Assembly (NCBI GenBank): GCA_947471505.1
Contig: CANIWM010000037.1
Coordinates: 1 to 54,175, forward strand
Direction: 5' to 3'
Length of the DNA stretch: 54,175 nucleotides
DNA from: Chthoniobacteraceae bacterium
GTDB lineage: Bacteria; Verrucomicrobiota; Verrucomicrobiia; Chthoniobacterales; Chthoniobacteraceae
The notes under the pieces are model-generated. The model did no database searches and had not been told where the DNA came from. It saw only the letters and a program-made list of their open reading frames with translations. Made by a program: the position numbers and the translations under genes. Positions 1-54,175 of this stretch are shown piece after piece (positions within the stretch are counted from its first letter, which is position 1; each line of letters starts with the position of its first letter).

Positions 1-204
1 ACCGAACCGCCATCCGCCGAACACCCGCTCCTGCAAGCCTGGCGCGACCCCGCGCACCCCGCCCACGACCGCCTCATCCTCAATCCGCACTCCGCATTTT
101 ACAGCGAAGAAGGCCTCATGGATATGCGCATCAAAGGCAGCGAAAACTGTCGCCGCGCCCTGCTCGGGCAACCTGTGCGGAATTTGGTGAACGGGGCGGT
201 GTAG
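1..204 (+). CDS. D-2-hydroxyacid dehydrogenase, C-terminal part (cut by window edge)
   Basis: The frame is open from base 1 and ends at TAG 202-204. It encodes the last 67 residues of a D-isomer-specific 2-hydroxyacid dehydrogenase of the phosphoglycerate dehydrogenase/CtBP type: the end of the NAD-binding domain (LETEPPSAEHPLL in the homologous copies), the ILNPHSAFYSEEGL segment with the catalytic-loop histidine, and the tail ALLGQPVRNLVNG. Enzymes of this family oxidise or reduce 2-hydroxy/2-oxo acids with NAD(H) in the cytosol. Three further 3'-end copies lie at 2019, 3201 and 9756. This leftmost copy is the only one that could belong to an intact gene, because its 5' part is outside the window. 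Whether it is intact cannot be seen here. Confidence 0.75.
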   Translation, partial: TEPPSAEHPLLQAWRDPAHPAHDRLILNPHSAFYSEEGLMDMRIKGSENCRRALLGQPVRNLVNGAV

Positions 205-309
205 AACTGGGCCATCTGCCTGTCGCGTTATCCCAAAGGCGATGAAATGGAAAATATCAGGGTGCTTATTGGCTGTTCATTTCGTTTTTCTCGCCTGACC
301 CGGTTTCCC
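1..309 (+). repeat. Dehydrogenase 3'-end repeat, copy A
   Basis: Bases 1-204 are coding and 205-309 are a conserved non-coding tail. The whole block recurs almost unchanged at 2019-2435, 3201-3690 and 9756-9970. The tail contains GGCGATGAAATGGAAAATAT and ends with the tag TCGCCTGACCCGGTTTCCC at 291-309, after which the copies diverge completely. The left limit of this copy lies outside the window. Confidence 0.85.
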
Positions 310-344
310 GGCGTTATTTCCCTCGCGACGTCGGATTGTGATGT

Positions 345-830
345 CTATTCACCCGCCCTCGCGAGCACATCCTCTCGCAGTCTTGCTGCGATCCAAAACC
401 CCGCCTCCGATTGCAACTGGTCGAGCAGCGGGCGAACCGCCGGGATGAGACCCGCTTCCTTCGCTTGGAAAAGAATACCGACAATTCCCACCGTCCTTAA
501 TCCGAGCGCCGCTGCTGCCGTGCGCCCTGCGCGTTCATCCATTAGGACGGCGTCTGCTTTTTCCGCTACCGCGAGCGCGAGCGCATCAGTCTCCCCGCGA
601 TGCAGGCGTCGATTTGCAGTGAGCGGCGAAGGAACGCTCGGCGCATCCACGAGCCGAATAAATGACGGGAAGACGAGTCTGAGAAAACGAGGATCCCACG
701 TCGCAAGCCGTTCAAACTCCGCCCGCACACTGGGCGGCGCGAGGACTACACCAAACAGCGAATGCAAGAGCCCAGCTCGCCCCAGCAAACACAGATTCAA
801 AACCACCGACGTATCCGTGACGACGATCAC
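345..830 (-). CDS. DUF3368-type PIN-domain toxin
   Basis: 161 residues with the layout of DUF3368 PIN-like nucleases: an N-terminal beta strand with the first acidic residue (VIVVTDTS), a conserved glutamate in RAEFERL, the GETDALALA helix and a C-terminal acidic cluster MDERAGR. Relatives are VapC-like ribonucleases that act as toxins of type II toxin-antitoxin pairs. GTG at 830 is chosen as the start because it places VIVVTDTS at the N-terminus and gives a 4-base GTGA overlap with the upstream antitoxin gene. The gene forms a two-gene unit with that antitoxin and lies between two dehydrogenase repeats, as if carried as cargo. The family call is from visible motifs only. Confidence 0.75.
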   Translation of the reverse strand: MIVVTDTSVVLNLCLLGRAGLLHSLFGVVLAPPSVRAEFERLATWDPRFLRLVFPSFIRLVDAPSVPSPLTANRRLHRGETDALALAVAEKADAVLMDERAGRTAAAALGLRTVGIVGILFQAKEAGLIPAVRPLLDQLQSEAGFWIAARLREDVLARAGE

Positions 831-1066
831 TTCGGAAACAACGTGCGTAAAGTGGCGAGGTCCTCGGCCAGCGATTCCTCCGTGAAGCTCGGGATTCTCC
901 GCCGCACCAGTTCCATATCGAACGCAAACCGCTCCATCCCAGCCATCCCCGCCGCGACCGAACGCGAGATGCGCCCAGCAGCAAACAGCGCACACGCAAG
1001 GTCGAGGCGAATATCCGCCTCGGTCATTCCATCAAGCGCAGGGTCATCTGGCAAAGTGAGTGTCAT
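827..1066 (-). CDS. UPF0175-type antitoxin
   Basis: 79 residues reading MTLTLPDDP, then a helical region with ADIRLDLACALFAAGRIS and a helix-turn-helix-like AAGMAGMERFAF, ending in EESLAEDLATL. This is the usual pattern of UPF0175 proteins, small DNA-binding antitoxins that commonly precede DUF3368 PIN toxins. The frame also has an ATG at 1102, twelve codons upstream; the internal ATG at 1066 matches the family N-terminus better. Its TGA overlaps the GTG of the toxin gene, so translation is probably coupled. Confidence 0.72.
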   Translation of the reverse strand: MTLTLPDDPALDGMTEADIRLDLACALFAAGRISRSVAAGMAGMERFAFDMELVRRRIPSFTEESLAEDLATLRTLFPK

Positions 1067-1182
1067 GCGGCGAGCGTAGCTTTCCGGAGTGAGAAATGCC
1101 AATGGGAAAAAGCTCCTCCAGCGATGCGAGAACGATTCTCAGTCAGGGATTATCCCCTGACATTTTGAAAGCTTTTAGCACA

Positions 1183-1200
1183 CGTGACCCCGTTTTTCCC
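1183..1200 (+). repeat. Degenerate junction tag (REP-like)
   Basis: The sequence CGTGACCCCGTTTTTCCC is a diverged form of the tag found at the ends of the dehydrogenase repeats. It lies between the first and second toxin-antitoxin modules. The surrounding 1103-1288 has no convincing gene; a small GGTGC/GCACC hairpin is present near 1210. Confidence 0.4.
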
Positions 1201-1288
1201 GTATTTCTCGGTGCTCGTGGGCACCGCGAAATCATAAATCGACATCCCGACACTTGCGGCGATTCGCAAATTGGAATAGCCAGCAGAA

Positions 1289-1597
1289 ATGAAGACTCTG
1301 AGGAAATTGAACGGAGCGCCAAAGTCGCGCACAGCCAGACGCCCAGCAAAAACCGCCATGAGCGCGTGGGAGGCATCACGATTGGTCAAGCAATTCATCA
1401 AATTGCATCCGAACGAACGGGCTCTCACCCTTTCCCTCACGGTGGACGGGAAATTGCGCATCGCCCGAGCCCGGAAAGCGGTGCCTTACAAAACGCCGCG
1501 CCCCGGCTATTTCGACCGTTTCTATACAGACGAGCTTGTGGACGCCGAGAACCAGCTCGCGAAGGTTTCCGGCTTCGATCCTTCAGACTTCCGATGA
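1289..1597 (+). CDS. Small basic protein, putative antitoxin for the MazF-like toxin
   Basis: 102 residues with a basic N-terminus (MKTLRKLNG, RTARRPAKT) and a C-terminal half with an LTVDGKLRIARA strand pair, YKTPRPGYFDRFY and GFDPSDFR. I do not recognise the family. The stop TGA (1595-1597) overlaps the ATG of the next gene as ATGA, the usual arrangement of a two-gene toxin-antitoxin unit, so an antitoxin role is inferred from position only. A shorter form starting at an internal ATG (MSAWEAS, residue 24) is possible. Confidence 0.55.
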   Translation: MKTLRKLNGAPKSRTARRPAKTAMSAWEASRLVKQFIKLHPNERALTLSLTVDGKLRIARARKAVPYKTPRPGYFDRFYTDELVDAENQLAKVSGFDPSDFR

Positions 1598-1944
1598 TGC
1601 GCCAGTGGGAGATTTGGAAATATCCCTTTGGCGAAGAAATCGGCGACCATCGGGTTGTGATTTTGTCCAACGATGAACGCTGCGGCAAAGACCGCATCAC
1701 CCACGTCAACGGCTTGATCTGCACAACCCTGCGTCCCGCAGGCCGTGAATTGTCGGCGAGCGAAGTCGTCCTCAACGGCACCGAAGGCTTCGATAGGAAA
1801 ACGGTGGTTCGCTGCGACGTGATCTACCTCATCGCCAAAGCGCAGATGATCGACAAAATCGGAGCAGTCGCATCCACCGTGCGGAGAAAACAAATCGCAC
1901 GAGCAATGGCGGCAGGCTTCCGCCTCCCAAATCCCTGGTCGTAA
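1594..1944 (+). CDS. MazF/PemK-like toxin
   Basis: About 116 residues starting MMRQWEIWKYPFGE. It has the features of PemK/MazF growth inhibitors: an N-terminal strand with a basic/aromatic E-IW motif, the strand HRVVILSNDE, a central NGLICTTL strand, and the C-terminal CDVIYLIAK followed by helices. Family members are sequence-specific endoribonucleases. Two ATGs (1594 and 1597) are possible starts; 1594 gives the ATGA overlap with the upstream gene. The gene is third in a run of toxin-antitoxin modules on alternating strands between dehydrogenase repeats. Confidence 0.65.
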   Translation: MMRQWEIWKYPFGEEIGDHRVVILSNDERCGKDRITHVNGLICTTLRPAGRELSASEVVLNGTEGFDRKTVVRCDVIYLIAKAQMIDKIGAVASTVRRKQIARAMAAGFRLPNPWS

Positions 1945-2003
1945 AGCCGGACCCAAAAAACGAACGCGCCAGCTACCGCGTCACCGGGCCGGATTACTTT
2001 GAG
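1944..2003 (+). pseudogene. Possible remnant of a MacB/FtsX-type ABC permease
   Basis: Twenty codons in frame read KPDPKNERASYRVTGPDYFE. The YRVTGPDYFE part resembles the YRVVSPGYFRTMG segment of the periplasmic domain of MacB-type permeases. It joins the dehydrogenase repeat at about 2010 and has no continuation on either side. The match is short and could be chance. Confidence 0.25.
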
Positions 2004-2018
2004 TGTGGTTCATCATCG

Positions 2019-2330
2019 CGCTCCTTCCTCATCAACACCTCCCGCGGCGGAGTCGCGGACGTGCTCGCCGTGCTCGACGCCATCACCAGCGGCCACCTCG
2101 GCGGCTCCGGGATCGACGTATTGGAAACCGAACCCCCATCCGCCGAACACCCGCTCCTGAAAGCCTGGCGCGACCCCGCGCACCCCGCCCACGACCGCCT
2201 CATCCTCAATCCACACTCTGCATTTTACAGCGAAGAAGGCCTCATGGATATGCGCATCAAAGGCAGCGAAAACTGCCGCCGCGCTCTGCTCGGGCAACCG
2301 CTGCGGAATCTGGTGAACGGGGCGATGTAG
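2019..2330 (+). pseudogene. Dehydrogenase 3' fragment, copy B
   Basis: The frame reads RSFLINTSRGGVADVLAV and continues to NLVNGAM and TAG (2328-2330), about 103 residues of the C-terminal part of the NAD-binding domain plus the C-terminal tail. The catalytic domain and the first half of the Rossmann fold are missing. An internal ATG at 2061 exists but there is no reason to think a folded enzyme is made. The fragment begins abruptly after a 1944-2018 stretch unrelated to the other copies. Confidence 0.8.
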
Positions 2331-2435
2331 AACTGGGCCATCTGCCTGTCGCGTTATCCCAAAGGCGATGAAATGGAAAATATCAGGGTGCTGATTGGCT
2401 GTTCATTTCGTTTTTCTCGCCTGACGCGCTTTCCC
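2019..2435 (+). repeat. Dehydrogenase 3'-end repeat, copy B
   Basis: Same block as copy A, longer on the 5' side. It contains the coding fragment, the conserved tail and the tag variant TCGCCTGACGCGCTTTCCC at 2417-2435. Beyond the tag the sequence becomes the VapBC module. Confidence 0.85.
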
Positions 2436-2843
2436 TCACTCAAACGGATTCAACACTGGCACGCCACAGCGCGTGAAATCCGCCACATTTCTCGTGGCGA
2501 CTGTCAGATTGTGCAGCTTGGCAGTGGCAGCAATCATGGTGTCTTTTACCGGCACCGTAAATCCGCGCCTCCGCACTTCATCGCGCAATTCTGCCCACAC
2601 AACCGCCGTCCTACGCGTCCACTCCAGACAGATCAAACCAGAGGGGCTTTGCTGAAACCAAGCGACGAGATTCTGTTTTCGTCGGCCTTCCGGCAGCGCG
2701 ATAATGCCCTCCCACATTTCCCCCACCACAATCGGATCGATCACAATCTCCGCATGATTGGAGAGCAACCACTCCACCACCCGTGCCTCCGGTTGCGGTT
2801 TCGTCGGCTCCGAGAGCACATTCACATCTACGAGATACTTCAC
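2436..2843 (-). CDS. vapC: VapC/FitB-type PIN-domain ribonuclease toxin
   Basis: 135 residues starting MKYLVDVNVLSEPTKP, with the first acidic residue of the PIN fold (D6) and the NVLSE motif, a middle IVVGEMWEGI helix, VPVKDTMIAATAKLHN carrying the third acid, and TRNVADF near the C-terminus. This is the standard FitB/VapC arrangement of a Mg-dependent ribonuclease. It overlaps the upstream antitoxin by 4 bases. The stop lies directly at the tag that ends dehydrogenase repeat B, so the gene fits exactly between repeat copies B and C. Confidence 0.88.
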   Translation of the reverse strand: MKYLVDVNVLSEPTKPQPEARVVEWLLSNHAEIVIDPIVVGEMWEGIIALPEGRRKQNLVAWFQQSPSGLICLEWTRRTAVVWAELRDEVRRRGFTVPVKDTMIAATAKLHNLTVATRNVADFTRCGVPVLNPFE

Positions 2844-3100
2844 TCGGAAAAATGCGACGGTGGCTGTAGCGACGTCCGTTCGCTCCGGTCAGATTCCCCG
2901 AGCCATCCCTTTTCTGGGCACGCCAGCAGCCACTCCACCCAATTGCCTCCCGTAATCTCACCGGCATCCGCAGTCCGCACGCGATACTCCCCGCGCCCCA
3001 CGCGCTCGATGTCGCATCGCTGGCCGGGCTTGAGGTCGTCAGTCTTGCGGTATTCCTCGGGAATCTCCAGCAAGCCATTCGCAGATAGAATCGTCGTCAT
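2840..3100 (-). CDS. vapB: AbrB/VapB-like antitoxin
   Basis: 86 residues; the N-terminus MTTILSANGLLEIPEEYRK and LKPGQRCDIERV follow the SpoVT-AbrB swapped-hairpin pattern (sequence start, I-P-E-x-R, L-K-P-G). The C-terminal half (NWVEWLLACPEKGW) is the probable toxin-binding tail. It lies upstream of vapC with a 4-base overlap. It should bind the toxin and autorepress the unit, as is usual for such pairs. Confidence 0.8.
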   Translation of the reverse strand: MTTILSANGLLEIPEEYRKTDDLKPGQRCDIERVGRGEYRVRTADAGEITGGNWVEWLLACPEKGWLGESDRSERTSLQPPSHFSE

Positions 3101-3181
3101 GCGCGGAAATTGCCCGAAGTCCTGCGGGGCGTCAACTCGCTGCTTTGGGATGAGTTGAACGCGTGATTCATTTCGTTTTTA

Positions 3182-3200
3182 TCGCCTTACCCCAGTTCCC
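3182..3200 (+). repeat. Junction tag in front of repeat copy C
   Basis: TTCATTTCGTTTTTA followed by TCGCCTTACCCCAGTTCCC at 3182-3200 is a variant of the tag that closes each dehydrogenase repeat. Here it stands immediately before the first homologous codon of copy C, so a tag is present on both sides of that copy. Confidence 0.65.
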
Positions 3201-3572
3201 TCACTCACGCCCGAGACGCCCCACATCATGAACCGCGAAACCATCGCGCAAATGCCGCGCGGCTCGTTCCTCATCAACACCTCGCGCGGCGGAGTCGTGG
3301 ACGTGCTCGCCGTGCTCGACTCCATCACCAGCGGCCACCCCGGCGGCTCCGGGATCGGCGTATTGGAAACCGAACCGCCATCCGCCGAGCGCCCGCTCTT
3401 GCAAGCCTGGCCCGACCCCGCGCACCCCGCCCACGACCGCCTCATCCTCAATCCGCACTCCGCATTTTACAGCGAAGAAGGCCTCATGGAAATGCGCATC
3501 AAAGGCAGCGAAAACTGCCGCCGCGCCCTGCTCGGGCAACCGGTGCGGAATTTGGTGAACGGGGCGATGTAG
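3201..3572 (+). pseudogene. Dehydrogenase 3' fragment, copy C (longest)
   Basis: The frame from 3201 reads SLTPETPHIMNRETIAQM and then PRGSFLINTSRGGVVD, the classic segment of the NAD-binding domain of D-2-hydroxyacid dehydrogenases, and ends at TAG 3570-3572. About 123 residues are left of a protein that is usually 310-340 long. The ATG at 3228 would give a 114-residue peptide without the dinucleotide-binding GxGxxG motif, so activity is not expected. Confidence 0.82.
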
Positions 3573-3690
3573 AACTGGGCCATCTGCCTGTCGCGTAATC
3601 CCAAAGGCGATGAAATGGAAAATATCAGGGTGCTTATTGGCTGTTCATTTCGTTTTTCTCCCCAGACCCGGTTTCCTGACCCGGTTTCCC
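3201..3690 (+). repeat. Dehydrogenase 3'-end repeat, copy C
   Basis: Coding part 3201-3572, conserved tail 3573-3660, then two tandem tag ends (GACCCGGTTTCC and TGACCCGGTTTCCC) at 3661-3690. The duplicated tag suggests two events at the same site. Confidence 0.85.
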
Positions 3691-3691
3691 C

Positions 3692-3823
3692 GTGCTCCAA
3701 GCGCGCCTCAAACAAACCGGCAGCGCATGGAATCCCCACAACGCCCACTCACTGGCCCAACTCCGCGTCCTGCGTTCAAACTCTCTTTGGGCTGAGTTTT
3801 GGGACGCAGACCTCGCCGCTTGA
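3692..3823 (+). pseudogene. Transposase C-terminal fragment (ISKra4-like)
   Basis: The frame 3692-3823 gives 43 residues ending in TGA: VLQARLKQTGSAWNP, then HNAHSLAQLRVLRSN and LWAEFWDADLAA. The pattern RLKxxGxxW...AxxLxxLRxxxxNxxWxxFW is typical of the end of ISKra4-type DDE transposases. It starts right after the doubled tag at 3661-3690 and has no start codon, so only the last fragment of an insertion-sequence gene survives. No terminal inverted repeat of the parent element was identified. Confidence 0.55.
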
Positions 3824-3842
3824 TCGCACGTTCCACTTCCAA

Positions 3843-4163
3843 TCACACCCGTTTTTCTGTTTTTCTCGCCTGACCCGGTTTCCCCTTGACCCGGTTTCCC
3901 CTGGATCGGGCGTTGGGACGCACGATGCCACAGACGGAATCGCTCAATGCTTCTTGTGCTGGTGTCCCTCTGTAATGCGCGTCGCGTCGCAGCGCCTCGA
4001 TTTCGAGCGAGAGATTGATGACGAACGGAAACACGCTCCAGCGATCCGCGCCGAGCGGGCCGCCCTTGCGCGTCATCCTCACGAGATGCTGCGCGTAGGG
4101 AAAATCGCCGCGCAGCCAGAACATGATGTCCGCGCCGACGTGCTTGTGGGAATCAATGACCAT
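3843..4163 (-). pseudogene. Amidohydrolase, N-terminal fragment
   Basis: Starts at ATG 4163 with MVIDSHKHVGADIMFWL; DSHKH is the metal-binding DxHxH motif of amidohydrolase family 2. About 86 residues look genuine (through FVINLSLEIEALRR and YRGTPAQEAL); the rest of the open frame (from about 3905 to the stop at 3843) is translation of the junction tags. Family members are usually 270-340 residues, so two thirds are missing. The start overlaps the stop of the upstream dehydrogenase gene by 11 bases, showing that it was the fourth gene of the 9516-to-4163 operon before it was cut by the mosaic region. Confidence 0.7.
3866..3900 (+). repeat. Tandem junction tags
   Basis: TCGCCTGACCCGGTTTCCC at 3866-3884 is followed at once by CTTGACCCGGTTTCCC at 3885-3900, again a doubled tag, this time on the border between the transposase fragment and the broken amidohydrolase gene. 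Confidence 0.75.
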
Positions 4164-7100
4164 GTGGCTTGGTGACAGGCACGAGGCGGAGGGCGCGCAC
4201 GTCGGCAAGCTCTTGTTTGAGCGGGCCGTCGGGGCGGAGGAGGATGCGGTTGAGGCCGGGGCGGAGGGTGAGGCGGCCGGCGGGTTGTTGTTTGAAGGTG
4301 TCGAATCCGCCGGTGTCGGGCACTTCGCCGCGGGTGCGGCTGCCTTCGGTTTCGACGACGTAGAAGTCGCCCGCGGAGTTGGCGTCGGCGGCGAGCTCGA
4401 TGCTGACTTCATACGTGCCGGGTTGCGCGACTTCGATGTGCCATTCGGCGATGTCGTCGGCGACGGTCCACGGGGCCAGCACGTCGAGCGTGGGTCGGTA
4501 GGCGAGTTTCTGCGCGAAGACGGTGGCTTTGCTGGCGGGGAGAAGCAGCTCGCCGTTCGCGGCGGGTTTGAGCGCGGGCGGCGCGTCGGCTTTTGCGGCG
4601 ACTTGCGCGAGTTCCTCCGCACGCCACGGGAGGGTGCGCCCGTCGGTTTCCTTTCGCACGGCGGCGACGAGCGCAGGCTCGATGGGCGCGGCGGTATTGC
4701 CCCATGCGCGGCGGATGTAGCTGATTACGCCGGCGATTTTCTCGTCGTCGAAAAGCCCGGTCGCGCCGAGGCCGGGCATGTTGAGATTCCATTTCTGCCC
4801 GCTCACTTCGATGGGGCCGTAAAGCCCGTGCAGGACGACACGCACGAGGCGCTCGGGCGGGCCGCTGACCCAATCGCTCCCGGCGAGCGGCGGCGCGAGG
4901 GCTGCGTTGCCTCGGCCATTCGGCTGGTGACACGCGGCGCAGACGGTCGTGTAAAGTTGCTGGCCGGCTTGCACGCGCTTCTCCTCGTCGGGAGTGAGCG
5001 GGGGCGCGTTTGGCGTGAGCGTGCTCGCGGGTTTTGCGCCGGGCCAGGTGAAGTGGTTCATCGCTCGCAGCACTTTTTCGCGCGTGGCGATGTCGGGTGC
5101 GCGGAGGAGCTCGGTGAATGTGGCTGGCTCCTTCGCAAGCGCGAACGGCTCGCTCGGGCGGACGCTTCCGAAGGCGTCGAGCAGGGCGTCGCGCTGCCAT
5201 GCGCGTGCGGCGGGCGTGGCTGCGAAAAGTGCGAACAGCTCGGCGACGCGCGGGGCTTTCGCCTCCACGAGCACGCACTGCGCGAGCTGCGAGGTGAGCG
5301 CGTGGTCTTTCTCGCTGCACTCGGGTCGGCGCAGCCAGGAGGTGAGAAATTCCAGTTCGCGCCCGCGGAGTCCGCTCAGCGCCGCGGTGCGGAAAAGCGC
5401 GTGGTCTTCGCGAGCAAGCAGCCCGGCGAGCAAGGCGGGCATATGCTCATCGGGGAATGCGCCGAGCGTGAGGGCGAGTTGCAGGCGCACGGATTGACTC
5501 GCGTCGCCGGTGCGTTTTGCGAGTGCGGGGAGCGCGGAGGGGTCGCGTTCGCTGAGGCGGATGGCGGCGGCGCGCACGCGTTCGTCGGCGCTGTCCATGG
5601 CGGCGAGCCGCGTGTCGGCGTCGAGCGCGCCGAGTCCGTCGAGCGTCCAGAGCGCGTGGAGTTGCGCGAACGGTGCGGCGGTTTTCGCGATGTCGCGCAG
5701 CGCGGGGATGACGTCCTTTTCTCCGCGCTCGATGAGCAGGCGCTGCGCGGTGAGTCGGTGCCAGCCGTTCGGGTGCGCGAGCGTTTTAACCAGCCCGGTG
5801 CTGTCGGCCTGCGCGAGCTTTGGCGGGGTGCGGTCGATTTTTTCCCCATTGGCGACGATGCGCCAGATGCGACCGAGGTCGTTGCCTTCGGCGAGTTTGC
5901 GCTCGTTGATTTGCTTCGTGAGCCAAGGCACCATGAAGATGACGTGCTCGATGATGCCGTGATACATATCCGCCACGTAGAGTGCGCCGTCGGGGCCGAC
6001 GCGCGCATTCACCGGGCGGAATCGCTCGTCGGTCGAGGCGAGGAATTCCTGCTCGGCGGGATAAAAGCGCGTGGCCTCCGGTGCGATGCCGTCGTTCAAC
6101 TTGAGTCGTCCGATCAGGTGGCCGCCGGATTCGGGGACGAAAACATTGTTGCGCGCGTCGGCGGGAAACTGGTGTCCGTCATAAAAGCAACTGCCGCTCA
6201 CGATGGTGTAAGTCCGCAGGCGTCCGTCGTCGCGCAGTTCGAGCGCGCCGAGCGTGACGGCGGGCGTGACGCGGATGGGGAAAACTTCCTGTGCTTCCGG
6301 GGCCACGTTCACATTCACGCCGAAGGTGCCTTCGCCCCGCGCATGTGGATTTCGCAGGAGGTATTCGGCGGGGATGTAGTCGCCGTGCAGCGCCTTGTCT
6401 TGGTAGCAGGTGAAGAAGCGGCCCGTCTCGTCGAACGTCACGCCGAACTGCCCGCGATGGATGGTGTCCGCCTCGACGAGCTTGCCGTCCTGCCAGCGGA
6501 ATCGCTTCGGCCAGTCAGCGCAGTGCAGCCAGTTATCGAGGCCGTAGCGCAGACCGTTCGCGGTGTGCTGCGGATTGCCGGCGACGCCCATCACGCCAAC
6601 TTCGGTGCGTTTGTCGGAGCGCAAATCGCCGTCGGTGTCCTCGCAGAACCACAGCTTCGGCGGCTCCTGCAAAAGGATGCCGCCTTTTACAAAAGCGAAC
6701 GAGCGCGGCATCACGAGCTTATCGAGGAAGACGGTACTCTTGTCCGCGCGTCCGTCTGCATCGGTGTCTTCGAGCACGACGACGCGGCAGATGGGGTCGC
6801 CTTCGCCGCTGCCCGCGAGGTCGCGCATGTAGCCCTGGTATTCGACGACCCAGATGCGCCCCTCGGGGTCAAACTCGAAGAAGATGGGATTTTGCACCAT
6901 CGGCTCGCACGCGACGAGTTCGACGTGGTAGCCGGGCGCGACTTTAAAAGTCTTCATCTGCTCGTCTGCCGAGAGCACTGGCGCGGGTGGGACGTTGAGC
7001 CGCTTGAGCATTGCATCGCCCTTTTCCCAATCCGCCCAGCCGAGCAGCGCCGATGGCGGGCGCACCGCCGGGCGCTCTTTCGGGACGGAATTCTGCGCGA

Positions 7101-7188
7101 GCGCGGACGTGGCGCAGAGCCCGGCACTGAGGGCAAAAAGGATGATGCGGACGACTGTGAGATGGTAGCCTGCGGTTTTGGACTTCAT
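4153..7188 (-). CDS. PVC-type membrane-bound dehydrogenase with HEAT repeats and cytochrome c
   Basis: 1011 residues. A signal peptide (1-32, ending SALAQ) is followed by a beta-propeller dehydrogenase domain (about 75-480) of the type found in Planctomycetes and Verrucomicrobia (FKVAPGYHVELVACEP, FEFDPEGRIWVVEYQGY). It has two Asp-rich calcium-type loops, DTDADGRADKST and DTDGDLRSDKRT. A HEAT-like helical region follows (about 490-700), then a cytochrome c domain with the haem motif CAACH at residues 749-753 and a later MPGLG that could supply the Met ligand. The last 120 residues look like a beta-sandwich (TYEVSIELAADANS). It is exported and probably oxidises a sugar or alcohol with electrons passed to haem; the substrate is unknown. 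It is third in an operon, 40 bases after the esterase gene. Confidence 0.9.
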   Translation of the reverse strand: MKSKTAGYHLTVVRIILFALSAGLCATSALAQNSVPKERPAVRPPSALLGWADWEKGDAMLKRLNVPPAPVLSADEQMKTFKVAPGYHVELVACEPMVQNPIFFEFDPEGRIWVVEYQGYMRDLAGSGEGDPICRVVVLEDTDADGRADKSTVFLDKLVMPRSFAFVKGGILLQEPPKLWFCEDTDGDLRSDKRTEVGVMGVAGNPQHTANGLRYGLDNWLHCADWPKRFRWQDGKLVEADTIHRGQFGVTFDETGRFFTCYQDKALHGDYIPAEYLLRNPHARGEGTFGVNVNVAPEAQEVFPIRVTPAVTLGALELRDDGRLRTYTIVSGSCFYDGHQFPADARNNVFVPESGGHLIGRLKLNDGIAPEATRFYPAEQEFLASTDERFRPVNARVGPDGALYVADMYHGIIEHVIFMVPWLTKQINERKLAEGNDLGRIWRIVANGEKIDRTPPKLAQADSTGLVKTLAHPNGWHRLTAQRLLIERGEKDVIPALRDIAKTAAPFAQLHALWTLDGLGALDADTRLAAMDSADERVRAAAIRLSERDPSALPALAKRTGDASQSVRLQLALTLGAFPDEHMPALLAGLLAREDHALFRTAALSGLRGRELEFLTSWLRRPECSEKDHALTSQLAQCVLVEAKAPRVAELFALFAATPAARAWQRDALLDAFGSVRPSEPFALAKEPATFTELLRAPDIATREKVLRAMNHFTWPGAKPASTLTPNAPPLTPDEEKRVQAGQQLYTTVCAACHQPNGRGNAALAPPLAGSDWVSGPPERLVRVVLHGLYGPIEVSGQKWNLNMPGLGATGLFDDEKIAGVISYIRRAWGNTAAPIEPALVAAVRKETDGRTLPWRAEELAQVAAKADAPPALKPAANGELLLPASKATVFAQKLAYRPTLDVLAPWTVADDIAEWHIEVAQPGTYEVSIELAADANSAGDFYVVETEGSRTRGEVPDTGGFDTFKQQPAGRLTLRPGLNRILLRPDGPLKQELADVRALRLVPVTKPHGH

Positions 7189-7228
7189 TCGGTATGCGAG
7201 TTAGAATTCATTTCGTGTCAGGAGGGAA

Positions 7229-8068
7229 TCAACGGGGAAAAAGTTCATCGAAGATGAATTCGAGTGCGGCCCGTGTGTCCGCGTAGTTCGTGGAGTGCTC
7301 AACTTCAGGCCGGTGGATGAGCATGACACGCCTGCCCTGTTGCTTCAGTTTGTCCGCCAGGCGCAGGACACTATCGGGCGGCACCACGCGGTCTTTTCCG
7401 CCCGTTGTGAGCGCGACCGACATGGTGAATCGCTCCGGCCAAAGCTCGGCTGAGCGTTTGCGATATTCGTCAGGGCGCACCGCCTTGGTGCCGCCGTAGG
7501 ATGCGGCGAGGGCTTCTGGAAATCCGTCGAACTCGACGAGGTTCGCCGTGCCGTTAATCGCCACGATGCCGTGCACGCGGGCGGGGTGCAGTGCGGCAAA
7601 AATGAGCGCCGAGGTGCCGCCCATCGAGCCTCCACAGACGATGACTTTGTTCAGACGATAACGTGCGCCGAGTTCGTCGAGGATTTGCAGCAAGTCCGCC
7701 TCGGCTTGCGGCCCCATCCACGAAGTCTTCGCGCGATAGTCCGGCGAGACAAAGATGAGCTGATGCTGCCCCGCGAAGTCTCGCACAGCGCGGCACTCAT
7801 CGCGTGGGTCTTTTGCAAATTGCCAGCGGTCCGAGCCATGACCGTGCAGGGCGACGAGCAGTGAGTGCGGCTTCTGTGCATCGAAGTTTGCTGGCAGCAT
7901 CAGCACATAACGCTGCTCGGTGCCGTCCAGCCTCGCGGTGAAGGAGACGTCCTGCGGCTCCTCGAGAACAGCGGTTTGCCTGGCAGGGATCGGCTCCGTG
8001 GCACCGGCGCTGAAGGCCGCAAAACCAAGCAACAACAGCCGCCGGATGCTTGCCGGAAAGGCGCTCAT
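7229..8068 (-). CDS. Secreted alpha/beta-hydrolase (esterase-like)
   Basis: 279 residues starting MSAFPASIRRLLLLGFAAFSAG, a signal peptide of about 23 residues. The fold is alpha/beta hydrolase: oxyanion segment LVALHGHGSD (about 71-80), nucleophile elbow CGGSMGG with S148, a probable acid in GGKDRVVPP, and a histidine in EVEHSTNY. It resembles secreted polyhydroxybutyrate-depolymerase/dienelactone-hydrolase-like esterases. The start at 8068 overlaps the stop of the upstream dimethylformamidase-like gene (ATGA). The frame remains open farther upstream, but that part is the shadow of the neighbouring gene. The substrate is not known. Confidence 0.85.
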   Translation of the reverse strand: MSAFPASIRRLLLLGFAAFSAGATEPIPARQTAVLEEPQDVSFTARLDGTEQRYVLMLPANFDAQKPHSLLVALHGHGSDRWQFAKDPRDECRAVRDFAGQHQLIFVSPDYRAKTSWMGPQAEADLLQILDELGARYRLNKVIVCGGSMGGTSALIFAALHPARVHGIVAINGTANLVEFDGFPEALAASYGGTKAVRPDEYRKRSAELWPERFTMSVALTTGGKDRVVPPDSVLRLADKLKQQGRRVMLIHRPEVEHSTNYADTRAALEFIFDELFPR

Positions 8069-9516
8069 TTCGACAGTCGGTCGAGCACGTTTTTGGTGAT
8101 GCGCTCCACGACCGCGTCGCCGCCACGGAGTCCGTGCGACCAGTCCGTGGTGCCCGCTGTGAATACTGTGCCGCCGCGCGTGTAGAGGCCTATGCACGCA
8201 GCGCCGATGCGCCCTTTTTCCCACCGCTCGTACCACTCGCAGTCCTCGTGGTGCCAGCTCGCGGGCGCGGTGGAGAGCACGGTGAACGTCTCCGGCGTGC
8301 CGTCTTTGAACGTCGGGAACGGCAGGCCGTCACGCCACTCCAGCTCGCAGCCGTCGCACTCGTAGCCGACGACGGTGTGCTTCCCGCCGAAGCTGTCGCC
8401 GCGGTTCAGCTCCGTGCCTTCAAAGAGCCAATGCTCGGGCCGATGCACAGTGAACGCGCCGCTGCCGTCCATGAATTGCCCGTGGCTGCGATGAAAGCCG
8501 CCCCACAGAAATCCGACGCCCGTCAGCGTATTCTCAGGGCGCTTCAGCAGGTGATGACTCCACGCGGTGCTCAGCGTCTTGAAGTCCTTCGTCGCGAAGA
8601 CGGGGTCCACGAAATAGTTCTGCTTGTAGCACGTCAGCGCGCGCCCTGCGTCCTCGCTGCGGATCTGCCAGCAGCAGGTGTTGCCGCTAAAAAAAGCGAC
8701 GTTGCCGCCCTTGCCAATCCAGGCCTCCAAGTTGTCGCGCATCGGGCCGGACCAGTATTCATCGTGTCCGACGCTGAGCACGAGCTTGTAGTGCGCGAGC
8801 AGCTCCGGGCGGAACTCGAGGTCCGAGTTCGCCGCGTATTCGAACTGGTATCCATTGCGCTCCGCCCACTGCACGAAGTCCCGCTCCCAATCGTAAAACT
8901 GGATGAGCGGCGGGCGGTCGAAGGAAACGCGGTGGCCCTGCACGTTGCCGCGTCCATTGAAAGCGTAGAGGCTGGTGCCGCCCCAATTGTTGTAGGCGTT
9001 GTAGGTGTTCGTCGCCAGTTGCAGCAGAATCTTCGAATCGCGCCCCGGCACGGCGGGCCGCACGACGAAGAAACACGCGGCCTCCACAGTGCGCCGGTTG
9101 CGCTGCACGAAATTCCCGCCGCCATCCACCGCCCGCAGCGTGACATGGTAGAATCCGCTGCGCCATTCCGGCGGGATTTTCACCGTCATCGCGACCGGCC
9201 AGCCGCAGCCTTTCGACGACGCATGTTCCGGCACCGCGTGCGCCGCGCCGGGCACATCCGCCTTCGTCCACACGACCTCCGTCTTCTGCCCCACGCGGGC
9301 GATTTCGACCGTGAAAACGGACGCCGTCGTCGAGACATGAAACGTCACCTCATCACCCGGCGCATAGCTCGTCTGGCCAGTGTAGCCTTCGATGAAAAGC
9401 GGACGCGGCTCCTGCGCCGACGAGCGCGGCGCAAGGAGCAGCGCGGTCGCCCCGGCGGCGGAGGTCGTCTGCGCGAGGAATTGGCGGCGGCTGGAGAGTG
9501 GTGGTTTTGAATTCAT
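8065..9516 (-). CDS. N,N-dimethylformamidase large-subunit-like enzyme (Tat-exported)
   Basis: 483 residues. The N-terminus has a twin-arginine signal, SSRRQFLAQTTSAAG, and an Ala-rich hydrophobic stretch. After an Ig-like domain (GYTGQTSYAPGDEVTF) comes the region resembling the C-terminal domain of the dimethylformamidase large subunit: NTYNAYNNWGGTSLY, SFDRPP, the D-L segment AANSDLEF, LVLSVGHDEYWS, GKGGNVAFFSGNTCCW. In the known enzyme this part binds mononuclear iron and cleaves an amide bond. The start is set at ATG 9516 (MNSKPP) rather than 9531 because it puts the Arg pair at a normal distance. It is the first gene of a four-gene minus-strand operon. An amide or similar C-N substrate is inferred only from the family. 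Confidence 0.82.
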   Translation of the reverse strand: MNSKPPLSSRRQFLAQTTSAAGATALLLAPRSSAQEPRPLFIEGYTGQTSYAPGDEVTFHVSTTASVFTVEIARVGQKTEVVWTKADVPGAAHAVPEHASSKGCGWPVAMTVKIPPEWRSGFYHVTLRAVDGGGNFVQRNRRTVEAACFFVVRPAVPGRDSKILLQLATNTYNAYNNWGGTSLYAFNGRGNVQGHRVSFDRPPLIQFYDWERDFVQWAERNGYQFEYAANSDLEFRPELLAHYKLVLSVGHDEYWSGPMRDNLEAWIGKGGNVAFFSGNTCCWQIRSEDAGRALTCYKQNYFVDPVFATKDFKTLSTAWSHHLLKRPENTLTGVGFLWGGFHRSHGQFMDGSGAFTVHRPEHWLFEGTELNRGDSFGGKHTVVGYECDGCELEWRDGLPFPTFKDGTPETFTVLSTAPASWHHEDCEWYERWEKGRIGAACIGLYTRGGTVFTAGTTDWSHGLRGGDAVVERITKNVLDRLSK

Positions 9517-9755
9517 GGCAGGGGTCCGCAATATTTTGCACGGAAGGTTTTATCAAGTTCCGAGTCTCACCCCATCATCGGATTCAACGATGCGTGTTGC
9601 TGCCGGATGGGCGCACGCCGACGATCTACACCGCGCTCGGCGTGAATCCGCGCGTGAAACACTACGTCGGGAAACGGCGGGAAACGGGGTCAGGCGAAAA
9701 AATGAAAAACTTTCCGGCTGTCATTTTTCCTTTTTATCGCCTGACCCGCTTTTTC
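9517..9755. other. Gap upstream of the catabolic operon, with an inverted tag pair
   Basis: Contains the presumed promoter region of the 9516 operon (no clear boxes seen). A short open stretch at about 9587-9665 reads LPDGRTPTIYTALGVNPRVK in one plus frame and could be a coding remnant that I cannot name. The tag pair at 9687-9747 follows. Confidence 0.4.
9687..9747. repeat. Inverted pair of junction tags (REP-like hairpin)
   Basis: GGGTCAGGCGA at 9687-9697 is the exact reverse complement of TCGCCTGACCC at 9737-9747. The inner parts (AAAAAATGAAAAA and TCATTTTTCC) can also pair partly. This is the only place where the tag occurs in both orientations, so it could be the full form of the element. 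It lies directly in front of dehydrogenase repeat copy D. Confidence 0.75.
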
Positions 9756-9866
9756 GTATTTTACAGCGAAGAAGGCCTCATGGTTATGCGCATTAAAGGC
9801 AGCGAAAACTGCCGCCGCGCCCTGCTCGGGCAACCGGTGCGGAATTTGGTGAACGGGACGGTGTAG
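9756..9866 (+). pseudogene. Dehydrogenase 3' fragment, copy D (shortest)
   Basis: Only 36 residues remain, FYSEEGLMVMRIKGS and NCRRALLGQPVRNLVNGTV, ending in TAG 9864-9866. There is no own start codon. Sequence identity to the other three copies is high, with a few substitutions. Confidence 0.8.
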
Positions 9867-9970
9867 AACCGGGCCATCTGCCGGTCGCATTGTCCCAAAG
9901 GCGATGAAATGGAAAATATCAGGGTGCTTGATGGCTGTTCATTTCGTTTTTCTCGCCTGCCCGCTTTCCG
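9756..9970 (+). repeat. Dehydrogenase 3'-end repeat, copy D
   Basis: Shortest coding part, complete conserved tail (9867-9952) and a tag variant TCGCCTGCCCGCTTTCCG at 9953-9970. It is separated from copies A-C by the intact part of the catabolic operon. Confidence 0.82.
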
Positions 9971-10036
9971 CGGGTGGTAAAATCGGCTCAATAGGCTCGG
10001 CTTGACACGCAATGAGTGCGGCAGTACCGCGCAGCA

Positions 10037-11410
10037 ATGAAACGTCTCCGCTTTCTTCTGAATAGGCCCCCTCACTCCCCGCCAGTCCCAATTCTGACGG
10101 TTTCCGGTGCGGCGGGCGCGAAAGCAATTTGCTATGTAGCACTCAGCCTGCTGTTGTTTGTAGGCGGTTTTGCGGCGGAGCCTGTCTTCAAGGCGGGAGC
10201 GGCCAAACGTGACATTACGCCCACCGAGCCGGTGCCGATGTGGGGTTACGGCGCGCGGCACGCCCAACTCTCCGTCGGCACGATCGATCCGCTGCACGCG
10301 GCGGTGGTCGTGATTCAGGCGGGCGACCACAAGCTTGCCATCGTCGGTCTAGATCTCGGTCGTTCGCCGTCCGAGCAGTCGCTGCAAAATATCCGCCAGC
10401 GTATCAAGGCCGACGCCGGCATCGAACACTCGTTTATCGCCGGCTCGCACACGCACCACGGGCCGTTGCTCGAATTGAGCGACGCGATCGGAAAAGGCAA
10501 GGGCCGTTTCGACGCGGCGATCCGCTACAACAAACAAGTGGAAGACGCCATCGTCGCCGCCATCGTCGACGCGAACAAATCACTCGTTCCGGCGAAGCTG
10601 GCGACCGGTGCGGCGGACCTCGACGGCTTCAACAGCAACCGCCACACTAAGCGGGAACCCAAACCAGTCGATCGCACGCTGACCGTGTTGCGCCTCGACG
10701 ACGCAGCGACCGACAAACCGCTCGCCGTCGTCGTCAACTTCGCCGGGCACCCCACCAGCATCTCGGCGAAGATTCTTCAGTTTTCGGCCGACTACGTCGG
10801 CGCGCTGAAGGCCACGGTTGAAAACGAGTTCGGCGGCACCGCCATCTTTATGCAGGGCGCATCCGGCGATCTCTCCATCGACAAGGGACCGCATCCAGAT
10901 CACGTGGCTTTCGGCCAGGCGCTGGGTCGCGAAGTCGTGAAACTCGCGACCTCGCTGCAGCCCGTTGCAGTGGCGAAGCCTTCGCTGGAAGTGCGCGAAG
11001 AGCGGTTCCGCTTCGATTCGCGCACCGACTTGAATAATCCGTTAATTCGCACCGCTTACTCGTTCGCGTTCTTCCCCGAGTTGGTCGCGAATTTTGTGGA
11101 CGAATACGCCGGAGGCATTCGCCCGCGACTCACCGTCGCACTGCTCAACGGAGACATCGCACTCGTGGGTGCGTCCGGCGAATTCTTCTGCCAGCACGCC
11201 AACCGACTGCGCGAGCGGTCGCGAGTGGAGCGGCTTTTCTTCTTCGGCTACTGCAACGGCTACCATCAATACTTCCCAACAATCGAAGCGGCGGCCGAAG
11301 GCGGCTACGGCGCGGACAACCAAGTCGCCCCGGTGGCAGTCGGCGCCGGCGAACAGTTGATGAATACCGGGCTGATGTGGCTTTATAAGATGCAGGGTCT
11401 GCTGAAGTGA
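10037..11410 (+). CDS. Secreted neutral/alkaline ceramidase-like hydrolase
   Basis: 457 residues. After a hydrophobic export segment (ALSLLLFVGGFAA) the mature part starts VFKAGAAKRDITPTEPVPMWGYG, the hallmark of the neutral/alkaline non-lysosomal ceramidase N-terminal domain, with zinc-ligand-type HTHHGP, a conserved FAGHPTS, and QGASGDLS. Family members hydrolyse the amide bond of ceramides; many PVC relatives are about this length and have no tested substrate. The N-terminal 30 residues are odd: codons 12-31 come from a dispersed 60-bp repeat (10071-10130), so the signal peptide has an unusually long n-region. GTG at 10016 is an alternative start. Confidence 0.82.
   Translation: MKRLRFLLNRPPHSPPVPILTVSGAAGAKAICYVALSLLLFVGGFAAEPVFKAGAAKRDITPTEPVPMWGYGARHAQLSVGTIDPLHAAVVVIQAGDHKLAIVGLDLGRSPSEQSLQNIRQRIKADAGIEHSFIAGSHTHHGPLLELSDAIGKGKGRFDAAIRYNKQVEDAIVAAIVDANKSLVPAKLATGAADLDGFNSNRHTKREPKPVDRTLTVLRLDDAATDKPLAVVVNFAGHPTSISAKILQFSADYVGALKATVENEFGGTAIFMQGASGDLSIDKGPHPDHVAFGQALGREVVKLATSLQPVAVAKPSLEVREERFRFDSRTDLNNPLIRTAYSFAFFPELVANFVDEYAGGIRPRLTVALLNGDIALVGASGEFFCQHANRLRERSRVERLFFFGYCNGYHQYFPTIEAAAEGGYGADNQVAPVAVGAGEQLMNTGLMWLYKMQGLLK
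10071..10130 (+). repeat. Dispersed 60-bp repeat, copy 1
   Basis: Core TCTGACGGTTTCCGGTGCGG followed by CGGGCGCGAAAGCAATTT. Inverted copies lie at 13165-13227 and 14102-14163. This copy sits inside the 5' end of the ceramidase gene and encodes ILTVSGAAGAKAI. Confidence 0.8.
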
Positions 11411-11454
11411 AAGCAATCGACGAGCCCCCCAAGTAAACGTTTGTTTAAGTCCGC

Positions 11455-12174
11455 ATGAAATTGTCGCAGACCGTCAACCAAGGTGAGCCATTGAAGCCCG
11501 GCAGCCGTTCTCCGGCGCGGCGGGGGCGACGCGTCGTCGTCCGTATCGTCTTCCCGTTGCTCGCGATCCTAACGGCCACCGTGTTCGTGGAGCACCTGCT
11601 CGCGCGACCTGACTTGAGCGGATTTGAGCCTGCGGCGATGGGTCGTTTGGAATCGGCGATGTGGCGGAGCTACTACGAGGGGCGCTGGTTTCGCCTCGGT
11701 GTTCAAACCATGGAGGTGGCGTGCGGGCAGTATAACTTTTCGTGGTGGGATGGCGCGCGACTCGCGACTCACGCGGCGGTCTCAGCCGCACATTTCCGCA
11801 CGCGCACGAATGATCCCCGCTCCCTGCCCGAGTTGGTGAGCTACTACCGGATCATCGAGCGCGCGGCACCGGCGCGCTTTGACGTGAGCGAGGCTGCGCG
11901 GCTCGAATTAGCTTGGTGGACGGAGCGCCGGATGAAGGTGCCGCCGCAGGAATATGCGCGAACCATTGCGCAGCTCACGGCCCTCAACTACGGCCTCAAT
12001 GAAAACGCTGCACTGCCCGCCGCCAGCATGAGAGCCGAGGCTATGGCTTATCGCGATGCGCGCCGGGACGGGAAGATGACCGAGTTGGACTGGAGCGAGG
12101 TGACGCGCCAGTTGAGTGCCGCCTATGCCGACCTGCATGGCAGGCTTCTACCCCGGCAAGAGACACCCCGATGA
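11455..12174 (+). CDS. Membrane-anchored protein of unknown function
   Basis: 239 residues. A basic N-terminus (RSPARRGRRVVVR) is followed by one membrane helix (IVFPLLAILTATVFVEHLLA, about 30-50) and a largely helical domain outside the cytoplasm with WWDGARLATHAAVSAAHFR and YYRIIERAAPARF. I do not recognise a family. Its stop overlaps the ATG of the MpaB-like gene (ATGA), so the two are translationally coupled and probably work together. Confidence 0.7.
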   Translation: MKLSQTVNQGEPLKPGSRSPARRGRRVVVRIVFPLLAILTATVFVEHLLARPDLSGFEPAAMGRLESAMWRSYYEGRWFRLGVQTMEVACGQYNFSWWDGARLATHAAVSAAHFRTRTNDPRSLPELVSYYRIIERAAPARFDVSEAARLELAWWTERRMKVPPQEYARTIAQLTALNYGLNENAALPAASMRAEAMAYRDARRDGKMTELDWSEVTRQLSAAYADLHGRLLPRQETPR

Positions 12175-12989
12175 ACGACGGCCTCTTTCCACCCGACTCC
12201 GCAATGTGGCGGATGAACCGCGAACATTTCGTCCTGCTCGGCGGCGCCTCCGCCGCGATTCTCCAGGCCGCGCATCCGATGGTGGCAATGGGGGTGGCGG
12301 CGCACAGCGAGTTCCGCGACGACGTAATCGGCCGCCTCCGCCGCACGCTCGATGCCGTCTATGTGATCGCTTTCGGTACGAAAGAAGAAGTGGCGGAGGT
12401 GACGCGGAGCGTCCGTTCCGCTCATGCGCGGGTCAAGGGCGACGCTCCGCAGAGATATTCGGCAATGGACCCGGACGCGCAGATGTGGGTGCTGGCGACC
12501 CTGATTGCGACGACGGTGGAAATGCACCGCCGCTGCGCTGCACTGCCTGCCCGCGATGAACTCGATCGCTTCTACGCCGACATGCGGTTGTTCGGTCGAT
12601 CCTTCGGATTGGATGCCGCCGTCGGACCCCAGACGTGGGATGAATTTTCCGCCTACTACGACGCGATGCTTTCCGGCCCGCTCTTGGGATCGCATCCGCT
12701 TTGCGCCGAGGTGGCACACTCCATCATCCACCCGCGACGTCCGCTGGCGCTCCGGTTACTGGCTCCGGCGCTCCTGCCGTTCGCTTGCGAATATGTGCCG
12801 GAGCCCATCCGCACACGCCTTCATTTGCCGTGGCGTGGATGGCACCGTGGTGCCACGCACTTGTTCGAGCGTTGCATCGCGCTGCTCCTTCCGATCCTGC
12901 CGGGCTTTGTGCGCTACGCACCCGCCTATCGCCGGTCCAACTTACGATGCGCGCAGACGTCCGCTATTATGGAGCGCACAGCGCAATGA
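12171..12989 (+). CDS. MpaB/DUF2236-type oxygenase
   Basis: 272 residues. The N-terminal part reads MWRMNREHFVLLGGASAAILQAAHPMVAMGVAAHS, in which AAHPMVAxGVxxHS is the signature of the MpaB/latex-clearing-protein (DUF2236) family of b-type haem oxygenases. Later parts fit the helical fold (TLDAVYVIAFGT, MWVLATLIATTVEMH, FYADMRLFGRSFGL). Relatives cleave polyisoprenoid or prenyl double bonds with oxygen; this protein's substrate is unknown. It overlaps the preceding membrane protein gene by 4 bases. Confidence 0.82.
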   Translation: MNDGLFPPDSAMWRMNREHFVLLGGASAAILQAAHPMVAMGVAAHSEFRDDVIGRLRRTLDAVYVIAFGTKEEVAEVTRSVRSAHARVKGDAPQRYSAMDPDAQMWVLATLIATTVEMHRRCAALPARDELDRFYADMRLFGRSFGLDAAVGPQTWDEFSAYYDAMLSGPLLGSHPLCAEVAHSIIHPRRPLALRLLAPALLPFACEYVPEPIRTRLHLPWRGWHRGATHLFERCIALLLPILPGFVRYAPAYRRSNLRCAQTSAIMERTAQ

Positions 12990-13164
12990 TGTTCCCCGAC
13001 GGACGCGAAAGCAGCCAGCCAGCCGGACCGAAGCATTCAGTCACCGCCGATGAGATCGTCGAACAATCGCGGCTGGAACGGCTCCAGCGCACGCTGCTCC
13101 TCGCGTAAGAAGTCGGCCTTCGTCTTGCCCAGTATCCAGCGAGACGGGTGTCTGCAATGCAAGG

Positions 13165-13227
13165 AAATTGCTTTCGCGCCCGCCGCACCGGAAACGGTCA
13201 GAACGCGGACGAGCGTCAGGGAGTGAG
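13165..13227 (-). repeat. Dispersed 60-bp repeat, copy 2
   Basis: Read on the minus strand it gives GACCGTTTCCGGTGCGGCGG and GCGAAAGCAATTT, nearly identical to copy 1. The stop codon of the PEP-CTERM gene (13216-13218) is inside this copy, so the last residues, ATLTP, are repeat-encoded. The rest of the gap 12990-13215 holds no gene that I can support. Confidence 0.8.
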
Positions 13228-14010
13228 AGTTGCCATCCGGCGACGGCGTAAAAGGACACACATCAAACCTGGCGCCAGCATGGCCAAAGTCGAGGGCTCA
13301 GGGACAACGGAAACGTTGTCGATCGAGAGATCTCCGGCGAACCCCGCAGCGCGATCACGCACCAACAACCGGCTGAAGCCCAAGCTGGTATTTAGAAGAG
13401 GGATGTCGCTCCAGGTCGTCGCGCTGCCGCCAAATGGAGTAATGGATCCGGATTGGAAGCCCGCGCCGTTGTTCGAACCATCGTTAATTGCGGTGGTGGT
13501 GAAGGTCGCTTGCACATTATACCAAGTGCCAGCAGAGAGAGAGAGAATGTTGGTAATCGCTCCCGCACCGGGCCCGGCGTTAATCGCGAACTGCCCGGCC
13601 AGATCGATGCGGTAATGGACCGAGCTAGAGGCCGTTGCGCTGGCTCCGCCCCCGTCGAACTGAATACCCCAGAGGCTGTTCGGAAGCGTATCGAGCTTGA
13701 AGTCGAAATTGACCGAGATCGTTTGATAGTTGGTCAACGTAGAGAAGCTTTGGTAGAAACCAGCTGCTCCAGTTGTGTCGCTGCTATCGTCGATGATCCA
13801 TGAACTGTTGTTGTTTCCGAAGGCGTTAGTGAATGGACTGTTTGTAACCGACTGGTTGGAAGTCAGAGTGCCCTGCGAAACAGCCCACGCAGTCGGCACG
13901 CTACCGGTGAATAAGCCCATGTCGCCGTTGGTAAAGAGCTCGGCGGCGGTTGCGCCGGAGAGTCCCGCCGCGAGAGTTATGATGCTGAGGAGGAGTTTGG
14001 TGGTTTTCAT
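13216..14010 (-). CDS. PEP-CTERM sorted secreted protein
   Basis: 264 residues. Signal peptide MKTTKLLLSIITLAAGLSGATA, then a Ser/Thr/Asn-rich beta-strand domain (LFTNGDMGLF to NVSVV) that looks like a jelly-roll binding module. It ends in a PEP-CTERM sorting signal: VPEPSTLAMLAPG, a short hydrophobic helix and RRRRM. PEP-CTERM proteins are cut and anchored or released by exosortase; none is encoded in this window. The function of the main domain is unknown. Confidence 0.85.
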   Translation of the reverse strand: MKTTKLLLSIITLAAGLSGATAAELFTNGDMGLFTGSVPTAWAVSQGTLTSNQSVTNSPFTNAFGNNNSSWIIDDSSDTTGAAGFYQSFSTLTNYQTISVNFDFKLDTLPNSLWGIQFDGGGASATASSSVHYRIDLAGQFAINAGPGAGAITNILSLSAGTWYNVQATFTTTAINDGSNNGAGFQSGSITPFGGSATTWSDIPLLNTSLGFSRLLVRDRAAGFAGDLSIDNVSVVPEPSTLAMLAPGLMCVLLRRRRMATLTP

Positions 14011-15046
14011 ATTGGTGGTTCAGATAGATTAAAGGGGGCACCTCGCGTGGTTCTTGGCGAGACTTTAGACGGCTGAATAGGAAAAGGAGGGAGACTGCAA
14101 TAAATTTTTTTGCCTCCGCCCCACCGGGAACGGTCAGAGCTCGGACGGGCGTCGGGGGCTGCGGGGCGGATGCTATTCTCGCACTCCTGCGTTGGCGCAA
14201 CGCTTGAGCCGGACGCGGGAATTGGGGGCAGGCGATGAAATGGAAATGGATGACTTCAGTATTGGTTGGATTCTTGGCAGCGCGCGGTGTGGCCTCGACA
14301 GTAGTTGGTGGCGTGGGCTGTTGGTCTTCTTCGGTGGGGCCGTGGCCGGCGTCGATGACTTTGCGCTGGCGCTTCCAGTCGGCGATGAAGGCGGCGACGG
14401 CTTCGGGCGAACGTCCCGTCACGCTCGGGGCGCTTGGGGCGGTGGGCTCCAGTTGGGCGACCAGGTCGTCCAAGTCCGCCAGTTGCTCGATCAAGTCGGC
14501 GACTCCGGTGACTAGTTCGCGGCGCTTTGTCGCGCTGCTGCCGATGCTTGTGCGGGGTTTGCGCTGGAGGTCGTCAAACAGCGCGATGGCGGCGGTGAGG
14601 GCGGTGATTTTTGCCTGCGTCACGCCACGGCCCTGCGCGCCGCTCTCGTCGCGCGCTTGCATGGCGAGGTCGCGGATTTCGGTGCAGCGTGTGATGAGTA
14701 TTTGGTCGCGCAGGCGGACGAGGGCGCGCTTTGGAAATGTCACCTTTGCGCGGTCGCTGGTGTTGCCGGTTTTTTTGAAGTGGTTGCGCAGGGCGGCGGC
14801 GAGTTGGAGGGCGAGTGCCTCCAAGGCGTCCTCGGCGGCGGCTTTTGCGTCGGCATCTCCGGAATTATCGGTATCCGCAGCGATGGCGAGGCCGCGCAGC
14901 CCGGTATAGGTTTGCTTCATGCGGGCAAAATCGGCGGCAAAGTCCAAAGGCGGCTGCCCTTGCCAGATGATGATGCTTTCTGGTTTTTCAACCAGCGTGA
15001 TACAGGCTTTCGCCATGTCTAGTTTGTTGGATGTGTTGTCGTTCAT
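13901..15046 (-). CDS. Conserved-looking helical protein of unknown function with repeat-derived C-terminus
   Basis: Starts MNDNTSNKLDMAKACITLVE. Residues 1 to about 220 are Ala/Leu/Asp-rich and mainly helical (ALEALALQLAAALRNHFKK, LVTGVADLIEQLADLDDLV), followed by a Pro/Thr/Glu linker. The frame then runs through the dispersed repeat (14102-14163) and over the promoter and first codons of the PEP-CTERM gene until 13901, so roughly the last 95 residues are probably not native. The original stop appears to have been lost. I recognise no domain; a packaging, phage-like or surface role cannot be chosen. An upstream ATG at 15082 is also in frame. Confidence 0.55.
   Translation of the reverse strand: MNDNTSNKLDMAKACITLVEKPESIIIWQGQPPLDFAADFARMKQTYTGLRGLAIAADTDNSGDADAKAAAEDALEALALQLAAALRNHFKKTGNTSDRAKVTFPKRALVRLRDQILITRCTEIRDLAMQARDESGAQGRGVTQAKITALTAAIALFDDLQRKPRTSIGSSATKRRELVTGVADLIEQLADLDDLVAQLEPTAPSAPSVTGRSPEAVAAFIADWKRQRKVIDAGHGPTEEDQQPTPPTTVEATPRAAKNPTNTEVIHFHFIACPQFPRPAQALRQRRSARIASAPQPPTPVRALTVPGGAEAKKFIAVSLLFLFSRLKSRQEPREVPPLIYLNHQYENHQTPPQHHNSRGGTLRRNRRRALYQRRHGLIHR
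14102..14163 (-). repeat. Dispersed 60-bp repeat, copy 3
   Basis: The most diverged copy; on the minus strand it reads GACGCCCGTCCGAGCTCTGA and CCGTTCCCGGTGGGG. It lies where the coding character of the upstream gene (15046 to about 14170) ends. Confidence 0.7.
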
Positions 15047-15101
15047 TGGCTGTTTGGATGAGTGGTACGGGGTGTTGAACAATTAGGCGCAGTACTATTT
15101 T

Positions 15102-15172
15102 GTCCGCAGATTTCGCAGATTTACGCAGATAGATCCCTGTTAAATCTGCGTAAATCTGCGGAATCTGCGGAC
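15102..15172. repeat. Large imperfect palindrome with 29-bp arms
   Basis: Left arm 15102-15130 and right arm 15144-15172 are reverse complements with one mismatch, separated by 13 bases. The arms are made of degenerate CGCAGATTT units (GTCCGCAGATTTCGCAG and so on). It lies between two genes of unknown function, near the end of one of them, and could act as a strong transcription terminator, although no T-run follows. Confidence 0.8.
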
Positions 15173-15811
15173 CCACATACTCCTGACCGAGTTCTTCAAA
15201 AGATTGTTAGGATGCGGGATGCGAAATTCACGTAAGTCGTTGAAAACGCCGCAATTGACAACGGAGGCGAGTCCATTGACAACTCCGATGGGTCGTTTGA
15301 CAGCGCCGATCAGCCCGTTGACAAGGCGCAGACTCTCATTGCCAAGCCCTGCGCTGTCATTGACAAGAGCGATTTGCCGATTGCCAGCCGCCTCAACCCT
15401 GTTGACAACCCGCTCATGGTCATAGACAGCCAGCGCACGTTCATTGACAGCGGCGCTCTGGCCATTTCCAGCCAGTCCACCCCCGTTGACAACGGCGATG
15501 ACTCGATTGCCAAAGCCTTCAACCCCGTGCACGGAGCCGATAATCTCATTGTCGAGAAGCGCAAACGCGTTGCCACTTTGTGCGCACCGGGTTCGAAAAC
15601 GGATGGCTGCGTTGCAGAAAAGTTCGCTGCCGTCCCACCGCCCGCAGGCCCCGTTTGCAAACCCAAGCTGCTCATTGCAAAAGTTGGGCTGGCTATTGCC
15701 GTCCGATACAAACCCGTAGCTAAGAGACTTCCCGACTCCCTCACCTCCCGCGGTATCGGGGCAGGCACAACCGTTGTGGTTGGCGGTCAGTTCATGGAAG
15801 TTGGCGGGCAT
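15140..15811 (-). CDS. Possible heptapeptide-repeat protein
   Basis: 223 codons from ATG 15811 (MPANFHELTANHNG). From about residue 25 on, the frame consists of seven-residue units with Asn at position 4: AVVNGGG, AAVNERA, RVVNRVE, ALVNDSA, RLVNGLI, GVVNGLA. The C-terminus runs into the palindrome at 15144-15172. The strict 21-base period without indels favours a coding array, but the plus strand is open as well (units such as VIDSQRT, PVDNGDD), no ribosome binding site stands out, and I know no family like it. Treat as uncertain. Confidence 0.35.
   Translation of the reverse strand: MPANFHELTANHNGCACPDTAGGEGVGKSLSYGFVSDGNSQPNFCNEQLGFANGACGRWDGSELFCNAAIRFRTRCAQSGNAFALLDNEIIGSVHGVEGFGNRVIAVVNGGGLAGNGQSAAVNERALAVYDHERVVNRVEAAGNRQIALVNDSAGLGNESLRLVNGLIGAVKRPIGVVNGLASVVNCGVFNDLREFRIPHPNNLLKNSVRSMWVRRFRRFTQI
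15255..15737. repeat. Degenerate 23 x 21-bp tandem array with TTGACA core
   Basis: A hexamer related to TTGACA or TTGCCA recurs at 15255, 15276, 15297, 15318, 15339, 15360, 15381, 15402, 15423, 15444 and so on to about 15717, always exactly 21 bases apart. The other 15 bases of each unit are highly variable. No indel breaks the phase over 23 units. Confidence 0.85.
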
Positions 15812-15935
15812 TGGGTCGTGCTTTGACGACCTGAGGAACGGAATCGAAATCGCGGAAATTTGTCGAATGAAATATCGGCGAATTTCCGGACGTTGTTCGT
15901 GATGCGTGGGCTCGTGGCAGGATTTTTTGCGCTCC

Positions 15936-17429
15936 TCACTCTGCCTTCTGCTTCCCTTTGCCCTTTCCCTTTTTCTTCGGAGCGCCACCGGCTGCGGTTC
16001 CGTCGTTCTTGGTCGGCATCGGAGCGTTCACTTCCTTGCGCCAGGCGACGAGGCGGGCGTGGAGTTCTTTCGCTTTGTCCGGCATGTCGGCGGCGAGGTT
16101 CTTCGTTTCGCCGATGTCCTCGCGGAGATTGTAGAGCTCGAGCTTTCCGTCTTCGAGAAACTCCATGAGTTTCCAGTCGCCCGCTTGAATCACGCTGACC
16201 GGAGTGGTGCGCCATAGGCCGGGGCCGGAACCGAGGTATCCGGGGAAGTGCTGGAAAATAGCGTCGCGCTGGAGTTTCGCGGAAGGGTCGCGGAGAAGTT
16301 TCACAATGCTCTCGCCGTCGAGCACCTGGCGCGGTTTGGGCGCGGAGGCGAGTTCGAGGAAGGTCGGGAATACATCCACGTGAGCGGTAGGCACGTCGCT
16401 CGTGGAGCCCGGCTTCGTCACGCCCGGCCAGCGGACGATGAACGGCTCGCGGGTGCCACCTTCGTAGAGGCTGCCTTTGCCGCTCCGCAGTGGGGCGTTG
16501 TCGGTGATGCCGCCGCCGTCTTCGTCGTCGGCTGTTTGCTTCTTCGCCTTGCTCTCCTTGCCCGGCTCGCGGATGAGGCCGTCGGGACGGTCGTAACCGC
16601 CGACGCCGCCGTTGTCGCTGGTGAAAATGAGCACGGTGTTGTCGGCGAGTTTCAAATCATCGAGCGTCTTCATTACGCGGCCCACGCTTTCATCCACGCT
16701 GGCGATCATCGCGGCGTAGGTCGGATTATTATGACCACCGACGCCGGGCTTCGGTTTGAACTTCGCGACAAGATCGGCCTTCGCTTGATGCGGCGAGTGC
16801 ACCCCGAAATGCGGGAGGTAGAGGAAGAACGGTTCGTCCTTGTGGCGTGTGATGAAGTCCACCGCCTTGTCGGTGAGGAAGTCGGCGAGGTATTGGCCCT
16901 TTGGATATTCGGTCTTCGGATTCGTGGCGAAATTGAAGTGGACGCCCGCGCTCACGATCGCTTCGTCGAAGCCTCGCTTGCCCGGATGAAACTCGCCGCG
17001 TTCGCCAATGTGCCATTTGCCAAACATCCCCGTCGCGTAACCGCCGGCCTTGAGCTGCTTCGCAATGATGTCGCGGTCGAGCGGGAGTTCGGTGACGTTG
17101 TCCACAGGCCGCAGCGGACGCGAGCTCCAGTCAAACCGACCGATGCCACCGACGGTATAAAGGCCGGTGCGCGCGCCGTATTGCCCGCTCAACAAAGCCG
17201 CGCGAGTCGGCGTGCAATTTTGACAATGGTGATGGCTCAGCAGCTTCATGCCCTGCGCCGCGAGCCGGTCAATGTTCGGCGTCTCGTAGTATTTGCTGCC
17301 GTAGGTCGCGGTGTCCGTCCACCCGAGATCATCGGCCATGATGAAGACGATGTTTGGCTTGGCGGCAGCATGAAGCGCGGCCAGCGGTCCTAGCAGGAGT
17401 GTGGCGAGTGCGAGGATGGTGTTTTTCAT
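15936..17429 (-). CDS. Secreted sulfatase (FGly-type), first copy
   Basis: 497 residues. Signal peptide MKNTILALATLLLGPLAALHA, then the sulfatase core: metal-binding KPNIVFIMADDLGW (D33, D34), the formylglycine motif CTPTR (C72) in the NCTPTRAALLSG context, GMFGKWHIGE, and LIFTSDNGGVGG with the distal Asp-Asn pair. The C-terminus is a Lys/Gly-rich tail (KKKGKGKGK). It hydrolyses sulfate esters, probably of polysaccharides, after Cys-to-formylglycine conversion by an enzyme encoded elsewhere. It lies 42 bases after the second sulfatase gene on the same strand, so they form one operon. The start is placed at ATG 17429, just before the signal peptide. Confidence 0.92.
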   Translation of the reverse strand: MKNTILALATLLLGPLAALHAAAKPNIVFIMADDLGWTDTATYGSKYYETPNIDRLAAQGMKLLSHHHCQNCTPTRAALLSGQYGARTGLYTVGGIGRFDWSSRPLRPVDNVTELPLDRDIIAKQLKAGGYATGMFGKWHIGERGEFHPGKRGFDEAIVSAGVHFNFATNPKTEYPKGQYLADFLTDKAVDFITRHKDEPFFLYLPHFGVHSPHQAKADLVAKFKPKPGVGGHNNPTYAAMIASVDESVGRVMKTLDDLKLADNTVLIFTSDNGGVGGYDRPDGLIREPGKESKAKKQTADDEDGGGITDNAPLRSGKGSLYEGGTREPFIVRWPGVTKPGSTSDVPTAHVDVFPTFLELASAPKPRQVLDGESIVKLLRDPSAKLQRDAIFQHFPGYLGSGPGLWRTTPVSVIQAGDWKLMEFLEDGKLELYNLREDIGETKNLAADMPDKAKELHARLVAWRKEVNAPMPTKNDGTAAGGAPKKKGKGKGKQKAE

Positions 17430-17471
17430 TTTGTAGAATGGTGGGCGGTTTTTGCCTTCATAGCTTACCAA

Positions 17472-19022
17472 TCAATTCGCAGCCGATGGCGCGGTTTCGG
17501 TGGCCTTCTCGTTTGCCTTTTTCCTCGGTCGCCGGGGCTTCTCTTCATCCTCGCCAGCGGCACCTTTGTTTGGGTCCATTCGCTTGAGGTCTGCGGGCGT
17601 GGGGCTGCCGCCGAACTGTTTGTAGTAGAGCTCCTGGAATGGATTGATCGTCGGGATGTTCGTGGCGTTCTCATTCACGAGCAGCGGTTGCACATCCTTC
17701 CACCATTGTTCGTACGTGGCGCGGAGTTTCGCGGCGACTTCGGGGTGCTCGGCGATGACGTTTTTCGTTTCACCGGGATCGGCTTTGAGGTCGTAAAGCT
17801 CCGCGTTGTTCACGAGCGTGAACTGCGCATTTTGGATCGCGCACTTGTTGAGTTTGGAAGCCTCCGCCTTTCCTTTGCCCCAGCGTCCGACGTGATGCAC
17901 GAGCGTGCGGTCCGCCCACTCGGCCTTGGGGTTCTTCAAGAGAGGAAGAAAGCTGCGGCCTTCGACTTGTTGCTTCGCTTCGGCGGATAGCGTTGCTCCG
18001 GTAAGCTCCGCGAGCGTGGGGAATAGATCGAGATGCGCACTCAACGCATCGCACTCCGCACCAGCGGGAATGCCGCCAGCGGGCCAGCGGAAGAAACACG
18101 GCACACGCGTGCCGCCCTGATAAGTCGTGCCTTTCCCGCCGTGCATCCCGGCGTTGAAAATGTCTTTGCCCGCCGTGCCGCCGTTGTCGGAACCAAGGTA
18201 GATGACCAGCGTGTTGTCCGCGATGCCCCATTCCTTCAGCTTCCCGAGCAGCTTGCCGAAATTGGTGTCCACGTTTTCCAACATTCCGAGGAACTTCGCC
18301 GTGTCTTCATTCACGCCGGGCTTGCCGAGATAGTGCTCGTAATACTCCTTCGGCACGACGTGCGGACCGTGCGCCGCATTGAGCGGGATGTATGCAAAGA
18401 ACGGCTGCTTCGCCTCGCGCTTCGCATCGATCCACTTCAGCGCCTGTGCGAAGAAAAGGTCGGTGCAATAGCCCGTGGTTTTTTCGAAAGTGCCGTTGTG
18501 CCAGAGCGTGGGATTGATGTTCGTATTGTCGGGAGCATCGCCGCACGAGCCGGGATAAGTCTGTCCGATCCCGCCGCCGCCGTGGATATACACTTCGTCG
18601 AATCCACGACTCTCCGGGCGATACGCGGCTTCGTCGCCGAGATGCCATTTACCAAAAATGCCCGACGTGTAGCCCGCTGTTTTGAGCATCTGCGGCAGCG
18701 TGAAGGTCTTCAAAGTCATCCGCTCCCGCTCGAGAATCGTGTGTGTTACGCCGTTCTTGAATTCATGCCGTCCGCTCATCAGCGCCGAGCGAGTCGGCGC
18801 GCAAGTCGGGCTCACGTGGAACTGCGTAAACAGCAGACTCTCCTTTTTAAACGCATCCACCGAAGGCGTGCGCATGATCGGATTCCCAAGACACGCGTAA
18901 TCGCCGTAGCCCACGTCGTCGGGCATCACGAGGATGATGTTGGGCTTGGATGATTCGGTCGCCGTCATCCCGGTGAGCGGGATGAACGATGCGAAGGCGA
19001 GAAGCAGGAGTTTGGTTTTCAT
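17472..19022 (-). CDS. Secreted sulfatase (FGly-type), second copy
   Basis: 516 residues. Signal peptide MKTKLLLLAFASFIPLTGMTA, metal site KPNIILVMPDDVGYGDY, formylglycine motif CAPTR (C74), SGIFGKWHLGD, and YLGSDNGGTAGKD. The C-terminal tail is Lys/Glu/Arg-rich (EEKPRRPRKKANEK), like that of the neighbouring sulfatase. The two proteins are clearly different in sequence, so they probably act on different linkages of the same sulfated glycan. The frame is open up to 19193, but ATG 19022 directly precedes the signal peptide. Confidence 0.92.
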   Translation of the reverse strand: MKTKLLLLAFASFIPLTGMTATESSKPNIILVMPDDVGYGDYACLGNPIMRTPSVDAFKKESLLFTQFHVSPTCAPTRSALMSGRHEFKNGVTHTILERERMTLKTFTLPQMLKTAGYTSGIFGKWHLGDEAAYRPESRGFDEVYIHGGGGIGQTYPGSCGDAPDNTNINPTLWHNGTFEKTTGYCTDLFFAQALKWIDAKREAKQPFFAYIPLNAAHGPHVVPKEYYEHYLGKPGVNEDTAKFLGMLENVDTNFGKLLGKLKEWGIADNTLVIYLGSDNGGTAGKDIFNAGMHGGKGTTYQGGTRVPCFFRWPAGGIPAGAECDALSAHLDLFPTLAELTGATLSAEAKQQVEGRSFLPLLKNPKAEWADRTLVHHVGRWGKGKAEASKLNKCAIQNAQFTLVNNAELYDLKADPGETKNVIAEHPEVAAKLRATYEQWWKDVQPLLVNENATNIPTINPFQELYYKQFGGSPTPADLKRMDPNKGAAGEDEEKPRRPRKKANEKATETAPSAAN

Positions 19023-19389
19023 TACGGTGATAAAAATCGGATGCGGGCGAGTATTCGTATCGAGGGAATTGAATCCGCGCCCAAAGTAACAGCGCGAAGG
19101 GGGAAATCCGGACAAGATTTCCGAGTCCCATTTCTCGTCCCTCGCACGTTGCGGCAGAAAGTAGTTTAGGCTTCCGCCCAAACTCACGGGCAACCGATTC
19201 GGCTAACGCTGAAGCCACTTTCCACCCGCCGCCTACAGATTCCTACGGCTCTCTCCGCCGATACCCATGGAGAACGGCCCAAAAGGGTGCAAGGAACTGA
19301 GTGCGGTTTTTTTGTGCCGGGAGTTTACTTGTCCTTCCACCAGTCGAATATCCGGTATTTAGTCAGCGCACACTTTTAGACCTTTCAAC
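19023..19389. other. Divergent intergenic region
   Basis: Lies between the sulfatase operon (minus) and the ABC transporter operon (plus) and must contain both promoters. I see no clear -35/-10 pair, operator, RNA gene or repeat in it. Confidence 0.4.
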
Positions 19390-20091
19390 ATGAACCTGGA
19401 TGTCCCGCATCCGCCGCCGGCGGAATTTCTCAATGTCGCTAAATCGTTTGGCACCAAGACGGCAATTGCGGATTTTTCGTGGACGCTTCCGGCGGGGAAA
19501 ATATGCGGATTGCTCGGGCCGAATGGCGCGGGGAAAACGACGCTGTTTCGGTTGCTCATGGGCGTATTGAAGCCGACCTGCGGCTCGATTCGCGTGGATG
19601 GGCTGGACTCGTTTGAAGATCGCGTGGAGGTGAAAAGGCATGTCGGCTTTCTTCCCGATGAACCGGTATTTTATTCGTACCTCTCGGGACGCGAAGTCCT
19701 GGAGATGAGCGCTTCGATGCACGGGCTCAACGGCCACCAAGCTGTGCAGTCCATCATGCCGCTCGCCGAGCGACTCGGGCTCGCAGAGGCTCTCGGACGA
19801 TTTGCCGAGGATTATTCGCGAGGGATGAAAAAGAAGCTCGGACTCCTGCTCGCGCTCATTCATCAGCCCTCGCTGCTCGTGCTCGATGAGCCTACGAACG
19901 GACTCGATGTGGAATCGACGCGCATGTTTTTCGAGCTCATGGAGGAACAGGCGGGGGCGGGCGTGACGGTTGTTTTTTCCACGCATCTCCTCGATCAAGT
20001 CGAGCGACTGTGCAGCCATATTGCCATCATCCACAATGGCCGCCTCGGCGCTGCGGGAACGCTCGAAGAAGGGGGGGTAGCGAACGATTAG
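19390..20091 (+). CDS. ABC transporter ATPase, frameshifted at its C-terminus
   Basis: 233 residues as read. Walker A GPNGAGKTT (43-51), a YSRGMKKK signature in place of LSGGQ, Walker B LLVLDEPTNGLD, and the H-loop STHLLDQVE. It would drive the fused permease encoded next. The last codons are abnormal: after TLEE the frame passes through a run of seven G (20071-20077) and stops at TAG 20089. In the -1 frame the sequence continues SERLEDFFVRITSNAK and stops at TGA 20127-20129, which overlaps the ATG of the permease gene. That is the end expected for this family, so either the G run is one base short in this sequence or slippage restores the frame. Confidence 0.9.
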   Translation: MNLDVPHPPPAEFLNVAKSFGTKTAIADFSWTLPAGKICGLLGPNGAGKTTLFRLLMGVLKPTCGSIRVDGLDSFEDRVEVKRHVGFLPDEPVFYSYLSGREVLEMSASMHGLNGHQAVQSIMPLAERLGLAEALGRFAEDYSRGMKKKLGLLLALIHQPSLLVLDEPTNGLDVESTRMFFELMEEQAGAGVTVVFSTHLLDQVERLCSHIAIIHNGRLGAAGTLEEGGVAND

Positions 20092-20125
20092 AGGACTTCT
20101 TTGTGCGCATCACGTCGAACGCGAA

Positions 20126-22654
20126 ATGAAACTCCCGCGCGTGAACCTCTCATTTTGGCAGGCGGTGAAGATCATCTGGTCTTTTGCCCGTCGGCGGGCA
20201 GCGGGGCGCAAAGCGCATCAGGCCACGCTGATGTCAAAAAAGGCGACGAATTCCAAGACTGTGTCGAGCGGCGATCCCCTCGGCTGTATGGCTACGATTG
20301 GGATGATCATTTTAGGGTGCGTGTTGCACGGGGTATTCGGGAGTCTTGTCGCAAGCACCGCCACGGTTGCGTTTCGGGTGGACACGGAAAGAGGAGGAAA
20401 AATCGCGGTGTCTCCTTCAGTGTACAAAGAACTTCAAACTGCGGTTGCCCCAACGGGGTTGAAGGAATCCGATTGGGCGAGGGACAACAACTTGAAATTC
20501 GCCGCCGAACGAACGTTCAACGAAAAGTATGGATACCGAAAGAAGGCCGACCCCGTATACATCGCGCACTTTGCCCGCCAATTCGACACGCTCGGGATGG
20601 CCGGTTTCGTGGAGGTCGATTCGAGAGGGTTCGAGGGACGCAATGTTCAAACATGGCCGAGGCTTGCGCTTGGCGTCGTTGCATTCGGAGTGCTCGTTTG
20701 GCTCGCGATGCTGACGTGTCAGGGCGAAGGGGTGGACTTCGACGTGCAGCGCCGGCGGCATCCCGTGTGGGAGTGGCTGCTCAGTCATCCGGTCCGACCG
20801 GCAGCCATTCTTATCGCCGAGACCCTGTCGCCGTTCGTCGCGAACCCGATGTATTATACTGCGCCGGTTTTTTGGTATTTCTTGCTCTCGGGTTCTCTCG
20901 GCGCCGGGCAAGCAATGCTCGGGGCCGTGCTGGTCGGATGGCCGGTGGCAGTAGCGGCATCCAGTTTGAACAAAAGTCTTGAGGCTGCGGCGATGCTGCG
21001 GCTCGGCGTGCGAAATCGTGGTGCGATGCTCGGCATTATGTCGTGGATCGGATTTGCGGGAATGTTTCTTCCGATGTTCTTGATGGGCGCGGACGGACTC
21101 AAATTGTGGATTGTCCAGACCGGGATGGTCGTATTCGATCATATTCCAGCATGGCCTGTTCAGTCGCTGCTCGGGGGCATGGGGAAAAGCGTGGCACTGT
21201 CCACATCTGCGGGGCTGCTGTTCGCGGTCGGCCTTCTCCTGCTATCGGGCGTCATTGCGAAGTGGGCGATGTCGCGCGGACTGGACCCCGGAAATGCCAC
21301 GACCGATGTTCCAGATGCTCGTGGAAACATCGGCTCCATGATCAACCGATACGACCCGGTGTTTTGGAAGGAACTTCTTTGGTTTCGGCGGGATCGTGGA
21401 GCAGTCATTCAGGCGATCCTCATCCCGCTCACGCTCGCGTCATTCCAAGCGTTCAACTTCCGCGCGATGGCCGGAAGCGCGCTGGAGCACTGGTTCGCAT
21501 TTTGTGGAATTGCCATCATCTGCGGCACGTATTTTTTGCTGGTGCTCGGCCCGCGTTCGCTGGCCTCGGAAGGTGGAGCCTTGTGGATTCCTATGACATG
21601 GCCTCGGGGTTTGGAGGACTTGCTCCGCGCAAAGGCGCGCATTTGGCATACGGTCGCGTCCGTAATCGTCGGGGCGTTGTTTGCGATCGCGCTGTGGCTC
21701 TTCCCGGCGGAATGGTGGAAGATTCTGTTGGTGGCGGTGGGATGGGCGTTTTTCGGTCGTTCGATGGCGATGCGAGCCGTCACTCTCGTCTCTCCGACGA
21801 GCGACAGCGGAGAAGTCCGCCCGCCCTCCGCTGGCAGTCGCTACGCCGCGCTGGTCGGGATGTTTAGCTTTTCCGGCGGAGTCCTGGCCCAAAACTGGCA
21901 TCTCGCCGTGATCGGCGTCGTTTTCTCGGGCCTCGTCGCCGCAGCATGTTGGCAAAACTTGCGGGCGCGTTTGCCTTTCCTTTTCGATCCTTGGTCCGAG
22001 GTTCTTCCGCAAGCACCGACGCTCATGCACTCGATGTTTGCCGTGGCCATTCTGAGCGAAGTCGCCGGAATCGGCGTAGCACTCGGGCGAGCCTTTGGCG
22101 GCGGCAGCCAGGCATTTCTCATCCCGCTTGCGTACGGAATTATTGGCGGAATCGCGTGGCTCGTCATGCGAGGATTTCTCGAAGGGCGGGGAGTCGCGGA
22201 TCGCGAGATATGGAATTGGCTGCCGCTCGCTGCGACATCGAAGCCGCGCGCAGTCGCGCTCGGCGTGAGTGCCGGAATCGGATTAGGAGTCGTCGCTCTG
22301 TGCTATGTGTTCGTTCTGGCAAAATTTCCGACCTCCGCCGGATGGCTCCATGCAGGCGCGGCCCCCTCAAGCGCGGAAAAGATCGGGATCTTCGTGCTGG
22401 CGGTCGGGCTCGCTCCGATCGTCGAAGAGTATTTCTTTCGCGGATTACTCTTCCGCGCACTGGACCGGGAATGGGGCGGGACGCGAGCACTCATCGGAAG
22501 CGCCGCCTACTTTGCGATTTACCATCCGCCGATTTCGTGGCTGCCGGTATTCGCCCTTGGCGTCTTAAATGCGTGGCTCTTCCGAAGAACTCGTATGCTG
22601 CTTCCGAGCGTCTGCGCCCACATGACTTACAACGCAGTAGTATGGATGCAGTGA
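20126..22654 (+). CDS. ABC-2 type permease fused to a CPBP intramembrane protease
   Basis: 842 residues. The N-terminal part (about 1-620) has many membrane helices and a soluble insert (about 70-180), in the style of ABC-2 exporter permeases (HPVWEWLLSHPVRP, MYYTAPVFWYFLLSG). The C-terminal about 220 residues are a CPBP/Abi domain with all three motifs: E767-E768-x3-R772 (EEYFFRG), F796-x3-H800, and H832-x3-N836. CPBP proteins are metal-independent-looking intramembrane proteases (CAAX-prenyl-type or bacteriocin self-immunity). The gene is translationally coupled to the ATPase if the latter's frame is restored. The fusion suggests export plus processing or immunity for a peptide; no substrate gene is seen. 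Confidence 0.82.
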   Translation: MKLPRVNLSFWQAVKIIWSFARRRAAGRKAHQATLMSKKATNSKTVSSGDPLGCMATIGMIILGCVLHGVFGSLVASTATVAFRVDTERGGKIAVSPSVYKELQTAVAPTGLKESDWARDNNLKFAAERTFNEKYGYRKKADPVYIAHFARQFDTLGMAGFVEVDSRGFEGRNVQTWPRLALGVVAFGVLVWLAMLTCQGEGVDFDVQRRRHPVWEWLLSHPVRPAAILIAETLSPFVANPMYYTAPVFWYFLLSGSLGAGQAMLGAVLVGWPVAVAASSLNKSLEAAAMLRLGVRNRGAMLGIMSWIGFAGMFLPMFLMGADGLKLWIVQTGMVVFDHIPAWPVQSLLGGMGKSVALSTSAGLLFAVGLLLLSGVIAKWAMSRGLDPGNATTDVPDARGNIGSMINRYDPVFWKELLWFRRDRGAVIQAILIPLTLASFQAFNFRAMAGSALEHWFAFCGIAIICGTYFLLVLGPRSLASEGGALWIPMTWPRGLEDLLRAKARIWHTVASVIVGALFAIALWLFPAEWWKILLVAVGWAFFGRSMAMRAVTLVSPTSDSGEVRPPSAGSRYAALVGMFSFSGGVLAQNWHLAVIGVVFSGLVAAACWQNLRARLPFLFDPWSEVLPQAPTLMHSMFAVAILSEVAGIGVALGRAFGGGSQAFLIPLAYGIIGGIAWLVMRGFLEGRGVADREIWNWLPLAATSKPRAVALGVSAGIGLGVVALCYVFVLAKFPTSAGWLHAGAAPSSAEKIGIFVLAVGLAPIVEEYFFRGLLFRALDREWGGTRALIGSAAYFAIYHPPISWLPVFALGVLNAWLFRRTRMLLPSVCAHMTYNAVVWMQ

Positions 22655-22764
22655 CCTACACACAAGCCTGCGACCGTGCGGCGATTCGTCGTGGGATAGA
22701 TTTGCATCCTCGCAACCAAGAAACGGGGTGATGCGCGTGTGGAAATGATGAATCGCGAATTTCG

Positions 22765-23121
22765 TCACTGGCCATTCGTCACTCGCTCCAACTTCCGAAT
22801 GACCGCCGAGCGTTCGCCTTCGTAGGCGGAGCGGGCGCGGTCGAAGGCGTCGGATTTACCTGCGCCGGAGAGGAGCTGGAATGTCGCTACGGAAAACGGG
22901 ACGAGGCAGATGTAGGGCAGGATGGCGGGGAGCGAAGTGGCGGAGAGGAAGGCCATGACGACGACGCTGCCGATCATCACGACGACTCGCGGGATGAGGT
23001 TTGCGCCGGTGGGCTCGCCCAGTTTCCCATCCTTGCCGCGCACGAGGAATGTCTCGCGCTTGCGCTGCCACTCTGCGTCCATGCGGGCGAGTTCGGCTTC
23101 GAGTTGGGCGGCGGTGTCCAC
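22765..23121 (-). CDS. Small membrane protein of unknown function
   Basis: 118 residues from GTG 23121 (MDTAAQLEAELARMDAEWQR). A short coiled coil (1-25) precedes two membrane helices (VVVMIGSVVVMAFLSA and LPAILPYICLVPFSVATF) and a second charged helix (DRARSAYEGERSAVIRKLE). It starts directly after the stop of the upstream cyclophilin gene, so it is the fourth gene of the surface-protein operon. No family recognised; a membrane partner of the exported proteins is a guess. Confidence 0.65.
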   Translation of the reverse strand: MDTAAQLEAELARMDAEWQRKRETFLVRGKDGKLGEPTGANLIPRVVVMIGSVVVMAFLSATSLPAILPYICLVPFSVATFQLLSGAGKSDAFDRARSAYEGERSAVIRKLERVTNGQ

Positions 23122-25845
23122 TTAGAAAATGCGCACTTCGTAGTTCGCGCCTACGGTGTCGGCGACGGTGGCCTCGGTAAGGTTGCTGAGTTTCGGCCCG
23201 CCGGTGCGGACGTAGCTTTTTATCGCGTCGGCGTAGAATCCGAACTTCCCGCTGCCCGATGCACCGTCCACGCCAGCGACGGAAATTTTCCCGAACTGCG
23301 AGGCGATGACGTTGGAGTTTGCAAGTGCGGTCTTCACTGTGATGGAGCCGATGTTCCGCGCGGTGGCGAGGTCTGCGAGCACTGTGGGCACGCCGATGAC
23401 GCCAGCGGAGATGGTGGAGCTGGTGAGCGTCCCGACGGAGACCGCGGTGAGTTCTCCGGTGGTGCGGATAGTCGCACCTTTGATCTCGCCGCCCACGGTG
23501 ATGCTCTTGACGGTGAGTCCGCTGTTTTCCGTGAGGTTTGCCCCGAGGTCGCCTGTAAGTTTGAGCGTTCCGAGTCCTTGGAAGGTGAGCGTCTCTACGG
23601 CGGAGTTGGTCGTATTCGTCCACGAGAGGGCGGTGAGTGAGGTGATGGGGTAGGAAGCAGTCAGCGCAGTATCATTGACGCTCTTGAATGCGATGGTTCC
23701 TTTTGAAGAACCGAGCGTTCCGACTTGTTGCGCGTCGCCGAGGGTGAGGATGGCGTCGCTCACATTTCCTGCGGTGAATGCTTTGAGCGCGCCACGAGTA
23801 GTGATGGTGCTGCCCGCGATGCTGCCCGCTGCGATGCTGGCGATGGTGCTGCCGCTGAGGTCCGTGAGGTTAGCCGCGAAGCTGTCTTTGATCGCGAGCT
23901 TTCCGAGCCCGTTGAACGTGAGCGTTTCGCGCGAGGAGGCGGCGGTGTTCAGCCACTCTTTGGCGGTGAGGAGACTGATCGGTGTTGTGGAGTCGAAGGA
24001 GGCGTCGCGCACAGTTCCGATGGTGACTTTCGTCTTGAAATTGGTGACGCCGCCGAGGTCGAGGCTGCCGGAGTCTGTGCCGTCGCCGAGCTTGTCGATG
24101 ACGACACTTTTTGCGCCACCGCTGGCCGAGAGGAAGGAGTGGATGAAGGTGTTGCCGAGCTTGATACTGCCGACGGCGCTGGTGATGTGGAGCGCGTCAA
24201 TGTCGGCGGTGACGCCCTTTGCGGTCTTGATGGAGAATGTCGTGGCGCTGGTCGTGCCGGTGATGGTGATGTTCATCGTGCCATCGGCATTGCGCGCGAC
24301 ATCGCCGAGGCCGGGGCCTTTGATGATGAGTGTGAGCGCGTCGGAGGCTGCGTCGTCCACATTGGGCACATCAATCTCCGCCAGCGTGATGGCGACGCCG
24401 GAGCGCTTCGCGTCGAGAGTGCCAAAGGCGTTCTTGAAAGTGTGGATGTTGGCGATGTTGCCGACGTTGTCGTCCGTGAAGAGTTCTTGGATGGAGGTGG
24501 CTCCGTCGGGGCTCTCGATTTTTGCAAGCAAGCGGTAGGTGGCGTCGGCTTTCAGCTTTTGCGAGTCCTCGGGGGAAATCTCGTATTTTACCGGCAAGGA
24601 GAGCGTCTTCCCGCTGGCGATGGCGATGGATTTCCCAGCGTCGGCGGTGATCTCGATGTCGGCGGAGGTGCCGGTTTCTTCGAGGGTGAAGCCGCTCTCA
24701 ATGTCGCTGTTGAGGCTCGTGGCTTCGGAGAGGAAGAGGCGCACTTTGATGTCGCCCTTCGCGATGCCCGCGGCGTTGTTCGTGATGTCCACGTTGACCG
24801 CGCCTTTTTGCCCTGGGACGACGACGCTGCCGAGGTCTTGCTGCACGGTGGCGACGAGGTTGGGCAGGACGTTGACGATGAACTCATCCACGACGCTGGT
24901 CTCGCCGTCTTTGGATACGGTGACCTGCACTTTAGCTACACCGGCTTTGCCGCTTTTGTAGGCGAGGTGGAGCTGGTTATTGGCGTCAATAGTCTGCGTG
25001 ACGACGCTACTTTGCAGGCCGGACACGTTGTCCAAAACATCGGCTGAAAACGTGAAGCCCGCTGCATTCCCAGCGGTCGGGGTGACGACGTGGGCCTCGA
25101 CGATTTTGATAAGCTGGGCCTCGCTCGGCACTCCACTGGCCGCTGTCGTGGGGATGCCCTCGGAGCCTGAGCCGCTGAGATTGTTGAGGGGGACTTTGCG
25201 CAGGTTTGCCAGCGCGTTCACCACGTCCATGCCCTGCACGACTTTGCCGAATACGGTGAAGCCGCCGTTCTGCGTATCGAGGATGCCGGAGTTGTCGGCG
25301 TAGTTGATGAAAAACTCGCTTGTCGCGCTGTTCGGGCCGCCGCCTTGGGTCGTGCCGACTTTCGCCATCGCGATGGTGCCCACGGCGGGGTCCAGCTCTG
25401 CGTCGTCGCCCACGAACTCGTTGTGGACCATGTACGGCGTGTCAATGTGGGTGCCGAAATTGTTCACGGTCGGGACGGGATTGTATCCCCCGCCTTGCAG
25501 CACGAAGCCGTTGACGAGTCGGTGAAAGTAGGTGCCCTCGTAGTCGTTGGCGGTGTCCAGATTGTTCACATACGAGAGGAAGTTTTGCACGGTGAGCGGC
25601 GTCTTATCGTCGAACAACTCCAGCCGAATCACTCCCGGCGTGCTGGCTCCGGGGACGGTGAAATTGGTCACGAACTCGACGATTGTGCGGTAACTGGAAC
25701 TCGCATCTACCAGCTTCCCGAGGTCAATGGTGATGCCCGTCTTGCCGACGCCGGCTTTGATGTCGAATATGGGATGCGCGATAGTGATCGCGGGCGCGAT
25801 GCGGGCTTCGAGCGGCTCGATTGTGGGACTGGATGGTCGTTTCAT
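23122..25845 (-). CDS. Surface protein with LEPR-like N-terminus, cyclophilin domain and repeats
   Basis: 907 residues. The N-terminus reads SSPTIEPLEARIAPAITIA, a form of the LEPR-XLL motif found at the start of many Planctomycetes/Verrucomicrobia surface proteins. A cyclophilin-type peptidyl-prolyl isomerase domain occupies about 55-220 (VIRLELFDDKTPLTVQNF, GTYFHRLVNGFVLQGGG, SEFFINYADN, FGKVVQGMDVV). Then come Ig/CARDB-like modules (about 230-450) and a long stretch of beta-strand repeats (for example TLTFNGLGKLAIKDSFAANL and TLTFQGLGTLKLTGDLGANL, about 110 residues apart). The isomerase domain probably helps fold proteins outside the cytoplasm. It is third in a four-gene operon, 23 bases after the beta-solenoid gene. 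Confidence 0.85.
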   Translation of the reverse strand: MKRPSSPTIEPLEARIAPAITIAHPIFDIKAGVGKTGITIDLGKLVDASSSYRTIVEFVTNFTVPGASTPGVIRLELFDDKTPLTVQNFLSYVNNLDTANDYEGTYFHRLVNGFVLQGGGYNPVPTVNNFGTHIDTPYMVHNEFVGDDAELDPAVGTIAMAKVGTTQGGGPNSATSEFFINYADNSGILDTQNGGFTVFGKVVQGMDVVNALANLRKVPLNNLSGSGSEGIPTTAASGVPSEAQLIKIVEAHVVTPTAGNAAGFTFSADVLDNVSGLQSSVVTQTIDANNQLHLAYKSGKAGVAKVQVTVSKDGETSVVDEFIVNVLPNLVATVQQDLGSVVVPGQKGAVNVDITNNAAGIAKGDIKVRLFLSEATSLNSDIESGFTLEETGTSADIEITADAGKSIAIASGKTLSLPVKYEISPEDSQKLKADATYRLLAKIESPDGATSIQELFTDDNVGNIANIHTFKNAFGTLDAKRSGVAITLAEIDVPNVDDAASDALTLIIKGPGLGDVARNADGTMNITITGTTSATTFSIKTAKGVTADIDALHITSAVGSIKLGNTFIHSFLSASGGAKSVVIDKLGDGTDSGSLDLGGVTNFKTKVTIGTVRDASFDSTTPISLLTAKEWLNTAASSRETLTFNGLGKLAIKDSFAANLTDLSGSTIASIAAGSIAGSTITTRGALKAFTAGNVSDAILTLGDAQQVGTLGSSKGTIAFKSVNDTALTASYPITSLTALSWTNTTNSAVETLTFQGLGTLKLTGDLGANLTENSGLTVKSITVGGEIKGATIRTTGELTAVSVGTLTSSTISAGVIGVPTVLADLATARNIGSITVKTALANSNVIASQFGKISVAGVDGASGSGKFGFYADAIKSYVRTGGPKLSNLTEATVADTVGANYEVRIF

Positions 25846-25868
25846 GAAAAATTAGGGTGTGTGAAGGT

Positions 25869-28800
25869 CTATGCGACTTCGCGGATGGTGATTTCGTTCA
25901 ATCCGTTTGTCAGCACAATCGTGTTTTTTGCGGTGGTGAGCGCGACTTTGACTCCGGCGACGGTCATGGAGTCGATCTGCTGCGCTACGAATTGCCCGCC
26001 GCCATTTCCGCCGAGGACGACGCTGGCGATCTTGGAAACGATCTGTGCGTTGCTCCCGGCGATCACGGTATCGTCGGCGCTGGCAAAGCCGTCGGCGTTC
26101 ACGTCGAGCACGCCTGCGAGGAGGCTGCTGTTCGTCCAGTCGCCTGTCACGGAGACGGAGCCGATCTGCGCATCGCCGTTCGTGGCGTTTCCAAAGCGGT
26201 CGTAACCCGCGAGCACCTTGCTGCCCGCGACGCCGCCGAGGATGGTCAGCTTCGCAATGGCCACGTCCGTTTTCTTCGGCACGGCTTGCCCGAGGGCGCG
26301 AATCTCAACGCCCGACAACGAGCCCGCCGTGAGCGAACCGAGGTCGCGGCCTGCACTGATGGTGGAGCCGCTCATCGAGCCGACCACCGTCACCGCTTTG
26401 ATACTCCCGCCCGCGATGATGGAACCGGACTCCGCGCCCGTGGAGGCTTGCACGCTGCCGGAGACTTGCACGGAAAGGATGCTGCCGAGCTTCACGAGCC
26501 CTTCTGAAGCGGCGACGTTGCCGAGCCCGGCGAAAATCGAGCCGGTCCGCAGCCCCGTGCTCCCGTTCGCCTGCGTGAGCGAGACGGACGCGAGCGTTCC
26601 ATCCGCCCAGACTTGCCCGGAGTCGTCCCCTGCCCCGCCGATCAAAGCGCCCAGCTTCAAGCTCACGAGTGCTCCTGCGAGTTCGCCATCGTCGCCGATT
26701 CGGACGGAACCGCTCTGGCTGCCAAGCGCGCCAGTGATCGCGCCCGTGAGTGTGATGGACTGCGCCACGCCGCCCGCGCGGATGGTGCCGGAAGCGTTCC
26801 CGTCGCCGCCCGCGAGGTTGCCAAACACCGTCACTTTGCCGAGCCCGTGCGCGCCGTAAATGCCGCCGCTGCCTGCACCCGTGCCGCCTCTCACGACATC
26901 CGCGATGGGATTCTCAGCGTTGCCGATGGTCGCTTTCGCAATCACGCCGCCCGCGTAAATGAGGCCGGAATTGATGCCGCCGCCGCCGAACAATGTCCCC
27001 GCCACGGCGACAGATTTCAAATTACCCAGCGTCACGAAACTCGCGCCGACATTGATCGCGCCGCTAAAAAGCCCGCCTCCGCCGGTGACGTTGCCGCCTA
27101 CCGTGATGGACGTAGCCGCGCCATCCACGGAGATGCTGCCGCTGTAGTTTCCGCCGCCGCCGGTGATGGCTTCGCCGATGGAAATAGTGCCCACTTTTCC
27201 GGTGACGATGATGGAACCGTTCGCCTCCGCGACGCCGCCGATGAGGCTCTTCGTCACCGTGAGCGCGCCCAATTTCCCGCCCACAGAAATACTGCCGCCG
27301 CTCTCCTTCGCGCTGGCGATGGTGGCGTTGAGCGAGCCGTTCACGACGAGTTTTCCGGCATCTCCTGTCACTCCGATAAAGCCACTGCGGATGCCCGTGC
27401 CAGCCGCGATCCCATCGGCCACAGCGGCGGAGTTTTCGATGAGCAAGGACGTGAGATCGTTCACGCGAATCGAGCCCGACTCTGTGCCCACGCCGCCCGT
27501 GACGACACCCTTCACGACAATGGATTTCGCATCGCCATCCAGTCGGATCGCGCCGGAGCCTATGCCGTTGCCGCCCGTGAGCGAGCCATTCACAAAAATA
27601 GACTTCGCATCGCCGCCCGCACGGATGGAGCCTGATTCGCCGCCGGTGCTGCCGGTGATGGATGAGACAAACACCGTGCCGAGGTCGTCGCCTGCGCGGA
27701 TGTTGCCCGCCTCCGAGCCGCCCCCGCCCGCCAGCACGCCGATGCTCACCGTGCCGAGGTCGCCACCCGCGAAAATGCGCCCACTTTTCAGCCCTGCGCC
27801 GCCTGCCAGGGTGCCCAACATAGATACCTTGCCGATGTTCCCCGAAGTCGCCTGCACCGAGCCCGAGCCCTCGCCTGCGCCGCCGAGGATTCTGCCATCA
27901 TCCACCGAGCCGGTGAGCGTCAGGCCGGAGATGCCCGAAAGCGCGGAAATAGTCCCCGCGTTCTTTCCGGAAGCTCCACCGTTGACAGCTTGCTCGCCGC
28001 GAATCGCAAACAGCGACACCAGCCCAATCGAGCCGCCCGATGAAACGATGCGTCCGCTATTTTCCCCGCTCCCCGCGAAAATGCTGAATCGCAGCGTCAC
28101 GTCGCCGATCCCCTTATCGGCCGCGACTTGCCCAGAATCCTTGCCCGCGCTGCCACGAATGTCGCCGCTCACCATCAGCGAGCCAATCTTTCCGCCCGCC
28201 TGAATCCGCCCCGTGCCTTGGCTGCCGCCGCCGTAGATGCCATCGCTCGGCAGCGTGCCGACTTTCACTTTCCCGATGTTCCCATCCACAGAAATGGACC
28301 CCGCATCCACCGCCGTGAGCGTCGCCGAGAGCTTCCCGCCGATGACGAGGCTGCCCAGGTTTCCGACGAGCTGCTTGCCCGCGATCACGTTGCCATTTTC
28401 GATGCTGAAAATGACATCCTTCACGTCCGTATTCACGCCGAGCGATCCGACTGCGCCGAAGATGGTGCTCGAGAGCGTGCCGCCCGTGCCCTGCGTCGTC
28501 GTGCCTTTTCCCCCGAGGGAATTCACGATGAGCGATTGCACGGCGACGGCCTTGTTTGCCACGCCAGCGTCAATGCGCCCGAGGTCGCCCTCGATGAGAA
28601 TTTTCCCGAGCGTAAGTCCGTTGATTGCGGACTGGTTTGCGTCAATGAATCCGACATCCGCCAGCCCGTCACCGATTCCGTTTTGCGTCTCTGCGAAAAT
28701 GGTAATGCTCACCCCGTTTACGAGGCTCGTGCTTTGGTTCAGCGGAGTCGTCGTGTAACCCGTCAAATCAAGCGTCTGCAAGACTTGCGCCGCGTTCGCA

Positions 28801-29114
28801 TCGCCGTTGGAGCGCACGTTTCCGGTGTCAAATTTGAACACGCGATCCAGCGTCGCATCCAGCCCCGCTCCGGCGATGAACAGCGGCTTGGAAAACGTCA
28901 CCGTGACGAGGTCGCCCTGCGGGTCTTTGTATTGCACGACCTTCGGGCTGATGAGGATCGCCGGGGCGATGCGGCCTTCCAGCGGCTCGAAGGAAGACTG
29001 CGTCTGGCGCTTGGCCCGTGGCTTTGCGGGCACAAGTTCGGGCTTCGGCTGGGCGTCTTTGCGGCCAGCGATGCGGGAGAAGATTCGGCGGAGAAAATTT
29101 GGGCGCTTCGTCAT
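25869..29114 (-). CDS. Large repetitive surface protein (probable beta-solenoid) with LEPR-like N-terminus
   Basis: 1081 residues. A basic leader (MTKRPNFLRRIFSRIAGRK) is followed by SSFEPLEGRIAPAILISPK, the same sorting-like motif as in the downstream cyclophilin protein. From about 240 to 960 the sequence is built of about 30-35-residue units of the pattern GG-x-GxxSGxIxAGG-x-hGxhxVxGxh, for example GGNGIGSGAIRLDGDAKSI and GGVGTESGSIRVNDLTSL. Regular Gly turns and short strands point to a right-handed beta-helix. No catalytic motif was seen. It lies 4 bases after the Calx-beta/cyclophilin gene and probably forms a surface filament or layer component. Confidence 0.8.
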   Translation of the reverse strand: MTKRPNFLRRIFSRIAGRKDAQPKPELVPAKPRAKRQTQSSFEPLEGRIAPAILISPKVVQYKDPQGDLVTVTFSKPLFIAGAGLDATLDRVFKFDTGNVRSNGDANAAQVLQTLDLTGYTTTPLNQSTSLVNGVSITIFAETQNGIGDGLADVGFIDANQSAINGLTLGKILIEGDLGRIDAGVANKAVAVQSLIVNSLGGKGTTTQGTGGTLSSTIFGAVGSLGVNTDVKDVIFSIENGNVIAGKQLVGNLGSLVIGGKLSATLTAVDAGSISVDGNIGKVKVGTLPSDGIYGGGSQGTGRIQAGGKIGSLMVSGDIRGSAGKDSGQVAADKGIGDVTLRFSIFAGSGENSGRIVSSGGSIGLVSLFAIRGEQAVNGGASGKNAGTISALSGISGLTLTGSVDDGRILGGAGEGSGSVQATSGNIGKVSMLGTLAGGAGLKSGRIFAGGDLGTVSIGVLAGGGGSEAGNIRAGDDLGTVFVSSITGSTGGESGSIRAGGDAKSIFVNGSLTGGNGIGSGAIRLDGDAKSIVVKGVVTGGVGTESGSIRVNDLTSLLIENSAAVADGIAAGTGIRSGFIGVTGDAGKLVVNGSLNATIASAKESGGSISVGGKLGALTVTKSLIGGVAEANGSIIVTGKVGTISIGEAITGGGGNYSGSISVDGAATSITVGGNVTGGGGLFSGAINVGASFVTLGNLKSVAVAGTLFGGGGINSGLIYAGGVIAKATIGNAENPIADVVRGGTGAGSGGIYGAHGLGKVTVFGNLAGGDGNASGTIRAGGVAQSITLTGAITGALGSQSGSVRIGDDGELAGALVSLKLGALIGGAGDDSGQVWADGTLASVSLTQANGSTGLRTGSIFAGLGNVAASEGLVKLGSILSVQVSGSVQASTGAESGSIIAGGSIKAVTVVGSMSGSTISAGRDLGSLTAGSLSGVEIRALGQAVPKKTDVAIAKLTILGGVAGSKVLAGYDRFGNATNGDAQIGSVSVTGDWTNSSLLAGVLDVNADGFASADDTVIAGSNAQIVSKIASVVLGGNGGGQFVAQQIDSMTVAGVKVALTTAKNTIVLTNGLNEITIREVA

Positions 29115-29118
29115 GGCT

Positions 29119-32100
29119 CTAGTCGTTGTCTATGATGGTGAGCGGGATGTCCGCGAGGTCTATATCCTTGAAGCCCAAATCGGCACTCTGAACGGGTTTC
29201 AGGCGGATGAAATAGTTCAGCGTTCCATCCACGGCGTTGTTCTGTGGCGCAGTCACCGTGACGGTTTGCTCCTTGAGCGCTGAGGACGGTGTGAACGTCA
29301 CGGTGCTAGGGCTCACCGTGGCTTTCGTGCTGATTGCGCCGCTTCCATCCACCACTTCCACCGCTATCGTCGCCGTCTGTTGGGCGGTGGCGGAAGGCTT
29401 GATTGTGAAAGAAATACCCGCGCCGTTCTCCGTCACGGAGATCGCTGATTTCGATACCGTGAGCTGCACCTGTTTCGCCGCGTCGTCATCAGCGATGGTC
29501 ACTGCGACATCCTGCGCGTCCATGTTGCTGAAGCGCGTGTCCGTGCTGGTCGCCGCGCGCAGCCGGATGATGTTCAGCGCAGAATCCTCGCGGATCTCGT
29601 TGTTGATGGCGCTGATCGTTAGCGTGTGCGGTTGCGTCCCATCTTGCGGTGTAAAGACGAGCTGCGATGCCGAGAGCGTGACTTGCGAGGCGTCCACGAC
29701 GCCGCTGGCATCCAGCACTTCGAGGGGGATCGTCACGTTCGCCGTCGGCAGCGTGTCGAGCGCCACGGTGAACGTTGCTTTCGTCGGGTCCACTGCGCCC
29801 GCGACCGTGCTGGGAGCGCCTTCCGTCACCTTCAATCCCGTGGCTGGCGTGCCGCGAGGAAGCTTCACATTGATGCCTTGGAAGGGGCCGAAAACCACCG
29901 TCTTCCCTATCGCCATATTGTCGGTAATCGGGTCGCTGTAATCGAACTCGGTGATGAGGTATTTTCCTGTCCCCGTCTCATTCTGCGGGAGCCGAATCGT
30001 GAAGTCCAAATTCCCGCCATCCAGCACCGGCAGCACGCCGCCTTGGCCCGCCCGCAGTGCTTTGATGGGGATTTTCAGCATCGTGCTGCCCGCTGGGCCG
30101 ATGCGCAGCGCGGTGTCGGCACCGTTGCCGTCTTTCACCAACGTCGTGTCGTTTGAGAGATAAAAGCGCACGCCCGCGGTCGTCGCGGTTTTTGAGCCCG
30201 TATTCTGCAACGACAAATAGCCTGTGAGCGTTGTCTGCGCGCCCTGTGTGTGCTTTGTGGGCAGGCCACTCACTTGCTCTCCGCTGACGCGGATGGACTG
30301 CACCCATTGACCAAAAAGATTCGGCTTCGCAAACGGCGGCAAATAGCGCGGCGACTTGAATCCCGTCATCTCCAGCGTACTCCACGCCGACGCGGAAAAC
30401 GCCGCGCGCCTCACCGTCACCATCGCCGAGTAAGTCTCCGCATCCGCATACCGATGCGTCGCATACACGCCGAAACGCCCCGCCCCAATCTGCCGGATGG
30501 TCGCGCCAGAGTCGGTCCGTTCCCCATCGCCCCAATCAATCACCGTGGAGAAATCCGCCGGTTTCACGCCCACCGTCGTGTCCGAAATCACGGCGATAGG
30601 CGTCGTGGAAAAAGTCGCACCTTTCACCACATACTGCTGCCCCAGTGCAGAAAAAAGCGAACCACTCGCCGCCACAACCGCCGACCCGCGAATGTGCTCT
30701 GTAGCGCCCAGCGGACCATCAATCGTCACATGCACGGGATACACGCCCGCACGCACGAAAGTGTGGCTGCCCTTCACATCCCAGAAGCCCGGCTTCGAGG
30801 CCGATGGAACGACGGTCAACTTCGGCGAAGCCCCATTGCTGGCCTCCATCGCAGACCCATCACCCCAAATCACACTCGCGATGAAATCGCCCGCCACCGT
30901 CACCGTCCCAGCGGTGCGGAACGAAGCAATCGTCACGCTCCCCGTCGCGACGCTCGCTTTCGCCTCCAGCGTCTCCGAGCTGCCCTCGATGACCTTGTCT
31001 CCCATCCCCACCTCTAAGAGCTGAAAAATCGCGCCGCTTGGAGGCAGGGCCGATTGCGATTCATTAAACCCGGTGACGCCCACCGTGATGTCCCACGCCC
31101 CCGCCGTGGGTCGCGAGACGACGCTAAGATTTGCCGCGCTCAACCCGGCATAAAACTTCTCCGTGCTGCTCGGCGTCCCGTTAAAAAAAGTCCGGTTCGA
31201 CTGAAGCGGCAGTCGAAAGCTAATCCCATCGCCCTCAAGGTCTTCCGAAATCGGATTCACACGCGGAACGCTCCCCACCGCCACCACTTGCGGCTCCAGC
31301 GGAGCAAGGATTGGCGGGTCGTTCACGGTATCTTTTACCGAAGTCAGCGAATAGGTCTTCTCCGTCGTATTCCCGCTTACGTCGTGTGCGACAACCGTCA
31401 CGGTTCCGGTCCCCACATCAACCGCACTCACCAGCAAAACGCCGTCCGAACTGCTCGGATTCACCGAAACCTCCGACATCGTCACGTCCGTAGTCGGCTT
31501 GTCGCTGGTATTCACCGGGACGTTTTCGACTTTATCCATCACATCGAACCCACGCAAAAGCTGACCAAACAGCGTGTGCTTGAAGTCCAAATGTCTCGGC
31601 TGCCCTAACGTGATAAAAAACTGAGTGCCATTTGTCGGCACCGTATTTGCCGTCCGATACTCGATGGAGCCGTTCTGAATCGAATACGACCGCCCGTATG
31701 GAGCAAACGTCTGCGTATAGCCGCCGCTCGAGTTTGCCATCGCGAGCTGCCCGCGCCCTGAATAGACCAGTTGCGAGCGAAATTCATGCGGCAAAACATA
31801 CGGCGACGCTCCCGAACCCGTCCCCGCTTTATCGCCGCCCTGAAGCACGAAATCCTTAATCACCCGATGGAAAAGCACGTTCTCGTAGTAGGGCGATTGC
31901 GCGAAGCCGCCGATAAAATCCGCCGTGTCCCGAGTGTTCGCCCGGAACAGCGCAAACTCCATGATCCCATCTATCGGTGCGCCTGCACCGTCATTCGCCG
32001 AGCGCACGCGCATCTTCATCACCGGATGCCCCGTCCGCACCCGCGCCAACAGCCACGGTTGGCTCGTCGTCACCGAATAACTGAGCGGCCCGCCCTCTGG

Positions 32101-32298
32101 ATCGTCCGCCACCAGCGGAATCACGAGCGTCTTTCCACAAAGCAGCGTCGCCGGAACATCGGGGTTGAGCGCCGCATCATTGCTCACCACCGGACGCGAG
32201 GCAAACACCGGCTCGCCGACCGCACTCGCCCTTTGGGAGCACGCCAAAATGGAGCCAAAAAGGACGGTGCGAAAAGCTGATTGGGCGTTGAGTTTCAT
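29119..32298 (-). CDS. Secreted multidomain protein: cyclophilin plus Calx-beta domains
   Basis: 1059 residues. Signal peptide MKLNAQSAFRTVLFGSILACSQRASA. A cyclophilin-like isomerase domain lies at about 110-265 (ENVLFHRVIKDFVLQGGDK, NGTQFFITLGQPRHLDFKH, LFGQLLRGFDVMDKV). It is followed by cadherin/PKD-like modules (TVIDWGDGERTDSG and SVIWGDGSAMEA resemble PKD turns) and at the C-terminus two Calx-beta-type domains with NIIRLRAATS and IADDD or IDNDstop ends. Such proteins are extracellular and often calcium-binding. It is the first gene of the operon; the start is ATG 32298, immediately before the signal peptide. Confidence 0.87.
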   Translation of the reverse strand: MKLNAQSAFRTVLFGSILACSQRASAVGEPVFASRPVVSNDAALNPDVPATLLCGKTLVIPLVADDPEGGPLSYSVTTSQPWLLARVRTGHPVMKMRVRSANDGAGAPIDGIMEFALFRANTRDTADFIGGFAQSPYYENVLFHRVIKDFVLQGGDKAGTGSGASPYVLPHEFRSQLVYSGRGQLAMANSSGGYTQTFAPYGRSYSIQNGSIEYRTANTVPTNGTQFFITLGQPRHLDFKHTLFGQLLRGFDVMDKVENVPVNTSDKPTTDVTMSEVSVNPSSSDGVLLVSAVDVGTGTVTVVAHDVSGNTTEKTYSLTSVKDTVNDPPILAPLEPQVVAVGSVPRVNPISEDLEGDGISFRLPLQSNRTFFNGTPSSTEKFYAGLSAANLSVVSRPTAGAWDITVGVTGFNESQSALPPSGAIFQLLEVGMGDKVIEGSSETLEAKASVATGSVTIASFRTAGTVTVAGDFIASVIWGDGSAMEASNGASPKLTVVPSASKPGFWDVKGSHTFVRAGVYPVHVTIDGPLGATEHIRGSAVVAASGSLFSALGQQYVVKGATFSTTPIAVISDTTVGVKPADFSTVIDWGDGERTDSGATIRQIGAGRFGVYATHRYADAETYSAMVTVRRAAFSASAWSTLEMTGFKSPRYLPPFAKPNLFGQWVQSIRVSGEQVSGLPTKHTQGAQTTLTGYLSLQNTGSKTATTAGVRFYLSNDTTLVKDGNGADTALRIGPAGSTMLKIPIKALRAGQGGVLPVLDGGNLDFTIRLPQNETGTGKYLITEFDYSDPITDNMAIGKTVVFGPFQGINVKLPRGTPATGLKVTEGAPSTVAGAVDPTKATFTVALDTLPTANVTIPLEVLDASGVVDASQVTLSASQLVFTPQDGTQPHTLTISAINNEIREDSALNIIRLRAATSTDTRFSNMDAQDVAVTIADDDAAKQVQLTVSKSAISVTENGAGISFTIKPSATAQQTATIAVEVVDGSGAISTKATVSPSTVTFTPSSALKEQTVTVTAPQNNAVDGTLNYFIRLKPVQSADLGFKDIDLADIPLTIIDND

Positions 32299-32501
32299 GT
32301 GCAAAGCGACGGTGCAAATATGGGCATCAATGGACGAGTAGCAAGTAGTTTAGAAAAAATATTTATCATCTACTCCAACTCGGACACCGACGGGTGTAAT
32401 GTGGTTTCCGCATTTCAATCTTGGGCACAATATTCAAGGCGCGCATGTAAGGGGCAAGCACGGCTCAGGTTCAACCTCAAAAATAGCAAACTCCTCACGA
32501 G

Positions 32502-32711
32502 CGGGCTGATTAATTCTACTTAGTTACGCTCGCGGAAATGACGGAGCGCGAAGCGCGAAAAGTAGCTCGCGAGTCCCTTCGCGGCCCTACGACTCCCGCG
32601 AAGCGGCACTTTTTCATTCGTGCGGCTTCGCCGGTGGCACAACGCCGCGAAGGGACTCGCGGGCTACTTTTCGCCCCACGGGCGTGTCACAAAGTAGAAT
32701 TAATCACACCC
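32502..32711. mobile_element. MITE-like element, about 210 bp, with inverted ends and 9-bp flanking direct repeats
   Basis: TGATTAATTCTACTT at 32507-32521 is the exact reverse complement of AAGTAGAATTAATCA at 32692-32706, and the outer bases partly match too. CCTCACGAG occurs on both sides, at 32493-32501 and 32712-32720, as expected for a target-site duplication. The interior has a second inverted repeat (GCTCGCGAGTCCCTTCGCGG against its complement around 32650-32672). It encodes no protein. It lies upstream of the 32298 operon and downstream of the FloA operon; 32299-32501 holds the presumed promoter of the 32298 operon, without clear boxes. Confidence 0.8.
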
Positions 32712-32757
32712 CCTCACGAGTCAGGCGAGAAGGCCATCGCCAGCTTCTCGCCCGCAT

Positions 32758-33333
32758 CTAAATTGTCTCGCTGCGCGGCGGGCCGAGGATTTCGCGGAGC
32801 ACGAGCGCACTCCGCAGGCTGTCGGGGGAACGGAGGATGTCGCGGATGGATTTTCCGGTGACGGCTGCGGGCTGAAGGTGCTCGGCTCCATCTGCCTCGG
32901 CCCGTCGTTCCAGTTCGGCGAGGGGCTGCATCGCCATGCCTTTGGCCATCGTGTCGAATGCAGTCCCGACTTGCTCGACAGCGGCTGCGGGTTCTTCCAG
33001 CCGCCCTGCGAGGGCCATTTCTTCAGCCTCGACGATGGGCAGTCGCTTCCGTGCAGCGGGCTGTATGGGGCGCTTAGCAGGGCGTTGATTCGGCAGTGGG
33101 CGGGGCAGGACGGGCCTGCGCGGCTGGGGCTGCTGGGGAGCGCCGAGGACTTCGAGGAACTTGCGCAGCCGCTCTTCTTCGGAAGTCGGTTGTTGGATGG
33201 GGCGCGGCCTCGGCTCCACCGGTGGCTCTTCCCCTTGGTCACCGCTCTTGTTTCGTATCCACGAAATCACGCCCCATATCGCCGCGGCGATGTACATGAG
33301 GAGTTCGACTTCGGATTTCGCTGCGAGGATCAC
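32758..33333 (-). CDS. Membrane-anchored Pro-rich protein downstream of FloA
   Basis: 191 residues. One N-terminal membrane helix (VELLMYIAAAIWGVISWI), then a Pro/Arg/Gln-rich linker (EPPVEPRPRPIQQP, RRPVLPRPLPNQRP) and a C-terminal helical part ending SLRSALVLREILGPPRS. The C-terminal motif of the type S-x-R-x-A-hhhREILGPP is seen in small proteins that accompany FloA-like genes in PVC bacteria, as far as I recall. It lies 6 bases after floA and is therefore in the same operon. A role as a flotillin partner is inferred from position. Confidence 0.7.
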   Translation of the reverse strand: MILAAKSEVELLMYIAAAIWGVISWIRNKSGDQGEEPPVEPRPRPIQQPTSEEERLRKFLEVLGAPQQPQPRRPVLPRPLPNQRPAKRPIQPAARKRLPIVEAEEMALAGRLEEPAAAVEQVGTAFDTMAKGMAMQPLAELERRAEADGAEHLQPAAVTGKSIRDILRSPDSLRSALVLREILGPPRSETI

Positions 33334-33339
33334 GGCTGT

Positions 33340-34407
33340 TTATTTGCCTTCTTGTTGCTTGTCGCCGGCGATGCTCTCGCGCATGGCGGTGTCGGCGGAG
33401 AGGTTTTTCATGCGCTGGTAGTCCATGATGCCGAGGTTGCCGTTGCGAAATGCGTCGGCCATCGCTTGAGGGACGAGAGCTTCGGCTTCCACGACCTTTG
33501 CGCGCATCTCTTGGGTGCGGGCGCGCATTTCTTGCTCGGTGGCGACGGCTTGTGCGCGCTGGGCTTCGGCTCGGGCTTGGGCGGTGCGTTTGTCGGCCTC
33601 GGCTTGCTCGGCTTGGAGCTTTGCGCCTACGTTTTCGCCGATGTCTATGTCGGCGATGTCGATGGAGAGAATCTCAAACTGCGTGGAGCTATCGAGCCCT
33701 TTGCCGAGGACGGTCTTGGAGATGCGGTCGGGGTTTTCCAGCACGTCTTTGTAGCTGTTGGAGGAGCCGATGCTGGTGACGATGCCTTCGCCAACGCGGG
33801 CGATGATCGTCTCTTCGGTGGCACCGCCGACGAAGCGTTCGAGGTTCGTGCGCACGGTCACGCGGGCTTTCACTTTCACGCCGATGCCGTCTTTGGCGAC
33901 AGCGTCTATGGTGGAGCGGCCCGAGGCGGGGTTCGGGCAATCAATGACTTTCGGGTTGATGCTCGTCTTCACGGCATCGAGGACGGTTTTGCCCGTGCCT
34001 TTCGTGGCCAAGTCGATCGCGCACGCTTTCCGCCAGTCGAGGGCAATCTCCGCTTTATCCGCCGCGATGAGGGCGAGGATGACGCTCTGGATGTCGCCGC
34101 CAGCGAGGTAATGGGCCTCGATGGGGTCGGTCTCCAATTGCAGCCCAGCCTTCGTCGCCGTGACCCGCGTATCCACAATCTGCGCGACGGGGACGCCGCG
34201 CAGCCGCATCGCAATCATGGCCAGCATACTCACGGGAGCGCCCGCGAGCCGCGCGCGAATCCAGATGCCCATGAAGTTAAAGAGGACGAGTGTGATGACG
34301 AGGAGGACGACCACGATTACGCCGATGAAGATCGGGTTTGTGAGGATGCTGGTGGATGTTTCTTCGAGTCGAAGCGTTTTTTCTGCGAGGATGAGTAGGT
34401 TGTTCAT
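33340..34407 (-). CDS. floA: Flotillin-like protein FloA
   Basis: 355 residues. N-terminal membrane hairpin region ([21 protein letters not shown]), then the SPFH domain with [58 protein letters not shown] and [20 protein letters not shown], and the coiled coil rich in Ala/Glu ([17 protein letters not shown]). This is the full pattern of FloA/YqfA, a scaffold of functional membrane microdomains. FloA normally has an N-terminus of about 30 residues before this; here there are about 25 extra charged residues. It follows an NfeD gene after 16 bases, the classical pair. Confidence 0.93.
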
Positions 34408-34423
34408 AGTGATGGTGTGTTTG

Positions 34424-34894
34424 TTAAAGTGAAATGCGCCGGACGATGACGCAGATGCCCTGCGAGCGGATGATGCGAATGGCTGTGCCGGCTTCGATCA
34501 GCTCGCCATCGGAAATCGCGTCCACTTTTTTGCCAGCGATGAGCACCGTCCCGCCGGGGCGCAGCGTCGTCAGTGCGGTCCCCGAGGAGCCCACGAGAGC
34601 GGTGAGGTCGAGGGTGACGGATGAGCCGCTGCCCGTATCTTGCAGTGTCATGCTGCGGCCAAAGCGGGTATTTTGAAAATGCGTCGCCCACCACCACCAC
34701 AGCGCGCTCGATGCGAGGAGTGCGATGATGAGCGCGATATTCCCACCTGCCGCGCCGTAAAACTCATACGCCTTGCCGACGGAAACCATGAGCAGCACAG
34801 CGCCCGCGATGCCCGCGATCATTCCCGGCAGAAACATCTCCAAGAATAACAACAGGAGCCCAGCGGCTCCCCAAGCTACGATGGTCGTTAGCAT
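34424..34894 (-). CDS. NfeD-like membrane protein (FloA partner)
   Basis: 156 residues from ATG 34894 ([25 protein letters not shown]). Three to four membrane helices ([35 protein letters not shown]) are followed by an OB-fold C-terminal domain ([31 protein letters not shown] typical of NfeD; in it TxLRPxGxV is the hallmark). NfeD proteins act together with flotillins in membrane organisation. The open frame extends to 35071, but the upstream part lacks similarity. It is the first gene of the operon and divergent from the isomerase gene at 35005. Confidence 0.9.
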
Positions 34895-35004
34895 CGGCGG
34901 TTGTTTTAGCGTGGGGTGGAGTGAGTGGCAGCATTTTTTCTGGAAATCAGACGGACGAGTTTGAGCGTTGCGGCGCAGCAGCCTTCCAGCGCAATGTCGG
35001 GGCG

Positions 35005-35820
35005 ATGAAATTCGGAATCTGCAATGAAATCTTCCAGGGTTGGTCGCTCGATGACACGTTCGCTTACGCACAAAAAGCGGGCTACGACTTCGTAGAAATC
35101 GCGCCCTTTACCATCGCCAAAAGCGTCACGGAAATCTCTGCGACGGAGCGTATCCGCATCCGCGAGAGCGCGGCGCGGGCGGGCGTGGGGATCAGCGGGC
35201 TCCACTGGGTGCTCGTGCAGGCGGAGGGCATGTATCTCACGCATCCCGATGAAGCGGTGCGGGCGCGGACGGCGGCGTATTTCTCGGAGTTGGTAACGTG
35301 CGCGGCGGACCTCGGAGGCACGCGCATCATCGTCGGTTCGCCCAAGCAGCGGAATGTGATGGACGGCGTGCATCCCGAGCAGGCATGGGCGTGGGCGACG
35401 GATGTGTTCCGCGATGCGGTAAAGCGGGCGGAGGACCGTGGCGTGGTGATTTGCTTCGAGCCGCTGGCACCTGCGGAGACGAATTTCGTGAATACCGCAG
35501 AAGAAGGGCGGAGGTTTGCGTCCCAATACGGGAGCGACGCGATGAGCATCATCCTCGACGTGAAAGCGATGTCCTCGGAGGCAAAATCCATCCCACAAAT
35601 CATCCGCGAGAGCGCCGGGTGCTTCGAGTATTTCCATGCGAACGATGCGAACTTAAAGGGTCCAGGGTTTGGCGAAGTGGACTTTCACCCCATCGCCGCC
35701 GCACTCCGAGAGAGCGGCTACGACGGCATCGTGAGCGTGGAGGTGTTCAAGTTCGAGGAAGGCCCAGAAGTCATCGCGACAAAGAGTCGCGATTACCTTC
35801 GCACGACCTTTGGCGAATAA
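35005..35820 (+). CDS. Hydroxypyruvate-isomerase-like TIM-barrel sugar isomerase/epimerase
   Basis: 271 residues from ATG 35005 (MKFGICNEIFQGWSLDDTF). Xylose-isomerase-like TIM barrel: YDFVEIAPF (strand 2), ISGLHWVL, GTRIIVGSPKQRNV, VVICFEPLAPAETNFVNT (Glu metal ligand), ILDVKAM, FHANDANLKGPGFGEVDF with the metal-binding HxN/D, and YDGIVSVEVFKFEEGP with the last Glu. It should isomerise or epimerise a sugar, sugar acid or related hydroxyketone in the cytosol. The start upstream at 34921 lacks family similarity. It is single, ended by a strong terminator at 35834. Confidence 0.85.
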   Translation: MKFGICNEIFQGWSLDDTFAYAQKAGYDFVEIAPFTIAKSVTEISATERIRIRESAARAGVGISGLHWVLVQAEGMYLTHPDEAVRARTAAYFSELVTCAADLGGTRIIVGSPKQRNVMDGVHPEQAWAWATDVFRDAVKRAEDRGVVICFEPLAPAETNFVNTAEEGRRFASQYGSDAMSIILDVKAMSSEAKSIPQIIRESAGCFEYFHANDANLKGPGFGEVDFHPIAAALRESGYDGIVSVEVFKFEEGPEVIATKSRDYLRTTFGE

Positions 35821-35833
35821 ACCCACGCAGCAC

Positions 35834-35863
35834 AAAGGGCCACCGGTTTCCCGGTGGCCCTTT
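35834..35863 (+). terminator. Intrinsic terminator of the isomerase gene
   Basis: A perfect 13-bp stem AAAGGGCCACCGG / CCGGTGGCCCTTT with a 4-base loop, ending in TTT, 13 bases after the stop codon. Because both arms carry A and T runs it could work in both directions. Confidence 0.8.
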
Positions 35864-35897
35864 GCGTGAATTTGGATGGCTTCCTGCCTCTTACGAT

Positions 35898-36034
35898 GCG
35901 GGCGCAAAAACGTAGCTCGACATTCCAATGTCGAGTTTTGGTGCCCTCACTGGGGAACCTTCTCTCTGTCGAGAACGCCAAGTCTCGACATTGGAATGTC
36001 GAGCTACGCCGCGCCTCCGACTTTTTGCGCCCGC
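35898..36034. mobile_element. MITE-like element, 137 bp (family 2, copy 1)
   Basis: Outer inverted ends GCGGGCGCAAAAA (35898-35910) and TTTTTGCGCCCGC (36022-36034). Inside is a second, longer inverted pair: GTAGCTCGACATTCCAATGT near 35912 and ACATTGGAATGTCGAGCTAC near 35987. The inner arms are themselves palindromic (CGACATTCCAATGTCG). It ends 5 bases before the stop codon of the giant autotransporter-repeat gene, on whose 3' side it could fold as a terminator. A related copy lies at 47038-47146. Confidence 0.8.
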
Positions 36035-36039
36035 GTCTC

Positions 36040-39000
36040 TTATGCCTGACGGCGGCGGCGGAAGAGGAGCGTGCCGCCAAGCACGAGCAGCGCTGCGCTG
36101 CCGGGCTCTGGGACAACAGTAATACTTCCATCGACTCCGACGTTGGAAATGTCCCAAGCCAATCCGGGGTCTAGTGTCGGCATTATTCCTTGAGTCAACG
36201 TCCCCGAGAAGGTCGCTGCGTCGAAGAGGTCGAAGGTATCTCCCTGAACCAGCGCGGAGCCTGTTGCTGTGACGTTGAGCGTTCCACCCAGTGTCAGGGT
36301 TGTTCCAATAGTATTAACGAACACTTCATCATTAGTCAAAGTGACGCCCGTTTTATTGATGTCGAACTGCGCGATTGCCGCTGCGAGCGTCAGATTGTTG
36401 GAGAAAGTCAGTGCTCCGATGCTCGTGCTCGTGTTCGGGGAGAGTGTTCCGGCGATGCTCATATTCCCAACGACGGTGCCTATACCTTTCAGCGTCTGAG
36501 CCGCGCCGAGCGTGTATCCACCGGCGACGCCCGAAACGTCGAATGTCGTATTGGTATGCACATCGATATTCGCCGATCCGGAGAGAGAGCCAGTAAGCGT
36601 AACGGTTCCAGCCTGAATTGTCGTGTCTCCATTGTAGGTGTTGTTTCCAGCGAGAACGAGGTTTCCGCCTCCAACTTTGACAACGCCACCGGCTGTTGCG
36701 CCGGTATTTACGATATTCACTTGGGCGGCAGCCGTGCCAAGCGTAAGCGTTCCGGTGACATCAAATGTCCGGTCTGCACCATTCACGTCGAACTGAGCCC
36801 GTGGCTCTACTTGAGCATTCACGCGAGTCACAGTGGTGGTGCCGGTAGTGGTCACGTTTCCACTCAGGATAATCGAACTGCCTTGCGACCCAGCGGTAAT
36901 AGCACTTGGACCTTGGTTTAGATTAATAGCAGCCCCGGCGATGTGCAGCCCTCCAGAGCCCACCAAGAGTCGGCTAATGACCCCGGTGCTTCCGCCATCG
37001 AGTTCAAGCGTGGAACCACTCGCGAATGTGAAAGAAGCAGCCGAAAGGCTCCCGCCACGCGATAGGTGCGCGCGCCCGCCATTCGCGGCAAACGCACCGC
37101 TGACAGTGAACGGTATTGCATCGCCGCGCCCCGAAAGGAAGACGCCACTGTTCAGGGTGACACTCGCGACAGTGTCAAAAATACCGGCCGTTGGCGCTGC
37201 TTCCGTATTTCCAGCACCGGACCCAAAAGTGCCTCCATTGATGGTTACGCTCGCCGTATCGAGAATATGGTCCGCCAATTGTCCCGCAGTGGTTCCGTAT
37301 GCCACCGTCCCCCCAGCTTCGACGAAAAGATTCCCTCCAATTGCGTCCACAGCAGTGGTCTTTGAAAGAACCAATGTTCCTCCAGTGACGGTCGTATTAC
37401 CGCTGTAAGTATTGGCGGTTGCACCGCTCAGCACCGCAGTTCCAGGCCCGGTTTTTGTAACGGCCCCCGTCCCAACGATCGCGTTTGCCGCAGTCGCGGT
37501 AAAAGCAGTTGCCGTGTTGAATGTCAGCGTCGCGTTGTTGGTAATCAGCCCAGTTCCCGTGCTACCAGCCAGCGTTCCGTCGCCGACTTGAAGCGTGCCC
37601 GCAGAAATCGTCGTGCTCGAAGGATTGTTTCCCGCCGCGGTGAGAACAGCAGTGCCCGCACCGGAATTCGTCAGGGCTGATGTTACATTTCCTGCGAGGG
37701 TTGTGGTGCCAGCACCGGACACAACAGCGCCGACTGGACCGCCAATGGTGCCCGATACAGTCATCGCGCCGCTGTTTGCGAGAGTGACGGTATCATTTGC
37801 GGTAACATTGCCCGATACGGTCAAAGTGCCTGCATTTTCCAAAGTGAGCGGGGCTCCCGCTGTAATGGCCCCAGCCAGTGTTAGGGTTGAACCGACAAGA
37901 ACATGAACCCTACCTCCTCCGGTGTTGGCATCGATCGTCCGATTTGCGCTACCAGTGGCACCCGTAAACTCAAGAGTTCCTCCGTTTTTAACGATGACTG
38001 AGGTTCCCGCACCCAGAGCGCTATTCACGCCGCCGTCTGCGACGGTGTTCACGCTGACGGTGCCTGTATCAATGGAAACCGGCCCTGTGAAACTGTTCAC
38101 GTTGCTGATGGTCACTTTCCCGTTTTTCGTCTTCACGAGACCCGTCGTTCCGGTGATGGCAAATGCGCCGCTCAGAGTATAATTCTTAGCCGATGTGTTA
38201 TCGAAGACGACACTGGTTGGAGCGACGTTTTCAGCGACATCAACCGTGGTATTGGCAGTCGCGGTATCGTCGAAAAGAACGTTATCTCCAGCGATATAGT
38301 CGGTTGTCCCGGATGCTACAACGAGATTCCAGTTGTTTGCTCCGGCAGGCTGAGTAGTCCATAGCGAATTGTTCGCGCCCGACCATTTTGGTGCGTCCAC
38401 AGCCGAGATATTAAGCTCAATTCGGGTGTCTGTCGTATTATTATTGAGGGTCGCCACAATTCGAGGATTCGGCAATGTTCCCAGCTTAAACGCAGCGAAG
38501 CCGGTGCCGCCGATCGTTCCATCGTAATTAATGATGGTGCGAACTCCAACGGCGGGCAGCGCCGTGGTAAGATTCAACGTGACAACATTCACTCCGGTGC
38601 CGTCGCCATTGGTGACGAGGCCACCTACGCCGGTTACGTTAATCGCTGGATTATTTGCGTCAGGAGCCGCGAGTGCGGCGAAATTCACGGTCGCCGTATC
38701 CGTCGCCGCCGCTCCAAAAGTCAGGCCTGCTAACGTCAACGTGCCCCCAGGGTTCAGGATTGCTGCATTACCTACTGTAGTCGCGCCGGCGACTGTTCCT
38801 CCGCCTGAGAGCGTCGTCGCAGCGGCAATTGCGAGTGGACCTGCCAGCGATCCGCTCAGGGCGAGCGAACCTCCGCTAAGGGTCGTCGTTCCGGTATAGC
38901 TATTGGCCCCCGCGAGGGAGAGCTTTCCTGCTCCGCTTTTTGTAATGCCAAATCCTCCCGATACAGCGCCGGAGATGGTCACGTCCGCAGCATTATTGAC

Positions 39001-40950
39001 CGTCGCATTGCCAGTCAGCGTCCCTGTCGTGAAGCTGGCCTTGTAGGCGTTCGCTCCGTTCACAACGAGTGCAGCGGAGCCGAGCGTCAAACTTCCGAGT
39101 GCAAAAGTATTGCCTGTGTCGATGCCGCTCACGCGGTCCAAATCAATCGTCCCTCCGCCTGCCCCGATGGTAATATTGTTCCCGTAAGCGAGCGTAGCGT
39201 CCGATCCGGTGCCGTTATCGTTGAGCCGGAGAAATCCACCGTCCAGACTAACGGATCCAGTCCCGAGTGTTTTGCCGGTCGTTGCGGGAACATTACTCAG
39301 GCGCTGCCCGGAAGCGACGTTGAACGCACCGCTGAAATCATTCGTCGTGTTAGTAAGAATCAACGCCTTCGTTCCGGCGTTCGCTGTCGCTCCTCCGAGC
39401 ACCGCAAGAGCGCTGGAACCGGAGAGTTTGCCAGAAATCGTGATACTCTGGTTGGTCGTAGGGGTCGTGTAGCTAATCAGCGTCGCAGAGGAATCCGCCG
39501 TCACGTTGATAGCTCCGGCGAAGACTCCGGCATCACCAGAACGTGTCCCTAGGTTGCCGCCCGCGAGCGTCAAACCGCTCGCCAAGGTCACGTTTCTCAC
39601 GGCGACGCGACTTCCTGCGTTCGCGGTGATCGAGGATGCCGTGTAGGTCGCGTTGGCGAGGTTCACTTCCAAAGTGGCACCAGTATTCACGACGACAGCA
39701 CCCGTCCCCAGTGCTCCATTGGCAGTGGCTTCCAAAATACCGCCGTTAATCGTCGTCCCCGTGGAGAATGTGCTTGTTCCACTCAGAGTCGCCCGCCCGG
39801 CACCAGTCTTCAGCAACCCTGTCCCGCCCACGCTGATCGCTCCGCTGACCGTGATTTGGCCGCTAGTTCCATTCAGAGTTGCTGCACCAACCGTCGTCAA
39901 CGACGCGAACGTCGCAGCACCGGCTCCAGTTACCGAAATCGTGCCAGCACCACTGCTCGTAACAGCACCGACCGCTGTCGTGCCTGCGCCGTTAATGGTG
40001 AGAGTGTTCCCTGCGAGTTCGGTCGCGCCGAGGGTCAAGGCGGTGCTCGCTGCGGCGGCTAAGGTCGCCCCTCCGGTGAGCGTGGTGGCGCCAAACGCGA
40101 CGCCGCCAATTCCCGCTCCTGTGATTCCCGCCCCGCGAGCGATCGTGAGCGTCTGCCCACCGATATTCAAAGTGCCAAGCGTATGCGTGGTGTTTGTGGC
40201 CGCCGCAGTTGCACGGTTGCTGGTAATCGTTGTATCTGCCGTCACCGTCGTCGGCCGATTAAATGCAAGCCCTGTATCGTTGAGCAATTCAAGGCCGCCA
40301 CCCGCGAGTGTCAGGTTTCCAGCGCCGAGCGCACCGGCATTACCCGATGCCCGGAGATTTCCGGCTGTCACAGTGAGCCCGCCGGAAAACGAATTGGCCG
40401 CGCTGAGGGCGAGCGTTCCCGCTCCTGTTTTATTGAGCGATTGAGAACCGGTCTCGCGAATAATTCCGCCGATCGAAAGCACGTTGGCGGCAACGTCCAC
40501 ACTTCCGCTCGTATCCAGTTGCAACTGAAGGGTCTTCGCGCCGGTCCCCGTCCCCGTAACGGTGTATGCAATGTCCCCGACCGTGCTGATCAATGGAATG
40601 CCCGCACCACGGCCACCATTCAAAATAATATACATGTCACGCGACGTGCTCTGATTCGCTAAAGTCACGGCCGCTGCGCTATTAAACTGCAAATCCTGAA
40701 TCGTAGTCGTACCCAAGGTCGCGGTCGGATTAAAACCAGCCGCCGATCCACGAACATCCATAGTGCCGGTCGCAGCAATGATCGCGTTATCCGAAGCCGT
40801 CGGAATCGCCGTTGTGGACCATGCCGCAGCAGTTGCCCAAGCCGGACTTGCGCCCGTAATTGTGTCGGCTGCACCGCGAATGTAAACCGGAGCCGCGATG
40901 ATCGCTATGATACTTACGGACAGAATACTTCTTGAAGGTTTGTGTTTCAT
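36040..40950 (-). CDS. Giant autotransporter-associated beta-strand repeat protein with PEP-CTERM signal
   Basis: 1636 residues from ATG 40950. Signal peptide (MKHKPSRSILSVSIIAIIAAPVYIRGA). The body consists of many passenger-type repeats of the pattern LTKxGxGTLxLxGxNxYxGxTxxxxGxL, for example GAGTLALSAANSFSGGLTV, GAGKLSLAGANSYTGTTTL, GNLVLAGNNTYNGDTTI. Such repeats form beta-helices. It ends in ITVVPEPGSAALLVLGG, a hydrophobic stretch and RRRRQA, a PEP-CTERM sorting signal instead of an outer-membrane beta-barrel, so it is anchored by the exosortase route. The codon choice looks less GC-rich than in its neighbours. It is probably a surface adhesin or matrix protein; no enzyme motif seen. 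Confidence 0.9.
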   Translation of the reverse strand: MKHKPSRSILSVSIIAIIAAPVYIRGAADTITGASPAWATAAAWSTTAIPTASDNAIIAATGTMDVRGSAAGFNPTATLGTTTIQDLQFNSAAAVTLANQSTSRDMYIILNGGRGAGIPLISTVGDIAYTVTGTGTGAKTLQLQLDTSGSVDVAANVLSIGGIIRETGSQSLNKTGAGTLALSAANSFSGGLTVTAGNLRASGNAGALGAGNLTLAGGGLELLNDTGLAFNRPTTVTADTTITSNRATAAATNTTHTLGTLNIGGQTLTIARGAGITGAGIGGVAFGATTLTGGATLAAAASTALTLGATELAGNTLTINGAGTTAVGAVTSSGAGTISVTGAGAATFASLTTVGAATLNGTSGQITVSGAISVGGTGLLKTGAGRATLSGTSTFSTGTTINGGILEATANGALGTGAVVVNTGATLEVNLANATYTASSITANAGSRVAVRNVTLASGLTLAGGNLGTRSGDAGVFAGAINVTADSSATLISYTTPTTNQSITISGKLSGSSALAVLGGATANAGTKALILTNTTNDFSGAFNVASGQRLSNVPATTGKTLGTGSVSLDGGFLRLNDNGTGSDATLAYGNNITIGAGGGTIDLDRVSGIDTGNTFALGSLTLGSAALVVNGANAYKASFTTGTLTGNATVNNAADVTISGAVSGGFGITKSGAGKLSLAGANSYTGTTTLSGGSLALSGSLAGPLAIAAATTLSGGGTVAGATTVGNAAILNPGGTLTLAGLTFGAAATDTATVNFAALAAPDANNPAINVTGVGGLVTNGDGTGVNVVTLNLTTALPAVGVRTIINYDGTIGGTGFAAFKLGTLPNPRIVATLNNNTTDTRIELNISAVDAPKWSGANNSLWTTQPAGANNWNLVVASGTTDYIAGDNVLFDDTATANTTVDVAENVAPTSVVFDNTSAKNYTLSGAFAITGTTGLVKTKNGKVTISNVNSFTGPVSIDTGTVSVNTVADGGVNSALGAGTSVIVKNGGTLEFTGATGSANRTIDANTGGGRVHVLVGSTLTLAGAITAGAPLTLENAGTLTVSGNVTANDTVTLANSGAMTVSGTIGGPVGAVVSGAGTTTLAGNVTSALTNSGAGTAVLTAAGNNPSSTTISAGTLQVGDGTLAGSTGTGLITNNATLTFNTATAFTATAANAIVGTGAVTKTGPGTAVLSGATANTYSGNTTVTGGTLVLSKTTAVDAIGGNLFVEAGGTVAYGTTAGQLADHILDTASVTINGGTFGSGAGNTEAAPTAGIFDTVASVTLNSGVFLSGRGDAIPFTVSGAFAANGGRAHLSRGGSLSAASFTFASGSTLELDGGSTGVISRLLVGSGGLHIAGAAINLNQGPSAITAGSQGSSIILSGNVTTTGTTTVTRVNAQVEPRAQFDVNGADRTFDVTGTLTLGTAAAQVNIVNTGATAGGVVKVGGGNLVLAGNNTYNGDTTIQAGTVTLTGSLSGSANIDVHTNTTFDVSGVAGGYTLGAAQTLKGIGTVVGNMSIAGTLSPNTSTSIGALTFSNNLTLAAAIAQFDINKTGVTLTNDEVFVNTIGTTLTLGGTLNVTATGSALVQGDTFDLFDAATFSGTLTQGIMPTLDPGLAWDISNVGVDGSITVVPEPGSAALLVLGGTLLFRRRRQA

Positions 40951-41159
40951 CTCTGGTGGATTTCTTTGGTTATTGGAATATTGACGGACTAAAGGCCCCT
41001 GATACCTCCCGCGCACGAAATTACTTGAAATCTACCGGAAGACAGGTCGAGGGCAAAATTGATTGGATGCTTGCTCCGACGAGTCGCTGTTTTCCCTATG
41101 ATTTGCAACGCTAAAGATGCCAAAAAATCGTCATATCCTCGCGACGAACGGCAACTCCG

Positions 41160-42482
41160 TCACTTTCCGATGCTATAGAGCTTATCTACCGTTCGGATGA
41201 ACAAGTTTCCCCCGCTGACTGCGATGCTGCTGCGGACGCCCTCGGGGCCGCCGGTGCTCATGGGGATGACGGCGAGTTGTGTGCCGTCGGCGGCGTTTTG
41301 GATGACAACGGTGCCGCGTTCGCCGATGTTGTAAATTTTGCCATCGGCAATAGTGGGCGATGCGCGGAAGACTTCTTTGCCCTTGGATTTATCGAGGTTT
41401 TCGAGGGCTTTCTGCCAGACCTTTGCGCCCGTTTTTGCATCCATGACGGTCATGGTATGGGAGTCTCCGTCGAAGACGAAGAGCTTGCCGTCGTGGTAGG
41501 CGGGTGTGGCGCAGTCGGGCGTCCTTTTTTCGTCGAAAGTCCACGCTTTGCCAGTCTCGCTAACGTCGCCTTTTCCATCGGTCTTGTATGCGATGGCCGG
41601 GCTCTGTTTTGGGCCTGCAACAAAGGCCACATCGCCTGCGCTGACGGGGCTGGGGACGATGCGCATCCATTCGCCGCGCTTGGGGTTAATGCCGCCGCCG
41701 CGCCAGAGTTCTGCGCCGGTCTCGGGATCGTGCCCGGAGAGGACGTCGCCGCCTGCGAGGAGAATCTGCGATTTGCCGCCGACGGTGTGCGGGATGGGCG
41801 ATGCGTAGCTCTCCATGCTTTCGAGTTTTGCGTCGGTGGGGCGGACGTGTTTCCAGAGCGTCTTGCCGGTGGCGGGCTCTAGGGCGAGGAGGTAGCTCTC
41901 GCGGTCGCCTTTGTCGGTGACGCCAGGGTAGCCACCGTCTGCGGGCGTGCGCTGGAGGACTTGGACGTAGAGCTTCCCGGCGAAAAGGAGCGGGCTGCTG
42001 CCATAGACCCACATGATATTAAATGCGCCGTAGTCTTTGCCGAGGTCGCGCTGCCAGAGGGCTTTGCCGTCCATGTCGAAAGCGGCGAGTTGCCCCGTGC
42101 CGACGAGCGCCCACACGGTCTTGCCGTCGGTGACTGGCGATGGGCTGGTGCTGTTGCCACGGCCTTTATCGAGCATCCCACCCGCGAGCTTTTGCTTCCA
42201 GAGGACTTTGCCGTCGGTGCGACCTACGCAGATGAGCCATTGGTCCTTTTGGGCGTCGGGGCTCATCACGAAAACTTTGTCTCCCCATATAATAGGCGTC
42301 GCACCGCTGATGCCGGGGAGATCGAGCGACCACTTCACGTTCTCGGTCGGGCTAAACTGAATCGGCAAGCCAGTCTCAGACGATGATCCGTTCATCGCGG
42401 GCCCGCGCCAATGCGGCCAGTTTTCGGCTTGAGCGGTGGAGAGTGTGGTGGCTACGGCGAGGCAAATGGCGTGGATTTTCAT
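41160..42482 (-). CDS. Secreted PQQ-type beta-propeller protein
   Basis: 440 residues. Signal peptide MKIHAICLAVATTLSTAQA, then ENWPHWRGPAMNGSSSETGL, the start of PQQ-like (outer membrane assembly protein B-like) propellers common in PVC bacteria. Repeated blades follow: DGKVLWKQKLAGG, DGKALWQRDLGKD, TGKTLWKHVRPTD, TGAELWRGGGINP, TGAKVWQKALENL. PQQ-dependent catalysis is not implied, since the disulfide and catalytic Asp of true quinoprotein dehydrogenases are not seen. It diverges from the MFS gene 108 bases away. The gap 40951-41159 on its other side contains nothing I recognise. Confidence 0.87.
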   Translation of the reverse strand: MKIHAICLAVATTLSTAQAENWPHWRGPAMNGSSSETGLPIQFSPTENVKWSLDLPGISGATPIIWGDKVFVMSPDAQKDQWLICVGRTDGKVLWKQKLAGGMLDKGRGNSTSPSPVTDGKTVWALVGTGQLAAFDMDGKALWQRDLGKDYGAFNIMWVYGSSPLLFAGKLYVQVLQRTPADGGYPGVTDKGDRESYLLALEPATGKTLWKHVRPTDAKLESMESYASPIPHTVGGKSQILLAGGDVLSGHDPETGAELWRGGGINPKRGEWMRIVPSPVSAGDVAFVAGPKQSPAIAYKTDGKGDVSETGKAWTFDEKRTPDCATPAYHDGKLFVFDGDSHTMTVMDAKTGAKVWQKALENLDKSKGKEVFRASPTIADGKIYNIGERGTVVIQNAADGTQLAVIPMSTGGPEGVRSSIAVSGGNLFIRTVDKLYSIGK

Positions 42483-42590
42483 TTTTGACGCTTACTCAAT
42501 CCGCTCCGCTCCACCGCATTAGTTGGCATTTCTTTCCTCACGCACAATCCATCGTTGTCGCGTGCCGCCGCCATCCCGTAGCGTCGCCGG

Positions 42591-43991
42591 ATGCACATCC
42601 GCGACCTTTCACCAGAGCAGAAAAAATCCGGCCTCGCCGCTTGGCTGGGCTGGATGTTCGACGGGCTGGACATGCACATTTACACGCTCGTCGGCACGCT
42701 CTTCGTGGCCATCCTTGTGTTTGGGCCGCAGACGACGGACGGCTTTCAAAAGCTGGACCTCAACAGCGACGGGCGCATCACCGCTGCCGAGTGGGTCTCC
42801 ACGGAATCGCTCGCCATCGCCGACCGCAATCTCGACGGCGCGATTGACCGCGAGGAGTTCGATGTGTTCGCCGCGAAGTCGCACAAGGGCGACGAGAAGG
42901 CGCTCATTGACCAGCGCGCGAGCTGGATACAGGCGTCGTTCCTCATCGGCTGGGCGGTCGGCGGCGCATTCTTCGGGCGGATCGGCGACTTGCTGGGCCG
43001 CGCACGGGCGCTCTCGTTCACGGTGCTGACATACGCGATTTTCACCGGGCTCTCTTTCATCGCGACGGAGTGGTGGCACTTGCTCATCTTCCGCTTTCTC
43101 GCCGCGCTGGGCATCGGCGGAGAATGGGCCGTCGGCTCCACACTGCTCGCGGAGACTTGGCCAAAAGAATGGCGTCCGTGGACAGCGGCGGTGCTCCAGA
43201 CCGGTGTAAATATCGGCGTCCTCATCGCGTGCGGCGCGGGCTACTTACTCGGCGGGCATCATCCGAAATGGATTTTCCTCATCGGCGTCGCCCCGGCGCT
43301 GCTCGTGTTCTGGATTCGCAGCCACGTCCCCGAGCCCGCAGCTTGGTCGGCAGCGCAGACGGGCGGCGCGAAGCCCGGCGTCCTCGACCTCTTCCGTGGA
43401 GAGACGCGCCGTATCACGCTCCCGAGCATCGGCGTCTGCGCCTTCTCGCTCACCGGCTGGTGGGCATTTATGTTTTGGCAGACGCAGCATGTCCGGCGTC
43501 TTGGAGAGCTAAGCGGACTGAGCGGGAAGGAGATCGGCGAGCTCGTCACCACCGGCTTCGCCCTCGTCATCGGCATCAGTATCATCGGGAATTTCGTCGC
43601 CGGCGGGCTGGCGAAAAAATGGGGCTATAAGCCGGCGCTCGTCGCTATGTTTGCAGGCTTCGTCGTCACCATGTTCGGCGCGTTCCGTGTTCCCCATGAG
43701 CTTGGGCCGCTCGTCTATTTCTGGCTGCCAGCGGTGGGCTTTTGGAGCGGAGTGTTCGGCCTGTTCACCATGATGCTCCCGCCGCTTTTTCCCACGCTCC
43801 TGCGGACGACGGGCGCGGGCTTTTGCTATAACATCGGGCGCATCGCAGCCGCCATCGGCACGGTGTTCGCCGCATCCATCACGAAAGGCGGCGACTACCG
43901 CACCACTTTGCTTTACGACGGCTTCCTCTTCATCCCCGCCATCCTCTTCGCGCTCGCACTTCCGCTGAAAGAAGCCCCGGAGGAAAAATGA
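42591..43991 (+). CDS. MFS transporter with two EF-hands inserted after the first membrane helix
   Basis: 466 residues. Normal MFS features are helix 1 (WLGWMFDGLDMHIYTLVG), the loop motif GRIGDLLGRARAL, RFLAALGIGGEWAVGSTLLAE (as in sugar/aromatic-acid symporters) and twelve predicted helices. Unusual is a hydrophilic insert of about 60 residues between helices 1 and 2: two perfect EF-hand loops, DLNSDGRITAAE (residues 56-67) and DRNLDGAIDREE (78-89). By topology the insert is on the periplasmic side. It probably binds calcium and could gate transport or bind a ligand; the substrate is unknown. It is followed by a helical protein gene and dctA on the same strand. Confidence 0.88.
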   Translation: MHIRDLSPEQKKSGLAAWLGWMFDGLDMHIYTLVGTLFVAILVFGPQTTDGFQKLDLNSDGRITAAEWVSTESLAIADRNLDGAIDREEFDVFAAKSHKGDEKALIDQRASWIQASFLIGWAVGGAFFGRIGDLLGRARALSFTVLTYAIFTGLSFIATEWWHLLIFRFLAALGIGGEWAVGSTLLAETWPKEWRPWTAAVLQTGVNIGVLIACGAGYLLGGHHPKWIFLIGVAPALLVFWIRSHVPEPAAWSAAQTGGAKPGVLDLFRGETRRITLPSIGVCAFSLTGWWAFMFWQTQHVRRLGELSGLSGKEIGELVTTGFALVIGISIIGNFVAGGLAKKWGYKPALVAMFAGFVVTMFGAFRVPHELGPLVYFWLPAVGFWSGVFGLFTMMLPPLFPTLLRTTGAGFCYNIGRIAAAIGTVFAASITKGGDYRTTLLYDGFLFIPAILFALALPLKEAPEEK

Positions 43992-44027
43992 GCATTTTCG
44001 CCCGAGCCCTGTCAGACTGAGCCAGCC

Positions 44028-45128
44028 ATGCCACGCATCATCCGCTTCGCCGCACTCGTCGCCGCTCTCATCATTGTGGGATTGTGGTTCTTTCCTGCCG
44101 ACCGCAGCTCGAAGCCTTCCACCACCCGCGCCGAGGGCACCGGCAAAAGCGCCGAGCCCAAGTCCCCCACCCTTCCTCAAGACCTAGACACCTCACCAGC
44201 CGGTATGATCGCACAACTCTTCGAGCGCCTCCGCAACGGAACCTTCACCCCCGCAGACCTCGCCGCTTTGCGCGCCGCGCTCCTCGCCGCCGACCCCGAC
44301 GCGGCCATCGCCGCCATCACCGCATTCCTCGCCACCGGGCAGGACGCCAATACCGGCGAACGCTTCGGCCTCGGCGAAGGCGGCGCACTCTCCGGCGCAC
44401 CCACCATGCGCGTCCTCCTCCTCGATCTCCTCGGGCGCATCTGCAAAAAATCCGGCAGCCCCGCCGCCGCAGCCCTCGCCCGCTCGCTCATGGAGCGCAA
44501 AACCTCCGCCGACGAATGGGCCATCGCCCTCCGCAACGTCGGCTGGAGCACGCCCGGCGAAACCACCTACATGGCCGGGAAAATGCGAGAGATGCTCCGC
44601 TACGAAGCCTGGCGCAGACAGCCCAGCGGCGGCTTCCTCGAAACCTTCGACGTCATCGTTTTCCTCCGCGACGCATCCTTCACCGCAGACCTCCAGCAAC
44701 TCGTCACCGGCGAAGACAAGGCCCTCCAACGCGCCGCCGCCATCGCCATGGATCGGCTCGCCGAACTGAACCCGCTCGACGTGATGAACTACCTCAACAC
44801 CAACCCCGCCGAATTCAGCGCCAAGCCCATGCTCCGCGCCGACTACTTCGCCAAAGCCGACTTCTCCCAGCTCGCCCAGCGCCAAGCCGTCGAGACCTAT
44901 CTCTCCCGCCTCGACGTGGAGAACGGCGAGAAAAACAAACTCATCAACGGCATCGCCGCGCCCGGCAGTTTCGCCGCCGAAAACCTCCTCACCGCGCCGC
45001 CCCCGGAAGACGACCCGCCGCAGAAAGTCGAAGGTCTCCGTAAGACCGTAGGCGACTGGATCAAAGACAACCGCTACCCCGTCCTCCTCCCGTCCCTCCT
45101 CCAGCTCCAAGCCCGGCTCGCAGAGTAA
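44028..45128 (+). CDS. Membrane-anchored helical (HEAT-like) protein of unknown function
   Basis: 366 residues. N-terminal membrane helix (IIRFAALVAALIIVGLWFF), a Ser/Lys/Pro linker, then Ala/Leu-rich helical pairs (FTPADLAALRAALLAADPDAAIAAI, LLLDLLGRICKKSGSPAA, ALQRAAAIAMDRLAELNP) in the style of HEAT or TPR arrays. No catalytic motif. It lies 36 bases after the MFS gene and its TAA is directly followed by the ATG of dctA, so the three genes form an operon; a support role for the transporters is possible. Confidence 0.7.
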   Translation: MPRIIRFAALVAALIIVGLWFFPADRSSKPSTTRAEGTGKSAEPKSPTLPQDLDTSPAGMIAQLFERLRNGTFTPADLAALRAALLAADPDAAIAAITAFLATGQDANTGERFGLGEGGALSGAPTMRVLLLDLLGRICKKSGSPAAAALARSLMERKTSADEWAIALRNVGWSTPGETTYMAGKMREMLRYEAWRRQPSGGFLETFDVIVFLRDASFTADLQQLVTGEDKALQRAAAIAMDRLAELNPLDVMNYLNTNPAEFSAKPMLRADYFAKADFSQLAQRQAVETYLSRLDVENGEKNKLINGIAAPGSFAAENLLTAPPPEDDPPQKVEGLRKTVGDWIKDNRYPVLLPSLLQLQARLAE

Positions 45129-46394
45129 ATGGCACCTTCCACTCCAGCGCCGCGCCGCCCGTGGTATCGCATCCTCTACGTGCAAGTCATCATCGCCGTG
45201 CTCGTCGGCGTCGCGGTCGGGTTCTATTGGCCGGACGCCGGGAAGTCACTCAAGCCCCTCGGCGATGGGTTTGTGAAGCTCGTCAAAATGATGATCGGCC
45301 CGATCATCTTCTGCACCGTCGTCCACGGCATCGCGTCCGTTGGCGACATCAAGAAACTGGGCCGCGTCGGCGTGAAAGCGCTGCTCTACTTTGAAGTCGT
45401 CTCCACGCTGGCGCTCATCATCGGGCTCGTCGTGGTGAACGTGCTCAAGCCCGGCGTCGGCATCTCGTTTCACGCCGACGCTGCCGCAGTCAGCGCCAGC
45501 GCGGGGCTTTCAGAAAAAGCCCACGCCCTCAGCACCACGGAGTTTATCCTCAATATCATCCCCAGCACATTTCTCGGCGCATTCGTCTCGGGCGACTTGC
45601 TGCAAGTGCTACTCGTCTCCCTCCTCGTCGCGCTCGCAGTGGCGATGATGGGAGAGCGGGGACGCCCCGTCCTGCATGTGATTGAATCCGCCGGGCAAGT
45701 CTTCTTCGGCGTGATGCAGCTCGTCGTCAAAGTCGCCCCTCTTGGCGCGTTCGGCGCGATGGCATACACCGTCGGCGCGCACGGCATCGGCTCGCTGAAA
45801 AATCTGCTCGGGCTGATGCTCGGCTTTTACCTCACCGCAGGACTCTTCGTCGTCTTCGTGCTTGGCAGTATCGCCCGCTGGTGCGGGTTCTCCATCTTCC
45901 GCTTCCTCGCCTACATCAAAGACGAACTCCTCCTCGTCCTCGGCACCAGTTCCTCCGAGACGGCACTCCCCGGCCTTATCGAAAAGATGCAGCGCCTCGG
46001 CTGCTCCAAGTCCACCGTCGGGCTCGTGGTGCCCACCGGCTACAGCTTCAACCTCGACGGCACCAACATCTACATGGCGATGGCCGCAGTGTTCCTCGCC
46101 CAAGCCACCAACACCCCGCTCGATCTGCCCCATCAAATCAGCCTCCTCGTCATCGCCATGATCACCTCCAAAGGCGCAAGCGGCGTCACCGGCGCAGGCT
46201 TCATCACACTCGCCGCGACGCTCCAAGCCGTCCCCGGCATCCCCATCGAATCCCTCGCCCTCCTCGTCGGCATCGACCGCTTTATGAGCGAATGCCGGGC
46301 GCTCACAAACTTCATCGGCAACGGCGTCGCCACAGTAGCCATCAGCCGTTGGGAAAAAGAAGTGACGCCCGAGCAACTGCGCGCCCGACTTTAG
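45129..46394 (+). CDS. dctA: Dicarboxylate/amino acid:cation symporter (DctA/GltP family)
   Basis: 421 residues. The family motifs are all present: [41 protein letters not shown] (serine-rich hairpin 1), [23 protein letters not shown] (helix 7 with NMDGT-type NLDGT), [21 protein letters not shown] (hairpin 2) and [20 protein letters not shown]. It imports C4-dicarboxylates or acidic amino acids with protons or sodium. The gene begins immediately after the stop of the previous gene. The exact substrate is not decided by sequence; the order with a sugar-type MFS gene points to organic-acid uptake. Confidence 0.92.
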
Positions 46395-46412
46395 TGCGAC
46401 GGCAACACGATA

Positions 46413-46440
46413 GGAGCGGCGACACTCTTGTCGCCGCTCC
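46413..46440 (+). terminator. Hairpin after dctA
   Basis: Perfect 12-bp stem GGAGCGGCGACA / TGTCGCCGCTCC with loop CTCT, 18 bases after the dctA stop. No T-run follows, so it may be a REP-type hairpin or a Rho-independent terminator with weak tail. Confidence 0.7.
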
Positions 46441-46454
46441 CATCCGTCTTCGGC

Positions 46455-46832
46455 GGACGTCCGCTTGCCGTTCCGGGATGTCCGCCAGCGACGAGAGGAT
46501 GTCCGCTAGCCTAAAGAGGACGTCCCCCAGCGACGGGAGGACGTCCGCTAGCCTAAAGAGGACGTCCGCCAACGACGGGAGGACGTCTCCCAGCGACGGG
46601 AGGATGTCCGCCAACCACGGGAGGATGTCCGCCAGCGACGGGAGGACGTCCGCCAACCACGGGAGGACGTCCGCCAACCACGGGAGGACGTCCGCCAACC
46701 ACGGGAGGACGTCCGCCAACCACGGGAGGACGTCCGCCAACCACGGGAGGATGTCCGCCAGCGACGGGAGGACGTCCGCCAACCACGGGAGGATGTCCGC
46801 CAGCGACGGGAGGATGTCCGCCAGCCACACGC
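46455..46832. repeat. Tandem array, 18 units of exactly 21 bp
   Basis: Every unit begins GGAYGTCCGC or GGAYGTCYCC (Y = C/T) followed by an 11-base variable part (AACCACGGGA, CAGCGACGGGA, TAGCCTAAAGA types). 18 x 21 = 378 bases without a single indel. The central units (about 46608-46800) are almost identical, the outer ones diverged, as in arrays that grow by slippage from the middle. All three minus frames and one plus frame are open through it; in one minus frame it reads (W/S)LAD(V/I)LP repeats. Confidence 0.92.
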
Positions 46833-46959
46833 GGAGTGATAAATCCCGCGCAAACCACAGAGAGATAGGGATTTACACGGAATCTCCTCAATTTGATAGA
46901 AACCATAAAACAAGCCGAAAAAGAGAGGGTGATTTGGAAGGGACGCTAAATAGGAACAC

Positions 46960-47004
46960 AAAAGGGCCGTTCCGCTCTTTTCTGAAAAAGAACGGTGGCC
47001 TTTT
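46960..47004 (+). terminator. Terminator-like hairpin
   Basis: AAAAGG..CCGTTC at 46960-46972 pairs with GAACGG..CCTTTT at 46990-47004, with a small internal loop. It ends in TTTT. It stands between the tandem array and MITE copy 2 and has no adjacent gene on the plus strand closer than dctA. Confidence 0.55.
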
Positions 47005-47037
47005 CGTCGGCGGGAGCCAAGCGCGCATAACGGCGCT

Positions 47038-47146
47038 GGCGCAAAAACGTAGCTCGACATTCCAATGTCGAGTGAGCGTCGGGGGGGAAGTAGGACGTTC
47101 TTTCTGACGAAGATGTCCAAACTCGACTTAGGAAAGTCGAGCTACG
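47038..47146. mobile_element. MITE-like element (family 2, copy 2)
   Basis: Starts GGCGCAAAAACGTAGCTCGA, identical to copy 1 (35901-35920), continues CATTCCAATGTCGAG, and ends with AAAGTCGAGCTACG. The centre differs completely from copy 1, and the right half is diverged (CTCGACTTAGGAAAGTCGAG). The outer right end TTTTTGCGCC is missing, so it looks truncated. The remaining 46833-47279 has no gene; it must contain the promoter of the 47280 operon. Confidence 0.75.
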
Positions 47147-47279
47147 ATTGGGGCTGCCGCAACGTGATTTTTGTTTAATGCGGAACTTTTCGAGAAAAAA
47201 TCCTTGATCCGGAGCGCTGTTCTACTGTCTGCATCCGCCCCGCTTTTTTCTAAAAGGCGGATACTTAATTTCCAATCAC

Positions 47280-48245
47280 ATGATCCAAGTCCAAAACCTA
47301 CGAAAGGAGTTCGGCCCGAAGGTCGCGGTGAACGGTATTTCGTTCACTGTCGAGAAGGGTGAAGTCCTCGGCTTCCTCGGGCCTAACGGCGCGGGAAAAT
47401 CCACCAGTATGCGCATGATTACCGGCTTTATCCCGCCCACAGAGGGCTCGGTAAAAGTCGGCGAATTCGATATGCTCGAAAACCCCATTCCGGCCAAACG
47501 CCTCATCGGCTACTTGCCGGAAAACGCTCCATCTTACGCCGATATGTCGGTGCGCGGCTTCCTCGCCTTCACGGCAGAGTTGCGCGGGCTGAGCGGCGAC
47601 GCTGGGAAGAAGGCAGTGAACCGCGTGCTGGAGATGTGCTTTCTCGAGAACGTGCAGCATCAGAGCGTAGAGACGCTGTCGAAGGGCTACCGGCATCGCA
47701 CATGTTTTGCGCAGTCGATCATCCATGATCCCGAGGTGCTGATTCTCGATGAACCGACAGACGGCCTAGACCCAAACCAGAAGCACGAAGTTCGCACGCT
47801 CATCAAAAAGATGGGCGAGACGAAGGCGATCATCTTTTCCACCCACATCCTCGAAGAAGTCGAGGCGGTGTGCTCGCGAGCGATCATCATCGATCGCGGA
47901 ACTATCGTGGCAAACGGGACGCCGCGTGATTTGAAAATGCGCAGCGACCAAGCGGGCGCGATCACCGTGAAGCTCGTGGATGGCAACGGCGAGGCGATCA
48001 AAGCAAAGCTCAGTCACTTGAACGGCGTGGACCGCGTGAGCATCCTCTCCGAGCGCCCGCTGACGCTCCGCGTATGGCCTCGCAAGGGCTCTGGCAGCGA
48101 CGATGTTTCGCGGGGAATCGCCGACATGGCGTTCCAAGAACGCTGGCCGCTGCAAGGACTGCAAGTGGAGGAAGGACGGCTCGATGAAGTCTTCCGCAGC
48201 ATCACACTCCCCGACACAAAATCTACCAAGGAGGAAACGAAATGA
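47280..48245 (+). CDS. ABC transporter ATPase, GldA-like
   Basis: 321 residues. Walker A GPNGAGKST (about 34-42), FIPPTEGSVKVGEFDM, the signature LSKGYRHRTCFAQSI (LSKGY variant typical of the Gld/auxiliary-transport type), Walker B VLILDEPTDGLDPNQ, and STHILEEVEAVCSRAIII. A C-terminal regulatory region of about 100 residues follows. Together with the next three genes it makes a Gld-type ABC system of the kind needed for gliding in Bacteroidetes but widespread elsewhere, where the function is unknown. The end of the gene contains the ribosome binding site of the next gene. Confidence 0.9.
   Translation: MIQVQNLRKEFGPKVAVNGISFTVEKGEVLGFLGPNGAGKSTSMRMITGFIPPTEGSVKVGEFDMLENPIPAKRLIGYLPENAPSYADMSVRGFLAFTAELRGLSGDAGKKAVNRVLEMCFLENVQHQSVETLSKGYRHRTCFAQSIIHDPEVLILDEPTDGLDPNQKHEVRTLIKKMGETKAIIFSTHILEEVEAVCSRAIIIDRGTIVANGTPRDLKMRSDQAGAITVKLVDGNGEAIKAKLSHLNGVDRVSILSERPLTLRVWPRKGSGSDDVSRGIADMAFQERWPLQGLQVEEGRLDEVFRSITLPDTKSTKEETK
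48228..48234 (+). promoter_or_regulatory. Ribosome binding site of the permease gene
   Basis: A full Shine-Dalgarno sequence AAGGAGG inside the 3' end of the ATPase gene, 7 bases before ATG 48242. It confirms that start and points to coupled translation (the ATG overlaps the TGA of the ATPase). Confidence 0.8.
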
Positions 48246-48976
48246 ACCCAACTCTCACCATCGCTCGACGCGAACTGAAGGGCTACTTTGCCTCGCCGGT
48301 CGCGTTCGTATTTATCGTCATATTCCTGCTACTGGCAGCGTTCTTCACTTTTATGCTCGGTGGCTTGTTTGAGCGCGGAGAGGCGAATCTCCTTCCGTTT
48401 TTCACATGGCACCCGTGGCTGTATTTGTTCCTCGTCCCGGCTGTGGGAATGCGGATGTGGTCGGAGGAACGGCGTCTCGGCACCATTGAGTTGCTGCTCA
48501 CGATGCCGGTCACTCCGTGGCAGGCGATTGTGGGGAAATTCCTCGCTTCGTGGGTAGTCGTCGGCATCGCGTTGGCGCTCACTTTCCCGGTGGTGATGAC
48601 GGTGAATTATCTCGGCTCGCCCGATAACGGCGTAATTTTCGCCGGGTATCTCGGAAGCCTTCTGATGGCGGGAGCCTACCTCGCGGTGAGTGCGATGACC
48701 TCAGCGATGACGCGCAATCAAGTGGTGAGTTTCATCGTCGCCGTGGTGATTTGCTTCTTCCTCATCCTCGTGGGTTATCCACCGGTGACGAACCTACTGA
48801 CAGGCTGGGCACCGACTTGGGCTGTCGAGGGCGTTGCAGCCTTTAGCGTGATGACGCACTTTGAGAGCATCCAAAAGGGCGTGCTCGATTCGCGCGACAT
48901 CCTCTATTTCCTGTCGGTGATCGCCTTCTCGCTTTTCACCACCAGCGGCATCATCCGCGCACATCGCGCCGGTTAA
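48242..48976 (+). CDS. ABC-2 type permease, GldF-like
   Basis: 244 residues, six predicted membrane helices: ASPVAFVFIVIFLLLAAFFTFML, HPWLYLFLVPAVGMRMWSEERRLGTIELLLT (the conserved EExxGTIExLLx motif of these permeases), ALALTFPVVMTVNYLG, GAYLAVSAMTSAMTRNQVVSF, ICFFLILVGYP, and a last helix near ILYFLSVIAFSLFTTSG. It overlaps the ATPase gene by 4 bases and forms the membrane channel with it. Confidence 0.9.
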   Translation: MNPTLTIARRELKGYFASPVAFVFIVIFLLLAAFFTFMLGGLFERGEANLLPFFTWHPWLYLFLVPAVGMRMWSEERRLGTIELLLTMPVTPWQAIVGKFLASWVVVGIALALTFPVVMTVNYLGSPDNGVIFAGYLGSLLMAGAYLAVSAMTSAMTRNQVVSFIVAVVICFFLILVGYPPVTNLLTGWAPTWAVEGVAAFSVMTHFESIQKGVLDSRDILYFLSVIAFSLFTTSGIIRAHRAG

Positions 48977-48997
48977 ACCTCAACTCATTTCTCAAAC

Positions 48998-50914
48998 ATG
49001 AAAAAAGGTCTCGAAACTTATCTTTATACTACGGTCGGCGTCGTCGCGTTTCTCGCGATTATCATTGGCGTCAACATCATCGGCAGCCGCGCGAAGGTGC
49101 GCGTCGATCTCACATCCGAGCGCGCCTACACGCTATCCGCGGGCACGCGCGCTATCCTCGCAAAGCTCGATACTCCGGTGCAGATTCGCTTTTACTGCAC
49201 ACGCGGCGAGAACTCGATGCCGGTCTTTTTGAAGAACTACGCGCAGAGCATTGAGGACTTGCTCGGGGAATTCCGGCAGGCGTCGAAAGGACAGATTGAA
49301 ATCCAAAAACTCGACCCTTCGCCAGACTCCGACGCCGAGGAATCTGCGAAACTTGACGGTGTGGAAGGGCGTCCATTAGACCTTGGCTCCGATCCGATTT
49401 TCCTCGGACTGAGCGTCACGATGCTCGATCAAAAGGAAGTGATCCCCTTCTTCGAGCCGAATCGCCAGAAGCAGTTGGAGTATGACATTGCGCGAGTGGT
49501 CTCCCGAGTCATCAATCCGACGAAACCAGTCGTTGGCGTGATGAGCGCGTTGCCAGTCAACGGTAGCGGCAATCCGATGATGATGCGTATGGGGCGCGGC
49601 GGAGAACCCGCGTGGATGTTTGTCACGGAACTCAAAGGCGACTTCGCCGTGAAGACCGTGGAGATGACGACGGACAAGATTCCCGATGAAATCAAAGTCC
49701 TGTTCGTCGTTCATCCGAAAGGGATCACCGAGGCCACCCAATACGCGATTGATCAGTTCGTCCTTCGTGGCGGCAAACTCATCGCCTGCTTAGACCCGCT
49801 CGCGTTTTTTGACCGCAGTGCTGGTGGACCGATGGGGGGCGGAAGCAGTTCCACGATGGATAAACTACTCAAGCAGTGGGGCCTCTCTTTTGACCCGACG
49901 AAGACCGTCGCGGACATGAATTACGCAACGCAAATCCAACCCGGAAAAGTCCCATCGCTTCTCTCCGTCATTGATAAGGGAATCAACAAAGACGACATCC
50001 TCACAGCCAATGCGGACCGACTGATGTTGGTTTGCCCAGGCTATTTTTCGGGCGCGGCAGCCGAGGGATTGCAGATGACGACACTGCTGAAATCAACGGC
50101 CAACTCACAGCTCATCGATCCGATGAACGCGCAGATGAGCTTCCAGGGCGGCGCTGGGCAGATCATCAAAGACTTCAAGGCTTCCGGGACTGAATACGCG
50201 CTCGCCGTGCGACTCACGGGCAAATTCAAAACCGCATTTCCCGAAGGCAAACCCAAGGCACCCGAGCCGAAGCCCGAAGACGGCAAACCGCCCGAGGAGA
50301 AAAAGCCGGACGCCCCCGCAGAGCCCGGACTTAAAGAATCGGCAGCAGACAATGTGGTGATCCTGATTGGAGACGCCGACTTTTTGAACGATCAAGTCTC
50401 AACAGAAGCAATCGGGATGGACCCACGGACCGGCCAGCGCGTCATGGGCGTCAAAGGCGGCAACATCCCGCTCGCCCAAGCGGCAGTGGAGCAACTCGCA
50501 GGCGACAGCAATCTCATCGAAGTCCGCAGCCGCGCATCCCGCGAACGCCCCTTCACGGTGGTGCGAAAGATGGAGGCCGAAGCGGAGGCTGCGTTCCAAA
50601 GTAAGATCAAGGAACTCGAAGGCAGTCTGCAAGAGACACAGACGAAGCTGAACGAACTTCAGCGTGCGAAAGGCAAAGAAGCGGGGCAACGCTTTATCCT
50701 CTCGCCTGAGCAGCAAGCCGAGATCGCGAACTTCCAAACGAAGGAAAAAGCGGTGTCCGTCCAGCTCCGCAAAGAGAGGAAGAATCTGAAGCTCGGCGTC
50801 CAGTCCCTCGAAATGAAAACTAAGTGGATGAACATTCTCGTGATGCCCGTGCTCGTCACCGCAGCCGGGATTTTCTTGGCGCTCAAGCGCCGCAAACTGC
50901 AAGCAGCCCGCTAA
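48998..50914 (+). CDS. GldG-like ABC-associated membrane protein
   Basis: 638 residues. N-terminal membrane helix (VGVVAFLAIIIGVNIIGS), then a large periplasmic domain of the GldG/ABC-type uncharacterised transport family (VDLTSERAYTLSAGTRAIL, VQIRFYCTRGENSMPVFLKNYAQSIEDLL, QKQLEYDIARVVSRVINPTKPVVGVMSAL, VVHPKGITEATQYAIDQFVLRGGKLIACLDPL), a Pro/Lys/Glu-rich linker (about 420-450), a coiled coil (about 525-595) and a C-terminal membrane helix with KRRK. It lies 21 bases after the permease gene, in the usual order A-F-G. Confidence 0.9.
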   Translation: MKKGLETYLYTTVGVVAFLAIIIGVNIIGSRAKVRVDLTSERAYTLSAGTRAILAKLDTPVQIRFYCTRGENSMPVFLKNYAQSIEDLLGEFRQASKGQIEIQKLDPSPDSDAEESAKLDGVEGRPLDLGSDPIFLGLSVTMLDQKEVIPFFEPNRQKQLEYDIARVVSRVINPTKPVVGVMSALPVNGSGNPMMMRMGRGGEPAWMFVTELKGDFAVKTVEMTTDKIPDEIKVLFVVHPKGITEATQYAIDQFVLRGGKLIACLDPLAFFDRSAGGPMGGGSSSTMDKLLKQWGLSFDPTKTVADMNYATQIQPGKVPSLLSVIDKGINKDDILTANADRLMLVCPGYFSGAAAEGLQMTTLLKSTANSQLIDPMNAQMSFQGGAGQIIKDFKASGTEYALAVRLTGKFKTAFPEGKPKAPEPKPEDGKPPEEKKPDAPAEPGLKESAADNVVILIGDADFLNDQVSTEAIGMDPRTGQRVMGVKGGNIPLAQAAVEQLAGDSNLIEVRSRASRERPFTVVRKMEAEAEAAFQSKIKELEGSLQETQTKLNELQRAKGKEAGQRFILSPEQQAEIANFQTKEKAVSVQLRKERKNLKLGVQSLEMKTKWMNILVMPVLVTAAGIFLALKRRKLQAAR

Positions 50915-50927
50915 CCGAAATAACGCA

Positions 50928-52301
50928 ATGAAAGGCAAACAACTCGTATCACTTCTCGGACTCGTCGCTGTCGTCGGCGGGGCGGGATTTTATCTCCTCA
51001 AAGATAACCAAAAATCCTGGAACGCCTCCGGCACCACTGCCGGCGGAAAAGTCCTCAATCTGCCCCTCAACGATGTCGCTCGAGTAACCGTGAAATCCGG
51101 CGATAGCGCGATGAACCTCGTCAAAAAAGACGACGTATGGACCGTCGAGGAACGTGCGAATTATCCAGCGAACTTCGAGCAAATCAGCGGACTCATCCGC
51201 AAAGTATGGGAGCTAAAAACGGTGCAGGACGTCAAAGTCGGCCCGTCGCAGTTCGCCCGCATGGAGCTCGTGGAGCCAGGCAAGGGCGAAGGCGCGGGCA
51301 CGTTGCTGGAGTTCAAAGATAAAGACGGCAAGGCACTCGGCGCACTCATCCTCGGGAAGAAGCAGATGCGCAAAGGCGACGATGCGATGGAGATGTTCGG
51401 TGGTGGCGGCGCGGCCGTGGGGCGTCACGTCCTGCCACTCGGCGGCACAAAAATCTCGCTCGTCTCCGAAGCTTTCGACGACGTGAACACGAAGGCCGAG
51501 GGCTGGCTGAAGCGGGACTTTTTCAAAGTGGAAAACGTCACCAGCATCACCCTCGCGGGCACGACCGACGCACAGAAATGGAAGGTCTCTCGCGAGAACA
51601 CCACGAGCGATTGGAAGCTGGACGGCGCAAAGCCCGAAGAAGCCCTCGACGCCGCGAAAGTGAACCCCATCGCCACAACGCTGGCCTTCGCAAGTTTCGC
51701 CGACGTGATGGCTCCCGACGCGAAGCTCGAAGACAACGCGACCGTGACTTTTGAGACGAGTGACAAGTTTACGTACGCCGTGAAGATCGGGAAGGCCGTA
51801 GGCGAGAACTACCCTATCACCGTCGCCATCTCCGCCGCGCTGCCAAAAGAGCGCACGCCTGGCAAAGACGAGAAGCCCGAAGACAAAACGAAGCTCGATG
51901 CGGACTTCACCGCCGCGCAAAAGAAACTCGAAGAAAAACTGGCGACTGAAAAGCCATATGAATCCCGTCCTTACCTCATCGCAAAAGGCACCATCGACGG
52001 ACTGCTCAAAGACCGCGCAGCACTCCTCTCTGAGAAGAAACCTGAGACACCGCCAGCGGGTGCTCCGGGCGCAACCCTCCCGCCTGGGAGCGCGTTGCCT
52101 CCGGGCGTAGTCCCGTCACCGAAGCCTTCGGAACCCATCTCCGTGACCACGCCGCCCGTTACAGTCCCGCCCGTGACCGCCACGACGCCGCCTGTTGCCG
52201 CGCCACCGCTACCGGAGAAAAAACCCGCGGCTCCTGAAAACAAGCCAGTAACTCCCGAGAAAAAACCCGCACCTCCCGAGAGCGAGCCGGCGGGTCAATA
52301 A
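50928..52301 (+). CDS. DUF4340-type protein with Pro-rich C-terminus
   Basis: 457 residues. N-terminal membrane helix (LVSLLGLVAVVGGAGFYLL), then the DUF4340 pattern: LPLNDVARVTVKSGDSAMNLVKKDDVWTVEE, YPANFEQISGLIRKVWELKTVQ, GKALGALILGKK, WLKRDFFKVENVTSITL, WKLDGAKPEEALDAAKVNPIATTLAF. Other members usually accompany GldG-like genes, as here (13 bases downstream). The last about 80 residues are Pro/Thr/Val-rich (PPVTVPPVTATTPPV) and Lys/Pro-rich, an extension that may cross the periplasm or bind peptidoglycan. Function unknown. Confidence 0.85.
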   Translation: MKGKQLVSLLGLVAVVGGAGFYLLKDNQKSWNASGTTAGGKVLNLPLNDVARVTVKSGDSAMNLVKKDDVWTVEERANYPANFEQISGLIRKVWELKTVQDVKVGPSQFARMELVEPGKGEGAGTLLEFKDKDGKALGALILGKKQMRKGDDAMEMFGGGGAAVGRHVLPLGGTKISLVSEAFDDVNTKAEGWLKRDFFKVENVTSITLAGTTDAQKWKVSRENTTSDWKLDGAKPEEALDAAKVNPIATTLAFASFADVMAPDAKLEDNATVTFETSDKFTYAVKIGKAVGENYPITVAISAALPKERTPGKDEKPEDKTKLDADFTAAQKKLEEKLATEKPYESRPYLIAKGTIDGLLKDRAALLSEKKPETPPAGAPGATLPPGSALPPGVVPSPKPSEPISVTTPPVTVPPVTATTPPVAAPPLPEKKPAAPENKPVTPEKKPAPPESEPAGQ

Positions 52302-52318
52302 TTCGCGAACTCCCTCCC

Positions 52319-52759
52319 CTAATCTCGGTGATACGGCAGGCCCGCGAGGATGCTCCGAGCTCGGTAGAGTTGCTCGCATAGAACGACGAGCGCCAGTTCG
52401 TGCTGGAGCGTCAGCGCCGTGAGCGACCATACCCAATCGGCGCGCTTGCGCAGTTCCTCGGTGTGTCCATCGGCCCCGCCGATGAGGAAAGCAACGCCCT
52501 TCACGCTGCGGAGTTCCCATTCAGAGAGCCGTTTTGCCAACGCGCGAGACGCGACTATTTCACCGCGCTCATCGAGCACCACGCGAAGGAGCCCCTCGCT
52601 GCGTGCGAGCAAGACAGCACTCTCCTGCTCCCTCGTGCCCGCCTTGAGTTGCTCCCATTTCACGCCGCCCCAAGGGCTCATGCGTGACAGGTATTCTTCT
52701 ACACCTGCGCGAGCGTAGGCGAGCTTGGGCTTGCCGATGGTGAGGATGATGGTGTGCAT
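52319..52759 (-). CDS. rlmH: 23S rRNA (pseudouridine-1915-N3)-methyltransferase RlmH
   Basis: 146 residues. The SPOUT-type features of RlmH are visible: GVEEYLSRMSPWGGVKWEQL, the knot region VAFLIGGADGHTEELRKRADW (SAM site), and the C-terminal ALTLQHELALVVLCEQLYRARSILAGLPYHRD with the catalytic-site tyrosines and the final PYHR. It methylates pseudouridine 1915 in helix 69 of the large ribosomal subunit. Its length is normal. It is convergent with the DUF4340 gene and shares no operon with it. Confidence 0.93.
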   Translation of the reverse strand: MHTIILTIGKPKLAYARAGVEEYLSRMSPWGGVKWEQLKAGTREQESAVLLARSEGLLRVVLDERGEIVASRALAKRLSEWELRSVKGVAFLIGGADGHTEELRKRADWVWSLTALTLQHELALVVLCEQLYRARSILAGLPYHRD

Positions 52760-52836
52760 GATCCGCGAGGCGTGAAGTGATCGGTCGCGAACGTGTTCGC
52801 CGATACTTCCGACTAACCACCATTCACAACAGCAGA

Positions 52837-53871
52837 CTACGCCCCCATGCCGTCTTCAAAGCTGCCCGCAGCCTGTGGGAAACACAAATTCTTCGCCACA
52901 TATCCGATGCCTCCCGATGAGCAGTAATCCAGCTCGATATGTGCGCTCTCCACTTCCACGACGAGCGGTGCGGAGTCCGTCTTATGCAGCTTGCAGTAGC
53001 GGTCTTTGTAACCCACCGCCAGCAACAGCTCGGCGTAGCGGTGCATGTTCAAATCGCCCGAAGCAAGGTCCGTGAACTGCATCGCCCGGCGCGTCCAACT
53101 TGGCTCCATCGTGCGCAATGGGAAACCGCGACGCACCACGAAATTCTTCACGTGCGCGGCGTAAATGCGCTTGCCGACTTTCAGGAAACGCGTCTCCCAG
53201 TCCTCGCCCTCCCAGCAGTGCGAAGGGTCAGCATTCACCGCCAGCGTCGCGTCGCCGTCGCAAATATCCACCAGCATGTTGAAATCATCCGCCGTCGAAG
53301 CAGCCGTGCCCGGATGGATCTCATGGCAGAGATAAATCCCGAGCTTCCGCGCATGGTCACGGAGCTTCTTCGTCTTCTTCACAAAGCGCTCCTTTCCTTC
53401 CGCGAGCAAATCGTATCCCGGCCCGGCCCAAAAGCCCCATGGATACCCGGTCGCCAGCTCCCAGCCGAACGCCACGCCCCAAAACATCGGCATGGATTTC
53501 ACCCCGAGTTCCGCTGCGAGGTCCATCAGTTTCAGCAGATACTTCTCGTGCCACGCCTCAATCTTCTCCGGCGAGAGTTTCGCCACGTCCGGCGGGATGA
53601 AAGGATGACCCGACTTCGTCCCCGTCCAAATCGACGTATGAACCCAAAACGGACAATGCGCCGAGATGCCATCGATCTTCATCCCGCGATCCTCAAAGGT
53701 CGCGCGAATCTCTTTCGCCTTTTTCAGCCCGCCCTTTCCGTCGCCGAGCATATAGTTGCTCGGTTGCACGCCTGCGGCACCTGCGGCCTTGGCGTAGTCG
53801 ATAAATTGAGCGAGCGATTTGGCGCCGTGTTGGGCACCTTCGATGGAAGCGTGGTAAGCGTTTTTTGGCAT
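52837..53871 (-). CDS. TIM-barrel sugar phosphate isomerase/epimerase
   Basis: 344 residues starting MPKNAYHASIEGAQHGAKSL. AP-endonuclease-2-type TIM barrel: GVQPSNYMLGDG, IDGISAHCPFWVHTSIW, GVKSMPMFWGVAFGWE, YLCHEIHPGTAASTADDF (metal Glu/His), LAVNADPSHCWEGEDWE (Asp/His ligands), IYAAHVKNFVVRRG, and PLVVEVESAHIELDY with the last Glu. PVC genomes encode many such isomerases next to oxidoreductases; the substrate is unknown. It lies about 75 bases downstream of nothing on its strand and is single. Frame and start are clear. Confidence 0.87.
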   Translation of the reverse strand: MPKNAYHASIEGAQHGAKSLAQFIDYAKAAGAAGVQPSNYMLGDGKGGLKKAKEIRATFEDRGMKIDGISAHCPFWVHTSIWTGTKSGHPFIPPDVAKLSPEKIEAWHEKYLLKLMDLAAELGVKSMPMFWGVAFGWELATGYPWGFWAGPGYDLLAEGKERFVKKTKKLRDHARKLGIYLCHEIHPGTAASTADDFNMLVDICDGDATLAVNADPSHCWEGEDWETRFLKVGKRIYAAHVKNFVVRRGFPLRTMEPSWTRRAMQFTDLASGDLNMHRYAELLLAVGYKDRYCKLHKTDSAPLVVEVESAHIELDYCSSGGIGYVAKNLCFPQAAGSFEDGMGA

Positions 53872-53935
53872 AGCGTCTTGGCACTTACCGGGGCGCCCGA
53901 ATCATTGCAAATCCAAAGAGCGACGCCCGCGAAAG

Positions 53936-53990
53936 TGGGGTGTGATTAATAGTGGAACAGCGCAAAGCGCACAGTAGCCCGCGAGTCCCT
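53936..53990. mobile_element. Remnant of the 32502-type MITE
   Basis: GGGGTGTGATTAAT at 53937-53950 equals the right end of the 32502-32711 element read backwards, and AGTAGCCCGCGAGTCCCTT further on (53973-53991) equals its inner arm. The rest differs. The second half of the element is not found. Confidence 0.7.
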
Positions 53991-53995
53991 TGTAT

Positions 53996-54127
53996 GTTCG
54001 AGAAGTCTCTCGAACTTGGAGTGAAAAACTGAAAGGGAGAGAGGACCGGCGGAAGGGATGCAACCCGACCGCCGGTGATGTGGGCAGCCGCGTAAGTCCC
54101 GTGCATACGCTCTCGCAATGAGAGCGT
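53996..54127. repeat. Three consecutive 8-bp stem-loops
   Basis: GTTCGAGA-4-TCTCGAAC at 53996-54015, ACCGGCGG-16-CCGCCGGT at 54045-54076, and ACGCTCTC-5-GAGAGCGT at 54107-54127. All three stems are perfect, the last can be extended with a bulge. No gene covers 53872-54175; the block may be a structured RNA or the interior of a repeat element cut by the window edge. Confidence 0.65.
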
Positions 54128-54175
54128 GATGCGTCGCGAAGCAAATCGGTGCCTGCATCCATTGCTCCAAACTCG

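Follow-up and report, generated by a model that had tools for sequence, protein, structure and literature searches.

The window (the whole stretch of DNA analysed here, 54,175 nucleotides) contains a gene for an MFS transporter in which an EF-hand domain is inserted between the helices TM1 and TM2. The gene and its neighbours are given below. Carriers are the 11 genomes, this one included, whose transporter has the insert; their flanks were examined for at most about 4 kb, and for less where a contig ends.

41160..42482, minus strand: PQQ_2 beta-propeller protein (Pfam), divergent and upstream; not found in the examined flanks of the other carriers
42591..43991, plus strand: MFS transporter gene with EF-hand insert, an ORF of 466 aa (Pfam profiles, AF2 model)
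44028..45128, plus strand: downstream ORF, unmatched in Pfam at E <= 0.001; in the examined carrier flanks it lies beside the MFS gene in G006 and G009 only
45129..46394, plus strand: sodium:dicarboxylate symporter (SDF); among the examined carrier flanks, in place in G006 only

No neighbour is common to all carriers within the examined flanks, and a conserved partner gene for the clade was rejected. Elsewhere in the window, the minus strand at 36040-41016 encodes a 1658-aa repetitive passenger-like protein with, by eye, a PEP-CTERM-like sorting tail at its end. A tandem array at 46476-46828 consists of 16.8 copies of 21-bp units and is open in several frames.

The product of 42591-43991 matches MFS_1 with an E-value of 8.4e-29 (101 bits against a cut-off of 33.4) and Sugar_tr with 83.1 bits against 22.3, and all 57 rows of the alignment A2 have an MFS match at E <= 0.001 (Pfam). 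The main landmarks of the fold around the insert are:

42612..42719, plus strand: TM1 (residues 8-43), with a DGLD motif at residues 24-27, from the AF2 secondary structure
42888..42995, plus strand: TM2 (residues 100-135), from the AF2 model; three residues link it to the last helix of the insert (87-96)
42975..43001, plus strand: MFS motif A, GRIGDLLGR (residues 129-137), in the TM2-TM3 loop, from the sequence

D24, G25, L26 and D27 of TM1 are invariant in all 57 rows of A2. We take GRIGDLLGR to be motif A of the MFS, on the cytoplasmic side; from this motif and the MFS fold, both established knowledge, the TM1-TM2 insert presumably lies on the periplasmic side. A rough positive-inside count is uninformative (7 K/R per 60 cytoplasmic loop residues versus 3 per 29 periplasmic ones). 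The best curated profiles include TIGR00895 (E 2.1e-33), NF003024 (E 8.2e-30) and TIGR00891 (E 8.2e-28). An acidic DGxD motif in TM1 is presumably common to the transporter and the sialate:H+ and aromatic acid:H+ symporter families. The transporter differs from these symporters (TIGR00895, TIGR00891, NF003024) in having the EF-hand insert and in falling far below all their cut-offs, with 115.8 bits against 418.55 for TIGR00895 and 97.6 bits against 552.9 for TIGR00891 (NCBIfam). It is probably an inner-membrane MFS secondary transporter and, going by the nearest profiles, a proton-coupled organic-anion symporter; with those curated models so far below cut-off, the organic anion as substrate is a guess.

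The EF-hand insert and its predicted structure

The inserted domain has two EF-hand loops:

42723..42881, plus strand: inserted EF-hand domain (residues 45-97), with pLDDT blocks of about 87-95 in the AF2 full-length model
42756..42791, plus strand: EF-hand loop 1, DLNSDGRITAAE (residues 56-67), by Pfam; 10 of the 11 carriers keep its ligands intact
42822..42857, plus strand: EF-hand loop 2, DRNLDGAIDREE (residues 78-89); all 11 carriers share D78, N80, D82 and E89

In Pfam, EF-hand_5 matches the transporter with 35 bits (E 8.2e-9), its cut-off being 25.9, and EF-hand_1 with 26.3 bits against 25.4. A sequence-only reading of this DNA had placed EF-hand loops in the first periplasmic loop, and Pfam and AF2 bear this out, with loops at 56-67 and 78-89, each holding the expected ligands, between TM1 and TM2. 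That reading also spoke of a pair of canonical EF-hands, which holds for each loop by itself but not for their arrangement: the loops are 10 residues apart (8-13 across the 10 carriers whose two hands are intact), and the EF-hand-pair profile EF-hand_7 stays below its cut-off (18.7 versus 30 bits). The insert is thus not a classical calmodulin-type EF-hand pair.

A structure prediction, which had been proposed as a check, models the insert confidently within a full-length AlphaFold2 model built on the 57 sequences of A2 (mean pLDDT 90.4, pTM 0.88). The model has a 12-helix MFS fold, and its recognised PDB matches, among those listed, are MFS structures. In it, helix E1 (45-55) begins one residue past TM1, each EF loop contributes one three-residue strand (62-64 and 84-86), the pattern of paired EF loops, the two loops are separated by a short helix (72-75), and helix 87-96 ends three residues ahead of TM2. 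With junctions as short as those at its two ends, the module is predicted to be welded between TM1 and TM2, the two helices of the N-domain that make up half of the periplasmic gate. Folded alone from 8 sequences, the insert forms similar elements, less surely than in the full-length model (pLDDT 72, pTM 0.55). The PDB matches listed for this isolated model belong to EF-hand proteins, often in the Ca2+-loaded state, and include lanmodulin (rmsd 2.5, Foldseek); the calmodulin N-lobe is the best (Z 8.4, rmsd 2.7, 71 residues aligned), and S100 proteins are also matched. These structural matches are middling, with one chain at Z >= 8 and every Foldseek E-value above 0.001. A PDB search with the sequence profile of the insert brings up calcium-binding proteins and lanmodulin, with a best E-value of 7.3e-11.

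The spacing of the loops raises the alternative of a lanthanide rather than a calcium site. In lanmodulin the spacing is 12-13 residues, versus about 25 in typical Ca2+-responsive proteins (PMC10232371, cited from an excerpt, as are all sources below), and lanmodulin is among the PDB matches of the insert by both sequence and fold. The 8-13 residues found here in 10 carriers would agree with such a site. However, Pro at position 2 is absent from every hand in the 11 sequences, the genome's other EF-hand proteins also include closely spaced pairs, and TIGR03075 (PQQ alcohol dehydrogenase) is unmatched at E <= 1e-50 in the 11 carrier genomes, at most 27 candidates per genome having been scored. 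These sequence features weaken the lanthanide link, and a lanthanide site seems very improbable.

Distribution, conservation and exchange of the module

How widespread the architecture is, a question raised by the sequence-only reading, can be stated for each taxonomic level. Some match to the transporter occurs in 89 of 97 relatives. Full-length matches with the insert come from all 10 genomes of the window's genus (its own included) and from G020, one of five genomes of another genus of the family. In the family search (40 genomes), 10 further members have an insert-free relative of the transporter at E <= 1e-60 and 19 have no relative by the same criterion; searching 213 genomes of the order added no insert carriers. 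The class (384 genomes) and phylum (387 genomes) searches were samples with local matches and at most four candidates scored per genome. In them the matches of non-carriers start no earlier than model position 97, which leaves most or all of the insert uncovered, and such a start means that this insert is absent, other inserts there being still possible. Loops were read at 144 loci, locus-less matches excluded, and gave 127 distinct rows, 11 with the insert and 116 without. A short loop had been taken to be normal at this place, and so it is among the relatives: the TM1-TM2 loop measures 8-17 aa in 107 of the 116 insert-free rows and 23 aa in the remaining nine, which are distant paralogues. 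The EF-hand motif tested is absent across the whole protein in all 116. In A2, EF-hand_5 matches 8 of the 57 rows (Pfam), equal to the number of insert carriers entered, and the insert-free relatives are 52-62% identical to the window protein. Since 116 of the 127 distinct rows do without it, the insert is, on this comparison, dispensable for basic transport. In a loop-free tree of the quick kind (117 rows; nine rows, L074, L093, L022, L023, L025, L026, L027, L028 and L029, were dropped), the carriers form one group with an SH-aLRT of 94, and one change of state is needed. The EF-hand module thus appears to have been acquired once in the clade.

Within the insert, conservation is concentrated on the metal ligands. 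At the eight ligand columns, which are positions 1, 3, 5 and 12 in each hand, the mean major-residue fraction in the 11 carriers is 0.94, compared with 0.54 at the other insert columns and 0.82 in the core; in 100,000 random draws of eight columns from the insert, the ligand value was never reached. Hand 2 is intact in all 11 carriers, each with Glu at position 12; hand 1 is intact in 10 and lost in L011 (genome G007). The dN/dS values (NG86) of seven chosen pairs, about 0.20-0.57 for the insert and about 0.05-0.29 for the core, include large dS in two pairs and are not leaned on. The EF-hand insert is genuine and not a chance match, given its presence in 11 species and the selective conservation of its metal ligands. 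Random loss among homologues and unconserved Asp/Glu positions had been named beforehand as the marks of a neutral insert. The sequences speak to the contrary: the insert is not neutral, because its presence tracks one clade and its ligands are conserved. From these ligands it is likely to bind Ca2+.

At E <= 0.001, EF-hand_5 has 12 matches in the window's genome. In the loci read, pairs occur in eight other EF-hand proteins: the loop starts lie at intervals of 19, 22, 23, 23 and 23 residues in five of them, compared with 22 for the transporter, and at intervals of 30-33 residues in three. Several of these proteins start, by eye, with an apparent signal peptide. This suggests that the insert resembles a module found in exported proteins of the same organism. 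In the genome loci L157-L168, also by eye, close-spaced EF-hand pairs are found in several proteins, two of them with YHYH-like stretches, and a sulfatase-like EF-hand protein has a wider-spaced pair. The module might be a spare exported domain in a permissive loop, an aid to stability or folding only, whose Ca2+ sites prevent unfolding or cutting while transport is unaffected. The similar close-spaced pairs in five of the eight proteins, the fast evolution of the insert and the relatives that manage without it would all agree with such a role, which is nevertheless rather improbable: the insert is kept in 11 of 11 clade members, and an exchange of the insert in one of them brought in another EF-hand module.

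That exchange is seen when L011:1492-2907 is compared with L006:1495-2874. The insert has been swapped as a unit, and the rest of the gene is about 95% identical. L011 is a mosaic, with about 90-98% DNA identity to L006 over residues 5-34 and 112-460 and 40-60% over residues 35-111. Identical bases number 46/48 (residues 5-20), 38/42 (21-34), 54/57 (112-130) and 84/90 (131-160) in the flanks, and 12/30 (35-44), 40/90 (45-77), 25/42 (78-92) and 27/51 (93-111) in the replaced stretch; the same dip appears in a DNA-only alignment. Because identity dips at the DNA level over residues 35-111, a frameshift as the source of the odd insert is ruled out, and the comparison indicates that the insert and the tip of TM1 were replaced as one unit. 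A two-junction MAG assembly error may lie behind the mosaic; against this, the L011 gene sits inside a 67.6-kb contig. No donor of the insert is found among the other ten carriers. The incoming unit has an intact hand 2, a degenerate hand 1 and a Cys pair (QCSNRC) adjoining the lost hand 1. That a replacement unit keeps hand 2 intact suggests that hand 2 is the important one.

The swap of the whole insert in L011, together with a fast-changing insert surface around ligands that are kept, would also suit a docking platform, in which Ca2+ just folds the module and the variable surface binds a species-specific periplasmic partner (a binding protein, an enzyme or an envelope polymer). A Ser/Thr kinase gene divergent from the transporter in 6 of 11 carriers could be read in the same way:

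L034:200-3067, L035:409-3210, L037:370-3297, L006:3001-4155, L010:2377-3540 and L011:228-1361: divergent Ser/Thr kinase genes

Two of the kinases were scanned. The long form in L034 matches F5/8 type C and, at a score below cut-off, DUF1349; the short one in L006 has no F5/8 type C or similar extra domain. In the window no kinase gene lies beside the transporter, and a Ser/Thr kinase is no general neighbour of it. The window without an adjoining kinase, the short kinase without an extra domain and the examined flanks without a neighbour common to all carriers weigh against docking, which we consider improbable.

A tentative calcium-dependent brace on the TM1/TM2 gate

In MFS proteins the extracellular gate is formed by TM1 and TM2 packed against TM7 and TM8 (PMC10643130). 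The reading preferred here, to which we give slightly less than an even chance, is that the insert braces the TM1/TM2 gate from the periplasmic side in a Ca2+-dependent way, with Ca2+ as a structural-allosteric cofactor. A compact two-site Ca2+-binding module would have been gained one time in the first periplasmic loop of an MFS transporter. At normal periplasmic Ca2+ both sites would be filled, and the folded module would hold the ends of TM1 and TM2 in place as a brace or lid. Joined almost linker-free to these helices, the filled module would fix their distance and angle, and in this way Ca2+ would become a cofactor of the gate. If Ca2+ were stripped, the module would loosen and transport would change. 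Site 2 would have the essential role and site 1 would support it. The anatomy of the insert and the selection on it are solid; that calcium has an effect on transport we infer.

Several points stand against the brace. The insert changes fast outside its ligands, which would be unusual in a finely tuned allosteric element; relatives exist without the insert, and hand 1 is lost in one carrier. In the models, the insert alone folds less surely and its structural matches are middling. Co-adaptation of gate and insert has no clear signal at position 37, in 16 clade-diagnostic substitutions or against seven control clades. Pro at position 37 (TM1) is absent in all 11 carriers, and in the 98 other rows it is present in 72 and absent in 26. 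Six of the 16 diagnostic substitutions lie at periplasmic ends, compared with 127 of 396 positions, with no specific gathering near the insert. Five of the 16 fall at 423-441 (TM11/TM12), compared with 4 of 8 in one control clade without EF-hands and 0-2 in the six others. A related EF-hand-free clade, with TM1-TM2 loops of 14-16 aa in L138, L141, L142, L156 and L153 and of 9 aa in its sixth member L143, shows diagnostic changes of its own at the periplasmic end of TM11-TM12.

EF-hand pairs often bind Ca2+ at uM or tighter, and tight-binding pairs would presumably stay filled in the periplasm. This bears on the alternative of a calcium sensor, which would have an affinity within the range of free Ca2+ found in soil and fresh water, from tens of uM up to mM, and whose occupancy would switch uptake, as in the SLC25 ATP-Mg/Pi carriers. 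EF-hand-regulated carriers are indeed known (PMC6283063), and the almost linkerless joining of the EF-hand pair to both gate helices in the AF2 model is consistent with switching; as the sites may stay filled, we hold a sensor to be quite unlikely. Unlikely as well is the claim that this is a Ca2+-gated bacterial secondary transporter, whose EF-hand module between TM1 and TM2 opens and closes the periplasmic gate with external Ca2+, arose once in the family and can be exchanged as a cassette between species. If Ca2+ sets the gate state, the transporter would be a natural, compact design of a metal-controlled MFS carrier, for which the insert-free relatives, 52-62% identical, are ready controls. 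A bacterial secondary transporter would then be tied directly to external calcium, and there would be a simple handle on how the TM1/TM2 gate is driven.

Comparison with known systems

The nearest solved structures to the transporter are those of SLC22 (OCT, OAT, URAT1) and SV2. Among the PDB matches listed for the full model the best are SV2A (Z 46.2, rmsd 2.8, 399 residues aligned), OCTN2 (Z 42.3, rmsd 2.5, 387 aligned) and URAT1 (Z 40.8, rmsd 2.9, 387 aligned). Like the transporter with its residues 45-97, SLC22 proteins have an extracellular domain between TM1 and TM2 (PMC10643130), and by this analogy a domain at that place is not unusual as such. Unlike the transporter, they are animal proteins; the OAT1 domain is glycosylated, and the excerpt of PMC10643130 does not mention EF-hands in it. 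SLC22 also has an intracellular four-helix domain between TM6 and TM7; the transporter model has helices at 250-257 and 264-268.

An EF-hand domain fused to a carrier and Ca2+ regulation are found in SLC25, in the ATP-Mg/Pi (SCaMC) and the aspartate/glutamate carriers (PMC6283063, PMC5369052). These belong to another carrier family, and the ATP-Mg/Pi carriers have four N-terminal EF-hands and a linker loop; the transporter has MFS profiles, an MFS fold and an internal insert, and not a mitochondrial carrier fold with an N-terminal EF-hand domain. Ferroportin and BbFpn offer a precedent for Ca2+ from outside as a cofactor in the MFS: there the carrier needs Ca2+ as an untransported cofactor that aids a conformational change (PMC6079014). 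Their Ca2+ site is made from the carrier's own residues (D39, Q99, N212 and E219 in human Fpn; PMC6079014), unlike the inserted module of the transporter.

Lanmodulin and the short-spaced EF-hand proteins of the same genome resemble the insert in having 12-residue loops close together. They differ from it in being free-standing or lying in proteins other than MFS carriers, and lanmodulin also in its Pro at position 2 and its lanthanide preference (PMC10232371). Verrucomicrobial EF-hand fusions are described with cNMP-binding, thioredoxin, cytochrome and sulfatase domains, MFS not being among those named in the excerpt (PMC7016017). Among the open-access papers viewed by title and start of abstract, no description of EF-hands inside an MFS loop was found. 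The statement of the sequence-only reading that a calcium-sensing secondary transporter of this build is undescribed agrees with this for the combination; it does not extend to calcium dependence in an MFS carrier, which is known from ferroportin (PMC6079014). What appears to be new is the EF-hand module inside the TM1-TM2 loop of an MFS protein, set beside the known EF-hand-regulated SLC25 carriers, the Ca2+-dependent ferroportin and the TM1-TM2 domain of SLC22.
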